From contig QGNQ01000004.1 of NCBI GenBank assembly GCA_003228175.2, positions 56,361 to 120,360 on the forward strand: DNA of 64,000 nucleotides. Direction: 5' to 3'. Shown here piece after piece: positions 1 to 64,000 of this stretch. How positions within the stretch are numbered: position 1 is the stretch's first letter; every line of letters begins with the position of its first letter. The DNA is from Chloroflexota bacterium (GTDB lineage Bacteria > Chloroflexota > Dehalococcoidia > Bin125). The translations under genes and the position numbers were made by a program. The notes under the pieces are model-generated. The model saw only the letters and a program-made list of their open reading frames with translations. It did no database searches and had not been told where the DNA came from.

Positions 1-1130
1 GCGGCGAGGCCGCCCCCACGATCGGCCGTGGCCGCCGCCTCGTGCTCAACGCCGGCCGCATGGCCGCAGTTGCGGCCGTGGCGACCTTCGCGGTTGGTGC
101 CCTGCTCGTCGGGACCGGAGGCTCCCAAGCCAGCTTCAATGAGCGCGCCCTGCAGACGGTCGCTCTGACACAAGAGTTCGCGGCGGACGGCGTGCTGACC
201 CAGACCGAACTCGCACAGGTCATCGAACAGGTGAGCACCATCGAAGGTCTCGCGGACCGGTCCACACTCTCCTCCCTCTCCGTCGCGGAGCTCCGCAAGG
301 CCGCCACCGTCGTCGCCGCCATCGAAGCGACCCTGGAGGAGACAACCGTTGAGGTGGCGGACCCGGAGACGCAGGTGATGCTCGTCAACGTGCAATTGGA
401 GCTCAGCAACCTCGCCGCACGCATCAGCGGGGAACTGCAGACTCGCGATGGGGAGCTCATCCTCCGCGCCGGGCCCGCCGGGACTGAAGCCACCGGGACC
501 GAAGGCGGTGAAGCGGGCGCGGCCGACAGCGGAACTGCCGGCGACAGCGCGGGGGGTAACGCCCCAAGTGGTGACGGCGCGGGTGGCGGCGCCCCGACCA
601 TCGATGGGCCGCCCGCCGCTGCCCCTCGCGACGAGATCTCCGACGGGACAAGCCCAGCGCCGGACGCCACTGCTGAGGACAGCGCGGCGGACGAGGGGAA
701 CAACGGCCTCCATCTCCGCCAGAGCGCACGCGGCGGGAATCAGCATGGAAATGGCGCGCACAACGGCCTCGGAATCGGAATCGCGGGGCTCTTGATCGTG
801 GGCCCCGGTGCACCAGGACTCGACGGCAACGCGAACGCGCACGGCGGCAACGCGAACAGCAACGCCGGTGGGAACGGCAACAGCAACGCCGGCGGGAACG
901 GCAACAGCAACGCCGGTGGCAACGGCAACGGCAACGCCGGTGGCAACGGCAACGACAACGACAACGGCAACGCCGGCGAGAACGACAACGACAACGCCGG
1001 CGGTACCGACAACGACAACGCCGGCGGTAACGACAACGCCGGCGGCAACGACAACGACAACGCCGGCGGTACCGACAACGGCAACGCCGGCGGTACCGAC
1101 AACGGCAACGGCAACGGCAACAACAAATAG
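1..1130 (+). CDS. Secreted/membrane-anchored protein with hydrophobic N-terminal segment and long Asn/Gly/Asp-rich low-complexity C-terminus; probably 5'-truncated by window edge
   Basis: Frame of ORF 42..1130 is open to the left edge (GEAAPTIGRGRRLVLNAGRMAAVAAVATFAVGALLVGTG...), so the GTG at 42 may not be the start; tail is GGNGNSNAGGNGN/GGTDNDNAGG repeats. Confidence 0.7.
   Translation, partial: GEAAPTIGRGRRLVLNAGRMAAVAAVATFAVGALLVGTGGSQASFNERALQTVALTQEFAADGVLTQTELAQVIEQVSTIEGLADRSTLSSLSVAELRKAATVVAAIEATLEETTVEVADPETQVMLVNVQLELSNLAARISGELQTRDGELILRAGPAGTEATGTEGGEAGAADSGTAGDSAGGNAPSGDGAGGGAPTIDGPPAAAPRDEISDGTSPAPDATAEDSAADEGNNGLHLRQSARGGNQHGNGAHNGLGIGIAGLLIVGPGAPGLDGNANAHGGNANSNAGGNGNSNAGGNGNSNAGGNGNGNAGGNGNDNDNGNAGENDNDNAGGTDNDNAGGNDNAGGNDNDNAGGTDNGNAGGTDNGNGNGNNK
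825..1126 (+). repeat. Degenerate short tandem repeats (aacggc/aacgacaacgccggcggt) encoding N-G-D-A low-complexity tail
   Basis: Visible reiteration of ggcaac/gacaacgccggcggt units. Confidence 0.85.
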
Positions 1131-1179
1131 GAAGCGCGAACGAGGTATCGCCGAGCGCGCCAGGGAGAGGCGGAGTCCC

Positions 1180-3594
1180 ATGTTCGAGTTCCGGTTGCGC
1201 GGACGCGGAAGCAGCAGCGCCCCAGTGGGCGCTGCTGCCGCGTGGGACAGCGACGAGGCCATCGCCAATGAATCCGCCCGCATTACGCGCTGGTTGGCCG
1301 CCGCGGCCGTGATCGGGCTGGCCGCTATCGGCGCGCTCGCCATCTACAGCACGATCGAGATCAGCGCCGCGCTCACCCGCCAGTCCGACGACGCCGCCAG
1401 CGTCGCCCTCACCTCCAGCCAGCGCGGCCTCAGCGCCCGCCTCAGCGAAGCGGCCCTGATCGCCAGCGTCGCCGGCTCTCCCGAGCTGATCGATCTCGGC
1501 ACGCAAGACGTCGCGGCTCTCGTCGTTCAGCTCGGCAACAATGACGCGCAGCTCAGCAACGATGTCTCCCTGACACGAGACGGCGATCTGGCCGCTTGGG
1601 CGGCAGCCACCCACCTCCTCTTCGTTGATCTGGAGCTCGCCGGCACCGCCTTCCTCAACGACGCCACCCCGGACGGACGCCCAAACGCTCTGGCGCAACT
1701 CTTCGCCAACGAAGAGAACTACCGCGCCGCCATCGGAATCTTGCAGGCGCAGCTGGAGGGCATCGCCGCCGCCAACGTCTCGCAGACCAACCGCCGGGCA
1801 ACGCTCCTGCTCGGCCTCACCCTGTGTTTGCTCGCGTTGGAAGGCCTCTTCCTCTTCCGTCCCGTCATCCGGCGCGTCCGTGGCCGTGCCCACGACGCGG
1901 CCGTTGAACGTGAATCCCGATTCAGCAGCCTGATTCAGAACTCACCGGATGTCGTCACCGTCTTGGATGCTGGGCAACGCATCGCCTTCGCCAGCCCCTC
2001 CGCTGCCGCGATCTGGGGCCGTGATCCCAAGGCCCTGCGCGGCACGGACTTCCTTGCCCTGATGGCCACCAACGATCGTGCCCGCGTGGCCGCGTCCCTC
2101 GCAGAGACGGTCGCGGGCGCCGCGACGGGCGGATCGATCGAGTGGCGGCTCCAGCACAGTCCGGAGCGGCTCTTGGACATCGCCTCCTCCGTCAGTCTCA
2201 TGGAGACCAGCAGCGGCGACGTGCAATTAGTCGTCAATTCGCGCGATGTCTCAGACCACAAGGCGTTGGAGCGTCGGCTGAGCCAGCAGGCCCTCCACGA
2301 CCACCTCACGGGTCTGCCCAACCGCTTGCGCTTCTTGCAGTACGTCGATCAGGCCACGGATGCCCAGCCGGACTCCGAGGCGACCGCCGTGCTTTTCGTC
2401 GACATCGATCGATTCAAGGTCGTCAACGACACGCTGGGGCACCTGGCCGGCGACGCGCTGCTGCGCTTGGCCGCCGCGCGGCTCCAGCGGATCCTGCCCG
2501 GTCGCCACTTGGTGGCCCGCTTGGGGGGGGATGAGTTCGCCTTCGTCCTGCCCCAACAGCGCTCCCAGGCGGGGATCATGGACGCCGCCGGAGCCGTCTC
2601 CGACGCCTTTCAGCAGCCGCTCGTCATCGACGGTCGGGAGATCGAAGTGGGCCTCAGCATCGGGATCGGGATTGGGATCGGCGCGACCGCCGCCACGACC
2701 ACGCTGATGCGCGATGCCGATGTTGCTCTGCACACTGCCAAGTCCCGCGGCGGCGGCCACATCGTCGTCTACGACGAGACCCTCAACGCCTTCACCGAAG
2801 AGCGCCTACGGCTGGAAAACGACTTGCACCACGCGGTCGAGCGCGACGAACTCCGCGTCTATTACCAGCCCGTCGTCGATCCGCTGCGCCGCAAAGCCTG
2901 CGGCATGGAGGCCCTGATTCGCTGGCAACATCCCACGGAAGGTCTGCTCAACCCGGGGCGCTTCATTGAGATCGCCGAAACCACCGGCCAGATCGACATG
3001 ATCGGCCGCTGGATTCTGCGCCAGGCCTGCCTGGACCTGGGCCGCTGGGTCAGTGAGGGGGTCGCCGAGTCGATCTACGTGAGCGTCAACGTCGCCGCCG
3101 CGCAGCTGCAGGACGCCACCCTGCCGCAACAAGTGCGCGCCGCTTTGGAGGAAGCGGGCCTGTCGCCCCGGCAACTCGAACTGGAAGTCACCGAGACCAG
3201 CCTGCTCGCCGACATCGCCACCTCGCAGCGCAACCTGGAAGCCATCCGCGCCATGGGCGTGCGGGTGGCCATTGACGACTTCGGCACCGGCTACTCGTCG
3301 CTCAACTACCTGCGCCAGCTGCCCGTCGACACCTTGAAGGTCGACAAATCGTTCATGGACGAAGTGGCCCGCGACCACCAGGCGCAGAAGTTGTTCACCG
3401 CCATCGTTGGTATCGCCGACTCACTGGACCTGGCGGTGACCGTGGAGGGCGTGGAAACGGCGTCCCAGTTGCAGCGCGTCATCGAGGCCGGCTGCGGCCG
3501 CGTGCAGGGCTACTACTTCTCCCCGCCCGTCCCGCCCCCCGCCATGGAGGCGGTACTCCGCGGCGTGACCACCTGGGCGGACGCCGCTGCCTAG
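1180..3594 (+). CDS. Membrane PAS-GGDEF-EAL cyclic-di-GMP signalling protein
   Basis: ATG at 1180 after gggagagg, in frame with ORF 808..3594; TM segments, PAS (FSSLIQNSPDVVTVLDAGQRI), GGDEF (VARLGGDEFAFVLP), EAL (GMEALIRWQHP). Confidence 0.93.
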   Translation: MFEFRLRGRGSSSAPVGAAAAWDSDEAIANESARITRWLAAAAVIGLAAIGALAIYSTIEISAALTRQSDDAASVALTSSQRGLSARLSEAALIASVAGSPELIDLGTQDVAALVVQLGNNDAQLSNDVSLTRDGDLAAWAAATHLLFVDLELAGTAFLNDATPDGRPNALAQLFANEENYRAAIGILQAQLEGIAAANVSQTNRRATLLLGLTLCLLALEGLFLFRPVIRRVRGRAHDAAVERESRFSSLIQNSPDVVTVLDAGQRIAFASPSAAAIWGRDPKALRGTDFLALMATNDRARVAASLAETVAGAATGGSIEWRLQHSPERLLDIASSVSLMETSSGDVQLVVNSRDVSDHKALERRLSQQALHDHLTGLPNRLRFLQYVDQATDAQPDSEATAVLFVDIDRFKVVNDTLGHLAGDALLRLAAARLQRILPGRHLVARLGGDEFAFVLPQQRSQAGIMDAAGAVSDAFQQPLVIDGREIEVGLSIGIGIGIGATAATTTLMRDADVALHTAKSRGGGHIVVYDETLNAFTEERLRLENDLHHAVERDELRVYYQPVVDPLRRKACGMEALIRWQHPTEGLLNPGRFIEIAETTGQIDMIGRWILRQACLDLGRWVSEGVAESIYVSVNVAAAQLQDATLPQQVRAALEEAGLSPRQLELEVTETSLLADIATSQRNLEAIRAMGVRVAIDDFGTGYSSLNYLRQLPVDTLKVDKSFMDEVARDHQAQKLFTAIVGIADSLDLAVTVEGVETASQLQRVIEAGCGRVQGYYFSPPVPPPAMEAVLRGVTTWADAAA

Positions 3595-3680
3595 TCGCCA
3601 GGCGACCGCGGACGGCGAACGGAGCAGCGTGGATGTCAAGGCGCGCATGAGTACGCTACTGAGGTTCTGTCGATCGACGC

Positions 3681-3770
3681 GGAGGGGTGGCCGAGTGGTT
3701 GAAGGCGGCAGTCTTGAAAACTGTTAGGCGCGCAAGTGTCTCGGGGGTTCGAATCCCTCCCCCTCCGCCA
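3681..3770 (+). tRNA. tRNA-Ser, anticodon TGA, CCA encoded
   Basis: Acceptor stem GGAGGGG/CCCCTCC, anticodon arm GCAGT-CTTGAAA-ACTGT, long variable arm, GGTTCGAATCC T-loop, terminal GCCA. Confidence 0.95.
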
Positions 3771-3881
3771 GACCGCCCCGGGGCCGCGATGCAGGCGTCG
3801 GGGACGCAGGCAGGCCTGCGAACCCATCGGCGTCGTCTTTCCGCTTCAGCGGCTTCGACGGGATGGGCTTAGGCTAGGGGC

Positions 3882-4382
3882 ATGTACACGAAGATCCTTG
3901 TTCCCCTCGATGGCTCCCCGTTGGCCGAGCAAGTCCTGCCGGAGGCGGTGGACTTGGCGCGAGCGATGAAGGCCCGCCTGGTCTTGCTGCACGTGGTCGA
4001 CCACGGGATCTCGCCCATGGAATCACTCGCGATGGCGGGCGCGGGCACACCGGGCGGCGGTGTGGCCGGGGCCACTGCGGCCATGCAGATCCACGAGCAG
4101 CACGAAGCGGAGGAGCGCGCCGCGGCGGCACGCGTGGAAGAGGTCGCGGCGGAGCTCGCCGGCGCCGACGGGCCGGAGGTCAGCTCCGAGATCGTGGAGG
4201 GCGCGTCCGCCGACACGATCATCGCGTACGCGGAGGCGCAGGGCTGCGACTTGATCGTGATGGCGTCGCAGGGGCGCGGAGGCCTGAAGCGCGCGGTGCT
4301 CGGATCCGTCGCCGATCGCGTGGTGCGGAACACGCCCGGCGCGGCGGTGCTGGTGGTGACGCCGAAGGCGGTTGAGGACTGA
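3882..4382 (+). CDS. Universal stress protein (UspA family)
   Basis: MYTKILVPLDGSPLAEQVLPEAVDLA... and C-terminal GSVADRVVRNTPGAAVLVV. Confidence 0.93.
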   Translation: MYTKILVPLDGSPLAEQVLPEAVDLARAMKARLVLLHVVDHGISPMESLAMAGAGTPGGGVAGATAAMQIHEQHEAEERAAAARVEEVAAELAGADGPEVSSEIVEGASADTIIAYAEAQGCDLIVMASQGRGGLKRAVLGSVADRVVRNTPGAAVLVVTPKAVED

Positions 4383-4483
4383 TCCGGGCGCGTGCCCTAC
4401 CCTGCCCGAGTCGTTGAGGCGTTGCGATTCCGAGTCGGAAAGGGCGGGCGCTCTGGGGATCTGCCCAGTGCCCGGGTCTGATC

Positions 4484-4741
4484 ATGCAGGTCACGGTTGA
4501 AATCTTGGGCTCGTCAGAGCTCCTGCTCCCCGAGGGCGAGACACGCACGACGATTGACCTGGCGGCAGGCAGCACGGTGCAGGACGCGATGCGGGCCTTG
4601 GGCGCCAAGGACGGCGGGACCTGGAACGCGTCGATCGACGGGCAGCTGGTATACGCAGAGACGCCCCTGGAAGACGGCGCGCAGATGTTGATCTTCGCGG
4701 CGATTCAGGGGGGCGATCGAAGGCAGCCGATTCACGAGTAG
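4484..4741 (+). CDS. MoaD/ThiS-type sulfur-carrier protein with 8-aa tail after GG (…IQGGDRRQPIHE)
   Basis: Beta-grasp-like sequence directly upstream of AOR; GG near the C-terminus followed by DRRQPIHE. Confidence 0.8.
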   Translation: MQVTVEILGSSELLLPEGETRTTIDLAAGSTVQDAMRALGAKDGGTWNASIDGQLVYAETPLEDGAQMLIFAAIQGGDRRQPIHE

Positions 4742-4753
4742 GGAGCCGGAACC

Positions 4754-6655
4754 ATGGTGCATGGCGTTGCAGGCAAGATCCTTCGGGTCGATCTGAGCAC
4801 GAAGTCGATCACGACGGACGAGCCAGATGAGGACTTCTATCGGACGTATCTGGGCGGCGCGGGCTTCTTGGCCTACTACCTGCTGCGCGAGATTCCGGCG
4901 GGGATCGATCCGCTGTCCGCAGAGAACAAGCTGATCTTCGCCTTCGGCCCGATGACGGGACTGGCGATGCCGGGCGCGACCCGCAACTGCGTCGGCGCGA
5001 AGTCGCCGCTGACGGGCGGCTTCTCGAAGTCGGAGGTGGGCGGCTTCTGGCCGATGGCGGCGAAGCAGGCCGGCTACGACGCGATCATCATTGAGGGCAA
5101 GTCCGAGACGCCGGTCTATCTGTTTCTGACCGACGAGGTGGTCGAGATCCGGGATGCGAGCCACCTCTGGGGCGAGACGGTGATGGACACGCACGACGCC
5201 TTGGTGGAGGAGACGGGCGTCAAGCGTCTGCGCACGTGCTCGATTGGCCTGGGCGGCGAGAACATGGTGCGCTACGCGTGCGTGATCAACGACCTGAAGG
5301 ACGCGGCCGGCCGCGGCGGCATGGGCGCGGTCATGGGCTCGAAGAACTTGAAGACGATCGCCGCCGCCGGCAAGTGGAAGCCGGAGGTCGCCGACCCCAA
5401 GCGGATCCGCGAGCTGACGCTGCTGATGAACCAGGATTTCCTGGACGTTCCGATCTTTTCCAAGTCGCTGCACGAAGTCGGGACGGGCGAGCACAGCCAG
5501 ATGGTGGGCGGCAACGCGGTTGGCAACATGCCGTCGTACAACTTCGCCCGCAACGACTTCCCGGCGGTGGCGGAGATCACCGCGACCAAGGCGATGGCGG
5601 ACCACGGCGACGGCATGGAAGCCTGTGCGGCATGCAGCATTCGCTGCAAGAAGACGGTCAAGCTGGCCGGGGAATACAACGTCAGTCCGCGCAACGGCGG
5701 GCCTGAGTATGAGTCGCTGGGGGCGCTGGGTTCGACGTGCGGCGTGGACGACTTGCCCGCGATCATTAAGGCCAACGAGCTCGCCAATCTGTACTCGTTG
5801 GACACGATCTCGCTGGGGGTCTCGATCGCGTTTGGGATGGAGTGCTTCGAGAAGGAGATCCTGACCCGCGAGGACACGGGCGGTATCGATCTGCGCTTCG
5901 GGAACGCCGAGGCAATGCTGCAGATGGTGGAGGCGATCGCGCGTCGCGAGGGCATCGGCGATTTGCTGGCGGATGGCGTCATGGCGGCGGCGGAGCGCCT
6001 GGGCCAGGGTTCGGAAGAATTCGCGATGCACGTCAAGGGTCTGGAGATCCCAATGCACGACCCTCGCGTGAAGCAGGGGCTCGGCGTGGTCTATTCGGTG
6101 GAAGCGCACGGGGCGGACCACTGCGCGGGGATGCACGACACGGGGGCTACGCAGGACAGCCCCAGCTTCGAGCACTACCGCAGCATGGGGGCGACGCGGC
6201 CGCTACCGGCCAACGATCTGAGCGCGGACAAGGTCGCCAACCAGAAGGCGGCCCACACGCACAGTCTGTTCCGCGACTCCGTGGTGGTCTGCTCGTTCGT
6301 GCCATGGACGATCGAACAGACGGTGGACATTGTGCGGGCGGTGACGGGCTGGAGCTACTCGGTGCATGAGGCGTTGATGCTGGGCCAACGCATCGCGACG
6401 CTGAGCCGGATCTTCAATCTCCGCGAGGGGATTGACGTCGCCGCCGACAGCCTGCCCAACCGCATGTTCGAGGGCACGCCGACGGGCGGGCTGAAAGACG
6501 GCGGAATCGACCGGGAGAAGATGCAGGACGCGATCAGTCTCTTCTACGGGATGATGGGATGGGATGAGCAGACGGGCGTGCCAACGCGGTCGCATCTGGG
6601 CGAGATGGGCATCGGCTGGGCCGGGCAGTACCTGGCGGAGCCCGTCACGGTCTGA
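4754..6655 (+). CDS. Aldehyde ferredoxin oxidoreductase (tungsten-type AOR family)
   Basis: GKILRVDLST, GAKSPLTGGFSKSEVGGFWP, CAACSIRCKK cluster motif, C-terminal AOR domains. Confidence 0.93.
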   Translation: MVHGVAGKILRVDLSTKSITTDEPDEDFYRTYLGGAGFLAYYLLREIPAGIDPLSAENKLIFAFGPMTGLAMPGATRNCVGAKSPLTGGFSKSEVGGFWPMAAKQAGYDAIIIEGKSETPVYLFLTDEVVEIRDASHLWGETVMDTHDALVEETGVKRLRTCSIGLGGENMVRYACVINDLKDAAGRGGMGAVMGSKNLKTIAAAGKWKPEVADPKRIRELTLLMNQDFLDVPIFSKSLHEVGTGEHSQMVGGNAVGNMPSYNFARNDFPAVAEITATKAMADHGDGMEACAACSIRCKKTVKLAGEYNVSPRNGGPEYESLGALGSTCGVDDLPAIIKANELANLYSLDTISLGVSIAFGMECFEKEILTREDTGGIDLRFGNAEAMLQMVEAIARREGIGDLLADGVMAAAERLGQGSEEFAMHVKGLEIPMHDPRVKQGLGVVYSVEAHGADHCAGMHDTGATQDSPSFEHYRSMGATRPLPANDLSADKVANQKAAHTHSLFRDSVVVCSFVPWTIEQTVDIVRAVTGWSYSVHEALMLGQRIATLSRIFNLREGIDVAADSLPNRMFEGTPTGGLKDGGIDREKMQDAISLFYGMMGWDEQTGVPTRSHLGEMGIGWAGQYLAEPVTV

Positions 6656-6688
6656 CGCGACCCGCAGCACCCGCCGCTCCCCGGCGGC

Positions 6689-7234
6689 CTAGGCCGGGGT
6701 CAGCCGGGCGTCATTCTCCGGGACGACGCAGATGCGGTACCAGCTGCAGCGGGGGAAGGCGTCTGTCTGCAGCCAGGCCTCGCCTTCCGCGGCGAGCAAG
6801 CGGTCCAGATCGCCACTTGCGACCGGGAAGTCGCCACACTTCGTCGGACGCGTCTTGTCGTGCAGGCCACAGGCGCCGCCGCTGTCGCTGCGGGGCGCGA
6901 AGGCGGCGCAGCGGAAGCGCGTGGGGCCGAGCTCGTTCGCGTCGTCTGCGGTCCAGGCGCGGTCGCGCCAGGATCCGTCGCTGCGCTCAACCGGGATGAT
7001 GAGTGGGGCGCCTTGGTTGAGGGCGCGATATTGCGATTCTGGGAGCTGCCCCCAGGTCCAAAATCCGTCCGTGCGGCCCGATGCGCAGCAGTCGCCGCAG
7101 CCGTTGCACTCGATCGCGCGGGCGGCGGCGAGCGTCAGGTAGCGCGCGACGGGAACGGCCGCGGCTCCCGCGCCACGGGGGGCGTAGCCTCCCGGGATTT
7201 CGCGGGTCGAGGATGCGGGGTCGTCATCGGTCAT
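6689..7234 (-). CDS. YkgJ-like Cys-cluster (CxxCxxCC) protein
   Basis: AIECNGCGDCCASGRTDGFW...CGLHDKTRPTKCGDFPV. Confidence 0.65.
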   Translation of the reverse strand: MTDDDPASSTREIPGGYAPRGAGAAAVPVARYLTLAAARAIECNGCGDCCASGRTDGFWTWGQLPESQYRALNQGAPLIIPVERSDGSWRDRAWTADDANELGPTRFRCAAFAPRSDSGGACGLHDKTRPTKCGDFPVASGDLDRLLAAEGEAWLQTDAFPRCSWYRICVVPENDARLTPA

Positions 7235-7590
7235 CCGGGCACCGGCGCGGGCCGTGAGCGAAGGCCTTCGCGCTCGAAGAAGAAGGTCACCGCCGGCGCG
7301 GGCGGGAGGGTCATGTTCAGCGAAGCGAGATAGGCGGTCTGCGCCGCGGTGAAGCGCCAGCCGTTGCGCAGGGCGAGCCGGGCCCGGAACTCCTCGATCT
7401 TGCAGTCGCCCTTGCGGGCGGCGCAGGGGGCGCAGGCCGGTACGAGATTGCCGTAATTGTCGCTACCTCCGTGCGTGGTCGCGAGCACGCGGTCGATCAC
7501 GCCGGCCGGATCGCCGCAATACCAGCAGCGACCGCCGGTCATTTCCATGACCTTTTCCGTCTTGGCGAGTCCGAACTTCGGTGGTGGCAC
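7231..7590 (-). CDS. HNH endonuclease family protein
   Basis: CWYCGDPAG...TTHGGSDNYGNLVPACAPCAARKG; 4-bp overlap with the downstream gene. Confidence 0.8.
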   Translation of the reverse strand: MPPPKFGLAKTEKVMEMTGGRCWYCGDPAGVIDRVLATTHGGSDNYGNLVPACAPCAARKGDCKIEEFRARLALRNGWRFTAAQTAYLASLNMTLPPAPAVTFFFEREGLRSRPAPVPG

Positions 7591-8033
7591 AGGCTCAGCC
7601 TACTCGTCCCGCCGGAAGCGACGCACCCGCCCGTCTTGCGGCGCCTGAGGACGTCACGCCGCGGACCGCAGGCGCGTCCGGTCGTGAGGGGCAGCGCCGC
7701 AGATCCGAAGCCCAGGGAGACACGGGCTACATTCGCGGGCCCGCGGCTGATCGAACCTATCCAGCGTCGTCGATACTGTGAGGATGAGTTGAGAATCGGC
7801 CTCGAAGGGTCTGGAGACAGGCGCGCGCGGAAATCCCCGGCACACATGATTGGTTCCCCCGCCGTCCGCGAGCGCGTTCGATTCCCAACTCCCCGTCGAT
7901 ACCCACGAACTAGACGACTGTACCGCCGTTATGGCTCGCTTACTCCGTGAGTGGAGTGCGCTTGAGCACCGGTCGGTCCAGGGCCTATGGCGCCCGCCTC
8001 GCGACGCAGGCGCGCTGAGTCATTGCGAGAAGA

Positions 8034-9680
8034 TTGGCCTTGCTGCAACAGCTGATTCTGAACGCCCCCCGCCTGCCGACGAACATCGGCGCCAGCCTCC
8101 GTGAGACGGCGCGCACGAACCCTCGCGCCGACCTGCTGGCGGGAATGACGGTGGCGCTGGCCCTGGTGCCGGAAGCGGTCGCGTTCGCATTCGTTGCCGG
8201 CGTGGCGCCGATGGTGGGGCTCTACGCAGCGTTCATGATGGGTCTGCTGACCTCCATTTTTGGGGGCCGGCCGGGGATGATCTCCGGCGCCACGGGCGCG
8301 ACGGCCGTGGTGATGGTGTCGCTGGTCGCGACGAACGGGGTGGAGTACCTGTTCGCGGCGGTGGTCCTAGCGGGGGTAATTCAGATCATCGCCGGGGTCT
8401 TCAAGCTCGGGAAGTTCATTCGCCTGGTGCCGCACCCCGTGATGCTGGGGTTCGTAAACGGTCTCGCGATCGTGATCTTTCTGGCGCAGCTGGAGCAGTT
8501 CAAGGTGGAGGACGCCACAGGCGCGTCGGTCTGGATGGGTGGCAGCCTGCTGGCGATCATGCTGGTGTTGATCGCGGTGACGATGGCGATCATGTACTTC
8601 CTGCCCAAGCTCACGACGGCGGTGCCGGCCGGGCTGGTGGCGATCGTCTCGGTCACGCTGGCGGTGATCGCGCTGGACCTGGACACGCGCACGGTGATCG
8701 ATTTCGTGCGCGACATGGTGCCGGAGGATCAGGCGGCGACGATCAGTCTGGACGGCGGCTTGCCGACGTTCGGGATCCCGTCCGTGCCATTCAACATTGA
8801 GACGCTGCGCATCATCCTGCCGTTCGCGTTCCTGATCGCGGCGATCGGTCTGATCGAGTCGCTGCTGACGCTGACCCTGATCGACGAGATCACCGAGACG
8901 CGGGGGCAGCGCAACCGTGAATGCGTGGGGCAGGGCATCGCGAACACGACGAACGGGTTTTTCGGTGGGATGGGCGGCTGCGCGATGATCGGGCAGTCGA
9001 TGATCAACATCAAGTCCGGCGGGCGCGGCCGGCTCTCCGGCATCACGGCGGCGCTGGTCTTGCTGGCGCTGATTTTGGTCGGCGCGCGCTTGATCGAGAT
9101 CATCCCGCTGGCGGCGCTGGTGGGGGTGATGTTCATGGTCGTGATGTCGACGTTCGAGTGGTCGTCGCTGCGCATCCTGGGCAAGATCCCCCTGACCGAC
9201 GCGCTGATCATTGTGCTGGTATCAGCGATCACGGTGCTTTTCGACCTGGCCATCGCCGTGATCGTCGGCGTGATCGCGTCGGCGCTGGTCTTCGCCTGGA
9301 AGAACGCGCAGCACATCCACGCCGATACGTACCACGATGATCATGGGTACAAGGTGTACGACCTGCGCGGACCGGTGTATTTCGGTTCGATCGCGAACTT
9401 CAAGGATCTGTTTGACCCTCAGGGCGACCCGGATCACGTCGTGATCGAGTTTAAGCACTCGCGGATTAGCGATCACTCGGGCATTGAGGCGCTGGACTCG
9501 CTGGCGGAGCGCTATGCGTCACTGGGGAAGCGGTTGCATCTCCGGCATCTGAGCCCGGAGTGCCGGCAGTTGCTGCATCGGGCCGGGGACATGTGTGAGA
9601 TCAACGTCCTGGAAGATCCGCACTACCACGTGCCGGAGCACATGTTTAATGACCGGCTGGTCACGCCGAGGGCGGATTGA
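8034..9680 (+). CDS. SulP-family inorganic anion transporter with C-terminal STAS domain
   Basis: [27 protein letters not shown]... and [29 protein letters not shown] start. Confidence 0.93.
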
Positions 9681-9756
9681 GGTCGGCAACGCCCTAGACT
9701 GTCGGGCGTTGCCGCCGGCCGGCGTCGGAGCGGCGCCCAGTCATCGAGGAGGTGCC

Positions 9757-10284
9757 ATGTCCACCGTCGAGTTCATCCGCGACACCCTGGACTTCGCGCA
9801 TCGGGCCCTGGCCGACGCACGCACCGGAACCGCCGAGCAACTGCACTACGTCCCTGATCACGGCAGCCACTCGATCGCCTGGTGCCTCTGGCACACGGCT
9901 CGGGTGGAGGACGCGATCGTCAACATGCGCATTCGCGGTGCGGCGCCGGTCTGGAACGCGGAGTGGGCGCAACGCACGGGGCTGCCGGCGGATGGATTTG
10001 GGACCGGCCTCTCGGATGAGGAAGCGCAGCGGGTGCGGATCACGTCGATGGAGGACTTCGCAGCCTACCAGGACGCGGTCTGGGCGCAGACAGCGGCCTT
10101 CCTGGACACGGCCGCGGACGCCGACTTGCAGCGTGAGGTGCCGGCGCGCCAGGGCACGGAGAGCGTGAGTCAGGCGATCTCCTTGCACATGCTGGGGCAC
10201 TTCAACGGACACCGCGGCGAGATCAACACGTTGCGCGGTATGCAGGGCATGCCCACGGTGATGGCGGCCCAAGGCACGCACTAA
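9757..10284 (+). CDS. DinB-like family protein
   Basis: ATG at 9757 after gaggaggt; DFAHRALADARTGTAEQLHYVPDHGSHSIAWCLWHTARVEDA and HMLGHFNGHRGEINTLRGM. Confidence 0.85.
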   Translation: MSTVEFIRDTLDFAHRALADARTGTAEQLHYVPDHGSHSIAWCLWHTARVEDAIVNMRIRGAAPVWNAEWAQRTGLPADGFGTGLSDEEAQRVRITSMEDFAAYQDAVWAQTAAFLDTAADADLQREVPARQGTESVSQAISLHMLGHFNGHRGEINTLRGMQGMPTVMAAQGTH

Positions 10285-10320
10285 CGTGGTGGCGCCGGAT
10301 GCGATGGGATGGGAGTTGCG

Positions 10321-11076
10321 ATGAACACGCTGAACGTTCGTGATGAGGGCGCGGTCCGCGTCGTGCAGTTGGATCGGCCGGACGCGCTCAACGCGTTCAG
10401 CATTGAGCTGATGGACGAACTGTCCGACGCGTTCTTGGCCGCCGCCGAGGAGGCCAGCGTGCGGGTCCTGCTGCTGACGGGGGCCGGTCGTGCCTTCTCG
10501 GCGGGGGCCGACCTGAAGGGAAACCCGGACTATGTGCCGCGTCACGCCCTGCCGGGGCTGCTGAAGGCGATCATCGATTTTCCGAAGCCGTTCATCGTGG
10601 CGGTGAACGGGCTGGGAGTGGGGATCGGCGCGACGATCTGCGGACTGGCCGACCTCGTCTATATCGCCGAGGGGGCCCGGCTGCGTGCCCCGTTCTCGGC
10701 GCTGGGGCTGACGGCGGAGGCGGCGAGCACGGTTACGTTCCCGGCGCAGATGGGACGGCAGCGCGCGAACTGGTTCCTGCTCTCCGCGGAGTGGATGAGC
10801 GCCAGGGAGGTGGTCGACGCTGGGCTCGCGCTGGAGGTCCTGCCGGGCGAGGCGCTGCTGCCGCGCGCGATGGCGCAGGCCGCAAAGCTGGCGGCGCTGC
10901 CGCCGGCCTCCCTCTTGGCGACGAAGTCGCTGATTATGCAGCCGCTGCGAGCGCAGATGAAGGCGTCGTACGCGGAGGAGAACGTGCAGATGGCGGCCTT
11001 GCGCGGACAGCCAGCAAACGTAGAAGCGATCACCGCCTTCCGCGAGAAACGAGAGCCAGACTTCTCGTCGTTCTAA
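10321..11076 (+). CDS. Enoyl-CoA hydratase/isomerase family protein
   Basis: VVQLDRPDALNAFS, GAGRAFSAGADLKG, crotonase fold motifs. Confidence 0.93.
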   Translation: MNTLNVRDEGAVRVVQLDRPDALNAFSIELMDELSDAFLAAAEEASVRVLLLTGAGRAFSAGADLKGNPDYVPRHALPGLLKAIIDFPKPFIVAVNGLGVGIGATICGLADLVYIAEGARLRAPFSALGLTAEAASTVTFPAQMGRQRANWFLLSAEWMSAREVVDAGLALEVLPGEALLPRAMAQAAKLAALPPASLLATKSLIMQPLRAQMKASYAEENVQMAALRGQPANVEAITAFREKREPDFSSF

Positions 11077-11187
11077 TTCGGCGGGGGCGAGTTCGGCAGG
11101 GCCAAGCGGGCGGCGGCGAGCCGGCACGCGGAGCGATGGCCCGGTCGTCCGACATTGGCCAACGAGTGCGCCCGGTAGGATGTCGGC

Positions 11188-11985
11188 ATGCCGAAGCTCG
11201 CTGCCAGTGTCGCCTGGATGTTCCAGGAAGCGCCCTTACTTGAGCGTTTCGCGCTGGCCGCGTCGGCCGGGTTCGAGGCGGTCGAGGTGCAGGTCCCGTA
11301 TGCGGAGCCCGCGCAGGCGATCGCCGATCGGGTCCGCGACGCGGGCCTGCGCGTCGTGCTGATCAACACGCCGGACGCGGTCGCCGCGATCCCCGGCGAG
11401 GAGCGCGCTTTCCAGGCGGGCATGACGCGCGCCCTGGAGTATGCGTCCACGCTGGGGTGCGAGCAGGTGCACTGCATGGCGGGGCGCAGCGCCGGCCCGG
11501 CGGCGGAGGCGGCCTTCATCGCCAACCTGCGTTGGGCAGCCGACGCAGCCGAATCGCAGGGGGTACGGATCAACTTGGAGCCGCTCAACACGACCGACAA
11601 TCCCGGCTACTTCCTCACGAGCAGCACGCAAGCGGCCGCAATCATCGAGGCGGTGGGGCGCGACAACATGCGCTTGCAGTTCGACTGCTATCACATGCAG
11701 ATCATGCAGGGCCGCCTGTCGGAGACGATTCGACAGCAGCTCGATCTGATCGGGCACATCCAGATCGGCGGGGTGCCCGGCCGGCATGAGCCCGATGCGG
11801 CGCAAGAGATCAACTACCCGTACCTGCTCGGCCACATCGATGCCCTGGGCTTCGACGGCTGGGTGGGCTGTGAGTACCGGCCTCGCGCCGGGAGCATGGA
11901 CGGGTTGGAGTGGGCGCGGCCCTACGGCGTGGCGGCACCCGTCGCGACGCGGACGGGGGCTGCGCAGAAAGGGACAAGCGCATGA
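11188..11985 (+). CDS. Hydroxypyruvate isomerase-like TIM-barrel protein
   Basis: [35 protein letters not shown]..., [29 protein letters not shown]. Confidence 0.88.
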
Positions 11986-12743
11986 GCACGACGACGAATC
12001 CTGTCGCATTGATCACGGGCGCCGGCTCCGGCGTGGGCCGGGCCTCGGCGCTGGCGCTCCTGCGCGAGGGCTACGCGGTCGTCTTGGCCGGGCGCCGCGA
12101 GGATCGGTTGACGGAGACGCGTGAGCTGGCGGGAGAGGATGGCGCGCGCGCGACCGTGGTGGTGGCGGACCTGTCGGACGCGGACTCGGTGAGCGCCCTG
12201 TTCGGGCGGGTGCGAGAGGACCTCGGTCGCCTAGACGTGCTGTTCAACAACGCCGGGGGCGGCGCGCCGCCGGTGCTGTTGGAGGATCTGACGCTGGAGC
12301 AGTGGCGTCGCGTGGTTGACGTCAACCTCACGGGGGCGTTCCTGTGCACCCAGGAGGCGTTCCGAATCATGAAGGCGCAAGCGCCCATGGGGGGACGGAT
12401 CATCAACAACGGTTCGATCTCGGCGGACCGGCCACGCCCCAACTCTGCGCCCTATACCGCCACGAAGCACGCGATGACGGGACTGACGAAGTCGACCTCC
12501 CTGGATGGCCGCAAGTACGACATCGCCTGCGGGCAGATTGACATCGGCAACGCCGCGACGAAGATGACGGCGGTGATGAGCAAAGGCATCGCGCAGGCCA
12601 ACGGCACGATGGCGACGGAACCGACGATGGACGTGGACGCCGTCGCGCAGGCCATCGTCTACATGGCGGGGCTGCCGCTGGACGCCAACGTGCTCTCCCT
12701 GACGGTCATGGCGACGAAGATGCCGTTGGTCGGCCGGGGCTGA
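11982..12743 (+). CDS. Short-chain dehydrogenase/reductase (SDR)
   Basis: ATG at 11982 overlapping previous stop (ATGA); [25 protein letters not shown]. Confidence 0.93.
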
Positions 12744-13378
12744 TGGCCGACGACGGCTCGCCCTTCGTCGAGGGGCACTTCCAGCGTGTCGACGAGTCGG
12801 ACGACGCGCTGTTCTATCGCGAGGCGCGGCTGGTTACGCACATCGACGACGGCGCGATCGCGGCGCTGCGGGCGCACTACGCGACGATCTTCCCCGCCCA
12901 GAGCGCCGTGTTGGACCTGATGAGCAGTTGGGTGTCGCACTTCCCGGCGGACTTCCGTCCAGGACGCGCGGCGGGGCTGGGCATGAACGCGGCCGAGCTC
13001 GACGCCAACCCCGCGCTGACTGAGCGAGCCACGCAGGATCTCAACCGCGCGCCCACGCTGCCCTATTCGGACGCGAGCTTCGATGTCGTGACGATCGCGG
13101 TCAGCGTGCAATACCTGACGCAACCGGTGGCGGTCTTCGGCGAGATTCAGCGGGTGCTGCGGCCGGGTGGGATCTGCGCCGTGTCGTTCTCGAATCGCTG
13201 CTTCCCAACGAAGGCGGTCGCGCTGTGGTCGGCCATGAACGACGCGGGCCACGCGCAGATCGTGGAAGCCTACTTCACGCAGGCGGGGGGCTTCGACGCC
13301 GCGGAATCGTTGCGCTTGCCGACGGACGTGGGAGCCGACCCGATGTTCGTCGTGCAGGCGCGGCGACCGGCCCCCTAG
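12743..13378 (+). CDS. SAM-dependent methyltransferase (class I-like)
   Basis: VLDLMSSWVSHFP, LPYSDASFDVVTIAVSVQYLTQP, RVLRPGGICAVSFSNRCFP. Confidence 0.8.
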   Translation: MADDGSPFVEGHFQRVDESDDALFYREARLVTHIDDGAIAALRAHYATIFPAQSAVLDLMSSWVSHFPADFRPGRAAGLGMNAAELDANPALTERATQDLNRAPTLPYSDASFDVVTIAVSVQYLTQPVAVFGEIQRVLRPGGICAVSFSNRCFPTKAVALWSAMNDAGHAQIVEAYFTQAGGFDAAESLRLPTDVGADPMFVVQARRPAP

Positions 13379-13428
13379 CCCATAGCGGTGCGTTGGCGAG
13401 ACTGTGCCTCTGCACGAAAGGACGGCTC

Positions 13429-14130
13429 ATGCCCGATCTGACACCCGAGCTCATCGCGGAGCTGCAAACGCTCGACACCCCAACGGTCTGCAACGCCCTG
13501 GAGCTCGTCGCACCGGAGCGACGCGGCTACGGCTACACGACCCAACCGCTGGTCTGCACGCGGCCGGGACTGCCGCCGGTCGTCGCGATTGCGCGGACGG
13601 CGTCGATCCGCGCGGCGCACCCCAGCGACCTGGCCGGTGCAGAGGCGCGGAAGCTCAGCGACTCGTACTACGCGTACATCGACGGGGGCCCGAAGCCGAG
13701 CGTCGTGGTGATTCAGGACCTGGACGCCGATCCGGGCTATGGGGCTCTCTGGGGTGAGGTGAACAGCAACATCCACAAGGGCTTGGGCTGCCGGGGCGTG
13801 ATCACGGACGGCAGCGTGCGTGACCTGCCGGATGCCGCCGAGGGCTTCCAGATGATGGCCGGGCGCGTGGGGCCATCGCACGCCTGGGTACACGTCGTGG
13901 ACTTCTCCCGGCCGGTGACGGTGGCGGGGATGCGCGTGCGCGACGGCGACCTCATCCATGCGGACCAGCACGGTGCGGTCGTGATCCCGTTCGAGGTCGC
14001 AGACAAGCTCAAGCAGGCGGCCGATCTGATCAGCCGGCGCGAGCACGTGATCATCACGGCGGCGCAGCAGCCCGGCTTCGGCATCGAGGCGCTGCGCCAG
14101 GCGCAGGGCAGCGCCGCCGAGATTCACTGA
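13429..14130 (+). CDS. RraA-family / demethylmenaquinone methyltransferase-like protein
   Basis: LQTLDTPTVCNALE, GLGCRGVITDGSVRDLPDA, GDLIHADQHGAVVIP. Confidence 0.9.
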   Translation: MPDLTPELIAELQTLDTPTVCNALELVAPERRGYGYTTQPLVCTRPGLPPVVAIARTASIRAAHPSDLAGAEARKLSDSYYAYIDGGPKPSVVVIQDLDADPGYGALWGEVNSNIHKGLGCRGVITDGSVRDLPDAAEGFQMMAGRVGPSHAWVHVVDFSRPVTVAGMRVRDGDLIHADQHGAVVIPFEVADKLKQAADLISRREHVIITAAQQPGFGIEALRQAQGSAAEIH

Positions 14131-14168
14131 CCACGAGCGCGCACGGTCGCCTCTGGCCTGGGGCGCCC

Positions 14169-14201
14169 GGCGGACAATCGGGTCATGACCGATTGTCCGC
14201 C
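14169..14201. terminator. 13-bp perfect hairpin between convergent genes
   Basis: GGCGGACAATCGG-GTCATGA-CCGATTGTCCGCC. Confidence 0.65.
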
Positions 14202-14227
14202 AGCGGACGGCTTGGGCGGGCGCGGGC

Positions 14228-16672
14228 TCAGTCGTCGTGGATGGGCCCGGTGACGGCGAGCGCGACGAGTTCCTGGTAGGCCGCCTCGTCGATGTTGAGA
14301 TCCTGCGTCAGAATCTCGCGGCAATGCTCGCCGAAGCAGGGGGAGGGATGGGGCGTGGGGATCGGCGTCCCGTCCAGCTGCCAGGGACCGGCGGGCATCC
14401 AGTGCGTGCCCGACTCGGGATGGGTGACGCGCTGCAAGAATCCTCGCTCGATCAGCTGCGGGTGCGGATCTTCGTAGACGTCGCGCATAGGCAGCACGCG
14501 CGCCGCCGCGACACCGATCGCGCCGAGCGCGGTCTCCGCGGCGCGGGCGTCCTGCCCCGCGCACCAGCCGTTGATGATCGCGTCGAGCGCCTCCTCATTC
14601 GCCTTGCGCGCGGGCTCCGTGGCGAAGCGCTCGTCCGCAGCGAGCTCCGGCTGGCCAAGGTGCGACGCCAGTGCGGCGAAGCTCACGTCCGACTCCGCCG
14701 CCAGCGCCAGCCAGTCGCCGTCGGCGGCGGCGTAGACGTTGTGCGGCGCGACGCGGGGGTGGCGGTTACCGGTTGGGCGCCGCACGACGCCGTTTGCCTC
14801 GTACTCCAGGACCGCGTCGCCAACGTGCACCGCGACGGACTCCAGCATCGCGCCATCGATGCGGACGGGTTCGCCGGTGCGCTCGCGGTGATTGAGCGCG
14901 CTGAGGATGGCGCCGGCCAGGTAATAGCCCGAAAGCGGGTCCGGGATCAGGCCGCCGGTGTTGGCGCCGCGATCGCCCGCATAGCCGTGGATCGAGGAGA
15001 GTCCGGCCATCGGTTCGGTGGTGGCGCCGTTGGCCGGGTATTCGGCGAAGGGGCCGGTCGTGCCGTAGCCGGAGATCGAGGCCCAGATGATCCCGGGCCG
15101 CTTGGCGTTGAGCGACTCCAGGGTGATGCCCCAGTTGGGCATGACATGGGGGCTGAAGTTGTCCGCCACGACATCGAATTGGGGCAGCAGGTCCCAGAAG
15201 ATCTGAGCGCCGCGCGGGTGCCTCATGTCCAACGTGAGCGAACGCTTGTTGAGGTTGACGCTGTTGTACATGCCGTTCGTGTTGAGGCGGTGCTGTTTGA
15301 TGGCGGAGTTTTGCACCGCCGCCGGCACCGGCGCGCCGGCCCCACGCCAGACGTCGGGGCGGGTGGGCGCCTCGATCTGCACGACGTCGGCCCCCAGCAG
15401 AGCGAGCTGTTCCGTGCCCCAGGTGCCGGCCCAGGCCTGGGTGAAGGCGAGCACGCGCACGCCTTGCAGGGGCAGGTTGGCGGGAGGCATGTCCGCGGAA
15501 GGCACGTCCGCGGGCCGCGCCTTCACGCTCCCGGTGGCGAGGGCGGCGGTAGGCATGATCTCGCCGTCGTGCTCGCCCAGTCGCGGCGCGGAGCGACGCA
15601 GCGCCCAAGGGATCTGGGGCATTTGGGCGAAGGCGCCGGAGGCGTGGGCTTCGCGTCCCTCGATCTGGGTGGGCACGAAGAAGTGGCGCGCGCCCAGTTG
15701 CTCGTCGCTTCGGAGTGCCGGGATGTCCTGCATTGCGCCGGTAATGCAGCGCAGCTTGAGCAGGCCGTGCAGGATCTCGTTGCGCTGCCGGCCGGCGACG
15801 GCCTCCGCGGTGCGCAGCCGCAGACGCGTCATGTCCGTTTGGTGCCGGCCCAGGAGCGGCGAGTACTCGGTGTCATCGGCGAGGTCCGGCATACCCAGGA
15901 AGCGCATCGCGTCCGGGAACTTGCCCCAATCACCGAAGCCGAAGTTGATCAGGCCGTCGGCGGCGTGAAAGAGCTGCGACGGCTCCCCCCGATGCTTGGG
16001 CCCGCCGGGCCCGTAGTCGAGCTCCTCGCGTCCGCTGAAGAGGCCGACGGTGGCCCAGGGCACGGTCGTCATGCAGGCGGCTTCGAGCTCGCTGACGTCC
16101 GCGCAGACGCCGCTGCCGCCCCGGGCCCGACGCAAGAGCGCGGCGGCGGCGGCATTGAACCCGGCAATGCCAGCCAGGTAGCCGGTCTGGCGCACGGGGA
16201 GCTGCAGCGGCGGCTCCTCCTGGTAACGCGTCACGAAGGACCAGCCGCTGCGGGCGCAGGCAGTGAGGTTGTTGCCGGGCGCCGCGGCCAGCGGGCCCTC
16301 CAGACCGTGCGGCGTGATGGAAAGGTGAATCCCGTCGATCGGCAGCGCCTCAACGGCGGCCTGCACAACGGCCGGCCAGGGCCGCGCCTCGCTCGTCACC
16401 AGGACGGCCGCGCCGCTGGCGAGCTGGGCCGCATCCGCGTCGCTGCGGATCAGGCAGGAGCGCTTGTTCCAGTTGGCGTAGGCGTGCAGAAGCGATCGCT
16501 CTGGGCCGGGCTGGTCGTCGAGGAAGGGGGGCTCGCGCCGCAGCGGATGGCCGTCGGGCGGCTCCGCCAGCACGACGTCGGCGCCCATGTCGCCAAAGAG
16601 ACGGGCGGCCCAGGCCCCCGACAGTCGGCTGGACAGGTCCACGACGCGCAGGCCGTCGAATGCGGCGCTCAT
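14228..16672 (-). CDS. Fused double-domain CaiB/BaiF class III CoA-transferase
   Basis: Two CaiB-like modules in one ORF: MSAAFDGLRVVDLSS... and LPLQGVRVLAFTQAWAGTWGTEQLALLGADVVQIE... Confidence 0.9.
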   Translation of the reverse strand: MSAAFDGLRVVDLSSRLSGAWAARLFGDMGADVVLAEPPDGHPLRREPPFLDDQPGPERSLLHAYANWNKRSCLIRSDADAAQLASGAAVLVTSEARPWPAVVQAAVEALPIDGIHLSITPHGLEGPLAAAPGNNLTACARSGWSFVTRYQEEPPLQLPVRQTGYLAGIAGFNAAAAALLRRARGGSGVCADVSELEAACMTTVPWATVGLFSGREELDYGPGGPKHRGEPSQLFHAADGLINFGFGDWGKFPDAMRFLGMPDLADDTEYSPLLGRHQTDMTRLRLRTAEAVAGRQRNEILHGLLKLRCITGAMQDIPALRSDEQLGARHFFVPTQIEGREAHASGAFAQMPQIPWALRRSAPRLGEHDGEIMPTAALATGSVKARPADVPSADMPPANLPLQGVRVLAFTQAWAGTWGTEQLALLGADVVQIEAPTRPDVWRGAGAPVPAAVQNSAIKQHRLNTNGMYNSVNLNKRSLTLDMRHPRGAQIFWDLLPQFDVVADNFSPHVMPNWGITLESLNAKRPGIIWASISGYGTTGPFAEYPANGATTEPMAGLSSIHGYAGDRGANTGGLIPDPLSGYYLAGAILSALNHRERTGEPVRIDGAMLESVAVHVGDAVLEYEANGVVRRPTGNRHPRVAPHNVYAAADGDWLALAAESDVSFAALASHLGQPELAADERFATEPARKANEEALDAIINGWCAGQDARAAETALGAIGVAAARVLPMRDVYEDPHPQLIERGFLQRVTHPESGTHWMPAGPWQLDGTPIPTPHPSPCFGEHCREILTQDLNIDEAAYQELVALAVTGPIHDD

Positions 16673-16804
16673 ATCGGCTCCCTCAGTCTGCGGTTGCGGC
16701 CCAGTATCGCAAGTCCTGCCGTCCATGGAAGCACATAAGCAGGGGCGAGCGCACGGGTGAGACGCGCGATACTGAGCCCGCTTGGTTGGCGGACCGGAGC
16801 GGGC

Positions 16805-17893
16805 ATGATTGAGGAGTCCGTACCGCAGCCCCTGCGCCTGGCGGCAGCCATCGCGTGGCGAGTGCTGGTGGTGGCGGCGGCGGTGGTGGTGGTCGCGTTC
16901 ATCGTGGCGAAGCTGCGAATCATCGCGATCCCGTTCTTCGTGGGCCTGTTGGTCGCGACACAGCTTGTGCCCGTGGTTGACGGGATGGAACGCCGCGGCG
17001 CCCCGCGCTGGGCGGCCGCGCTGGCGGCGCTGGTGCTGGCCCTCGCTCTGCTCGCGGGCCTCGCGGCGGCGTTGGTGGGGACGGTGATCGCGGACTTCGA
17101 TCGCTTGGACGTGAATTTCGAAGGCGGCTTGGAGGAGATCGGCGACTTCCTCGTCGAGAGTCTGGATGTCCCGCGAGAGGACGTCGATGAGGGCATCGAT
17201 GATCTACTGAGCAACCTGCGCGACAACTCCAGCACCATTCTGGGCGGCGTATTCAGCGGCGCATCGCTGGCGCTGGAGCTGGCGGCGGGCACGATTCTGA
17301 CCGTGATGGTCTTGTTCTTCGCACTCAAGGATGGCCGCTCCATGTGGGAGTGGACGCTGCGCTTGGCGCCCGAATCGCGACGTGAGGACGCGCGGGCGAT
17401 CGGCCAGCAGACCTGGGCGATCTTGCGCGCGTACTTCCGCGGCACGGCGACGGTGGCGCTGATCGATGCGGTCTTCATCGGCATCGCGCTGTTGCTGATC
17501 GGCGTGCCGCTGGTCGTCCCGCTGGCCGTGTTGACGTTCTTCGCCGCGTTCATCCCGATCGTAGGGGCGGTGGCGACGGGGATCGTGGCGGTGCTGGTGG
17601 CGCTGGTGGCCGAGGGTGTGACGGACGCGGTGCTGGTGGGGCTGGCGGTACTCGCCGTGCAGCAGATCGAGGGCAACGTGGTTGCGCCGGTGCTGGTGGG
17701 TCGGCGGCTCTCCCTGCATCCGATGGTGGTGATTCTGTCGGTCGCGACGGGCGGCATCATCTGGGGGGTGCTGGGCGCGGCGATCGCGGTGCCGCTGGTC
17801 GCGGTGGTCTCGGGGCTCGCGGCGTACCTGAGCGCGTCGGAGCCCAACGAGGCCGCTTCTGATTCAGAGGGGCCCGCGCCAGCGACGGAATAG
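16805..17893 (+). CDS. AI-2E family (PerM-like) transporter
   Basis: ATG at 16805; multiple TM segments, QQIEGNVVAPVLVGRRLSLHPMVVILSVATGG. Confidence 0.9.
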   Translation: MIEESVPQPLRLAAAIAWRVLVVAAAVVVVAFIVAKLRIIAIPFFVGLLVATQLVPVVDGMERRGAPRWAAALAALVLALALLAGLAAALVGTVIADFDRLDVNFEGGLEEIGDFLVESLDVPREDVDEGIDDLLSNLRDNSSTILGGVFSGASLALELAAGTILTVMVLFFALKDGRSMWEWTLRLAPESRREDARAIGQQTWAILRAYFRGTATVALIDAVFIGIALLLIGVPLVVPLAVLTFFAAFIPIVGAVATGIVAVLVALVAEGVTDAVLVGLAVLAVQQIEGNVVAPVLVGRRLSLHPMVVILSVATGGIIWGVLGAAIAVPLVAVVSGLAAYLSASEPNEAASDSEGPAPATE

Positions 17894-17904
17894 GGCGGAA
17901 ATCC

Positions 17905-18024
17905 GTGACGCGTACCCCGCATCGAGGCCGCACGCTGACGGCGATCGTCTTGGCCATCGCAACGTTGCTCACCGCCTGCGGTAGCGACGCGTCGATCTCC
18001 GCCGAGCCGCTGGAGCCCGACTAG
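17905..18024 (+). CDS. Very short putative lipoprotein (39 aa)
   Basis: GTG start: VTRTPHRGRTLTAIVLAIATLLTACGSDASISAEPLEPD*; basic n-region, hydrophobic core, lipobox LTAC. Confidence 0.5.
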   Translation: MTRTPHRGRTLTAIVLAIATLLTACGSDASISAEPLEPD

Positions 18025-18027
18025 GGC

Positions 18028-19248
18028 CTAGCCAACGACGATGCGGTTGTCGGGACCGATCTCCAGGCCCAGGAAGCGGGCGGCGTTGAGGCCCAGCACC
18101 TGGGCGCGTTCGTCGTCGCTGAGGTTGGGCATCGTGCGCTCGATGGCGGCGGCGGAGTGGGGCCAGGTGCCCTCCGCGTGGGGGTAATCATTGGCCCACA
18201 TGTAGGTCTGCATGAATCCGAACTCGCGGCCCAGGGCGAGTCCGGGCGGGTCCTCGCCGAAGCTGGCGAAGAAGCTGCGCTTGAATTGTTCGCTGGGCAG
18301 GTGCTGCATGCGCGGGAAGGCGAACATGTGGTGCTTGAAGTATGCCTCATCCATGGCGGTGCAGGCCCACGCGATCCAGCCGATGCCGGCCTCGATCGTC
18401 GCGAAGCGGAGGTCGGGGAACTTCTCCAGCACGCCGGAGGCACAGATGTTGACGACCGGCTCCAGCGACTGCCCCAGCGCGTGCACGGCGTAGTTGATCA
18501 CGGCGCCGCCGCGACCACGCGCGCCACGCGGGTCCTTGCCGGTGGAAATGTGAATCGCGATCGGCAGGTCGGCGGCCTGCAGCGCCTCCCAGAGCGGCTC
18601 GAACTCTTTGAGGTTGTAGTTCGACTCTGATCCGTCACCGTTGCCCCAGACGGGGCGATTGGGCATGGTCACGCAGCGAAAGCCCATGTCCTTGGCGCGC
18701 TCGATCTCCTTCAGCGAGCCCTCCATGTCGCCGGGCGAGATCGCCGCGACGGGGACCATCCGCTCCGGGTGCTCGAAGAAGGTCTCCGCTGCCCAATCGT
18801 TCCAGACGCGGCACTGCGCCTGTGCGAGCAGGGGGTCGGGCGTGGCATACATGGCCAGGCCCCGGTTGGGGAAGATCAGCTCGACATCGACGCCATCCTG
18901 GTCCAGGTCACGGATGCGCTCGGCGATCTTGTAGCCCGCGTCGACGCGGAGTTGATCTTCGCCTTCGAGTTGCAGGTCGCGCACTTTGACCGGCCGGTAG
19001 CCCTCCGTGACTTGCCAGCGCACGCCGTCCTCGTCGCGGATTTGGCGCGGGATGCGGTCCCGGTATTGGGGCTCGATCCGGGTGGCCCAGAGATCGAGCG
19101 GCTCCTGCGCGTGGGAGTCCGTGGAGAGCATGAAGTACTTGTTGGGATCCCCGGCCCGCGCGGTGCGCTCCCAACCGGCGCTGCCCGGTGTTTCGCTGCG
19201 CCAGGCGTTGGGATCGGGGGTGGGCTTCGGGGCTTCGATCGTCGTCAT
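18028..19248 (-). CDS. Amidohydrolase (amidohydro_2-type) family protein
   Basis: STDSHAQEPLDLW, RGLAMYATPDPLLAQAQCRVWNDW, FANDYPHAEGTWPHS-like C-terminus. Confidence 0.88.
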   Translation of the reverse strand: MTTIEAPKPTPDPNAWRSETPGSAGWERTARAGDPNKYFMLSTDSHAQEPLDLWATRIEPQYRDRIPRQIRDEDGVRWQVTEGYRPVKVRDLQLEGEDQLRVDAGYKIAERIRDLDQDGVDVELIFPNRGLAMYATPDPLLAQAQCRVWNDWAAETFFEHPERMVPVAAISPGDMEGSLKEIERAKDMGFRCVTMPNRPVWGNGDGSESNYNLKEFEPLWEALQAADLPIAIHISTGKDPRGARGRGGAVINYAVHALGQSLEPVVNICASGVLEKFPDLRFATIEAGIGWIAWACTAMDEAYFKHHMFAFPRMQHLPSEQFKRSFFASFGEDPPGLALGREFGFMQTYMWANDYPHAEGTWPHSAAAIERTMPNLSDDERAQVLGLNAARFLGLEIGPDNRIVVG

Positions 19249-19323
19249 AGGGTCTCCCTGTGGATTGCAGGCTACTCCGCTGCGATCGAACTCTCCAGGC
19301 TCCGACCGACTCGGAGTGGCGGC

Positions 19324-19608
19324 CTAGCAGGCGCCGCGTTCAACGACGCGCTCGCAGTGGGAGGCGGGGCGGACGCTGACGCTGCCCATCTGCGCGAACG
19401 GCGCCATCCACGTTTCGACGGTGGCTGCGACGTCGGCCTCGACGATCAGATTGAGTTCGTGCTGGCCATCGACGACGGCTTCGGCCAGCACCTTGACGCC
19501 CGCCTGGGGGGCGGCCGCGAGCACCTTGAGCAGTCCTGGCGCCATTTGCGGGTCGGGCGCGGGGCAGGTGTCCGCGCTGTGGATGTGCTGAACCATGAAC
19601 AAGGCCAT
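19324..19608 (-). CDS. Small conserved hypothetical protein
   Basis: 94-aa ORF MALFMVQHIHSADTCPAPDP... with upstream aaaggacgt. Confidence 0.55.
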   Translation of the reverse strand: MALFMVQHIHSADTCPAPDPQMAPGLLKVLAAAPQAGVKVLAEAVVDGQHELNLIVEADVAATVETWMAPFAQMGSVSVRPASHCERVVERGAC

Positions 19609-19619
19609 TGCGACGTCCT

Positions 19620-19877
19620 TTCGGCAGCGTCAGAGCACGCTGCGTGACTCGAGGCCGAGAAGATGCCGGCCGATCTGCTCCGAGATGCGATCCTGGTGGG
19701 TAATGACGTGCCGCCCAGGGCGCGCGTCGCGGCCATGGAGGCCAACTGCGAGGCCTTCAGCGCGTCGATGACGTTGGCGTGCAGGGAGCGCCTGCGGTCG
19801 GCATCGGCGGCCTGTCGCGCGACGAGGAGCAGGAGCGCCTCGGCGAGCAGTGGCGGCGGGGCCGGGCGTGTCGTCAT
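19620..19877 (-). pseudogene. Possible decayed remnant of an acyl-CoA dehydrogenase-like gene
   Basis: Minus frame reads LLAEALLLLVARQAADADRRRSLHANVIDALKASQLA (ACAD N-terminus-like); a second frame continues as ...RHVITHQDRISEQIGRHLLGLESRSVL*. Confidence 0.3.
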
Positions 19878-20052
19878 GCGGGCCTCCGCGCGGAGTCTAG
19901 GGGCCGGGTGCGTGCGAGTGCGGCAGCGCCTTGCGAGGGACGGTTGCGTGGGAGAGGATCAGCGTCGAGGCGAACGACGAATCAGACCCGGCCCGCGTCG
20001 CGGACTGGTTGCGGGTCGACGAGATGCGCAGGCGGCAGCAAAAGGAGTTTCG

Positions 20053-20982
20053 ATGGCAAAGGTGAAAGTCGCAGCGATGATCCGCAGCTGGGATGAGCGC
20101 ACTGGTGTCAGTCCGGCGATGACGCTGGCGGCGGCGCGGAACGCGGAGGCGGCGGGGCTCGACGGTCTGGTGGTGGGCGACCATGTCACGTTCTACGGCT
20201 ACGGCAACGACGGTCTCATCACGCTGACGGCGGTCGCGACCGTGACGGAGCGGATCGAGCTGAAGACCTGCGTCTACCTGCTACCGCTGCGACACGTCGT
20301 GCCGGTAGCGCTGCAAACGGCGCAGCTGGCGCAGCTGTCGGGCGGGCGGCTGAACTTCGGCGTGGGCGTGGGCGGCGAAGACCCGCATGAGTTCACGAGC
20401 TGCGGCGTCGATCCGAAGACGCGCGGGGCTCGCACAAACGAGGCGCTGGCCGTCCTGCGCCGACTCTGGACCGAAGACGAAGTGACGTTCGCAGGAACGC
20501 ACTTCCAGCTCGACGCGGTGACGGTGTACCCCAAGCCAACGACGCCGCCCCCGATCTTCATTGGCGGGCGCAGCGACGCGGCGCTGCGACGCGCGGGCCG
20601 CTTCGGCGACGGCTACACCGGCATCTGGCAGTCAGTGAAGCGAATGCGCCAAGCCGGAGAGTTCATGTCGGAGGTGGCGCTGGAGGCGGGGCGAGCGACG
20701 GACGCCGTGGAGCTGGGGATGCAGTTTTGGACGGGGGTGGCGCCGCAGCGCGACGAGGCGCGCGGCTTCGTGGCGCGGGCGATGGAGGCGACATACCAGC
20801 TGCCGTTCGAGCGCTTCGAGAAGTACACACCCTTCGGCACGGCGGAGGAAGTGGCGAGCTTCATCGCGCCATACGTCGAGGCGGGAGCCCGGCACGTGAA
20901 CCTGATCGGCACCCAGGCGACGCCGGAGCAGAACATCGAGCGGGCGGCGGAAGTCCGCGAAGCGCTCCTGCGAATGACCTGA
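20053..20982 (+). CDS. LLM class flavin/F420-dependent oxidoreductase
   Basis: ATG at 20053 after aaaggag; AARNAEAAGLDGLVVGDHV, QLSGGRLNFGVGVGGE, PPPIFIGGRSDAALRRAGRFGDGY. Confidence 0.93.
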   Translation: MAKVKVAAMIRSWDERTGVSPAMTLAAARNAEAAGLDGLVVGDHVTFYGYGNDGLITLTAVATVTERIELKTCVYLLPLRHVVPVALQTAQLAQLSGGRLNFGVGVGGEDPHEFTSCGVDPKTRGARTNEALAVLRRLWTEDEVTFAGTHFQLDAVTVYPKPTTPPPIFIGGRSDAALRRAGRFGDGYTGIWQSVKRMRQAGEFMSEVALEAGRATDAVELGMQFWTGVAPQRDEARGFVARAMEATYQLPFERFEKYTPFGTAEEVASFIAPYVEAGARHVNLIGTQATPEQNIERAAEVREALLRMT

Positions 20983-21039
20983 CGGGCAGCGCGCGTCGCG
21001 TTACGCTCACCGAGCCGACGGGGGAATGGTGAGGGGCGG

Positions 21040-22128
21040 ATGATGAGGCGACGGGTGTGGGTGGGTGCAGTGCTGCTGCTGGCGACGACGCTGATCGCGG
21101 CGGCCTGCGGTGGAGACGATGCTGATGACGGGGCGGCGGGGTCTGCCGCGGGTACGACCGCGAGCGAAGAGCAAGCGACCACGGAGGACACCGCCGCGCG
21201 GGTCATCCTGGCCACGCAAGGCGTAACGCAGGCGTCGGACGAGGACATCGCTTACTTCACTGCGGTACAGGGAGCCTTCCAGCTTTTCGGCAGCGCGGCC
21301 GCAGGGGCGGCGCAAGAGTCACTGGAGGGCGGCGAGACGCGCGACGCCTTCTTCCATGGGTTGCTCAATCGGGGCGTGGGCACGGCGTTCGTCCCGGTGC
21401 TGGAGGCGCTGCGCGAATTGCAGCCGCCCGTGCACTACGCGGAAGGCCATGCGAGCGTCGTCGCGCAGGTCGAGCAGCAGATGGCGATCGATGCCGACAT
21501 ACGCGAGGCCGTGCTGGCTGAGGACCTGCTGAGCTTCTTCTTGCTCAACGCCCAGTTGGCGCGCGTGGGAGCGGAAAGCGCCCTGCGCCAGCAACCGAAC
21601 CTGTGTCGCACGCTGAGTCGAGGCGGCGCAAACTGTTCGTCGTACGAAGTCAACGACGACAGCGCCTACGCGGTGGCCCTGCGCGATATCGCGGCCGCGC
21701 TGCAAGGAGCGGTCGTGGCCAGTGAGCAGGCCTTTGCAGGCCCCCTGGGCGAAGATGCACTGCAAGACAGGCTTGCGCCGGAGGAGTGGGCGACGTTGAT
21801 CGCGACCCTGTTCGGCGAACGCGTGCTGGCGGAGGAAGAGGCGCTCGACGCGCTGCGAGCCCTGGAGCCCCCGGCCGAGTTCGCCGCGGAGCAGGCGGAC
21901 TTGATCGCGCTCATCGAATCGACGAAGGAGACGAACACGAGGATCGCGGCGGATGCGGCCGCCGGGACGCTCCAGTCGCTGCGGGTAACCGATCCACAGT
22001 TCGAGACTCTGCGGCGCGCGCAGTGCGACGCGGTCGCGGAGATGTCGGAGGAGTTCCGGCAGGTGGCACTGCTCAGTGGCCGCGACTTCGACCGGACCTG
22101 CGCCGACGCGCCCGAGGGAGCGTCGTAG
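21040..22128 (+). CDS. Hypothetical lipoprotein
   Basis: Signal peptide with lipobox IAAACGGDD. Confidence 0.75.
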   Translation: MMRRRVWVGAVLLLATTLIAAACGGDDADDGAAGSAAGTTASEEQATTEDTAARVILATQGVTQASDEDIAYFTAVQGAFQLFGSAAAGAAQESLEGGETRDAFFHGLLNRGVGTAFVPVLEALRELQPPVHYAEGHASVVAQVEQQMAIDADIREAVLAEDLLSFFLLNAQLARVGAESALRQQPNLCRTLSRGGANCSSYEVNDDSAYAVALRDIAAALQGAVVASEQAFAGPLGEDALQDRLAPEEWATLIATLFGERVLAEEEALDALRALEPPAEFAAEQADLIALIESTKETNTRIAADAAAGTLQSLRVTDPQFETLRRAQCDAVAEMSEEFRQVALLSGRDFDRTCADAPEGAS

Positions 22129-22208
22129 GGCGTTCGCCGTCCACGACCCTCCTTCGCGCCGGCCTTGGCCGCTAGCCTGCCTGCGCAACGCCCTGAGGAG
22201 GACACGAC

Positions 22209-23153
22209 ATGGACATCGGCTTGATGGTGGAGGGCCAGAACGGCCTCACGTGGGAGCGCTGGCGCCACATCCTGCGCCTCGCGGAGCGACTCCAGATCGC
22301 GAGCGTGTTCCGCTCCGACCACTACATGATTCGGACATTTCAGGACTCGCTGGAGGCGTATCTGTCGTTCGTGATGGCGGCGGAGGAGACGACATCCTTG
22401 CGCTTTGGGCCGCTGGTCACGCCGATGACCTTCCGCTCGCCCGTCGACGTGGGGCGTATGGCGGGGCAGATCTCGCTACTCAGCGAGGGCCGCTTCGTGA
22501 TGGGGCTGGGCGCGGGCTGGCATGAGCCGGAGCACATCGCCTACGGCATCCCCTTCCACACGCTGAAAGAGCGCATGGACCGCCTGGAGGAGACGCTGGA
22601 GCTGGTGCAGGCCCTGTGGCGTCCCGGCCCCACGACCTACGCCGGTCGCTACTACCAGGTGCAGGAGGCGGAGTGCCTGCCCAAGCCCAACCCCGCACCC
22701 CCGATCCTGATCGGCGGGACGGGCGAGAAGCGGACGCTGCGGATGGTCGCCCAGCACGCCGTGGAGTGGAACAGCGTCAACCTGGGACCGGAGGCGTTCG
22801 CACAGAAACTGTCGGTGCTGGAGCGCCACTGCGCCGATCTGGGCCGGGACCCGGCCACGATCAAGAAGTCGATGATGCTGTTCGCGATCGTCGCGCCCAC
22901 GCCGGAGCTGCTGGACCGCGTCACGTCGATCGTGATGGGGCTGCGTGGAGTCGATGGCGACCCGGCCGCGTTCCGTGCGGCGTCCAAGGAGCAAGGCATG
23001 CTCGTGGGTGGGACGGACGAGATGGTGGACTGGCTGGGGTCGATGGCGGCGCTCGGCCTGAGCGAGGTGCAGGTGCAGCACTTCCTCTACGACGAGGACG
23101 ACATCCCCACCTGGCTGGCCCAAGACGTGCAGCCGCAGGTCGCGGCGCTGTAG
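22209..23153 (+). CDS. LLM class flavin/F420-dependent oxidoreductase
   Basis: MDIGLMVEGQNGLTWERWRHILRLAE..., LSEGRFVMGLGAGWHEPEH, PPILIGGTGEKRTLRMVAQHA. Confidence 0.93.
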   Translation: MDIGLMVEGQNGLTWERWRHILRLAERLQIASVFRSDHYMIRTFQDSLEAYLSFVMAAEETTSLRFGPLVTPMTFRSPVDVGRMAGQISLLSEGRFVMGLGAGWHEPEHIAYGIPFHTLKERMDRLEETLELVQALWRPGPTTYAGRYYQVQEAECLPKPNPAPPILIGGTGEKRTLRMVAQHAVEWNSVNLGPEAFAQKLSVLERHCADLGRDPATIKKSMMLFAIVAPTPELLDRVTSIVMGLRGVDGDPAAFRAASKEQGMLVGGTDEMVDWLGSMAALGLSEVQVQHFLYDEDDIPTWLAQDVQPQVAAL

Positions 23154-23159
23154 CACGGG

Positions 23160-23179
23160 AGCCCGGCCGCGGCCGGGCT
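23160..23179. terminator. 20-bp perfect palindrome at convergent junction, overlapping the minus-strand stop codon
   Basis: AGCCCGGCCG|CGGCCGGGCT. Confidence 0.55.
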
Positions 23180-23918
23180 AGCGCATGAAGGCGCCGTCGA
23201 TCAGGTACTCGCCGGCCGAGATGTAGCTCGCGTCATCCGAGGCGAGGAACAGCGCCAGCTGGGCGATGTCCTCCGGCTCGCCCGCGCGGCCCAGCGGAAT
23301 CTTGCGCACGATCGACTCTGGGTCCGCATCGTACTCGGGCAGGTTGTGGATCATGGCCGTCTCGATGATGCCGGGATGGATGGAGTTGACGCGGATTCTG
23401 TCTGGCCCCAGGTCGTGGGCGGCGGACTTCGTCATCCCGCGAACCGCCCATTTACTCGCCCCATAGCCGAAGGACCCGGGTGTGGCGAGCATCCCCGCGA
23501 CCGAGGAGATGTTGACGATCGATCCGCCGCCGTCGGCACGCATGGCCGGCACAACGGCTTTCATGCCTAGGAAGACGCCGACCTGGTTAATCTCGATCAC
23601 CCGCCGGTAGTCCTCCAGGCTGGTCTCCATCATCGACTGCACCGGGAAGATGCCGGCGTTGTTGATCAGTACGTTGAGGCGGCCCTCATTGGCGACGATC
23701 TCCGCCACAACCTCGTTCCAGCGTGCCTCGTCGCGGACGTCCTGGTGCAGGTAGCGGCAGCCGTCGATCGCGGCGGCGGTGGCGGCGCCCTCCGTGTCGA
23801 GCACGTCGGTGATGACCACGGCGGCCCCCTCGTTGGCGAAGAGCGCTGCTTCAGCCGCGCCCTGCCCGCGCGCGCCGCCGGTGATCAGCGCAACTTTGCC
23901 GTCGAGTCGTCCGGCCAT
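23178..23918 (-). CDS. Short-chain dehydrogenase/reductase (SDR)
   Basis: MAGRLDGKVALITGGARGQGAAEA, INNAGIF, GYGASKWAVRGMTK. Confidence 0.93.
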   Translation of the reverse strand: MAGRLDGKVALITGGARGQGAAEAALFANEGAAVVITDVLDTEGAATAAAIDGCRYLHQDVRDEARWNEVVAEIVANEGRLNVLINNAGIFPVQSMMETSLEDYRRVIEINQVGVFLGMKAVVPAMRADGGGSIVNISSVAGMLATPGSFGYGASKWAVRGMTKSAAHDLGPDRIRVNSIHPGIIETAMIHNLPEYDADPESIVRKIPLGRAGEPEDIAQLALFLASDDASYISAGEYLIDGAFMR

Positions 23919-24065
23919 GTGACACCTCCATCGCGGGAGGGTAGTCCTGCGCCCGGCGCTTCGCCAAGCCGCCCGGCTGGTAGTCTGCCCCGACGCGCGG
24001 CGCGAGCGAGGCCCGGACCCCGTGACCGGACGTATCCCTGCTGCGACTGAGGGATAGGAGCGCGT

Positions 24066-25079
24066 ATGACGACGGAAGCGGAATCGACAATGGCGGCGAC
24101 CGAACCGGCCTCGCCGGATCTGGCGCGTGTGGCCGAGCTGGCGGCGCGGATTCGCGAGAACGTGAGTCGCGTGATCGTGGGCAAAGAATCGATCATCGAG
24201 CAGACGATCGTGTCCCTGCTCGCCGAGGGACACATCCTGCTGGACGACGTGCCGGGGCTGGGGAAGACCGTGCTGGCGAAGTCGCTGGCGCGCTCGCTGG
24301 GGCTGAGCTTTCGTCGCATCCAGTTCACGCCGGACCTGACCCCGGCCGATGTGACCGGCGGCAACATCTACAACCAGCAGTCGGGCGCGTTCGAGTTCCG
24401 GCCGGGACCGCTGCTGGCACAGCTGGTGTTGGCCGACGAAATCAATCGCGCCAGCCCGCGGACGCAGTCGGCGTTGTTGGAGGCGATGGAGGAGCGGCAG
24501 GTCACCGTGGACGGCGAGACCCGCCCCATGGATCGGCCGTTCCTGGTCGTCGCGACACAGAATCCGGTGGAGCTGGAGGGCACCTTCCCGTTGCCGGAGG
24601 CGCAGCTGGACCGCTTCCTGCTGCGCCTGCGGTTGGGCTACCCCAGCGCCGAGGAGGAGGACGGCATTCTGGCCCGCTTCGAGCGGGCGCAACCGCTGGA
24701 CACGCTGGAGCCGGTCGTGGAGGCGGCGGAACTGCTGGCGCTGAGTCGCGCTGTGGAACAGGTGCAGGTGCACGAGCGGGTGCGCGGCTACATGGTCGCG
24801 CTGGTGCGCGCGACCCGCGAGGAAGACGCGTTTGAGCTGGGGGCCAGTCCGCGCGCCTCGCTGGGTCTGCTGCGAGCCAGCCGCGCGCTGGCGGCGATCC
24901 GGGGCCGGTCCTATGTCTTGCCGGACGACGTGCAGGAGATGGCGCTGGTCGTGCTGCCGCACCGGCTGCTGCTGAGCTCCCAGAGCCGCCTGCGGTCGCG
25001 CAGCAGCGAGGACATCTTGGAGGGGGTGATTCGGCGCGTGCCGGTGCCCGTGGAGGATCCCACGCCCGGAGGCGAATAG
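24066..25079 (+). CDS. MoxR-family AAA+ ATPase
   Basis: VIVGKESIIEQTIVSLLAEGHILLDDVPGLGKTVLAKSLA, LADEINRASPRTQSALLEAMEE. Confidence 0.95.
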   Translation: MTTEAESTMAATEPASPDLARVAELAARIRENVSRVIVGKESIIEQTIVSLLAEGHILLDDVPGLGKTVLAKSLARSLGLSFRRIQFTPDLTPADVTGGNIYNQQSGAFEFRPGPLLAQLVLADEINRASPRTQSALLEAMEERQVTVDGETRPMDRPFLVVATQNPVELEGTFPLPEAQLDRFLLRLRLGYPSAEEEDGILARFERAQPLDTLEPVVEAAELLALSRAVEQVQVHERVRGYMVALVRATREEDAFELGASPRASLGLLRASRALAAIRGRSYVLPDDVQEMALVVLPHRLLLSSQSRLRSRSSEDILEGVIRRVPVPVEDPTPGGE

Positions 25080-26690
25080 GTGTCCATCGTTGGCCTGCGG
25101 GGGCGATTCGCGGATGCGGATCTGGCCGAGGAACGGGCCGACCGGGTTGCTCGCGCGCTCGATCCCGGCCGCTTCGTCCAGACGCGCGAGAACCGCTTGC
25201 TGCGGGAGTCCTGGATCGGGCTGTCGCTGGTGACCGTGTTCCTGGGGCTGGCCGCGGGCGAGATCGTGATCGCGCTGGTGGGTTCGGGCATCTTCGTGGC
25301 CGGCTGGCTGGCACGACTGTGGGGACGGCTGGCGCTGAGCCGGCTGGATGTCTTCCAGGACCTCTCCATCGATCACGCGTTCGTGGGGGAGACGATCCGC
25401 TATCGCATGCGGATCTCCAATCGCAAGCTGCTGCCGCTGCCCTGGCTCTCGCTGCGCACCGAAGTGCCGGAGGCGCTGGAGCCCATCGACCGGCATCTGG
25501 AGCCGATCGGCACGCCCAAGATGGCGCGCCTCGACCGGCTGACCGGCCTGCGCTGGTACGAGCGGCTGACCTGGGAGTACACGATCCCGCTGAAGACGCG
25601 AGGCTACTTCACCTTTGGGCGCACGGCGCTGCGCGCGGGGGACCTGTTCGGTTTCTTCACACGTGAACGGATCGTGCCAGAGGCCGTGTCGCTGTGGGTG
25701 TACCCGCAGGTGCTGGCGCTGGAAACGCTGGGCCTGCCGATGCTGCGGCCGATGGGCGAAGAGCGCGGCGTCGATCCACTGTTCGACGACCCTTCGCGGC
25801 TCCGCGGCCTGCGCGAGTACCAGACGGGCGATCCGCTGCGACGTGTCGACTGGCGCGCGACGGCGAAGCGTCAGTCGTTGCAAACGCGCACCTTCGATCC
25901 GGCCAGCTCGCGCTCCGTGCTGCTGGCGCTCAACGTCGCGACGATGCCCGAAGCCTGGCAAGGCTTCTACGGGGAGTTGTTCGAGCGCGCGGTGGCCGTC
26001 TGCGCCTCGCTCGCCTCGTCGTACGCGGAGGTGCGCTTCCCCTTTGGGCTGGTGGCGAACTGCACCTACCCCGGACGCGACGGCACGATTCGCATGCCGC
26101 TGGGCCGCGCGCAGGCGCAGACGATTCGGGCTCTGGAGTTGCTGGCGATGGCGGACGTGTACGCCGTCGCGACGATGGAGCGGGTGCTGCAAGACGAGAG
26201 TCAGCGCCTCCCGCGCGGCAGCAGTGTGGTGCTGGTGACGGCGGTGATGACGCGGCCACTGGTGGGAACGCTGCTGGACCTGCGGAGGCGTGGCTTGGGC
26301 GTGTCCCTGGTCTGGGTGGGCCGGACCCCACCGCTCGACCTGCCGCCGAGCATCACCGTCCACGACCTGCGATCGGCGCTGGCCGATCGTCGCTTCTACC
26401 ACCCGCACTCACCGGAGGTGCGCTTGGACGAGCCGGAGATGTTCGCGCAGGCGAGATCGGCCGACGCGGAGTCGGCACTGACAGCGCGCGCGCCCGATCG
26501 CGGATCGCCCCACTCGTCGACACCTGTCTCGTCGATGTCCGATTCGGCGGGGCCTGACTCGCCTGGGCCCGACTCGGGCGAACCGGCAGCGCCGGAGTCC
26601 ACCACAAAAGTCAGAGCGCGCGGCCCCGCTCCGGTGGCGCCGCGCGCGCCGGGAACCCGTTGGAAACGCCCGCAGGATGGGCCCTCATGA
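25080..26690 (+). CDS. DUF58 domain protein with Ser/Pro/Asp-rich C-terminal tail
   Basis: GTG start abutting moxR stop; FDDPSRLRGLREYQTGDPLRRVDWRATAKRQSLQTRTFDP motif. Confidence 0.9.
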   Translation: MSIVGLRGRFADADLAEERADRVARALDPGRFVQTRENRLLRESWIGLSLVTVFLGLAAGEIVIALVGSGIFVAGWLARLWGRLALSRLDVFQDLSIDHAFVGETIRYRMRISNRKLLPLPWLSLRTEVPEALEPIDRHLEPIGTPKMARLDRLTGLRWYERLTWEYTIPLKTRGYFTFGRTALRAGDLFGFFTRERIVPEAVSLWVYPQVLALETLGLPMLRPMGEERGVDPLFDDPSRLRGLREYQTGDPLRRVDWRATAKRQSLQTRTFDPASSRSVLLALNVATMPEAWQGFYGELFERAVAVCASLASSYAEVRFPFGLVANCTYPGRDGTIRMPLGRAQAQTIRALELLAMADVYAVATMERVLQDESQRLPRGSSVVLVTAVMTRPLVGTLLDLRRRGLGVSLVWVGRTPPLDLPPSITVHDLRSALADRRFYHPHSPEVRLDEPEMFAQARSADAESALTARAPDRGSPHSSTPVSSMSDSAGPDSPGPDSGEPAAPESTTKVRARGPAPVAPRAPGTRWKRPQDGPS

Positions 26691-28129
26691 GCGTCGCGCT
26701 ACGCACCCTGGCCGGGCCCGATCTGAGCGCGCGCGCGGGCATCGCGGCGGGGGCGGTCGTCCTGCTGGAGGGGCTGCTGCTGGTTGTCGTGGCGGGGCTG
26801 ATCCCGCGCGCCGTGGGGGCGCACGGCGAGATCCCCTCAGCGCTGGCGGTGCTGGTGGTGCTGGGGCTGGGGGCGCTGTTCTCGTTCCGCCTGGGCGAGA
26901 CTGAAGTCACCGACGGGCGGCGCTGGGCGGTGGGCGTCGGCGTCTCGATCGTGATGCTGCACGTGGTCGGCCGCGTTGATCTGTCGGAGACGGCGCGGCT
27001 CTGGTCGTTCGGCTGGGCGGCGGACATCACCGACCCCAACGGCCCCGCCTGGCGCGGATCGGAGCGACTCGATCATGTGCTGGGGATGGCCGTGCTGACC
27101 TTCGCCTGGTTCCGCGGCGTCTCGCTGGGCAACGCGGATCTCTCCCAACGCTCGCTGGCGCCCATCCTGCCGCTCGCGGTGATCATCTTCGGCGGGGGCT
27201 TCCTGGCGGCCGACGCGGCCGAGATCACCGAGCGGGTACGCATCACGGCGCTGGCCTTCCTGGCGGTGGCGCTGCTGGCGGTCGCCTTCCGCAACGCCCA
27301 GCGCCTGTCGAGCGAGGGTGGATTCAGCACCGTGGGCGTGACGTTCCTCTCCACGTTCGGGGCGATGGTGGTCGTCGCGCTCGTCTTCATGCTGATCGTG
27401 ACCCTGCTGGTCGCGGTGGTCGGCGGCACGGGTATCGCGGAGCCGGTCACGGAGGCACTGGGAACGGTGCTGCGCATCGTCGCGACGGGCGCCGCCTGGG
27501 TGGTCTGGATTCTGCTCTGGCCGATCCGTCAGCTGATCGGCACGGGCGCGGAGCCCTTCCCCCCGCAGCCGCAGTGTTTCGTCAATGAGACTGGCGAGCT
27601 GGAGTGCTTCACCGAACAGAACAGCGGCTTGCTCCTGGAGGCGGACGAGGACGGCGACTCAGGGGCGGGCACGCTGGCCTTCCGGGTGCTGGCCGGGATC
27701 GGCCTGATCGGCGGCGTGGCGATCCTGGCGGCGCTTCTCTTTCGTCAGGTCTGGCGGCGGCAGCGGCCGGTGGACGAGGAGCGCGAGTCGTTGTGGAGCG
27801 AGGCGGACCCGTTTGGCGACCTCTGGGCCGGGCTGCGGTCGCTGGGCAAGCGGCTGCGCCCGAAGCGCGGCCCGGCGCCCGACCGCAGCATCGTGGGGCT
27901 GTACCTAGAGATGCTCAACGACGCGGAACGCCGCGGCACGGAACGACCGGCCGCGCGGACGCCACTACAGTTCGCCCCGTCGCTGGAGCGGCTCTATCGG
28001 TCGGCGCTGCCGGGCGAGATCTCACAACGCTTCATGGAGCAGCACTACGCGGGGCGCGATCCCGCCGCCGTGGAAGTGTCACGCCTGCGGGCATCGTGGG
28101 ACGTGTTGCGCGCGGCGGAGCCGGGCTAG
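26687..28129 (+). CDS. Membrane protein with DUF4129-like C-terminus
   Basis: ATG at 26687 overlapping previous stop; multiple TM segments, C-term RTPLQFAPSLERLYRSALPGEISQRFMEQHYAGRDP. Confidence 0.8.
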   Translation: MSVALRTLAGPDLSARAGIAAGAVVLLEGLLLVVVAGLIPRAVGAHGEIPSALAVLVVLGLGALFSFRLGETEVTDGRRWAVGVGVSIVMLHVVGRVDLSETARLWSFGWAADITDPNGPAWRGSERLDHVLGMAVLTFAWFRGVSLGNADLSQRSLAPILPLAVIIFGGGFLAADAAEITERVRITALAFLAVALLAVAFRNAQRLSSEGGFSTVGVTFLSTFGAMVVVALVFMLIVTLLVAVVGGTGIAEPVTEALGTVLRIVATGAAWVVWILLWPIRQLIGTGAEPFPPQPQCFVNETGELECFTEQNSGLLLEADEDGDSGAGTLAFRVLAGIGLIGGVAILAALLFRQVWRRQRPVDEERESLWSEADPFGDLWAGLRSLGKRLRPKRGPAPDRSIVGLYLEMLNDAERRGTERPAARTPLQFAPSLERLYRSALPGEISQRFMEQHYAGRDPAAVEVSRLRASWDVLRAAEPG

Positions 28130-28138
28130 CGAGCCCGG
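28121..28138. terminator. GC hairpin at convergent junction containing the plus-strand stop codon
   Basis: CCGGGCT-AGCG-AGCCCGG. Confidence 0.55.
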
Positions 28139-28163
28139 TCCCGCGACGAGTCAGCCCAGCGCC

Positions 28164-28481
28164 TCAGGAGCCTGGCGCGCGATAGTCCGGAACCTTTGTC
28201 CGGGCAGCGTCCATCTGCTCCGCCGTGAGGAGGGGGATCGTGGAGAGATTCACTGCGCCCGTGCGGTTCACGGCCAGTGAGAGTGCGATGGCCGTTTGCT
28301 CGCTGCCGTCCAGTACTCCCACAACGTCGTCGTCCCCGTAGGCGAAGTAGAACGCCTCGACACTGCCGCCGGCGCCCTCGATCAACGCTGTGACGGCGGC
28401 CTGCCGCGCGGCGAACCCTTCCTGGATCACGCCCTCCAGGCCCTGCTGCGTATAACTCGCGCGAAACATGAACTTGCCCAT
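28164..28481 (-). CDS. GYD domain protein
   Basis: MGKFMFRASYTQQGLEGVIQEGFAARQAAVTALIEGAGGSVEAFYFAYGDDDVVGVLD. Confidence 0.88.
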   Translation of the reverse strand: MGKFMFRASYTQQGLEGVIQEGFAARQAAVTALIEGAGGSVEAFYFAYGDDDVVGVLDGSEQTAIALSLAVNRTGAVNLSTIPLLTAEQMDAARTKVPDYRAPGS

Positions 28482-28592
28482 CGATCTCTCCTTCGAATGC
28501 CCAGTGCCAAACGCGCAGCGCGACCACCCTTGCTGGCGGCCCTGGGCGGGCCAGCCCTGGTCGCCACAAGGTGGCCGGATGGTTGCCCGGCG

Positions 28593-28991
28593 CTAGCGCT
28601 GGATGAGCTGCAAGCGCAGGCCGTGGGAGGCCTTGGGGCTGACGAACGAGATCTTGTGTTCGTCGCCGGCGGGGTCGGTGACGGTGATGTCCTTGGCGCG
28701 CAGATCGGCGACGGCGGCGTCGAGGTCCGCGACGGCCAAGGAGAGAATGAACGGGCCCTCGCCCTTGCGCTCCAGCTGCATGCGGACGGGGTTGCGCTCG
28801 TTGTCGTCGGACGGTGTGACGAGCTCCAGGAAGCTGTCGCCCAGGGGGAAGATCGCGGCCTCGAAGCCGCCGGGATTGGGGTGGCGTTCACTCATCTTGA
28901 GGCCGAAGTTGTTCTCGTAGGTCTCGATCGCGGCGTCCAAGTCATTGACGGCCATGACGACGTGGTCGACGGCGGTGGCGTTGATGCCCAT
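28593..28991 (-). CDS. VOC/glyoxalase family protein (methylmalonyl-CoA epimerase-like)
   Basis: AVDHVVMAVNDLDAAIETYENNFGLK...FLELVTP. Confidence 0.85.
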   Translation of the reverse strand: MGINATAVDHVVMAVNDLDAAIETYENNFGLKMSERHPNPGGFEAAIFPLGDSFLELVTPSDDNERNPVRMQLERKGEGPFILSLAVADLDAAVADLRAKDITVTDPAGDEHKISFVSPKASHGLRLQLIQR

Positions 28992-29056
28992 GATCTGCGG
29001 TCCTTTCGGGGATGCGTGTCTCGTGGGGAATGAGTAACGGATACGGGACGCTGTGG

Positions 29057-30388
29057 CTAGGGAATGTCGGCGTCGAAGTCCATGCCCGCGTCGCCCGCGT
29101 CGACGATCGCCTGGTACTCCTCTTGCGAGAGGCCGATCAGCTGCGTATAGACGTACTCGTTGTCCTGCCCCATCGCGACGGGGGGACGTTCGTGCGTCAG
29201 CGGCGTGGCGGGGAACTTGTAGGGCGGGTTGTTGAACAGATAGGGCCCGAGCCCGTCCGGCAGCATCTGCGGGGCGTTGAGCTCGCGAGCCTGGACGTGC
29301 GGATCATCGAAGACGCGCGACGCTTCCAGGACCGGGGCCGCAGCGACGCCCACACGCTGCAGCGAGTGGAAGAGATCGTAATCGTCCTGGTCGCGGGTCC
29401 ATGCGCCGATGTGCTGGTCGATCTCGTCCTGGCGGGCGAGGCGACCCTCGGCGGCATCCAGATCAGCGGTTCGAGCCCATTCGGGGTCGCCCATTTCTCC
29501 GCGCAGCGCGCGCCACTCGGCGTCGGAGGTGACCGTGATCGCGATCCAGCGGTCGCCACCATCCTCAGCGCTGCCAGGCGAGCGGCAGGGGTAGAGGTTG
29601 TGGGGCGCGAAGCCGTAGATCGAGCGATTGCCGACGGTCTCCGGTGCGACACCGGTGAACGCCTGCTGCATATAGGCCTGGGCGACCATTGGTGTGGCGG
29701 CCTCTGCTTGGGCCATCTCGATCAGCTGCCCTTCGCCGGTCCGTCGACGATGGCGCAGCGCGGCCATAATCGCGAAGGCGGCCTGCGAGCCGGCCATGTG
29801 GTCGCCGGCGAAGATGGCACTCGTTTGGGAGGGGTCGCGGTCGGCGTAGCCGCGCAGCAGCGTGTGGCCGGTGACGCTCTCCAGATGAGCGCCCAACGTG
29901 CGGGCGTCGCGATAGGGGCCGCTGAGCCCGTAGCCGGGCGCCCGCAGCACGATGATGTCGGGCTTGATCGCGCGCAGGGAGTCGTAATCGACACCCAGTT
30001 TCTCGGCGGTGCCGGCGGCGTTGTTCTCCACGAAGACATCCGTCTGCTCGATCAGCGGGCGCAGGAGCGCTTGGCCCTGCTCCGAGGTGAGGTCAATCGT
30101 GACGCTCTTCTTGTTGCGATAGAGCTGCACAAAGGTCGGGCAGTAGTTCCAGGCACGCGGGCCTGGTTCGTTGTTGGGATAGCCGGTCCCCCAGGCCATA
30201 CTGCCGGTCATGATCGCCTTGGGTGGCCGGGCGCGCCCGCCCCGGGTCATGGGCGCGAAGACGTGCACGTTCTCCAGCTTGATCACTTCGGCGCCCATAT
30301 CGGCGAGGATGCAGGTGGCGTATGTGCCCGCCCAAACGACGCAGAGGTCCAGGACGCGCAGCCCCTCCAGTGGACGTTTGGCACTCAC
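29057..30388 (-). CDS. CaiB/BaiF class III CoA-transferase
   Basis: LEGLRVLDLCVVWAGTYATCILADMGAEVIKLE; candidate catalytic Asp in FAGDHMAGSQAA. Confidence 0.93.
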   Translation of the reverse strand: MSAKRPLEGLRVLDLCVVWAGTYATCILADMGAEVIKLENVHVFAPMTRGGRARPPKAIMTGSMAWGTGYPNNEPGPRAWNYCPTFVQLYRNKKSVTIDLTSEQGQALLRPLIEQTDVFVENNAAGTAEKLGVDYDSLRAIKPDIIVLRAPGYGLSGPYRDARTLGAHLESVTGHTLLRGYADRDPSQTSAIFAGDHMAGSQAAFAIMAALRHRRRTGEGQLIEMAQAEAATPMVAQAYMQQAFTGVAPETVGNRSIYGFAPHNLYPCRSPGSAEDGGDRWIAITVTSDAEWRALRGEMGDPEWARTADLDAAEGRLARQDEIDQHIGAWTRDQDDYDLFHSLQRVGVAAAPVLEASRVFDDPHVQARELNAPQMLPDGLGPYLFNNPPYKFPATPLTHERPPVAMGQDNEYVYTQLIGLSQEEYQAIVDAGDAGMDFDADIP

Positions 30389-31626
30389 GACGCCGCCTGC
30401 GCAGCGAACGCAGCCTCGGAGGCGACCAATCCCTCGACCGCCGCTGCGTCGAATCCGGCCTCGGCCAGGATCTCGCGGGAGTGCTCTCCCAACCGGGGGG
30501 CGGGGCGGCGATTCTGCCAGGGAGTGGCGCTCATGATCACGGGCCGGCCGGGAATCTCCACCCGGCCCAGGTCCGCATGTTCGAACTCCGCGAAGAAGCC
30601 GCGGCCGCGAAAGTGCTCGTCATCGAACAGCTCTGCAACGGTGAAGAGTGGGCCGCAGAGCACGCGATGTGCGCGCGCCTCGGTCCAAATCTCCCGCTTC
30701 GTGCGATCCAGACACCAGGGCAGGAAGTAGGCGTCGAACTCGCCGATCGCGTCTGGGTCGAGCTGGACGGCGGGGTCGTCCCACTTGGGGTCGCGCAACC
30801 AATCCGGGTCGCCCAGCATTGCGCGGACGCGGTCCAGGTATTGGGCGGAGCTGACGAACATCACGTAGCCGTCGGCGCAGAAGTAGACCCCGCCCAGGAT
30901 CTGTCGCGCCGTGCCGGCCGCGCGCAACGACTTGCGTCCCGAGAACTGGTAGCCGATCTCCGCAGCGTGGCGACGGTCGGTGCCGTTGAATTGGAGGTCG
31001 GCCAGGGCCAGATCGACGTGCTGGCCAATGCCCTGCGTCTCCGTCACGGTCAACGCCGCCATCGCCGCGGCGGCGGCGCTGGCGCCGGATTGGACGAGGG
31101 CGGCGGTGCCGTACATCTTGATCGGCTCCGCGTCCTGGACGCCCATGGAATACATCTCGCCGCACATCCCGAAGAGGGTGAGATCGGTCAGTTTGTAGTT
31201 CCGGTACGGGCTCTCCTGCCCAAACGGGGCCAGCGACACGAGCGCGATCTCGGGTTTGCGCGCGTGGATGCGGTCCCAGCCCACGCCCAGCCGGTCGAGC
31301 ACGCCGGGGCGAAAGCTCTCGACCACAAGGTCGGCGCGGTCCACCAATCGCAAGAAGGCCTCCCGTGCGGCCTCTTGCGTGAGGTCGAGCACGAGTGAGC
31401 GCTTGTTGGTGTTGAAGTAGAAGAACGTGCCACTCTTCTCCGGATGCGGCGCGCCGCCGTGGAACGGCCCGACGCCGCGACTGGGGTCGCCGGCCGGGCC
31501 GGATCTCGCTGGGCGCTCGATCTTGATCACGTCGGCGCCGGCGTCGGCGAAGAGCTTGGTCGCGTAGGGCCCCGCGATCCATTCGCTGAGATCCAGCACG
31601 GTGACGCCATCGAGGGGTCCGGGCAT
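30385..31626 (-). CDS. CaiB/BaiF class III CoA-transferase homologue
   Basis: LDGVTVLDLSEWIAGPYATKLFADAGADVIKIERP; 4-bp overlap with downstream CaiB gene. Confidence 0.93.
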   Translation of the reverse strand: MPGPLDGVTVLDLSEWIAGPYATKLFADAGADVIKIERPARSGPAGDPSRGVGPFHGGAPHPEKSGTFFYFNTNKRSLVLDLTQEAAREAFLRLVDRADLVVESFRPGVLDRLGVGWDRIHARKPEIALVSLAPFGQESPYRNYKLTDLTLFGMCGEMYSMGVQDAEPIKMYGTAALVQSGASAAAAAMAALTVTETQGIGQHVDLALADLQFNGTDRRHAAEIGYQFSGRKSLRAAGTARQILGGVYFCADGYVMFVSSAQYLDRVRAMLGDPDWLRDPKWDDPAVQLDPDAIGEFDAYFLPWCLDRTKREIWTEARAHRVLCGPLFTVAELFDDEHFRGRGFFAEFEHADLGRVEIPGRPVIMSATPWQNRRPAPRLGEHSREILAEAGFDAAAVEGLVASEAAFAAQAAS

Positions 31627-31772
31627 CGCGCTCCTGGGTCGCGCCGCAGTCCGATTCGCGCGGGCGCTGGCGGGATGCTAACCGATGCCGCTGCTGTGAA
31701 GGCGCGGTATCGGGTATTACTAGTGGGCCTTGCCGAAGTCCCGGCAGGAGGCGAGGAAGGACGGACGCCCCC

Positions 31773-33125
31773 GTGAGTACCGCGCCCACAGGCCGATCGT
31801 CGGTCTGGCATCCCTTCACGCAGATGGCACTCTTCGACGCGGAGCCAGAGATCGTCGTGGAGCGGGGCGAGGCGAACCGGCTGTTCACGACGGACGGGCG
31901 CTCGTTCATCGATGGCGTTTCGTCGCTGTGGTGCAACGTGCATGGGCACGGCCGGGCCGAGATCGTGCAGGCGATTCAGGAGCAAGCGTCGGTCCTGCAG
32001 CACAGCACACTGCTGGGGGTGAGCCACACGCGCGCGATCGAGCTGGCGGAGCGTCTGCCGTCGATCTTGCCCGTGGGCCTGACTCGTAGCTTCTTCAGCG
32101 AGAACGGCGCCAGCGCGGTGGAAGTTGCGCTGAAGATGGCGGTGCAGTTCTGGCGCAACGCCGGCAAGCCGGAGCGACAGCGGATCGTGGCGCTGGAGTT
32201 CGCCTACCACGGCGACACCATTGGCGGCGTCAGCTTGGGCGCCCCAGGCAAGTTCCGCGACCCGTACGCGCCGCTGCTCTTCGAGCCGCTGCGTTTCGAC
32301 AGCCCCTACGCGTTCGGCATGGAGCCGGGTACGACGCTGGCCCAGGCGACGCAACGCTCGCTGGAGTCGCTGCGATCCCTGCTGGACGAGCACGCGCAGG
32401 AGACGGCGGCGGTGATCATTGAGCCGCGGGTGCAGGGGGCGGGCGGAATGATCGTCTCGGGCGAGGGGCACCTGGCCGGGGTGCGGCGGCTGTGCGACGA
32501 GTTCGAGGTGCTGTTGATCGCGGATGAAGTGGCGACGGGCTTCGGTCGCACGGGTGAGATGTTCGCCTGCAACTTGGAGCAAATCACGCCGGACATCGCG
32601 ACGCTGGGCAAGGGCATCACGGGTGGCTACCTGCCGCTCTCGGCGACGGTGACGACGGAGCAGGTCTACGCCAACTTCTACGACGAGAACAACGAGCGCA
32701 CCTTCTACCACGGTCACACCTACGCGGGGAACCCGATCTGCGCGGCGGCGGCGCTGGCCAACCTCGATGTCTTCGCGAACGAGGATGTGATCGGACGGGT
32801 GCAGCAGCGGGCGGCGCTGCTGGAGTCGCTGCTGCAGGAGCGCTTCGGCGACCATCCGCAGGTGGGCGAGGTGCGGCAGCAGGGACTGATGGTGGGCATC
32901 GAGTTGGTCGCCGACCGCGACTCCCGGACACCGTTCCCGGCGGCGGAGCGGATCGGCGCGGGCGTCTGCATGGCTGCCCGCGAACACGAGGTGCTGCTGC
33001 GCCCGCTGGGCGATGTGGTGATTCTGATGCCCCCGCTGTCGATTGAAGAAGACGAACTGGCACAGATCTGCGAGGCGGTCGCTCATGGGCTCGATGCGAT
33101 CCCCGGCGCGCTCCTCTCGGGGTAG
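31773..33125 (+). CDS. bioA: Adenosylmethionine-8-amino-7-oxononanoate aminotransferase
   Basis: VWHPFTQMALF, DGVSSLWCNVHGHGRAEI, GKGITGGYLPLSATVTTEQVY; followed by bioF and bioD. Confidence 0.93.
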   Translation: MSTAPTGRSSVWHPFTQMALFDAEPEIVVERGEANRLFTTDGRSFIDGVSSLWCNVHGHGRAEIVQAIQEQASVLQHSTLLGVSHTRAIELAERLPSILPVGLTRSFFSENGASAVEVALKMAVQFWRNAGKPERQRIVALEFAYHGDTIGGVSLGAPGKFRDPYAPLLFEPLRFDSPYAFGMEPGTTLAQATQRSLESLRSLLDEHAQETAAVIIEPRVQGAGGMIVSGEGHLAGVRRLCDEFEVLLIADEVATGFGRTGEMFACNLEQITPDIATLGKGITGGYLPLSATVTTEQVYANFYDENNERTFYHGHTYAGNPICAAAALANLDVFANEDVIGRVQQRAALLESLLQERFGDHPQVGEVRQQGLMVGIELVADRDSRTPFPAAERIGAGVCMAAREHEVLLRPLGDVVILMPPLSIEEDELAQICEAVAHGLDAIPGALLSG

Positions 33126-33132
33126 CCCCGGG

Positions 33133-34353
33133 GTGGCAGGGTCCACCGGGACTGGGTCCACCTGGGCGGGGTCCACCTGGGCGGGGGGCCTGCGGACTGA
33201 GCTGGCGGCGCTGGACGCGCGGTCGCTGCGTCGCTCGGTCGTCACGCCGAGCTCGGGCCAGGACGCCCACGTCGAGATCGACGATCACCGTTATGTGCAC
33301 TTCACATCGAACAACTACCTGGGCCTGGCGACCGACGCGCGGCTCAAGGCGGCCGCCAAAGACGCGATCGATCGCTACGGCACCAGCGTCACGGCGTCGC
33401 GCTTGCTGGCCGGGTCGACGCCGCTGCACGACGACTTGGAGCGGCGCCTGGCGGCGCTCAATGACCACGAGGCCTGTCTGCTGTTCAGCGCCGGCTATCT
33501 GGCGAACCTGGGCGTGATGAGCGCGCTCGCCGGCCCCGGAACCGAGGTCTTCAGCGACGCACTCAACCATGCCTCGATCATTGATGGCTGCCGGCTGGCG
33601 CGGACGCGGGTGCGGGTCTATCCCCACGCCGACATGGAAGCGCTCTCGTCGCTGCTGGCGGAGAGCACGGCGGAGCGCAAGATCGTGGTCTCGGAGACGG
33701 TGTTCAGCATGGACGGCGATCTGGCGCCGCTGCCGGAACTGCTGGAGACGGCGCGCCGGTTCGAAGCGGCACTGGTCCTGGATGAGGCCCACGCCGTGGG
33801 CGTTTTCGGACCCGGCGGCGAGGGCACGTTGCGACACTTCGGGCTGGAAGCGCCGGAGGCGATCATCGTTGGCACACTGTCGAAGGCGCTGGGCTCGGTC
33901 GGGGGGTTCGTCTCGGCCCAGAGCGATGTCGTGGAGTACCTGCTCAACAAGGCGCGCCCGTTCATCTTCAACACGGCCCTGCCGCCGTCGGCGGTGGGCG
34001 CCGCGCATGCTGCGTTGGATGTCGTGGCGGCGGAGCCCGAGCGTCGGGCGCGGGTGCTGGCGCTGGCCGAGGATCTGCGCACGCGCCTGCGCGACCTGGG
34101 CCTCGACGCCGGACCGTCGGCTTCGCCGATCGTGCCGGCGATCGTGGGCACGGCGGAAGCGGCGCTCGATGTCGAGGCGCGGCTGCGCGCAGGAGGCGTC
34201 CTGGCCAAGGCCGTGCGACCACCGACGGTGCCGGAGGGCACGTCGCGTATCCGCTTCAACTTGATGGCGACCCACAGCGAGGCCGATGTGGCCGCGGTTA
34301 CGGCTGCCCTCCAGCCCGGGCCACTGGCGGCCGGCACGACGGGCCCCACGTGA
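33133..34353 (+). CDS. bioF: 8-amino-7-oxononanoate synthase
   Basis: YVHFTSNNYLGLATD, DEAHAVGVFGPGGEGTLRHFG, GTLSKALGSVGGFV; GTG start proposed just after bioA stop. Confidence 0.9.
   Translation: MAGSTGTGSTWAGSTWAGGLRTELAALDARSLRRSVVTPSSGQDAHVEIDDHRYVHFTSNNYLGLATDARLKAAAKDAIDRYGTSVTASRLLAGSTPLHDDLERRLAALNDHEACLLFSAGYLANLGVMSALAGPGTEVFSDALNHASIIDGCRLARTRVRVYPHADMEALSSLLAESTAERKIVVSETVFSMDGDLAPLPELLETARRFEAALVLDEAHAVGVFGPGGEGTLRHFGLEAPEAIIVGTLSKALGSVGGFVSAQSDVVEYLLNKARPFIFNTALPPSAVGAAHAALDVVAAEPERRARVLALAEDLRTRLRDLGLDAGPSASPIVPAIVGTAEAALDVEARLRAGGVLAKAVRPPTVPEGTSRIRFNLMATHSEADVAAVTAALQPGPLAAGTTGPT
33139..33183 (+). repeat. Three tandem ~15-bp repeats (gggtccacctgggcg) at bioF 5' end
   Basis: gggtccaccgggact gggtccacctgggcg gggtccacctgggcg. 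Confidence 0.9.
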
Positions 34354-35102
34354 GCGGCGACGTCTACTTCGTCACGGGCACCGACACCGACGCCGGCAAG
34401 ACCGTCGCGACGGCCTGGCTGGGCTGGGCGCTGCAGAACGCGGGGCGCCGGGTAGCGCTCGTGAAGCCGTTCCAGACCGGCGCGCTGGACCCGGCGACGG
34501 AGGGGGATGAGGCGCTCTACCGGCAGGCGCTGGGTGCGGAGGCGTCGGTGCGGACGTTGCAGACGCTGCCCGAGCCGCTTGCGCCATCGATCGCGGCGGA
34601 GCGGGCCGGCGTGACGCTGTCTGCGGAGGACGCGGTGCGGGAGTGCCGCGCGATCGGGGACGCGCACGATCTGACCCTCGTCGAAGGGGCCGGGGGGCTG
34701 CTCGTCTCGATCACAGCGGAGGCCGACATGGCGGGCGTCGCCGCGGCGCTGGCGGCGCCGCTGGTGGTGGTCGTGCGGCCCGCGCTGGGGACGCTGAATC
34801 ACACACTGCTGACCTTGGAGGCGGCGGAGCGACGGGGACTCGAAGTCGCGCTGATCGTTGTCAGCGGCTACCGATCGTCGGCGGAGGGGCCGCCGAGCGT
34901 GGTCGAGGCGGAGAACCTGCGCTACTTCAGGGAGCGCCTGCCACAGATCCCGCTGCTGGTGCTGGGCCTCCAGGACCCGACCGCGCCCGACTTTCCCCGC
35001 GGCATCGCGGCGCACCGCATCGGTCCGCTGGCGCCGCTGGTCGCAGCGCTGGACCTGCCGACGATGGACGTGGCCACCGAAGTGGCGCAGGCACGCTGGT
35101 AG
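34350..35102 (+). CDS. bioD: Dethiobiotin synthetase
   Basis: YFVTGTDTDAGKTVATAWLGWAL, VKPFQTGALD, VEGAGGLLVSI; overlaps bioF stop (GTGA). Confidence 0.93.
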   Translation: MSGDVYFVTGTDTDAGKTVATAWLGWALQNAGRRVALVKPFQTGALDPATEGDEALYRQALGAEASVRTLQTLPEPLAPSIAAERAGVTLSAEDAVRECRAIGDAHDLTLVEGAGGLLVSITAEADMAGVAAALAAPLVVVVRPALGTLNHTLLTLEAAERRGLEVALIVVSGYRSSAEGPPSVVEAENLRYFRERLPQIPLLVLGLQDPTAPDFPRGIAAHRIGPLAPLVAALDLPTMDVATEVAQARW

Positions 35103-35126
35103 GGGCTTCCCGTGGCGCGGGCCCGG

Positions 35127-35591
35127 TCAGGCGTCTTCGACCGGCTCCGAAGCAGGGGACGCGTCCCCCAGTCGAGAGCGCAGACCGGCGGCGACATCGC
35201 GACCCAGCCGTCGCACCGCGGGGCGCACGAATATCTGTAGCGGCCAGAGCCAGGGGGGCGGCGAGAACGTCGCTCGATAGTCGATGCGGGTGCCGTGTTC
35301 GATCGTGCGGAGCTCGATTTCATCGATGGCACTACGACGGCCACAAGCGCCGCGCAGCACAATCCGACTGGGGCGCTCACACTCAACGATCTCGTAGACC
35401 CAGGCTGTCGTCCGGCTCCGGAAGAGGACATCCACAGCGAAACGATCGCCGACGCCGATAAGCTCGTCGCCCAGCAGTTCCGCGCGTTGGCTGGAGGGGT
35501 TCCATTGCGGCAGGTTGCGAAGGTCAGCGACGTACGCAAACGCCTCGGCGATGGGGGTCTTGACGTCGACTTGTTCGTGGATCGTGAGCAT
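35127..35591 (-). CDS. SRPBCC (START/Bet v1-like) family protein
   Basis: MLTIHEQVDVKTPIAEAFAYVADLRNLPQWNPSS... Confidence 0.88.
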   Translation of the reverse strand: MLTIHEQVDVKTPIAEAFAYVADLRNLPQWNPSSQRAELLGDELIGVGDRFAVDVLFRSRTTAWVYEIVECERPSRIVLRGACGRRSAIDEIELRTIEHGTRIDYRATFSPPPWLWPLQIFVRPAVRRLGRDVAAGLRSRLGDASPASEPVEDA

Positions 35592-35662
35592 GGTTGCGGG
35601 CAGTCTACGCGGGGCGCGCGCTCTGCGCCCTGACACCACCAGCGCCGAAAGCGAGGACGCAG

Positions 35663-36655
35663 GTGCGACGAATCAGCGTGAGTCTGGGCTGGGATCCGCA
35701 GCAGATCGACGACTTCCTGGCGCTGGCGCGAACGGCGGACGAGGCCGGGGTCGAGACCCTGTGGGTCAACGAGGGCTTCGGCCACGACGCGTTCTCCGGC
35801 CTGGCGCTGCTGGCGCGGGAGACGACGCGGGCGAGGCTGGGCACTGCAGTCGTGAATGTGTATTCGCGCACCCCGGGGGCGTTGGCGCAGCACTACGCGA
35901 CGATCGATGAGCTCTCGGGCGGCCGGGTGATCGTGGGGCTGGGCGCGAGCGGTCCGGGCGTGATCGAACGCTTCCACGGCCTGCCGTTCGGCGACGCGAA
36001 GGCGCGGATTCGCGAGACGATCACGCTGCTGCGGGCCTATTGGTCGAAGCAGCGCTTCGACCATCCGGGGCCGCTGTTCCCCATTGATCGGGCGCTGGTG
36101 ATGGGCGCGCGACCGGTGCAACCGACCCCGCCGATCTTCCTCGCCACGATGCACCCCTCAATGGTGCGTCTGACGGCCGAGGAGTCCGACGGCTGGCTGC
36201 CCAATTGGATCCCCCAGGAGCGACTCGCCGAGGAGATCGCGCGGGCGCGCGGATGGGCGGACGCGGCCGGGCAGGGGTCGTTGACGGTGCGAGCGCCGGG
36301 GCTGGTGACGGTGGTGGAAGACGCCGATCGGGCGGCCGCGGTACGCGCGGAGGCCGCGTCGACACTGGCCTTCTTCGCGGCGCGCAACGGCCCCTTCTAC
36401 GAGCGCCAGTTCATCCGGCAAGGGCTGGGCGAGGAGGTCGCGGCGATCCAGCGGGCATGGAAGGCCGAGGGTCCCCCAGCGGCGGCGAAGCGGGCGGAGT
36501 CGATCGCAGCAGCGTTCAGCTTCAGTGGCTCGCTGGACGCGTGTTTGGAGCGGATCGAGGCGCAGACCAAGGCCGGCGTCGACCTGCACGATGTGCGCGT
36601 GGAGGGGTCGACGCCGGCACGTCGGGCGGAGATCCTGCGCGAGGTCGTGAGCTAG
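35663..36655 (+). CDS. LLM class flavin/F420-dependent oxidoreductase
   Basis: GTG start; ISVSLGWDPQQIDDFLALARTADEAGVETLWVNE, LSGGRVIVGLGASGPG. Confidence 0.93.
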   Translation: MRRISVSLGWDPQQIDDFLALARTADEAGVETLWVNEGFGHDAFSGLALLARETTRARLGTAVVNVYSRTPGALAQHYATIDELSGGRVIVGLGASGPGVIERFHGLPFGDAKARIRETITLLRAYWSKQRFDHPGPLFPIDRALVMGARPVQPTPPIFLATMHPSMVRLTAEESDGWLPNWIPQERLAEEIARARGWADAAGQGSLTVRAPGLVTVVEDADRAAAVRAEAASTLAFFAARNGPFYERQFIRQGLGEEVAAIQRAWKAEGPPAAAKRAESIAAAFSFSGSLDACLERIEAQTKAGVDLHDVRVEGSTPARRAEILREVVS

Positions 36656-36690
36656 GCCGGCTGGACTGACAAGGACGGCCTTGGCTGCGC

Positions 36691-36739
36691 CACAACACAA
36701 AGAACGGCGGCCTGCGGGGCCGCCGTTCTTTGTGTTGTG
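36691..36739. terminator. Bidirectional terminator: perfect 22-bp stem, 5-nt loop, between convergent genes
   Basis: CACAACACAAAGAACGGCGGCC-TGCGG-GGCCGCCGTTCTTTGTGTTGTG. Confidence 0.9.
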
Positions 36740-36757
36740 TGCCTGTGCAGGAGCCGC

Positions 36758-37132
36758 TTAGGGAGCGGCCGCACCCTTCGAGCCCCAGAACTCGTTCAGG
36801 GCGCCCTGGACGCTGTTGAACCAGATGAAGCCGCCGATCAGCGGCAGCAGGAACCAGAGGCCGATCTTCCAGGTGAACGGCGCCGCGCGACCATCCTCTT
36901 CGTACAGCTTGATGACCTCGTTCGGGACCAAGAAGAAGGTCAGGAACCCCGCGAAGATGTAGATCACGGCACCGAGCATCCCGCCAATGCCCTGTCCGCG
37001 ATAGTTGAAAAGCTCCAGGTGGGTCTTGTAGGTCCAAACGATCGCCGCCACCCCAAAGGTCAGGATGGTGATAATGATCCAAGTTCCAATGGCCCGTTGC
37101 TGACCCACTGCCTGACTGACTGCGTTGCTCAT
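36758..37132 (-). CDS. DUF4234-type small membrane protein
   Basis: AIGTWIIITILTFGVAAIVWTYKTHLELFNYRGQGIGG and further TM segments. Confidence 0.75.
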   Translation of the reverse strand: MSNAVSQAVGQQRAIGTWIIITILTFGVAAIVWTYKTHLELFNYRGQGIGGMLGAVIYIFAGFLTFFLVPNEVIKLYEEDGRAAPFTWKIGLWFLLPLIGGFIWFNSVQGALNEFWGSKGAAAP

Positions 37133-37239
37133 ATCGAAACTCCCGTCTTCCGTCGCGCGTAGTACGGGAAGATTAGCGGAAAACACGTCCTCAGCGATCA
37201 CCATTCTTCGGAGCTCGGTTCTCGCGATAAGAACCCGCG

Positions 37240-38424
37240 TCAGGGGATGAGGGCGCGGTCCTTCATCGCGATGATCGCGTCCCAGTCATAATCCAACTCC
37301 TGGAGGATCTCCTCGGTGTGCTGGCCGAATTCGGGCGCCGGGCCGCGCAGCGCCCAGGGGGTGCCATCGAAATCGACCGGGGAGGCGAGGGTGCGCGTTT
37401 CGCCGCTGGGGGTGGGCTGTGCGACCCAGGCCCCGGCTTCGGCCATGGCCGGGTCGGCGAGCACCTCCGGCATGGTCTGCACGGGCGCCCACCAGACGCC
37501 CTCCCGGTCGAAGATTGCGCCCCACTCGTCGCGAGTCTTGGTCGCCATCACGGCGTCGATCGCCACCCCCAGAGGCACGGTGTTCTCCGCGCGATCGACG
37601 AGCGTCCGGAAGCGCGGGTCATGCTCCCACTCTGGGTGCGAGACGGCAGCACAGAACTGCGGCCAGAAGCGATCGCCCTGCATCATCAGCAACCACATGT
37701 AGCGGTCGTCGGCGGTGCGGAAGGGGCTGATCAGGAGATTGGGGTGTTCGTCGCGCGTACGTGCCATCACCTCGGCTCCGCTCAGGGCCGCCGTGATGTC
37801 CCAACCGATCGTGTACGCACCGGAGCGCAGGAGCGAGAGTCGTACCTGCTGGCCCTCGCCCGTTTTCTCCCGGTGGTAAAGCGCGGCGGAGATGCCCGCC
37901 AGGGCCTGCGTCGCGGTCGTGTGATCGCCCAGCCCCGGTCGGATCCCGCCGGGTTCCCCATCCGGGGAGCCGAGCAGGCCCGCGATGCCGGAGCGCGACC
38001 AGAACGCCCCCACGTCAAAGGCGGGGCGGTTGGCCTCGCTGGAGTTCAGGCCGTAGCCAGTGATGGAGGTGTAAATCAAGCGCGGATTGCGTGCCCGCAG
38101 CGTCTCATAGTCCAGGCCGGCCAGGGCGAGGCCGCCCGGGCGCAGGTTGGAGATGAAGACGTCGGATGTGTCGACCAGCCGCCGCACGATCTCTGCCCCC
38201 TCGTCGCTGCGCCAGTCGATCGTCAGGGCGCGCTTGCCACGGTTGTCCAGATCGAACGGCGCGGAGAAGTCGGCGACCGCCGAGAGCGCCCCGCGGAACG
38301 GGTCGGACTGGAGATCCTCCACCTTGACGACGTCTGCGCCCCAATCGGCCAGCATGCCCGCGGCGGCCGGGCCGGCCACCCAGACGCCCAGTTCCACGAC
38401 CTTGATGCCATCCATGATGCCCAT
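37240..38424 (-). CDS. CaiB/BaiF class III CoA-transferase
   Basis: MDGIKVVELGVWVAGPAAAGMLADWGADVVKVED; Asp in PGLGDHTTATQA. Confidence 0.93.
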   Translation of the reverse strand: MGIMDGIKVVELGVWVAGPAAAGMLADWGADVVKVEDLQSDPFRGALSAVADFSAPFDLDNRGKRALTIDWRSDEGAEIVRRLVDTSDVFISNLRPGGLALAGLDYETLRARNPRLIYTSITGYGLNSSEANRPAFDVGAFWSRSGIAGLLGSPDGEPGGIRPGLGDHTTATQALAGISAALYHREKTGEGQQVRLSLLRSGAYTIGWDITAALSGAEVMARTRDEHPNLLISPFRTADDRYMWLLMMQGDRFWPQFCAAVSHPEWEHDPRFRTLVDRAENTVPLGVAIDAVMATKTRDEWGAIFDREGVWWAPVQTMPEVLADPAMAEAGAWVAQPTPSGETRTLASPVDFDGTPWALRGPAPEFGQHTEEILQELDYDWDAIIAMKDRALIP

Positions 38425-38470
38425 CGTGCGGGTCCTCTCTGCCTTGGCCGCTGGTCGTTGGCTCGCGGCG

Positions 38471-39418
38471 TCAGCCCTCGAAGAAGCGGCGTGGATTGTC
38501 GACAGTGAGCTGCTCGCAGACGGCCTGGCTAACGCCCCGCTCCTGCAAGGCGGGCAAGAAGCGCCTGTGGATGAACTGGATGCCGTCCGGGTTGCGCTTG
38601 CTCCACTCCGACCCACGAAGCGCCGTGGGCGCAAGGGCGATGTCCAGCGGGAAATCGTGCGAGAGCACGAGCTGATCCGCGTAGCCACGCTCGATCAGAG
38701 CAGCGCAGGTGTCGACGCGGACGGCGAACGGAGGGTCACCGGAGGGCAAGCGGTCCAGGCCCACCCAATAGCCCTTATCCATCAGGCCGCCGAGGTAATG
38801 CAGCGAGTCGGTGTCATCGCTGTGACCGATGATCACGTGCTTCGGATCGACGCCCTCCTGCTCGAAGACCTCGGCCTGGCGAAAGCCGATCTCCAGCTTG
38901 GCGCCGGCGTGCGTCGTGATGGGGATCCCCGTTGCGAGATGGGCTTTGGCGACGGCGCGGGCCGCCTTCTCTCCGAACGAGGAAAGCTGCGGCGTGACGT
39001 CGTTGGCGAGCTTGAGGATGCCGGCTTTGATCTCGGTGCCCTCGATACCCTGCTCGATCTCCTTCACGAACAACGACGTGAGCTCCTCCACCGTGCGCGC
39101 GGCCATCGATCGCGAGGGGTCCAGCCAGTGACCCGTGCAGGCTACGACGTTCATGCCGGAGCGCTCCGCGACATCGCGGATCAGTCGGATGTCCCGACCC
39201 AGGTCGATTGTCGTTACGTCAACGAACGTCTGCACACCGGTCGCTTTAGCGTCGCGCAGGACACCAGCGGCGTAGTTGCTGAACTCCTCGCGACCACCGA
39301 AGAGCTCCGGCCAGACCTGCCAGAACCCAGCCGACGCGCCGGCTACGTGTTCGTGCATCAGCGTGAAGCCGAGGTCGGCGGTATCGAGCGGGCCAAGAAC
39401 CCCGTTGATCGTGGACAT
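38471..39418 (-). CDS. Phosphotriesterase-family hydrolase
   Basis: LGFTLMHEHV, TFVDVTTIDLGRD, PITTHAGAKLEIG, HVIIGHSDDTDSLHYL. Confidence 0.9.
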   Translation of the reverse strand: MSTINGVLGPLDTADLGFTLMHEHVAGASAGFWQVWPELFGGREEFSNYAAGVLRDAKATGVQTFVDVTTIDLGRDIRLIRDVAERSGMNVVACTGHWLDPSRSMAARTVEELTSLFVKEIEQGIEGTEIKAGILKLANDVTPQLSSFGEKAARAVAKAHLATGIPITTHAGAKLEIGFRQAEVFEQEGVDPKHVIIGHSDDTDSLHYLGGLMDKGYWVGLDRLPSGDPPFAVRVDTCAALIERGYADQLVLSHDFPLDIALAPTALRGSEWSKRNPDGIQFIHRRFLPALQERGVSQAVCEQLTVDNPRRFFEG

Positions 39419-39488
39419 GAGCTTGCCTCCCTAGGCGCGAGCAGACTGGCCCGCGCAAGGCAGGCAGTCTAGGCCCTAACATTCCCGG

Positions 39489-40439
39489 ATGAGTGATGGA
39501 GTTGGTGGGGCCGGTCCGACGCTGACGTTTGGCGAGGCGCGGGTCACGCCCGTCGTGGAGCTGACGATGCCCACGTCGGTGCGCTGGCTGCTGCCGGAGC
39601 ACCCAGACGCGGCGCGCCTGCGCGACCAGGCGGGCGCTTGGCTGCGCCCGGACTTGATGAATGAACGCGGCCACCTGCTGCAGACGATGCAGTCGTTCGT
39701 GGTGCAGGTCGACGGGCTCACGGTCGTGGTGGATACGGGGATCGGCAACGACAAAGATCGGCCGGGCGCCGCGCCGGACTGGCACCGGCGCGACGGCCCC
39801 TTCCTGGACGACTTTCGCGCCGCGGGCTTCGATCCGGAGCGGGTGGACTTCGTGGTCTGCACGCACATGCATGTCGATCACGTGGGCTGGAACACGCGCC
39901 TCGTGGACGGGGCCTGGACGCCGACGTTCCCGGCCGCGCGCTACATCTTCGCGCGGACCGAGTACGACTACTGGCTGGCGGAGTCCCAGCACGACGCCGG
40001 AGCGGCGGATGCGCCGCCGGACGGCATCCCCGCGCACGGCGCCGCCTTCGACGACAGCGTGGCACCCATCGTCGCGGCGGGGCTGGCGGACCTCGTCGAC
40101 GACGAGCACCAGCTGTCGGCCTCGCTAGGGCTCACGTCGAGCGCAGGGCACACACCCGGCCACGTGACCGTGGAGATCCGCTCCGGCGGAGCGCGGGCGC
40201 TGCTGATCGGCGACGCGATGCACAGCCCCATCCAGTGCGCCGCGCCGGACTCCCGGCCGGCGCTGGACACGCCGGAGTTCGCGCAGGCAGCGCGCGACCG
40301 CCGGCGCGCGATCCTGGCGGATGTCGCGGAGACCGACACGGTGGTCGCCGGATCACACTTCCCACCGCCCGGCTTCGGTCGGGTGCTGCGCGACGGCGAC
40401 GCGTATCGGTTCGAGCCGGTCGGCGGCAGGCAAGCATGA
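39489..40439 (+). CDS. MBL-fold metallohydrolase
   Basis: VDFVVCTHMHVDHVGWNT, LTSSAGHTPGHVTVEI, LLIGDAMHSPIQ. Confidence 0.93.
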   Translation: MSDGVGGAGPTLTFGEARVTPVVELTMPTSVRWLLPEHPDAARLRDQAGAWLRPDLMNERGHLLQTMQSFVVQVDGLTVVVDTGIGNDKDRPGAAPDWHRRDGPFLDDFRAAGFDPERVDFVVCTHMHVDHVGWNTRLVDGAWTPTFPAARYIFARTEYDYWLAESQHDAGAADAPPDGIPAHGAAFDDSVAPIVAAGLADLVDDEHQLSASLGLTSSAGHTPGHVTVEIRSGGARALLIGDAMHSPIQCAAPDSRPALDTPEFAQAARDRRRAILADVAETDTVVAGSHFPPPGFGRVLRDGDAYRFEPVGGRQA

Positions 40440-40891
40440 GTCGATTGCAGCGCTGGCTGGACCTCGTGCTGGGGCGGGAGCGCCCGGACGCTGTTCCAGA
40501 CTCGACGGAGTACCTATGGGACCCGGACGATGCGAGGTCGTTCGAGGCGCTGCGTCGCTCGGGCGGCGCCGGCGACGCGCTGCTGCGTCCGCGGCCACGC
40601 GTGGAGCGCGCCGCCGCCCTGGCATCGGAGGTGGGCGGCTCTGCCTACGCGCTGGAGGAGCTTGCCCCAGCCGAGGAGCCCCCCGCGATGCCCTGGCTGC
40701 GGCGGCGGCCCGTGGTGCTCATGGTGTCGTTCGGTGTTGGGGCGCTGCTGGCGCTCGTGGTGGGAACGACGAGCGGCGCCTTCGACTCGGGTCCAAGCGA
40801 AGCGGAGGTGGAGGCGGCGTTCGAGTCGGGCTTCGCGGACGGGGAGGCGGAGACCCTAGAGGCTGGGGCGGACGAGGCCGTCGAGGAGTAG
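40436..40891 (+). CDS. Hypothetical single-TM protein with acidic C-terminus
   Basis: ATG overlapping previous stop; RRRPVVLMVSFGVGALLALVVGT TM; EAEVEAAFESGFADGEAETLEAGADEAVEE. Confidence 0.65.
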   Translation: MSRLQRWLDLVLGRERPDAVPDSTEYLWDPDDARSFEALRRSGGAGDALLRPRPRVERAAALASEVGGSAYALEELAPAEEPPAMPWLRRRPVVLMVSFGVGALLALVVGTTSGAFDSGPSEAEVEAAFESGFADGEAETLEAGADEAVEE

Positions 40892-40918
40892 GCGCAGGAC
40901 GGCTGGGAGCGCCGGAGC

Positions 40919-41731
40919 CTACTCGGTGTAGTAGCCGCCGTCGGGGTGCAGGATTTCGCCGGTGAAGTAGGAGGCCTCGTCGGAAGCCAGGAAGAGCGCG
41001 GTGTTCGCGATCTCGAGCGAGGTGCCCATGCGGCGCATCGGCACCTCCGATAGCGTCGCGCTCCGCATCTCTTCGTTCGCCGCGATGCCGGACGTCATGA
41101 ACGTCTCGACGTAGCCGGGGCCGATCGCGTTGACCCGGATCTGGTGACGGACGAGTTCCAAAGCGGCGATCTTGGTGAGCATCCAGACACCGGCCTTTGA
41201 GACGCTGTAGGCGGAGGCGCCGGCGTTCGGCCGCTTGGCGTAGATCGAGGCGATGTTGATGATCGCGCCGCCGCGCGCCTGCTCGATCATGCGTCGCGCG
41301 ACGGCACGGTCGGTGAGCATGACCCCGGTGAGGTTGACGTCGAGCACCTTCTCCCAGTTCTCCAGGGGTTGCTCAACGATGTAGCGCGCCGACGGTGGCT
41401 CCGCGCTGCGCTCGGGATCCGGCTGGCCGCTGACGTAGCCGCCCCAGGAGATACCGGCCGCGGCGACGCAGACATCGACGCCGCCGAAGGCATCGACGGC
41501 GGTCTGCACCATGGCCAGGCAGTCCGATTCCTTGGTGGTGTCCGTGCGGATGAAGCGGGCGTCGCCGCCCGCGGCGCGCACCAACTCCACGGTCTCGGCG
41601 CCCTGCGCCGCATCGAGATCGGCGACGACGACGTTGGCGCCCTCCTCGGCGAAGCGCACGCAGCAGGCCCGGCCGATGCCGTTGGCGCCGCCGGTCACGG
41701 CCGCAACCTTGTCCTGCAAACGACCGGCCAT
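40919..41731 (-). CDS. Short-chain dehydrogenase/reductase (SDR)
   Basis: MAGRLQDKVAAVTGGANGIGRACCVRFAEEGA, YSVSKAGVWMLTK. Confidence 0.93.
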   Translation of the reverse strand: MAGRLQDKVAAVTGGANGIGRACCVRFAEEGANVVVADLDAAQGAETVELVRAAGGDARFIRTDTTKESDCLAMVQTAVDAFGGVDVCVAAAGISWGGYVSGQPDPERSAEPPSARYIVEQPLENWEKVLDVNLTGVMLTDRAVARRMIEQARGGAIINIASIYAKRPNAGASAYSVSKAGVWMLTKIAALELVRHQIRVNAIGPGYVETFMTSGIAANEEMRSATLSEVPMRRMGTSLEIANTALFLASDEASYFTGEILHPDGGYYTE

Positions 41732-41743
41732 GAGACCCCTCCG

Positions 41744-42178
41744 CTATGCGGTGACGCGCGCGACTTCGTCGTGGACGCCGGCGAAGATGCTCGCCGCTCC
41801 ACTGCGCTCGCCCTGCGTCCGCATATCGCCAGCTTTGAGCGCCGACGCGACGAGTCCATCGAGCTGCTTGCGGCGCGCCGGGTCGTCGTCGACCGCGAAG
41901 CGCGCCAGTTCCTGAATCGCGGCGTAGCTCCCGACGATGCGGAAGTCGACATCGTCCGCGGGCTGCCGGTGAAACTCGAAGCCAGTCGGCCCAATCCGGA
42001 AGTGGAAGCCGAGCGCGGCGCCCGACCCGAGGCCGGCCGGTGGGTCCGTGTAGGTCTCCGACATGGAATAGGGGACGGCAAGTTGCTCCGGCGTGGCCGT
42101 TGCGACGCGGGCGCGGAAGGCGCGCTCCAGGGCGTCGAGCCAGCCGCTGCTACCAAATTCGACCAGGGCGTTGTTCAT
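41744..42178 (-). CDS. Hypothetical protein, possibly SCP2-like
   Basis: ATG at 42178; MNNALVEFGSSGWLDALERAFRARVA...LGFHFRIGPTGFEFHRQPADDVDFRIVGSYAAIQEL. Confidence 0.6.
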   Translation of the reverse strand: MNNALVEFGSSGWLDALERAFRARVATATPEQLAVPYSMSETYTDPPAGLGSGAALGFHFRIGPTGFEFHRQPADDVDFRIVGSYAAIQELARFAVDDDPARRKQLDGLVASALKAGDMRTQGERSGAASIFAGVHDEVARVTA

Positions 42179-42247
42179 CAGGATCCTCCACAACTCTTGC
42201 GCCGGTGGAGTCTAGTCGAACGAGGCGGCGGCCGGGGTAGCGTATGT

Positions 42248-43429
42248 TCAGGAACCGAAGAGGCTGTCGATCCCGGACACGTCCAGCGTGAATCCCCAAG
42301 GCACCTGGAGGGTCGTCCCGGCGGCGGGTGCATCGCTGACGGGCAGATCGTTGATCAGCGCGATGGCGGCTTCGCTGGTGAAGAAGGTCTCGGCGATCGC
42401 CCTGAGCGAGTCCCCATCGCGGACCGTGTACTCGGCGGTTCGCGTCCATCCCAGCAGCGCCGCCGCCGACGAGACGGCCGACAAGCTCACCGGGTCGACG
42501 TAGCCCACGGGGACCTGCAGCGACTCGCCGGCACGCAGATGGCTGGCGTCGGTGAGGCCGTTGAGCCCGGCGATCGCGTTGGAGGTTGTGCGGTTGTTGA
42601 GCGCGATGGCGCCCAGCAAGTCGCCCGGCTGCACGGTGTAGGCCAGCGTGCCGGGCCAGTCGACGAGGGCCGGCGGCAGGTCGTAGCCGGCGAACGGTGC
42701 GACGATCGGAGAACCCACGGCGACGGGCGGAAGGACGTCGGGCGCGAAAGCGCCGCTCACAACCGGCGTGGCGGACTCGCCGGCGACGACGGGCCCGGGA
42801 TCCGTCGGGCTGCTGGGGGCCGCCGGCTCTGCGAGATCGAGCGCCGGGACGACGGTCGCAACCGTGGTGGGCGCAACCGTCGTGGGCGCGACTGTCGCAG
42901 GTGGGAGCAAATCATCGAACGGCGGGATCGCCGCGGGCGAAGTGGCCTCATCGGGAGGCAGGGCCGGCGTGACCTCCGCGGCGGCAGCGCTGGCGGCGGC
43001 GGCAGAGGCGTCGGCGGCGGCGCTGGGGGAGGGCGCGGTGGCAGGGACGGCCACGGCCGGGGCGTCGAAGAGCTCCGGACCGCCGTCGCTGTTCGACCGC
43101 AGGACCGTGAACACCAGGCCGACGGCGATCAGTACCGCCAAGACCGTCCCGGCCAGATGTGACAGCCCGAACGCGAAATGCGGGCGGGCCTGGGGCTGTA
43201 ACTGCGGCCGTGAGCCGCTGCGGCGCCCCGGACGCGTGGGGCGCGCGGCCTCCACGAAACGCGCGCGCCGGCGCAGGCGCACGCTGGCCCCATCGCGCGA
43301 GGCGACCGGAACGATCGCGGCCGCGTCGCCGCGCCGAGTCAGCGGTGTACGCCCTCGGGACGGAGCCGCGTCCAGATCATTGTCGTAGCCATCGTCCGCC
43401 GGATCGTCCGGCCAGCGCTGCGCCACCAT
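42248..43429 (-). CDS. Membrane-anchored protein with two C-terminal LysM domains
   Basis: TM LAGTVLAVLIAVGLVFTVL; Ala/Pro linker; LysM LAYTVQPGDLLGAIALNN and AEYTVRDGDSLRAIAETFF. Confidence 0.85.
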   Translation of the reverse strand: MVAQRWPDDPADDGYDNDLDAAPSRGRTPLTRRGDAAAIVPVASRDGASVRLRRRARFVEAARPTRPGRRSGSRPQLQPQARPHFAFGLSHLAGTVLAVLIAVGLVFTVLRSNSDGGPELFDAPAVAVPATAPSPSAAADASAAAASAAAAEVTPALPPDEATSPAAIPPFDDLLPPATVAPTTVAPTTVATVVPALDLAEPAAPSSPTDPGPVVAGESATPVVSGAFAPDVLPPVAVGSPIVAPFAGYDLPPALVDWPGTLAYTVQPGDLLGAIALNNRTTSNAIAGLNGLTDASHLRAGESLQVPVGYVDPVSLSAVSSAAALLGWTRTAEYTVRDGDSLRAIAETFFTSEAAIALINDLPVSDAPAAGTTLQVPWGFTLDVSGIDSLFGS

Positions 43430-43688
43430 CGTGCGACTCCTCCATCGCGTCTCGGGAACGCCCAGCGCGATCCCGACCCGTGCGCCGACTGTCGCAGGCC
43501 CAGCCCCCGGGGAGCATCGGGAAAGTGCCTAATCGGGCGGCGTAGGGCCTGTCCTCAAGCCGCGGGCCCGGCGCTCCTGGCCCGCTTCCCTTGCGGCGGC
43601 GTCGCTCGTAGCATGTGCGCGTTTCCCTCTGGGGTGCCCGGTCCCCGAGAGTCGTTTGCCATCCTCATCGTCGTTTGGAGAGAACACA

Positions 43689-44510
43689 ATGCCAACACCG
43701 ATCCGCGCGCACGTCATCGTGGGCGGCTTCCCGCCCGGCCAGCACGGCGGCCACGACATGGACTACGCCCGACTGCGCATCCTGCAGGCGCTGCAAGCGA
43801 ACGAGGACGTGAACGCGACGGTGAGCCCGGACTTCACGGACTGCCAGCGCTACATCCGCGATTGCCAGTTACTGATCACCTACGTCGCCGGCCCCTACGC
43901 CAACGACCCGGAGAACGACGTGATCCGCGATTGGATCGCGGACGGCGGCCGCTGGCTGGCGCTGCACGGCAGCACGGGCGGCAAGGCGGAGCGCCTCAAT
44001 CCGGAGGGCACGAAGCGCCGCATGGCGAAGTTCCCCTACCACGAGACGCTGGGGGGGTTCTTCATGACCCATCCCCCCATCCGCGAGTACCAGGTGGACG
44101 TGCCGGACCGCAACCACGTCCTCACGCACAACTTGCCGGAGTCGTTCCGGATCCAGGATGAGCCTTACATGATCGAGGTTCTGCATCCGGAGACGCGGGT
44201 CCTGCTCTCCACGGCCGAGGTGCCGCCGCCGCCGGCGGCGATGCAGGAGTTGTACGGCGGCGACACCTCACTGCTGCCGGACGGAACGTCGCGCGCGCTG
44301 GGGTTCGTGCGAGAGATCGGCGGGGGCAGCGTGGCGTACATCGCGCCCGGGCACTGCCACAGCCCAACGACCGGCGCCCAGGCGTCGATCGACGATAGTT
44401 TGTTCGTCGACGCCAAGCGCCCGATGCGCTTCAAGGGCCCCTGGAACACGGACGCGTACGAGAAACTGCTGGCGAATGCGATCGCCTGGGGCACCGGCGT
44501 CGAGGGCTGA
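43689..44510 (+). CDS. ThuA-like domain protein (copy 1)
   Basis: IRAHVIVGGFPPGQHGGHDMDYARLRILQAL, WLALHGSTGGKAER, AYIAPGHCH. Confidence 0.82.
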   Translation: MPTPIRAHVIVGGFPPGQHGGHDMDYARLRILQALQANEDVNATVSPDFTDCQRYIRDCQLLITYVAGPYANDPENDVIRDWIADGGRWLALHGSTGGKAERLNPEGTKRRMAKFPYHETLGGFFMTHPPIREYQVDVPDRNHVLTHNLPESFRIQDEPYMIEVLHPETRVLLSTAEVPPPPAAMQELYGGDTSLLPDGTSRALGFVREIGGGSVAYIAPGHCHSPTTGAQASIDDSLFVDAKRPMRFKGPWNTDAYEKLLANAIAWGTGVEG

Positions 44511-44531
44511 GTCGAAGTCTGAGGGAGCGGG

Positions 44532-45356
44532 ATGATCATGGCGACACCGATTCGCGCACACGTCGTAGCGGGGGGCTTCCCGCCCGGACAGCACGCCGGG
44601 CACGACATCGACTACGCGCGCGTACAGCTGCTGGCCGCCCTCCAAGCCAATGAGGACGTGCACGCAACCGTGTCGAGCGACTTCGTCGATTGTGAGCGCT
44701 ACATCCGCGACTGCCAGTTGCTGGTCACCTACGTCTCCGGCCCCTACGCAGACGACCACACGGCGGGCGTGATCAAAGACTGGCTGGCGGACGGGGGGCG
44801 CTGGCTGGCGCTGCACGGCAGCACCGGCGGCAAGGCCGCCCGCGTGCAGGGCAGCACGCGGCGGCGCATGGTGAAGATGCCCTACCACGAAGCGCTGGGC
44901 GGCTTCTTCACGACGCATCCGCCCGTGCAGGAGATCGACGTGCAGGTGCACGACCACAACCACGTGCTGACGCACAACCTGCCGGCCAGCTTCGTGATTC
45001 AGGACGAGCCCTATTGGGTGCAGGTGCTGCATCCGGAGACGCAGGTCCTGCTGACCATGGAGATGCCGCAGAACCCGGACCCGGACTTCGCGATGATCGC
45101 GGACAATGCGGATTCGCTGCTGCCGGATGGCAAGTCGCGGGCGCTCGGTTTCGTCCGGCCCTTGGGCGAGGGCGCCGTAGCCTACATCGCGCCCGGTCAC
45201 TGCCACACGCCGCTGACTAACGGGCAGGCCTATGTGGACGTAAGCGTCTCGCCCGACAAGCAGACGCCGCTGCACTTCCGCGGCCCCTGGAAGACCGAGG
45301 CCTACCAGACGCTGCTGGCCAACGCGGTCGCCTGGGGCACCGGCGTCGAGGGCTAG
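44532..45356 (+). CDS. ThuA-like domain protein (copy 2)
   Basis: IRAHVVAGGFPPGQHAGHDIDYARVQLLAAL, WLALHGSTGGKAAR, AYIAPGHCH. Confidence 0.82.
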   Translation: MIMATPIRAHVVAGGFPPGQHAGHDIDYARVQLLAALQANEDVHATVSSDFVDCERYIRDCQLLVTYVSGPYADDHTAGVIKDWLADGGRWLALHGSTGGKAARVQGSTRRRMVKMPYHEALGGFFTTHPPVQEIDVQVHDHNHVLTHNLPASFVIQDEPYWVQVLHPETQVLLTMEMPQNPDPDFAMIADNADSLLPDGKSRALGFVRPLGEGAVAYIAPGHCHTPLTNGQAYVDVSVSPDKQTPLHFRGPWKTEAYQTLLANAVAWGTGVEG

Positions 45357-45364
45357 GCGGCGAG

Positions 45365-45940
45365 TCAGTCGCCGTCCCCGCGATCGTCGCAGGGCTGGGG
45401 CAGAACCCAGCGCTTGTGCTGCAGCAGCGCCATGCCGCGAATCCGATTGCCGCGCCCGCGTCGCCAGACGTAGCCGCGCTTCGTGTCCCAGATGTAGTAG
45501 GTCGAGCCGCGGCGCGTCGTGCCGGGAATCGACTGCGTGCGTTTGCAGAACTTCGGGTAGTCGCCCTTGGTGGTGTGTGTGCCGCGGTCCGGGAAGACGG
45601 TGACCTCCACCACCTCGGCGTGAAACTCGGTCCCATCGACGCGGTCGGCCGTGTGCACCGCCTCGTGCAGGATCAGCGCCGCCAGCCGGTTGCGATGCTT
45701 GAGCACGCGATTGAGGTGGATCGGCTGCCGGCCGCGAAACGCCCAGGCCAGCTTGGCCCCGCGCAGACCCTCGCCGCGAGCGTTGCGAATCTCCAGTCGG
45801 CCCTCATGGCCGAAGAGATCGAGCAACTGCCGGCGCAGCGGCGGGGGCAGGTCGGCGGTCCGCAGACGACGCCAGACCTCGTCGACCGCGCGCTCGATGC
45901 GGGCCTGATCGTCGGACGGGAAACCGGTGATGCGAACCAT
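45365..45940 (-). CDS. Putative zinc metallopeptidase (SprT-like/zincin)
   Basis: HExxH motif in AALILHEAVHTADRVDGTEFHAEV. Confidence 0.6.
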   Translation of the reverse strand: MVRITGFPSDDQARIERAVDEVWRRLRTADLPPPLRRQLLDLFGHEGRLEIRNARGEGLRGAKLAWAFRGRQPIHLNRVLKHRNRLAALILHEAVHTADRVDGTEFHAEVVEVTVFPDRGTHTTKGDYPKFCKRTQSIPGTTRRGSTYYIWDTKRGYVWRRGRGNRIRGMALLQHKRWVLPQPCDDRGDGD

Positions 45941-46093
45941 GCCCTGCTCCTCGCCCCCTGCGTCCGGCCGTCCGCAGGCTAGCGGGGCCGTCGCTCGCGC
46001 GGCGCGATCGTCGCCGCTTCGATCGTCGTTCGACCGGTGACGGAAGTAACCCCGGCGGAGTACGGCGCCTGAGGCCAGGCGGGGTCCGGCTCG

Positions 46094-46612
46094 CTAGTGC
46101 GGGCCGTCTGGCGATCCCTCGCCGTGCTCGCGTACCAAGGCCGCCTCCAAAACGCTGAGCGTGTGGCGACTGAAACGCCACATGTTTTCCTCGCGATCGG
46201 CGATTCCCGTCTCCAGCGTCTCGCTGTGCACGCCGCCCGGCCCCATCACCGCGATGCAGGTGTGGCCGGGCGCGTCGCCGTAGCCGTTGCCCCCAGGCCC
46301 GGCGGCGCCGGTCTCGCTCAGACCCCAGGTCGCCCCCACGCGATCCCGGATCGCCTCGGCGCAGAGCCGCGCGTAGGGCTCGCTGGCGGAGCGCACTCCG
46401 GTCAGGGCGTCCCGGTCGATGGCGAGCAAGGCGTCGCGCGCGGGGCGCGTGTAGACGACGCCGCCCGCGAGGAAATAGGCCGACGCCCCCGGCACCGCCA
46501 GCAGCGTCGCCGAAACCAGCCCACCCGCCGACGACTCGGAGACGGCCACCGTCTCCCCGTGCTGGACAAGCAGCTCCGCGATGCGTCGTGCGCCCGCCGC
46601 CAGATCGTCCAT
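46094..46612 (-). CDS. CinA C-terminal / nicotinamide-nucleotide amidase family protein
   Basis: GETVAVSESSAGGLVSATLLAVPGASAYFLAGGVVYT, GLSETGAAGPGGNGYGDAPGHTCIAV; ggagg before ATG 46612. Confidence 0.88.
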   Translation of the reverse strand: MDDLAAGARRIAELLVQHGETVAVSESSAGGLVSATLLAVPGASAYFLAGGVVYTRPARDALLAIDRDALTGVRSASEPYARLCAEAIRDRVGATWGLSETGAAGPGGNGYGDAPGHTCIAVMGPGGVHSETLETGIADREENMWRFSRHTLSVLEAALVREHGEGSPDGPH

Positions 46613-46670
46613 GGGCACCTCCATCGCGGCCGGATTCGTCCCTGTCGACCGGAGTCTACCGCCGGCCCGG

Positions 46671-47423
46671 TCAGCGGAAGTCGGCGACGCGCTCATCCGT
46701 GTCGTTGAAGGGATAATCCGTGCCGTACTCGAAGGCGAGTCCGGCATCGATGCCGCGCTCCTGCGCGACGCGATACATCTCTTTGTAGGCGACGAAGGAG
46801 TTGACGCTGTTGGGCTGGATCTCGGCGATCAGCGCCGCCACGGCGTCGTCCAGCTCTGCCCCAGGCGCGGAGCGGGCGGCGAGCCCGTAAGCGACGGCCT
46901 CCTGGCCGCCGAACATGCGCGCCGTGTAGGAGAGCTCGCGCGCCCGGGCGAGGCCTACCAGGCCCGGCAGGCGCTGGCTCAGCCCCCAGGTGGGACGCAG
47001 GCCGAACTTGGCGTGCGTGTCGCCCAGCTTGGCCTCGTCCGCGACGACCATCAGGTCGCAGGCCATCGCGAGCTCCAGTGCGCCGGTGAAGCAGTAGCCG
47101 TTGACCTTGGCGATCACGATCGCACGCATTGTGGAGAGCCGCCCCGTAAGACGGCGGGCCGGCACGTCCAGGATGTCGCCGACTTTGCCATGCGCGAGCT
47201 CCCGCTCGCCCAGCGCCTTCAGGTCGACGCCGGCGCTGAAGGCGCGCCCGCGCCCGGTCAGCACCGCGACGACCACCGCCTCATCCGCTGCGATCGCATC
47301 GAAGGCGTGGTTGAGCTCAGCCAGCATGGTGGGCGTGATCGCGTTGAGCGCTTCCGGGCGGTCCATTGTGACCGTGGCGACGCGGTCGGCGGTCGTGACG
47401 TGGATCTCGGTGTAGTCGGTCAT
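46671..47423 (-). CDS. Enoyl-CoA hydratase/isomerase family protein
   Basis: VATVTMDRPEALNAITPTML, TGRGRAFSAGVDLKALGE. Confidence 0.93.
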   Translation of the reverse strand: MTDYTEIHVTTADRVATVTMDRPEALNAITPTMLAELNHAFDAIAADEAVVVAVLTGRGRAFSAGVDLKALGERELAHGKVGDILDVPARRLTGRLSTMRAIVIAKVNGYCFTGALELAMACDLMVVADEAKLGDTHAKFGLRPTWGLSQRLPGLVGLARARELSYTARMFGGQEAVAYGLAARSAPGAELDDAVAALIAEIQPNSVNSFVAYKEMYRVAQERGIDAGLAFEYGTDYPFNDTDERVADFR

Positions 47424-47509
47424 GGGCGGCTCCGCGCTCTCGCTGCTTGTCGAGGTTGCCCGCACGGTAGAGGCAAGCACGCGTAGGGGCCCGCGTTTGC
47501 TGCCTGCGG

Positions 47510-47782
47510 CTAGCCGCCGCCGCGTTGGAGCTTCTTCATCAGCTCCGGTTCGAACGCCGCGATGATGGACTGGTCCCCGTCGAGGAGGATGTTGAGCTGA
47601 GTCAGCTTCAGCGTCCCGCCAGCCAAGTCCACCCGCTCACTGCTCCAGGAGACGGTGTAACCGTCCCCGGACATGCGAGGCGCGTCGCGATCGTGCGGGT
47701 CGGCTGCCGCGCCCAGCTCCAGCAAGTAGGTGCGCAGCAGCCAGTCCGGCACGCCGCGGATGTTGAGCTCAATGAGGCTCAT
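47510..47782 (-). CDS. Hypothetical 90-aa protein ending in GGG, translationally coupled to MoaD-like gene (possibly the MoaD-related C-terminal/DUF1952-like family)
   Basis: ATGA overlap with 47779..48207; ends ...ELMKKLQRGGG*. Family suggestion is inference. Confidence 0.65.
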   Translation of the reverse strand: MSLIELNIRGVPDWLLRTYLLELGAAADPHDRDAPRMSGDGYTVSWSSERVDLAGGTLKLTQLNILLDGDQSIIAAFEPELMKKLQRGGG

Positions 47783-48207
47783 CGGCCGCCGGCTTTTGCC
47801 ACTCGTGCGCCGGCTCCGCCGGCTCTTGCCACTCCTGCGCTGGCTCCGCCGGCTTCTACCACTCGTACGCCGGCTCCGCCGGCTTTTACCACTCCTGCGC
47901 CGGCTCCGCCGGCTTCTGCGACTCGTGCTCCGGCTCCGCCGGCGACGGGCGGGAAGATATCGACCTCGGCACCGGCCGGGACGGGCGCATCGAGCCCGCC
48001 CAAGTGGCGCACGTCACGCCCGTCGATCATCACGGCGACGTAGGGCCGAATCTCGCCCGCCTCCGACAACAGGCGCCCGGCGAGCGCCGGAAAGCGCGCG
48101 ATCAGGGCGTCGATCAGGGAGCGGACATCGCTCGCCTCGGTATCCGGCAGTTCTACCAGGCGTCCACCCACGATCGGCCGCAGCGTCGCGTAGAGGCGGA
48201 CTTCCAC
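47779..48207 (-). CDS. MoaD/ThiS-type sulfur carrier with C-terminal tandem GG-decapeptide extension
   Basis: MEVRLYATLRPIVGGRLVELPDTEASDVRSLIDALI...PYVAVMIDGRDVRHLGGLDAPVPAGAEVDIFPPVAGG is a complete MoaD-like domain, then 51 extra residues. Confidence 0.85.
   Translation of the reverse strand: MEVRLYATLRPIVGGRLVELPDTEASDVRSLIDALIARFPALAGRLLSEAGEIRPYVAVMIDGRDVRHLGGLDAPVPAGAEVDIFPPVAGGAGARVAEAGGAGAGVVKAGGAGVRVVEAGGASAGVARAGGAGARVAKAGGR
47791..47940 (-). repeat. Five exact-length 30-bp tandem repeats in the MoaD-like gene
   Basis: Consensus (+ strand) ggcttytrccactcstgcgccggctccgcc at 47791, 47821, 47851, 47881, 47911. Confidence 0.95.
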
Positions 48208-48242
48208 CGGGGGCCCAGACCGCGCGCGCCTCGCGATCGCCG

Positions 48243-50048
48243 CTAGCTGATGCTCAGCTCTTGCAGCTTGGCGGCCGGCACCACGCCATCGTCCCAGCCG
48301 CGCGCCTCGTAGTATTCGGCCTTCATCTCATCCAGCTCGCAGACGGAGTTGGCGGCCGCGCCGGTGCCCGGCTCCTTGAGGAAGCGCTCCGGCAGGGAGT
48401 CGTCCTTGCCATCGAAGCCGGCCAGGTTGTTGAAGCGGCGCTCCAGGTTGTAGATGCGCTCGCCCGTCGTCATCACGTCGTCCTCGCTGATCGGGATGCC
48501 CACGATGGCCTCGTACTGCTGGGCGTACTCGGCGGCGCCCTCGGAGAAGGCGGAGAACTTGCAGAGGTCCAGCGAGTCGCTGAAGGCGTGCAGGTCCTGG
48601 AAGATCTTGAGCAGCGGCCCCTTCCCCTCCCAGGCCAGCGGGTCCGTCTTGACCGGGATGCCCAGAATCTCCGAGGCCGGCGTGTAGCCGCGCAGGTGGC
48701 AGGCGCCGCGGTTGCTGGTCGCGTAGCCAATGCCCTCGCCCTTGATGGCGCGGGGGTCGTAAGCGGGGACGGCTTGGCCCTTCACGACCATGGCGATCTC
48801 GGGGTGGCCGAACGCCGCCGCGGCCTTGCCCGTGCCATCACCCAGGATCTCGCCGGGGCCCTGACGCATCGCGACTTGCTCGGCCAGCTCCACCATGCCG
48901 GCGCCATCACCCCAGGCCAAGCCGGGGCCGGAGATGTACTCCTTCTCGGTCGCCTCCATGTACATCGAAAGCACGTTGCCGATCTCGATCGCGTCCATGC
49001 CGTAGTCGTTGCACTGGTCGATCACCTTGGCGATGACGCCCGCGTCGTCGTTGTCGCAGTTCGCGCCCAACGACCAGGCCGGCTCGTACTCGAAAGACTC
49101 CATGCGCAGGCCCTTGTAGGGCCCGTCCTTGATCTCGACTTCTTTCTTGCAGGCCACCGGGCAGGCGTGGCACGTGGGCTCCTCGACCAGGATCGTCTCG
49201 CGGATGGTCTCGCCACTGAGCGCCTCGGCCCGGTCGAACGTCGTCGTCTGGGAGTTGCGCGTGCCCATGCCGCCCAGCGCGTTGACGACGTTGGTCAACA
49301 CGTTGGTGCCGTAGAGGGAGAGGCCGCCGGTCTTGGGGCCGGTGACCTCGCTGTCGAGGATGGTCTTGAGGGCGGTGGCGTGAGCAATCTTCCACTTCTC
49401 GCGGTCGGCCGCCTTGGGCATCGTGCTGCGGTCGCCCTTGACAACGACCGCCTTGAGGTTCTTCATCCCGGCCACGGCGCCGGTGCCACCACGCCCGGCG
49501 GCACGGTCGTTCTCGTTCACGATGGCGGCGAAGAGGACTTGGTTTTCGCCGGCCTGGCCGATCGCCATCACGGAGAGGTCGTCGCCGTGGCGGTCGTTGA
49601 GGATGGAAACGGTCTCGTGGATGCCCTTGCCCCAGAGGTCCTCCGCGGGTCGCAGCTCAATCGCGCCATCGGCGACGTAGGCGTACACGGGTTGCTCCGC
49701 CTTGCCCGTGAAGAGCAGCGCGTCGAAGCCGGCCCAGCGCAGGCGCGCCGCGCTCCAGCCGCCCATGTGGCTGTCGACGACCGTGCCGGTCAGCGGGGAC
49801 TTAGTGACGAACGCCATGCGACCGCTCATGGTGGCTTCGCTGCCGGTTAGGGGACCGTTGACGAGGGCCAGCATGTTGTCCGGACTGCTGGGATCCATCG
49901 TGGGACCGTTGTCGTAGAGGTACTTCACGCCAAGACCGCGCGCGCCGATATAGAGACGCGCGTCGTCCTCATTGATGCCTTCGTAGGCGACGGCGCCACT
50001 GGACAGATCGATCCGCGCGACGTGATTCGCGTAACCACCCAAAGCCAT
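48243..50048 (-). CDS. Aldehyde ferredoxin oxidoreductase (tungsten-type AOR family), second locus
   Basis: HVARIDLSSGAVAYEGI, GPLTGSEATMSGRMAFVTKSPLTGTVVDSHMGG, CHACPVACKKEV; ATG 50048 after ggggga. Confidence 0.93.
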   Translation of the reverse strand: MALGGYANHVARIDLSSGAVAYEGINEDDARLYIGARGLGVKYLYDNGPTMDPSSPDNMLALVNGPLTGSEATMSGRMAFVTKSPLTGTVVDSHMGGWSAARLRWAGFDALLFTGKAEQPVYAYVADGAIELRPAEDLWGKGIHETVSILNDRHGDDLSVMAIGQAGENQVLFAAIVNENDRAAGRGGTGAVAGMKNLKAVVVKGDRSTMPKAADREKWKIAHATALKTILDSEVTGPKTGGLSLYGTNVLTNVVNALGGMGTRNSQTTTFDRAEALSGETIRETILVEEPTCHACPVACKKEVEIKDGPYKGLRMESFEYEPAWSLGANCDNDDAGVIAKVIDQCNDYGMDAIEIGNVLSMYMEATEKEYISGPGLAWGDGAGMVELAEQVAMRQGPGEILGDGTGKAAAAFGHPEIAMVVKGQAVPAYDPRAIKGEGIGYATSNRGACHLRGYTPASEILGIPVKTDPLAWEGKGPLLKIFQDLHAFSDSLDLCKFSAFSEGAAEYAQQYEAIVGIPISEDDVMTTGERIYNLERRFNNLAGFDGKDDSLPERFLKEPGTGAAANSVCELDEMKAEYYEARGWDDGVVPAAKLQELSIS

Positions 50049-50124
50049 CGAGTCCCCCATTCGTGCCGGGCCAGATGCTCCGACCGCGTGCGTGATGATA
50101 CCGCCCAGGACGAATGTGCGGAAC

Positions 50125-51135
50125 CTAGATGCGGTAGGAATGCGGTCCGAAGTTGGCCTCGTAGAACGGTGAGACCATGCGCCCAGGCGGCACGATCGCA
50201 TCGATGCGGGCGCGGTCCTCGTCGGTGATCTCGACCGCGCTGGCCCCGAGGTTGTCTTGCAGCTGCTCCAGGGTGCGCGGCCCGATGATCGCGCTGGAGA
50301 CGCCGGGCTGCTGCTCGCACCAGGCCAGGGCCAGCTGGGAGAGGGTGCAGTCCTTCTCTTGCGCGATCGGGGTCAGCGCCTCGACGACATCGAACACGCC
50401 CTCCACCCAGCGCGCATGCTGCTGCGGCATCAGCTTCTGCTGGCCGTAGCGGCTGTCCGCGGGACGGTCGCCGTCGCGCGTGTACTTGCCGGTCAGCAGG
50501 CCACCCGCGAGCGGGCTCCAGGGGATCACGCCCATGCCGTAAGTCTGGGCCATGGGCAGCAACTCCCGCTCAATGCGGCGATCGAGGATGTTGTAGGGCG
50601 GCTGCTCACAGACGAAGCGGTTCAGCCCATACTTCTCCGACACCCAGAACGACTCCACCAGCTGCCAGGCGCCGAAGGTCGATGCGCCCAGGTAGCGCAC
50701 CTTGCCGGACGTGACGAGATCGTCCAGGGCGCGCAGTGTCTCGTCGATCGGGATGTCGGGGGAAGGGCGGTGGATCTGGTACAGGTCGATGTAATCGGTG
50801 TCGAGCCGGCGCAGGCTGGCCTCACACTGCTGGATGATGTGGCGACGGCTGTTGCCGCGCATATTGGGATCCTCGGCGTCCATGACCCCGTGCACCTTGG
50901 TCGCCAGCACGACCCGGTCGCGGGCGCCGAGCTGCTTCAGCGCGACGCCGGTCGTCTCCTCGCTGCGGCCCAGGTTGTAGACGTTGGCGGTGTCCAGGAA
51001 GTTGATCCCGCCGTCCAGCGACTGGGCGAGGATCTCCGTCGTCGTTTCCTGGTCCGTACGACCGCCGAACATCATGCAACCCAGGCAGATACTGCTGACT
51101 TGCATGCCGGTACGGCCGAGCGATCGGAATTCCAT
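50125..51135 (-). CDS. Aldo/keto reductase
   Basis: MEFRSLGRTGMQVSSICLGCMMFGG, DTANVYNLGRSEE, YIDLYQIHRP. Confidence 0.93.
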   Translation of the reverse strand: MEFRSLGRTGMQVSSICLGCMMFGGRTDQETTTEILAQSLDGGINFLDTANVYNLGRSEETTGVALKQLGARDRVVLATKVHGVMDAEDPNMRGNSRRHIIQQCEASLRRLDTDYIDLYQIHRPSPDIPIDETLRALDDLVTSGKVRYLGASTFGAWQLVESFWVSEKYGLNRFVCEQPPYNILDRRIERELLPMAQTYGMGVIPWSPLAGGLLTGKYTRDGDRPADSRYGQQKLMPQQHARWVEGVFDVVEALTPIAQEKDCTLSQLALAWCEQQPGVSSAIIGPRTLEQLQDNLGASAVEITDEDRARIDAIVPPGRMVSPFYEANFGPHSYRI

Positions 51136-51254
51136 GATTCTCCTCCGTGCGGATGACGCCCGTGGGGATGACGTGGCACAGCGCGCGTCGCTGCCGGGGG
51201 AGTCTATCGCCGCCCGGGGCGAGGTGCAGTAGCTTCCCTGCGAAGGAGAGTGCG

Positions 51255-52175
51255 ATGCCCGATCTGAGCACGCAGGCCCCATCCATCGAGCGAGCGCCCG
51301 CGATCGAACGGGCCCCGTTCGGGCGCACCGGTCACGACAGCAGCCGGGTGATCTTCGGCGCGGCGGCGCTGTCGCGCGTGGACCAGGCGACGGCCGATCG
51401 GGCGGTCGAGACGATCCTGGAATACGGCGTCAACCACATCGACGTCGCGCGCAGCTACGGCGAGGCGGAGCTGCGGTTGGGTCCCTGGATGGAGACGCAT
51501 CGCGACCGCTTCTTCTTGGCCAGCAAGACGCCCTCGCGTGACTACGCGACGGCGATGTCGGACATCCGTGAGTCGCTGTCGCGGCTGCGCACGGAGCAAC
51601 TGGACCTGATCCAGCTGCACGGGCTCAACCACCCGGATGAATGGGACCAAGCGCTGGGCCCGGGCGGGGCGCTGGAGGCGGCGCAGGAGGCGCGCGAGGT
51701 GGGGTTGGTACGTTTTATCGGCGTGACAGGCCATAACTGGACGATCGCGACGCAGCACTATCGCGCCCTGGAGCGGTTCGACTTCGACTCCGTACTGATG
51801 CCCTGGAACTGGTTCATGTCGGGCTTCCGTCGCTACGGGAAGGACTTCGCGCGCACGCTGGCGCTGTGCGAAGAACGCGGCGTGGCGGTGCAGACCATCA
51901 AGTCGCTCGCGCGCGGGCCCTGGGCGGCGGGCGTGGAGCGCACACACTCCACCTGGTACCAGCCGCTGGAGGATCCGGTCGACATTGCGATTGCGGTGCG
52001 CTGGATCCTGGGCCAGCGACACGGGCAGTCGGGCCTGTTCCTCAACTCGGCGGGGGACGTGACGGTGTTGCCCGTGCTGCTCCAGGCCGCTGCCGAGGGC
52101 GGCCCGAAGCCCAGCGACGACGAAATGAACGCGATGGCCAAGCGCACGGGCATGGCCACCATCTTCGGGATCTAG
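51255..52175 (+). CDS. Aldo/keto reductase family protein
   Basis: ATG at 51255; FGRTGHDSSRVIFGAAALS, NHIDVARSYGEAELRLGPWM, EQLDLIQLHGLN. Confidence 0.9.
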   Translation: MPDLSTQAPSIERAPAIERAPFGRTGHDSSRVIFGAAALSRVDQATADRAVETILEYGVNHIDVARSYGEAELRLGPWMETHRDRFFLASKTPSRDYATAMSDIRESLSRLRTEQLDLIQLHGLNHPDEWDQALGPGGALEAAQEAREVGLVRFIGVTGHNWTIATQHYRALERFDFDSVLMPWNWFMSGFRRYGKDFARTLALCEERGVAVQTIKSLARGPWAAGVERTHSTWYQPLEDPVDIAIAVRWILGQRHGQSGLFLNSAGDVTVLPVLLQAAAEGGPKPSDDEMNAMAKRTGMATIFGI

Positions 52176-52199
52176 TCCCGGAGGCGCAGGAGGACTCGA

Positions 52200-53060
52200 A
52201 TGCGAATCGGTGCGATCTTTCCGCAGACTGAAATCGGCTCCGACCCGGCCGTGATCCGCGACTTCGCGCAGGCGGTGGAAGGCATGGGCTTCGACCACTT
52301 GCTGGTCTACGACCACGTGCTGGGCGCGGACACCGCGGACCGCAATCCGCCCCTCACCGGGCCCTACACGAAGGACAGCGCCTTCCACGAGCCCTTCGTT
52401 CTGTTTGGCTATCTGGCCGGCCTGACGACGACGCTGGAGCTGGTCACGGGCGTGATCGTGCTGCCGCAGCGGCAGACGGCACTCGTCGCGAAGCAGGCGG
52501 CGCAGATCGACATCCTCTCCGGCGGGCGTTTGCGGCTGGGCGTGGGCAGCGGTTGGAACTACGTGGAGTACGAGGCGCTGGGCCAGGACTTCTCGACGCG
52601 CGGGCGCCGCGAGGAAGAGCAGGTGCAGCTACTGCGCGACCTGTGGCGCGAGGAGACGGTCACCATCGATGGTCGCTGGGACAAGATCGACCGGGCGGGC
52701 CTGAATCCCTTGCCCGGTCGTCAGATCCCGATCTGGTTCGGCGGCGGCGCGGACCGGCTGCTGGAACGCGCGGGACGGATCGGCGACGGCTGGATCGCGA
52801 CGGGCGCGCGACCGGAGAAGGCGGCCCCGATCGTGGAGCAGTTGTACGCGGCGGTGGACGCGGCGGGCCGGGACCGCGCGTCGTTTGGGATTGAGGCGCG
52901 GGCCCAGGTACAGGACGGCCCCGACCGCTGGGCGCCCGACGCGGAGGCCTGGGCGGCGCTGGGCGCGACGCACATCTCGTTCTCAACCATGAACGTGGGC
53001 TTCGAATCCGTCGACGACCACCTGGCCGCGCTGCGCCAATTCAAGGAGGCGCTGGGCTAA
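52200..53060 (+). CDS. LLM class flavin/F420-dependent oxidoreductase
   Basis: MRIGAIFPQTEIGSDPAVIRDFAQAVEGMGFDHLLVYDHVLG, LSGGRLRLGVGSGWNYVEYEALG. Confidence 0.95.
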   Translation: MRIGAIFPQTEIGSDPAVIRDFAQAVEGMGFDHLLVYDHVLGADTADRNPPLTGPYTKDSAFHEPFVLFGYLAGLTTTLELVTGVIVLPQRQTALVAKQAAQIDILSGGRLRLGVGSGWNYVEYEALGQDFSTRGRREEEQVQLLRDLWREETVTIDGRWDKIDRAGLNPLPGRQIPIWFGGGADRLLERAGRIGDGWIATGARPEKAAPIVEQLYAAVDAAGRDRASFGIEARAQVQDGPDRWAPDAEAWAALGATHISFSTMNVGFESVDDHLAALRQFKEALG

Positions 53061-53249
53061 CGCCGCGCGCGTGCCTAGGCGGCCTGCGCCATCCGATCCG
53101 CGTCCTGAATCGACACGGAGTAGATCGGCGGCAGCATCTGGCCTTCGAAACGGGCCGAAAGCGCTGCTGGGCAGGGGGAACGCCTCTGGGACGCCCGAGC
53201 GCCAGCCGCAGCGCGGCCCCGGGGACACCTACTGGAGCCGCTCCTGCTG

Positions 53250-54419
53250 CTATCTGCGGTGACCCGTCGCCATGTAGAACCAGATGGGACGCTTAGCTCC
53301 CTGGTCCTTGATCACCTGACGCGCCGCCAGGAGCAGCTTGCCGGCCTCCGTCTTCTCGAAGAACCAGGCCTCAGCGCCGCGGGGCCCGGGGTCGGGACCT
53401 TCGACGAGTTCCAGCGCGGCCTCCTCGTAGTACGTGCGGATGTCGTGCGCCACCGCGATCGTGTTGCGACCCGGGATCTCGACGGTCGTCCAGTCGGCGC
53501 CGTCGGCGATCTCTCGCAGGACGGCGAGCGCGCCGGGCACGCCGTCGGCATCGATCACGCGGCCCACGCTGGTCACGCCGCGACGCGCGCGCGCCCGGTC
53601 GTAGGCCTTTCGGATCCCGCGCGCCTCATCGACGGCGGGCGGCAGGGAGGGGTCGAAGCGCGGTGGCAGAGTGCAGCTGATGGCCTCCTCGGCGCCGACG
53701 ATCGTCTCCGCGTACTCCTCAAAGACGGGACCGGAGTTGCGCTCCAGGAGGCCGAACGCGTGTCGCAAAACGTCGTGCTGGAACGCAGCGTCGTTGGGCT
53801 TGCCCAGCGGCCGTCCCAGCGGGAACTCGCAGTGCAAGACGCGGGGCGGGTGCATCCGCGAGGAAACATCCTTGATGGCCGAGATCGCCACGGTCGCGAG
53901 ACCGGCGGCCTCGAAGACGTGCGCCAGCGTACACACGGTACGCGTGCAGAGCGGTCAAACGGGGGTCAGCAGCACGACATCGACGCCGGCCGCTTTCATC
54001 TCCGCGGCACAGGCCGGTCCGCTATCGAGCCGCACGGTGGAAACGTCATCGGGCTGGTTGCCAGCGAAGGAGTAGTGCGTCTCCGCGACGGAGCCGATCG
54101 TGCCGGCGGCCGCGAGCTCATCCAGACGGTCGAGCGGATAGACAACGTTGGGATCGATGCTGAACGCCGAACGGTCGAAGTTGTGACTCCAATGCCCCAG
54201 GACGAGCTTGCGCTGCGCCGCATCGAGGGCGCGATAGCTGGTGTCCCCGCCGCTGAAGGCCTCACCATCGGCCGGGTACAGCGCCGCGGTTGTAACGATG
54301 GCGATCCGGGCTTCGGCGAGGGGAGGCGGCGTCGTCCAAGCCGTCGTCTCGAACTCGGGCACGGGCATTGCGCCCACACCCTCCCGCATGACCGCATCTC
54401 CCAGGCGCTTGTCTACCAT
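53250..54419 (-). CDS. Candidate selenoprotein: glycine/sarcosine/betaine/D-proline reductase selenoprotein B (GrdB/PrdB) family, with in-frame TGA as Sec
   Basis: ORFs 53955..54434 and 53250..53936 are in the same frame, separated by one TGA (53955-53957): ...GVDVVLLTPV-U-PLCTRTVCTLAHVFEAAGLATVAIS...; UxxC motif. Confidence 0.75.
53927..53943 (-). promoter_or_regulatory. bSECIS-like stem-loop 11 nt downstream of the TGA
   Basis: Coding strand TGA-CCGCTCTGCAC-GCGTAC-CGTGT-GTACGC: 6-bp perfect stem, 5-nt loop with G at second position. Confidence 0.6.
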
Positions 54420-54695
54420 TCGGCCCCACCTCACTTCCCTACGCCTGACGCTACGTACCGATCGGGCCGATCGTCAATCGGGTGCTGCGGAGCGGGCGAG
54501 CGGACGGGGACGAGAACCGCGCTCGTTGAAGACGCCCTTGGCGGTGAGCGCGGCGGCCTCGGCGTCGGGCATGGCCAGGTCGGTTGAGAACGCCGTAGGG
54601 GCTGAGCATGCCGGTGGACACGCGCGGCGGTGTAATCTCCCCACCCGCAGATCCCCCGATCCGATCTCCCCTGCGGCCGATTGAAGGAGCCACAC

Positions 54696-55640
54696 GTGCC
54701 TGCAACGTCCACCGCCTTGGAACCCGATATCCGTGCCTTCTTGGATCTGGCCGCCGCGGCGGGCGGTCCCGCCCTGGGTGAGATGACTCCCGCGGAAGCC
54801 CGCGAAATGTTCCGCTTCGTCCTCGAGATGCAGGGGGAGCCGGAGGACGTGGCGCTGGTCCGAGATCTTGCGGCGTCAGGCCCCGACGCCGACATCCCGC
54901 TGCGCCTCTATCGACCCCCGGCCCACGGCCCGCTACCCGTTCTGCTCTACATGCACGGCGGCGGCTGGGTGATCGGCGATCTGGAAACACACGACCGGCT
55001 CTGCCGGGCGATCGCCAACGCCGCCGGTTGTGCGGTCGTCGCGGTGGACTACCGGCTTGCGCCCGAGCATCGTTACCCGGCGGCCTCCGAGGACTGCTAC
55101 GCGGCGCTCACCTGGCTGGTGGCCAACGCCGACGACTTGGACGTGGACGCGACTCGCATCGCTGTCGGCGGGGATAGTGCCGGGGGCCATCTCAGCGCCG
55201 TCGTCGCGCAGATGGCGCGCGACCGCGGGGGCCCGGCGCTGACGTTGCAGATCCTGCACTGCCCCGTCGCGGATGCGGACTTCAGCACCCCTTCCTACGA
55301 GGCCAACGCCGATGGCTTCGGGCTCACACGCGACTCCATGCGCTGGTTCTGGGACCACTACCTGCCCGATGCCGCCGCCCGCGCCGAGCCAATGGCCTCG
55401 CCGCTGCAAGGCGACTGCACGGGCCTGCCGCCGGCGCTGGTGCAGACGGCGGGCTACGACCCGCTGCGCGATGAGGGCCTGGCCTACGCCGCCAAGCTGG
55501 CCGCCGCAGGCGTGGAGGTCACGATCCACAACCACGCCGGCTTGACGCACGACACACTCGCGATGTTTGGCGCGCTGGACGGCGGGCGGCGCAACCTGGA
55601 GGAGGTTGTCGGGCACCTGCGACGCGCCTTCGGCGGCTGA
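54696..55640 (+). CDS. Alpha/beta hydrolase (HSL-type esterase/lipase)
   Basis: MHGGGWVIGD, GGDSAGGHLSAV, GLTHDTLAM; GTG 54696 after gaaggag. Confidence 0.93.
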   Translation: MPATSTALEPDIRAFLDLAAAAGGPALGEMTPAEAREMFRFVLEMQGEPEDVALVRDLAASGPDADIPLRLYRPPAHGPLPVLLYMHGGGWVIGDLETHDRLCRAIANAAGCAVVAVDYRLAPEHRYPAASEDCYAALTWLVANADDLDVDATRIAVGGDSAGGHLSAVVAQMARDRGGPALTLQILHCPVADADFSTPSYEANADGFGLTRDSMRWFWDHYLPDAAARAEPMASPLQGDCTGLPPALVQTAGYDPLRDEGLAYAAKLAAAGVEVTIHNHAGLTHDTLAMFGALDGGRRNLEEVVGHLRRAFGG

Positions 55641-55740
55641 TCTCCTGAGGGCGCCGGGCGCGAAGCCACCACGCCGGTTGCGAAGCCGAGACAGAGGTGG
55701 AAGACTCCGCCCAACCAGCGGCGCAACAGAGGGGTGGAGC

Positions 55741-57378
55741 ATGTCGGACACGCCCGACCGATTCGACGCGGTGATCGTGGGGGCCGGCTTCGCGGGGATG
55801 TACATGCTGCACCGGCTGCGCGAAGCGGGCTTCTCGGCTCGGGTCTATGAGGCCGGCGACGGCGTTGGCGGGACCTGGTACTGGAACCGCTACCCGGGCG
55901 CCCGCTGCGACGTGGAGAGCCTGGAGTACCAGTACTCGTTCTCGGACGAGTTGCAGCGCGAGTGGAACTGGTCCGAGCGCTACGCCCAGCAGCCGGAGAT
56001 CCTCGATTACGCGGAGCACGTGGCCGACCGCTTCGACCTGCGCCGCGACATCCAGTTCCAGACGCGCGTTGAGACCGCAACCTACGACGAAGACACGAGC
56101 CGCTGGAACGTCGCTGCCGGGCCCAGCGGCGGCGAGTCGACCCGGGTCTCGGCCCAGTTCCTAATCATGGCGACCGGCTGCCTCTCCAAGCCCAAGTTCC
56201 CCGAGATTGCCGGACGGGAGTCGTTCCAGGGGGAGGCCTACCACACCGGCCTGTGGCCGCACGAGGGTGTGGACTTCGCGGGTCGAGGGGTGGGGGTGAT
56301 TGGGACAGGTTCGTCGGCGATTCAGTCGATCCCGCGCATCGCTGAGCAGGCGTCGCACGTGACCGTCTTCCAACGCACCCCCAACTTCAGCATCCCCGCC
56401 AATCAGCAGCCGCTGGCCCCGGAGGCCATCGCGACCTACAAGGACGAATTCCAGGCCCTGCGGCGCAAGGCGCTCACACACCCCTTCGGCTTCATCACGG
56501 ATCAATCGACGCTGTCTGTGTTCGACGTGGACGATGACGAACGCAACCGCACGCTGAACGCAAGCTGGCAGGCGGGCGGCTTCAAATTCCTTGGGGACTT
56601 CGCGGACTGGCCAGTCGACGAGCCGGCCAACGAGAAGATGGCCGACTTCGTGCGCGACAAGATCGCGGACACGGTCTCCGATCCGCAGGTCGCCGCCACG
56701 CTGCAACCTCGCAGCTACCCCCTGGGGACGAAGCGCATCTGCGTCGACACGGACTACTTCCAGACGTACAACCGCGACAACGTCCGCCTGGTCGACCTCA
56801 ACCAAACACCGATCGAAGCGATCACCACCGCCGGCCTGCGCACCAGCGCCGAGGAGTTCGCATTCGACACGCTGGTCTACGCGACCGGCTTCGACGCGAT
56901 GACCGGCGCGATCCTGGCGGTGGACATCCGCGGACGCGGCGGGGAATCGCTGCGTGAGAAGTGGGCGGCGGGGCCCCGCACCTACCTGGGGCTGTGCGTG
57001 GCCGGTTTCCCCAACCTGTTCACGATCACCGGCCCGGGCAGTCCTTCCGTGCTGAGCAACATGATGGTGGCAATTGAGCAGCACGTGGACTGGATCCACG
57101 ACTGTGTGGTGAGCCTGCGCGCCCAGGAGCTGGGCAGCATTGAGGCCGCCCCAGAAGCCGAGGCGGAGTGGGTGGAGCACGTGGCGGCGGTCGGCGACGC
57201 CACCCTCTTCCCCAAAGCGAACTCCTGGTACCTGGGCGCGAACGTGCCCGGCAAGCCGCGCGTCTTCCTGCCGTACATCGGCCTGGGCGTCTACAAGGAG
57301 AAGTGCGACGCCGTTGCGGCCAATGAATATGAGGGCTTCGTCCTGCAGCCCCGCAGCAGCGTGACGGTGGGCAGTTAG
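55741..57378 (+). CDS. Flavin-containing Baeyer-Villiger-type monooxygenase
   Basis: AVIVGAGFAGMYMLHRLREAG, GGTWYWNRYPGARCDVES, FQGEAYHTGLWP fingerprint, GVIGTGSSAIQ. Confidence 0.93.
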   Translation: MSDTPDRFDAVIVGAGFAGMYMLHRLREAGFSARVYEAGDGVGGTWYWNRYPGARCDVESLEYQYSFSDELQREWNWSERYAQQPEILDYAEHVADRFDLRRDIQFQTRVETATYDEDTSRWNVAAGPSGGESTRVSAQFLIMATGCLSKPKFPEIAGRESFQGEAYHTGLWPHEGVDFAGRGVGVIGTGSSAIQSIPRIAEQASHVTVFQRTPNFSIPANQQPLAPEAIATYKDEFQALRRKALTHPFGFITDQSTLSVFDVDDDERNRTLNASWQAGGFKFLGDFADWPVDEPANEKMADFVRDKIADTVSDPQVAATLQPRSYPLGTKRICVDTDYFQTYNRDNVRLVDLNQTPIEAITTAGLRTSAEEFAFDTLVYATGFDAMTGAILAVDIRGRGGESLREKWAAGPRTYLGLCVAGFPNLFTITGPGSPSVLSNMMVAIEQHVDWIHDCVVSLRAQELGSIEAAPEAEAEWVEHVAAVGDATLFPKANSWYLGANVPGKPRVFLPYIGLGVYKEKCDAVAANEYEGFVLQPRSSVTVGS

Positions 57379-57380
57379 TC

Positions 57381-58664
57381 GTGGCCATCGAGCCACACGG
57401 ACCGCTGTCGGGCGTGCGCGTCGTGGAGTTCGCCGTCGCGGTGCAAGGGCCGTTGGCGGGCGGCTTCCTGGCCGACATGGGCGCCGACGTGATCAAAGTC
57501 GAGCCACCCGGTGGCGACGGCAACCGCTGGCATACGGGGGTCAACTGGCCGCTCCCCAAGGAGACGCCGGGCGCCCAGTTCCTCTCGGTTTCGCACGGCA
57601 AGCGTTCGATCTCGGTCGATATTCACAGCGACGTCGGCCGGGAGGTCATGCACCGCCTGATCGACCGCACGGACATCTTCCTGAGCAACTTCCGCGAGCC
57701 CTCGCTGGAGCGCATGGGCATGGGCTACGAGGCGTTGTCCGCCCGCAACCCGCGGCTGGTCTACGCGATCGCCAACGGCTTTGGCCATCGCGGGCCGGAC
57801 CGCGACAAGCGCATGACGGACCAGTTCGCCCAGTCGCGTTCGGGCATCTCCAGCGTGACGGGGGATCCCGGCAGCGCGACTGTCATCCCGGGCGCCGTGA
57901 TCGGCGACACCGGCGGCGCGATGGGCCTGGCGCTGGGCATCATGACCGCGCTGGCCGCGCGGGAGTTGCACGGCATCGGGCAGAAAGTGCAGACATCGTC
58001 CTACGGGATCATGGTCTGGATGCAGGCCTGGGAAATCAATCATTCGTCGGTCACGGGCACCACGCTGCGTCGCGACGGTCCCCACCATCCCAACGTGCCG
58101 GGCATCGTGGGCCTCTACGACACCGCCGACGGTGGCGCCTTCTGCGTGGGCATCAACAGTGGTGAGAGTTGGCGCGAGTTCTGCGACTTCGGCGGTATTC
58201 CGGAGGTTGGGGCCGACCCCCAGTGGGACTCCTACGACAAGCGCTCCCCCACGACGAACTTCGCGCACGCGGAGACGGCCAACGAACTGCGTCCGCATGT
58301 CGCGCGGGCGATGCGCAATCGCACGTCGGCGGAATGGGAGCAGTTCTTCGACGCGCACCAAGAGGACATCATGTACCAGCGCGTGCTCGACTACGACGAT
58401 GTCCTGCACGACCCACAAGCGCTGGAAAACGGCTACATCGTCGAGAAGGACGTGCCTGGCGTTGGCAAGCGACCCATGGTCGGCAACCCGATGCAGTTCA
58501 ACAAGACGCCGGCCGTCGCGCAGCCCTGGTACTCCGCGCTGGGCCAGCACACGGCCGAGATCATGGGCGAGCTGGGCTTCTCCGCCGACGAGATCGCCAC
58601 GATCGAGGCGCAGAAGAGTCCCGGCCAGCCCATGTCGCGGCGTGGTCGGGAGCGCGCCCGGTAG
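57381..58664 (+). CDS. CaiB/BaiF class III CoA-transferase
   Basis: LSGVRVVEFAVAVQGPLAGGFLADMGADVIKVEPPGGD; Asp in GAVIGDTGGAMG. Confidence 0.93.
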   Translation: MAIEPHGPLSGVRVVEFAVAVQGPLAGGFLADMGADVIKVEPPGGDGNRWHTGVNWPLPKETPGAQFLSVSHGKRSISVDIHSDVGREVMHRLIDRTDIFLSNFREPSLERMGMGYEALSARNPRLVYAIANGFGHRGPDRDKRMTDQFAQSRSGISSVTGDPGSATVIPGAVIGDTGGAMGLALGIMTALAARELHGIGQKVQTSSYGIMVWMQAWEINHSSVTGTTLRRDGPHHPNVPGIVGLYDTADGGAFCVGINSGESWREFCDFGGIPEVGADPQWDSYDKRSPTTNFAHAETANELRPHVARAMRNRTSAEWEQFFDAHQEDIMYQRVLDYDDVLHDPQALENGYIVEKDVPGVGKRPMVGNPMQFNKTPAVAQPWYSALGQHTAEIMGELGFSADEIATIEAQKSPGQPMSRRGRERAR

Positions 58665-58708
58665 ACTACCCCCTGTCCCCAACGGATCCCTCTACTGAAG
58701 GAGCGCTT

Positions 58709-60268
58709 GTGAGCTGGCAGCCTGAGATCGATGAACTTCAACGACGACACACAATGGCCGAGGCCATGGGCGGGCCGGAGGGCGTCGCGCGGCAGCGCCT
58801 GCGGGGCAAGCTGACCGTGCGGGAGCGCCTGGACCTCCTCGTCGACGAGGGCAGCTTCCAGGAGCAAGGCAAGCTGCAGGGATTCGCCAAGTACGACGAT
58901 GACGGCAACCTGACGGGCTTCCTGCCCACGTCGCGCGTCAAGGGGATCGGCAAGGTCAACGGGCGCCGCGTCTACATCACCGGGTCCGACTTCACGATCC
59001 GCGGCGGCTCCGCCCATAGTGACGACGGCGGCGTCGACATGGGCCACGGCCAACCCAACGCCAACGAGCTGCTGCTGCCCACGGTGCACTTACTGGACGC
59101 GGCCGGCGGCAGCGTGGAGGAGTTCTCCGAGCTGGGGCGCACCTATATCCCGGACGGCGGCCAGTTCGAGGCGTACTGCAAGATCGTCAACATCGCGCCC
59201 GTCGCTTCCGCGGTGCTGGGCCCCACGGCGGGCGGCGCCGCGCCCATCCCCCCGCTGAGCCACTTCAGCGTCATGGCCAAGGGCTTGGGCCAAGTCTTCC
59301 CGGGTGGGCCGCCGGTCGTCAAGGCCGCGCTGGGCCTGGAGATCGACAAGGAAGTGCTGGGGGGCTGGAAGATCCACACGCGCGTCAGCGGTGTCGTGGA
59401 CAATGCGGCGGAGGATGAAGAAGACGCGATCGATCAGGTCAAACGTTTCCTCAGCTACATGCCCGACAACGTCTACGAGATGCCCCCCCGCGGCGACACG
59501 AGCGACGACCCGCAACGCCGCGACGAGCGCCTGCTCGATCTCATCCCGCACGACAAGCGCAGGCCCTACGACCCGCGCGTGATCATTGACGCGGTCTTCG
59601 ACAAGGACTCCTTCTTCGAGATCTCGCCCACCTACGGGGCCTCGCGCATCGTGGGGCTCGCGCGGGCGAACGGCTACCCCGTGGGCGTGTTGATGAACAA
59701 CGTCAATCGCCGCGGCGGATCGATGGACGTGGCCGCGGCCGAGAAGTCGAGCCGGCTCGTCCAGCTCTGCGATACGTTCCACCTGCCGATGGTCGTGCTG
59801 ATGGACGACCCGGGCTTCCTGGTGGGGCCGGAGTCGGAGAAGCAGGGCATTGAGCGGGCGGGGGCGCGGCTCGTCTACTCCATCGTGGCGAGCAAGATGC
59901 CCTGGCTTTCCTTCGTCTGCCGGCAGTCGTTCGGACTGGCGGGGTCGCTGCAATTCCGTCCCGGCCCGCATCTGTTCCGGCGCTACGCCTGGGTGTCCGG
60001 GCACTGGGGCTCAATGCACATCGAGGGCGGTACCGATGCCGCCTTCCGCCGGGTGATCGCGGATGCGCCCGACCCGGACGCCAAGCGCGCCGAGATCGAG
60101 GAGGGCTTCCGTCGCATCTCCTCGCCCTTCCGCACCGCCGAAGCCACAGGCCTGGACCTGATCGACCCACGCGACACGCGGGCGATCCTGTGCGACTTCG
60201 TGGAGATGGCGCAAGGCGTGATCAAGACGCAGCTGGGGCCGGGCGTCGGGCCCACGTGGCGTCCGTAG
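58709..60268 (+). CDS. Acyl-CoA carboxylase carboxyltransferase subunit
   Basis: GTG 58709 after gaaggag; GKLTVRERLDLLVDEGSFQE, GPTAGGAAPIPPLSHF, DDPGFLVGPESEKQGIERAGARL. Confidence 0.92.
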   Translation: MSWQPEIDELQRRHTMAEAMGGPEGVARQRLRGKLTVRERLDLLVDEGSFQEQGKLQGFAKYDDDGNLTGFLPTSRVKGIGKVNGRRVYITGSDFTIRGGSAHSDDGGVDMGHGQPNANELLLPTVHLLDAAGGSVEEFSELGRTYIPDGGQFEAYCKIVNIAPVASAVLGPTAGGAAPIPPLSHFSVMAKGLGQVFPGGPPVVKAALGLEIDKEVLGGWKIHTRVSGVVDNAAEDEEDAIDQVKRFLSYMPDNVYEMPPRGDTSDDPQRRDERLLDLIPHDKRRPYDPRVIIDAVFDKDSFFEISPTYGASRIVGLARANGYPVGVLMNNVNRRGGSMDVAAAEKSSRLVQLCDTFHLPMVVLMDDPGFLVGPESEKQGIERAGARLVYSIVASKMPWLSFVCRQSFGLAGSLQFRPGPHLFRRYAWVSGHWGSMHIEGGTDAAFRRVIADAPDPDAKRAEIEEGFRRISSPFRTAEATGLDLIDPRDTRAILCDFVEMAQGVIKTQLGPGVGPTWRP

Positions 60269-60297
60269 GTGGCCCAGCCTGAGATGGGCCCCGGCAA

Positions 60298-62763
60298 GTG
60301 CGGTCGAACGAGATGAAGTCGTTCAGGGAGTTGCAGGTCGTCGAGATCGCCGGCTCAACAGCCGGTGCCTTCGCGGCCAAGCTCTTCGCCGACTACGGCG
60401 CGCGCGTCGTCAAGGTGGAGCCGCCGCGCGGCGATCCGCTGCGCACCATGGGCGAGCCCTGGGGCGACCTGTGCTCCGAGTGGGCCTTCTTCAACACCAG
60501 CAAGCGATCGGTCTGCCTGGACCCGGCCAGCGATTCCGACCGGGATGCGCTGGCGCGGCTGCTCGATCGAGCGGACGTCGTCATTGAGAGCGCGTCGCCG
60601 GACCCGCTACAGCTCGTCACCAAGGATCTGGGCGGCGATCAGCTCGTCCGCGTCTACATCTCTCCCTTTGGACTCAGCGGCCCATACGCGAGCCTGCGCT
60701 CGAACGGCTTCACGGACGACGCCATCGGTGGGCACATGTACCTGTCGGGCGAGCCCGACCGGGAGCCGCTGCGACGGGCCGGACAGCAGACGCTGTTCCA
60801 GGCCGGCGCGCACGCGTTCATTGGCAGCATGGCAGCGCTCTTGGCGCGCGAGCGGATCGGCCGCGGGCAAACGGTCGAGGTGTCGCACATCGAAGGCATG
60901 GTCGCGCTGCACCAGCACACAACGTCGACATGGACGCACGGGCGCCACATCCTCCGGCGCGAGGGCAATGCGCAGGCCGGTCCGTATCACCCGGCCGGGG
61001 TCTATCCGTGCAAGGACGGGTACATCTTCCTGGGCCATTCGGGCGACAAGCACCTGGTGCCATTCGTGGAGGTACTGGGATACGGGCACCTGTTCGACGA
61101 TCCCCGCTTCGCGACGATGGGCGCGCGCGGCGCGCACAAGCGCGAGTTCGACGAGGCGCTGACTGTGCGACTGATGGAGCTGACCGCCGACGAGATTTCG
61201 GAGCTGGGGCGGGCGGTCTTCTCACCGCTGGGGCCCGTGCCCGCCATGCTCGACGTCCTGGAAGACGAGCAGTACGAGGCGCGCGATTTTTGGGTGCGGC
61301 TGCCCGGCTCCACAGTGGGGCCGGACGCGGCCGAACCGTCGCCACTGAAATTGCCACGAGGCCCATTCCTGATCGAGGGGCACGCGCCGGAGCTCACGCC
61401 CGCCCCAGCCGCGCCCGGGGGGACGACCGTTGAAGCGCTGCTGGCGAACTGGTGGTCGGAGAGGCGCGAGGCGCCGACGGGATCGCAAGCCCCTCAGGAT
61501 CTGAGCCACGGCCCCCTGCACGGCGTTCGCGTGCTGGATCTGACGCGTGTCTGGGCGGGACCAATCGCCGGGCGCTTGCTGGGCGATTTGGGCGCCGACG
61601 TGATCTCGATCGAGTCGCCCTGGAACCGCGGCTACCACGCCGTCGATCAGCAGTTCGCCGCGCTGACTCACCTCTACCCGGACAACGACGTGGGCGAGCA
61701 GCCCTGGAATCGCAACGCGGGATTCAACAAGCTGGCCCGCAACAAGCGCGGACTGACGCTGGACCTCAAAGACCCGCGCTGCCGTGAGATCTTCGCCCAG
61801 CTCGTCAAACGCGCGGACATCGTGCTGGAGAATTACAGCCCCAAGGTGATGCCGAGTCTCGGTTTCGATTTCGAAGGTCTGCGCAAGCTCAACCCCAACA
61901 TCGTCTACGCCGCCATGCCCGGCTACGGCTCCACCGGCCCGGGCAAGACGCGGGTCGCGCTGGGGCCGGTGATCGAGGCGGCGGTCGGTCTGACGGCGAT
62001 GATGGGCTACGCCGATAGCGGCCCCTACCGCTCCGGGGTGGCCTGGGCGGATCCCGTCTCAGGGATGTCAGCGGCGGCGGGGACATTGGTGGCGCTCTGG
62101 GATCGAAACGCGTCCGGCGGAACGGCCCAACAGATGGAAACCGCGATGGCCGAATCGATGGCGACCTTCGTCGGCGAGGAGCTCCTGGCCGCGCAGATCC
62201 GTGGCAGCAACGCGCCGCGCACCGGCAATCGCCATCCGCGGTGCGCGCCCCAAGGCGTCTACCGCTGTAGCGGTGACGACCGCTGGCTGGCGATCAGCGT
62301 CACCACGGACGACGAGTGGCGCGCGCTCTGCACGGTCGCCGGCCTGGGCGAAGAACTCGCGTTGCTCACCCGCGACGCCCGCCGCGCGCGCCACGAAGAC
62401 ATTGATACGGCAATCACGGCCTGGACGCGCGTGCAGAGTCCGGGCCCGGCGATGCATCGGTTGCAGGCCCGGGGCGTGATCGCCGCCGTCGTCGCCGACG
62501 GACGCGACTTGTTGGAGAATCCCCACCTGGAGGCGCGGTCGTTCTGGGCGGAGCTGGACCACCCAGACGTGGGGCCCATGCGCTACCCGGGCAACCCCAT
62601 CCACCTGAGCGAGACACCGGTCACGTATCGCTGCGCGGCGCCCACCCTGGGCCAAGACAACGCCGAGATCCTGAGCGAGCTCGGGCTCTCCGCGGACGCC
62701 CAGGCGGCGCTAGCTTCCGACGGCGTCATCACGCAGGTTCCGCCGCCCCTGCCGCGCGCCTAG
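60298..62763 (+). CDS. Fused double-domain CaiB/BaiF class III CoA-transferase
   Basis: Two modules: FRELQVVEIAGSTAGAFAAKLFADYGARVVKVEPPRGD and LHGVRVLDLTRVWAGPIAGRLLGDLGADVISIESP. ATG 60313 is an alternative start. Confidence 0.92.
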   Translation: MRSNEMKSFRELQVVEIAGSTAGAFAAKLFADYGARVVKVEPPRGDPLRTMGEPWGDLCSEWAFFNTSKRSVCLDPASDSDRDALARLLDRADVVIESASPDPLQLVTKDLGGDQLVRVYISPFGLSGPYASLRSNGFTDDAIGGHMYLSGEPDREPLRRAGQQTLFQAGAHAFIGSMAALLARERIGRGQTVEVSHIEGMVALHQHTTSTWTHGRHILRREGNAQAGPYHPAGVYPCKDGYIFLGHSGDKHLVPFVEVLGYGHLFDDPRFATMGARGAHKREFDEALTVRLMELTADEISELGRAVFSPLGPVPAMLDVLEDEQYEARDFWVRLPGSTVGPDAAEPSPLKLPRGPFLIEGHAPELTPAPAAPGGTTVEALLANWWSERREAPTGSQAPQDLSHGPLHGVRVLDLTRVWAGPIAGRLLGDLGADVISIESPWNRGYHAVDQQFAALTHLYPDNDVGEQPWNRNAGFNKLARNKRGLTLDLKDPRCREIFAQLVKRADIVLENYSPKVMPSLGFDFEGLRKLNPNIVYAAMPGYGSTGPGKTRVALGPVIEAAVGLTAMMGYADSGPYRSGVAWADPVSGMSAAAGTLVALWDRNASGGTAQQMETAMAESMATFVGEELLAAQIRGSNAPRTGNRHPRCAPQGVYRCSGDDRWLAISVTTDDEWRALCTVAGLGEELALLTRDARRARHEDIDTAITAWTRVQSPGPAMHRLQARGVIAAVVADGRDLLENPHLEARSFWAELDHPDVGPMRYPGNPIHLSETPVTYRCAAPTLGQDNAEILSELGLSADAQAALASDGVITQVPPPLPRA

Positions 62764-62772
62764 CCGGCGCGG

Positions 62773-63693
62773 CTACTCCCCTTCGCCGGTCAGGGTCGGC
62801 ACGATGTCCCCCAGCGTGGAGCCGAAGTCGTTTTCCTGGATGTGTTGAAACACCGGGAACGACAAGGGGTTCTGACCTGCGAGGTGTCTCATCATTGCCG
62901 GTGTGGAAATGCCGGCCACCCGATGCCAGTCGATTCGCGTCTCCGGATCGCACGTGCGCAACGAAACCGCGAGGCGCCGATCGTCGGTCGTCTGCGTCGC
63001 GTGGATGGTGTTGAGGCTCAGCAGCAGCAGGTCGCCGGGGCCCACCTCCGGCGTCTCCATGGCATCCTCGATCTCGAAGTCCTCCTCCACCCAGTGGACC
63101 CCGCTCCAGTCGGACATGTAGACCGTCCCCCCGTCACGCAGCGAGCGCATAAAACTCGCGCCCGAGCGCCGGCAGAGGTTGAAGAGGCGCGGCGACTTTT
63201 CGCCCAGCCGATCCCAGGGAATCAGGTGCCGTCCCGCCTCGGTGCGGGACGGCTTGACCAACGGAATCCAGTAATTCAGATGCGTCGGATTGAACTCCGT
63301 CAGGAAGAAGTGCTCGTGATCCTGATGCACGGGAAGATTGGTGACCGGCGTCTGGAGATAGAGGATTTGATAGAGCGCGGCCTTGGCTCCGGTGAGTTCC
63401 CGGGCGAACGCTTCCATCCGCGGACGGATGCCTTGGAAGGTCTCCTTTCGTCCCACTGCCGTAGTACGCAGCGCTGCCGTTTGACCGGGACCCGCTGGTG
63501 AAGCAGTACGTCGATCAATCGGCTGATCGCCAAGGTGCCGCGCCCCATGCTTGGTTCGCGGCGCGGGTTCGGAGTCTGGGCAGGCATCGAATTCTTCCAC
63601 GAGGAAGTCGATCTCACTACGGCTCAGGAAGTCCGGGACCACGCAGAAGCCCCGTTCCTCGAGCGCGGAGGCGATTGCTTCGAAATCAGTCAT
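62773..63693 (-). CDS. Phytanoyl-CoA dioxygenase (PhyH) family protein
   Basis: ALEERGFCVVPDFLSRSEIDFLVEEFD, VHQDHEHFFLTEFNPTHLNYWIPL, GDLLLLSLNTIHAT. Confidence 0.85.
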   Translation of the reverse strand: MTDFEAIASALEERGFCVVPDFLSRSEIDFLVEEFDACPDSEPAPRTKHGARHLGDQPIDRRTASPAGPGQTAALRTTAVGRKETFQGIRPRMEAFARELTGAKAALYQILYLQTPVTNLPVHQDHEHFFLTEFNPTHLNYWIPLVKPSRTEAGRHLIPWDRLGEKSPRLFNLCRRSGASFMRSLRDGGTVYMSDWSGVHWVEEDFEIEDAMETPEVGPGDLLLLSLNTIHATQTTDDRRLAVSLRTCDPETRIDWHRVAGISTPAMMRHLAGQNPLSFPVFQHIQENDFGSTLGDIVPTLTGEGE

Positions 63694-63804
63694 GCGTGTC
63701 TACCTTTCGAGATGCGGATGTTGTGCACCGTGTCACCGGTGACCGGTCGCAGCGCTGGAAGTTGACGTCCGTAGGTGTCGTCGGAGAGATCCCCTCCCGA
63801 TTAC

Positions 63805-64000
63805 TTAGCCGCTGCCGCGCAGGCGGGGGTCGAAGATGTCGCGCAGGGAGTCGCCGAGGAGGTTGAAGCCGAGCACGGCGAGGGTCATGGCGAGGCCGGG
63901 AAAGATGCTCAGGTGGGGGTGGTTCCAGAGTGCTCGGGCTTCGGTGAGCATGCGGCCCCAGGATTGGTTGGGCAGGGGGGCGCCGAGACCGAGGAAGGAG
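63805..64000 (-). CDS. ABC peptide/nickel transporter permease (DppC-like), C-terminal part; truncated by window edge
   Basis: Translation: SFLGLGAPLPNQSWGRMLTEARALWNHPHLSIFPGLAMTLAVLGFNLLGDSLRDIFDPRLRGSG*. Absent from the ORF track because the start lies outside the window. Confidence 0.92.
   Translation of the reverse strand, partial: SFLGLGAPLPNQSWGRMLTEARALWNHPHLSIFPGLAMTLAVLGFNLLGDSLRDIFDPRLRGSG

Follow-up and report, generated by a model that had tools for sequence, protein, structure and literature searches.

MoaD must offer a free Gly-Gly (GG) to its E1. QbsE, a C-terminally extended carrier, reportedly has extra residues after its GG that are trimmed by a JAMM protease. The archaeal CsSAMP precursors are cut by CsJAMM, and the CsUb precursor is cut precisely after its GG by CsRpn11 (PMC6043591). 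DRJAMM cleaves the MoaD-MoaE protein of D. radiodurans (PMC8832034), and MoaX is active only after a cut past its GG (PMC4326299). In mycobacteria, MoeZR serves MoaD and CysO alike, and Mec+ is known for hydrolysis of the CysO-cysteine adduct, not for MoaD trimming (PMC3227635). A subset of MoaD proteins linked to aldehyde:ferredoxin oxidoreductase (AOR) was described by Iyer, Burroughs and Aravind in 2006, and molybdopterin for AOR's tungsten cofactor is proposed to come from these proteins (PMC1779556).

We analyzed a carrier gene of this AOR-linked type in a Chloroflexota MAG (84.7% complete, 76 contigs); the window, that is, the whole stretch of DNA analyzed, is 64,000 nucleotides long. 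The gene resembles the AOR-linked MoaD/SAMP1 subset (PMC1779556) in having a PPVAGG-ending beta-grasp carrier domain directly adjoining an AOR gene. Members of that family are either fused or stop at the GG or no more than about 10 residues later, whereas this protein continues for 51 residues past the GG, through five 10-aa repeats. Likened by sequence and gene content alone to the JAMM-cut Ubl/SAMP precursors (CsUb-pre, CsSAMP/CsMoaD; PMC6043591), it shares with them residues after the GG and a JAMM protease in the genome, but those precursors each have one short extension (9 aa in CsUb) and no repeated GG. It also shares with the fused MoaD-MoaE proteins (MoaX, PMC4326299; D. radiodurans, PMC8832034) an internal GG that needs release for activity, except that what follows here is a repeat predicted to be disordered and not a partner enzyme domain. 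Finally, the Thermus thermophilus protein of PDB 1V8C combines the same two domains, MoaD and DUF1952, including the RGGG C-terminus, in a single chain, unlike the window, where they are encoded by separate overlapping genes with the repeat tail between them. Our literature search on tandem-repeat tails of MoaD/ThiS proteins returned no relevant title.

The carrier gene and its repeat tail

The features of the locus are listed in Table 1. The 142-aa protein matches ThiS (PF02597) over residues 3-91 (E=5.8e-14, Pfam), which covers the entire beta-grasp domain, and SAMP1 (NCBIfam NF041918) over residues 1-91 (87.6 bits for a cut-off of 60, E=5.9e-25); it also scores 61.2 with TIGR01687 (moaD_arch), whose cut-off is 49.5. 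These matches support its assignment as a MoaD/SAMP1-like sulfur carrier of the ThiS superfamily, and they agree with a preliminary description of the locus that had ended a MoaD-like domain at PPVAGG, residues 90-91. That description had also called the carrier AOR-linked, and a gene with AFOR_N and AFOR_C domains indeed lies directly upstream, about 35 bases away on the same strand. The encoded C-terminus, past the repeats, is GGR and not GG; membership in the family is still allowed, because 14 of 35 family members likewise miss a terminal GG.

Table 1. Features of the AOR-moaD-DUF1952 locus, in window coordinates
Feature	Position	Strand	Basis
Aldehyde:ferredoxin oxidoreductase (AOR family)	48243..50051	minus	Pfam AFOR_C 5.8e-126, AFOR_N 1.3e-72; start codon inferred
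moaD-like (SAMP1/ThiS family) CDS	47779..48207	minus	GTG start 48207, TGA stop 47779, 142 aa
Carrier domain, residues 1-91, PPVAGG end	47935..48207	minus	Pfam ThiS 3-91, dN/dS, pLDDT
In-frame minisatellite tail, five 30-bp units (A-G/S-A/V-R/G-V-A/V-E/K/R-A-G-G) and one Arg codon	47785..47934	minus	TRF, unit alignment
ATGA overlap, moaD stop and DUF1952 gene start	47779..47782	minus	sequence
DUF1952 protein, 90 aa, RGGG end	47510..47782	minus	profile, Pfam of homologues, Foldseek

The tail was detected by TRF as a 30-bp array at 47786-47943 (5.3 copies, 86% matches, score 239), and its five units read AGARVAEAGG, AGAGVVKAGG, AGVRVVEAGG, ASAGVARAGG and AGARVAKAGG. GG occurs at residues 90, 100, 110, 120, 130 and 140, with a single Arg after the last; this register had been reported beforehand and proved exact on recount, and GG at all five tail positions was obtained in 0 of 200,000 tail shuffles. 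The repeats themselves, described earlier as five exact ones, are not identical: units differ pairwise at 3-6 of 30 bases, and the copies vary in 9 of the 30 columns. Since the DNA repeat is 30 bp long, the 10-aa register is automatic and is no separate evidence for protein-level design. Our analysis thus confirms that the tail is an in-frame expansion of a 30-bp DNA repeat, located just past the functional Gly-Gly and before the ATGA overlap. As for its origin, we guess that a duplication spanning an ancestral GCATGAG stop/start (now GCACGAG or GCAGGAG) gave rise to the unit, which would fit the sequence.

This MAG is rich in coding minisatellites. In 460 kb sampled from it, of which 396 kb lie outside the window, 66 of 86 arrays have a period divisible by 3, and the array described here is the second strongest by TRF. 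It resembles the coding minisatellites and VNTRs of high-GC bacteria in its period, its location inside an ORF and its diverged copies; unlike them, it sits exactly at the catalytic C-terminus, and each copy recreates the motif of that terminus. At 842-1126, within a long open frame, the window contains another tandem array, of greater length and complexity, whose 12-66 bp units are based on CGGCAACG. At the level of whole genes, two neighbouring genes of similar sequence on the plus strand (43656-44510 and 44532-45356) share the pattern RAHV..GGFPPGQH.GHD.DYAR and look like the products of a tandem duplication.

Three other readings of the DNA were rejected. A dispersed repeat element was ruled out: GCCGGCGGAGCCGG has no occurrence outside the array in the entire MAG, and the unit pattern is not arrayed in 60 relatives. 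An RNA structure or attenuator was set aside, as the array folds barely better than shuffles (z=-1.95), a slight excess accounted for by its GCCGGC palindromes. Lastly, an antisense ORF of 706 aa (47730-49850, plus strand) overlaps the conserved AOR and MoaD genes on the opposite strand and was judged to be a high-GC artefact.

The two parts of the carrier protein differ in predicted structure. AlphaFold2 gives the carrier domain a pLDDT of about 82-91 across most of its length and the tail one of about 36-43, without secondary structure; the tail is therefore predicted to be disordered. In the pairwise comparison with the orthologue from a genome of the same genus (G001), the carrier domain is under purifying selection (dN 0.178, dS 0.737, dN/dS about 0.24), and so are AOR (dN 0.074, dS 0.454) and the DUF1952 gene (dN 0.205, dS 0.638). 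The tail as a whole is not, with pN 0.149 against pS 0.121 among its units. Its GC3 is 0.49, effectively one sample of ten codons because the units copy one founder, while that of the carrier domain is 0.85 and that of the neighbour genes 0.89-0.91. Within the units, the only change in the AGG-A codons is a single silent one, and all six amino-acid-changing columns fall in the spacers (pN 0.24). The chance of finding at most one of the nine variable columns inside the 12-column AGG-A core is about 0.04-0.05, which makes AGG-A constancy a weak argument for selection on the repeats; moreover, the core is palindromic as DNA (GCCGGC-GGA-GCCGGC), and its constancy may be accounted for by the slippage mechanism itself keeping the palindrome.

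Relatives, family C-termini and the DUF1952 partner

The repeat tail is absent from all relatives among 100 kin, 399 phylum and 394 class genomes, in a collection holding one genome per species. With the full 142-aa query, the sole stop-free match over residues 1-142 in the phylum and class genomes is the window's own gene. Among 61 genomes including its own, the unit pattern (up to 2 mismatches) is arrayed in the window genome only, and in the 60 relatives it gives one single hit, with 2 mismatches. The tail thus appears to be private to one assembly or lineage. This is largely the outcome that the preliminary description had named as speaking against it, namely a repeat in this assembly only and orthologues ending cleanly: the same-genus orthologue (G001; L006/L012) stops as PPVAGGA* and likewise has the ATGA overlap.

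The homologue search suggested at the time for repeat number and 10-aa register yielded no relative with repeats, but it did reveal residues past the GG in other family members. Among 35 distinct AOR-type carriers with an FPPxxGG end, 21 stop exactly at the GG and 11 have 1-10 extra residues; the remaining three are the window array and two fusions that run on for 94 and 433 residues. Laxity after the GG thus appears ordinary among AOR-type carriers, and the window tail is longer than every other non-fused tail in this survey. The longer of the two fusions (L057:1322-2893, minus strand; G005:C5) is an AOR-linked MoaD continuous with 433 residues that include a match to sigma-70 region 4, apparently either a sulfur carrier fused to a DNA-binding-type protein or the product of a lost stop codon.

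Downstream, the moaD-like gene is probably coupled in translation to the 90-aa gene through the ATGA overlap. A -4 overlap (start ATG, GTG, TTG or CTG) is kept at most orthologous moaD/DUF1952 pairs. In the same-genus orthologue (L006:4264-4282), the GG codons GGAGGC provide a Shine-Dalgarno-like GGAGG before the DUF1952 ATG; the match is weaker in the window (47779-47790), because its last GG is encoded by GGCGGC.

Taken alone, the 90-aa sequence falls under the Pfam DUF1952 cut-off (13.4 versus 22 bits). A profile of eight homologues matches residues 96-168 of 1v8c_A (E=9e-10), reaching the final RGGG, and five of the eight homologues have a DUF1952 match at E<=1 in Pfam, the best at 2.6e-6. 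The structure predicted for the 90-aa protein (pLDDT 87.5) has 1V8C as its best Foldseek match (E=8.8e-5). By profile and predicted structure, the coupled protein is a DUF1952 protein, homologous to the C-terminal domain of 1V8C. Its predicted fold is not a beta-grasp and has a long helix at the C-terminus. MoaD and DUF1952 occur in one chain in PDB 1V8C (Thermus), in L013 (G002:C437) and in L070 (G286:C31), the last two being, from their sequences, independent-looking fusions in Chloroflexota.

That the coupled small protein ends in GGG had been noticed before, and its end indeed reads RGGG. RGGG is found in 8/8 aligned DUF1952 homologues, one further pair and the L070 fusion having RAGG instead; it stands at the exact C-terminus in the window, in L006, L007, L008, L013, L017, L029 and L032, and in PDB 1V8C. 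We know of no explanation for this conserved free Gly-Gly-Gly end, which may outrank the repeat tail in interest.

Trimming of the tail and rival readings

In the MAG (G000), five ThiS-domain proteins were found, and 5/5 continue past their GG. Apart from the AOR-linked carrier, one ends AGGAARPPSE (C62), another has SGG followed by 17 residues (C4), and a CysO-like carrier ends AGGATVA and is followed by a CysM-like gene (C46). On the same contig C46, the E1 domain of a MoeZ-like ThiF protein (L054:5118-6221, plus strand) is directly preceded by a ThiS domain that ends AIAGG and forms the N-terminus of the protein; after this gene come the CysO-like carrier, the CysM-like gene, a sulfurtransferase and a JAMM protease. 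The ThiF-type E1 match (G000:C46:14420-15121, E=1.6e-83) places a partner E1 of ThiF/MoeB type in the genome. The protease (L054:8982-9527) matches Prok-JAB (E=1.6e-20) and has an intact HSH...S..D motif, HSHTMTEARPSPTD. A single E1 of the ThiF family and a single Prok-JAB protease were detected in the MAG, both in this CysO/CysM cluster; further E1 or JAMM genes may be absent from the assembly because it is 84.7% complete. MoaC is present and MoaE has no match in this incomplete MAG; as MoaE is present in the same-genus G001, we dropped its lack as a sign of a different role.

Our preferred reading, held with moderate confidence, is that the array is a lineage-private minisatellite tail on an AOR-linked MoaD/SAMP1 carrier, and that the precursor is trimmed by JAMM after Gly91, which is then thiocarboxylated. 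Proteolysis was one of two options offered at the outset, and it gains from both the need to trim a blocked GG for carrier work and the presence of a JAMM protease with an intact motif. The carrier would be synthesized in precursor form and would lose its entire tail when the JAMM protease cuts after the first GG. Gly91 would then be adenylated and thiocarboxylated by the shared MoeZ-type E1, giving sulfur for the pterin cofactor of AOR; an E1 shared between carriers is reasonable here because MoeZR serves both MoaD and CysO. With all residues after the GG discarded, tail length would be nearly free, provided that the frame is kept into the ATGA overlap, and minisatellite expansion there would come at little cost. 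The internal GGs would be by-products of copying a unit that contains the ancestral AGG-A codons; additional cuts may occur at each of them, although a normal carrier end would result from the cut at Gly91 alone. Most likely, the tail is either simply tolerated or clipped off by a protease of the usual kind for carrier trimming, and does not make a new multi-headed carrier. Several points weigh against this reading. The JAMM gene lies apart from the AOR operon and may act on the CysO-type carrier only; Mec+, which belongs to such a cluster in mycobacteria, is known as a hydrolase of the CysO-cysteine adduct, not as a trimmer of MoaD (PMC3227635). Neutrality does not predict an AGG-A core less variable than chance (P about 0.04-0.05), for which the palindrome may account, and a tail of about 50 residues exceeds every other non-fused tail seen.

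It is unlikely, in our view, that the tail stays in place and MoaD is no longer a sulfur carrier, with another carrier (for example, that of C62) serving instead and the gene either drifting or structural together with DUF1952 and AOR. Four further ThiS-domain proteins in the MAG could take over, and fusions with an internal GG exist (G002/L013, G286/L070, PDB 1V8C), but those other carriers also have residues past their GG and so face the same problem. Moreover, the domain and its GG are under purifying selection relative to G001 (dN/dS about 0.24), with PPVAGG intact, a pairwise value that would leave a very recent loss undated.

Also offered at the outset was a carrier with several usable GG ends, in which the repeats would be selected and several ends cut or used, as arms of varied length or reserve sites. 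The six AGG sites at exact 10-aa spacing, and AGG-A codons without amino-acid change next to a spacer pN of 0.24 (P about 0.04-0.05), fit this idea, which we nevertheless find improbable. The array occurs in one assembly only, is not under overall purifying selection, has no predicted structure, and uses codons not adapted to the genome (GC3 0.49); the AGG-A result is borderline, and the core it concerns is palindromic as DNA. In addition, any end beyond Gly91 would be a disordered arm of 10-50 residues, and partner pockets are known to take a short GG tail. A related proposal, to which we give less weight still, is that the tail is functional in that JAMM entry at several equivalent GGs speeds or tunes release, copy number acting as a rheostat of tungsten/molybdenum-cofactor supply to AOR.

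We are more skeptical again of a tail evolving into a MoaD-DUF1952 linker, with frameshifting or read-through at the overlap. Such fusions do exist in L013, L070 and Thermus 1V8C, but their linkers are short (about 6-15 residues) and non-repetitive, and here the tail ends at TGA in a frame different from that of DUF1952, with no obvious slippery site at the overlap on inspection. Least credible of all is an assembly or sequencing artefact, with the array, or the loss of a stop after the first GG, not real in the cell: the source is a MAG, tandem arrays are error-prone and copy number could be miscounted in the assembly, but a collapse, or a frameshift error such as the hidden stop envisaged earlier, is unlikely because the copies differ in 9 of 30 columns, unlike assembler-made duplicates, and the frame is intact over 150 nt and runs cleanly into the conserved ATGA overlap.

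Because its disordered tail holds six GGs, this carrier is a ready natural substrate for studying how JAMM and E1 enzymes choose the right GG, and it lets the strictness of end trimming be probed in Ubl carriers, a class of proteins whose function is believed to require a free GG at the C-terminus. Our survey suggests that extensions after the GG are common among the AOR-linked MoaD proteins of Chloroflexota; trimming in tungsten/molybdenum cofactor synthesis may therefore be more extensive in these bacteria than annotation implies.
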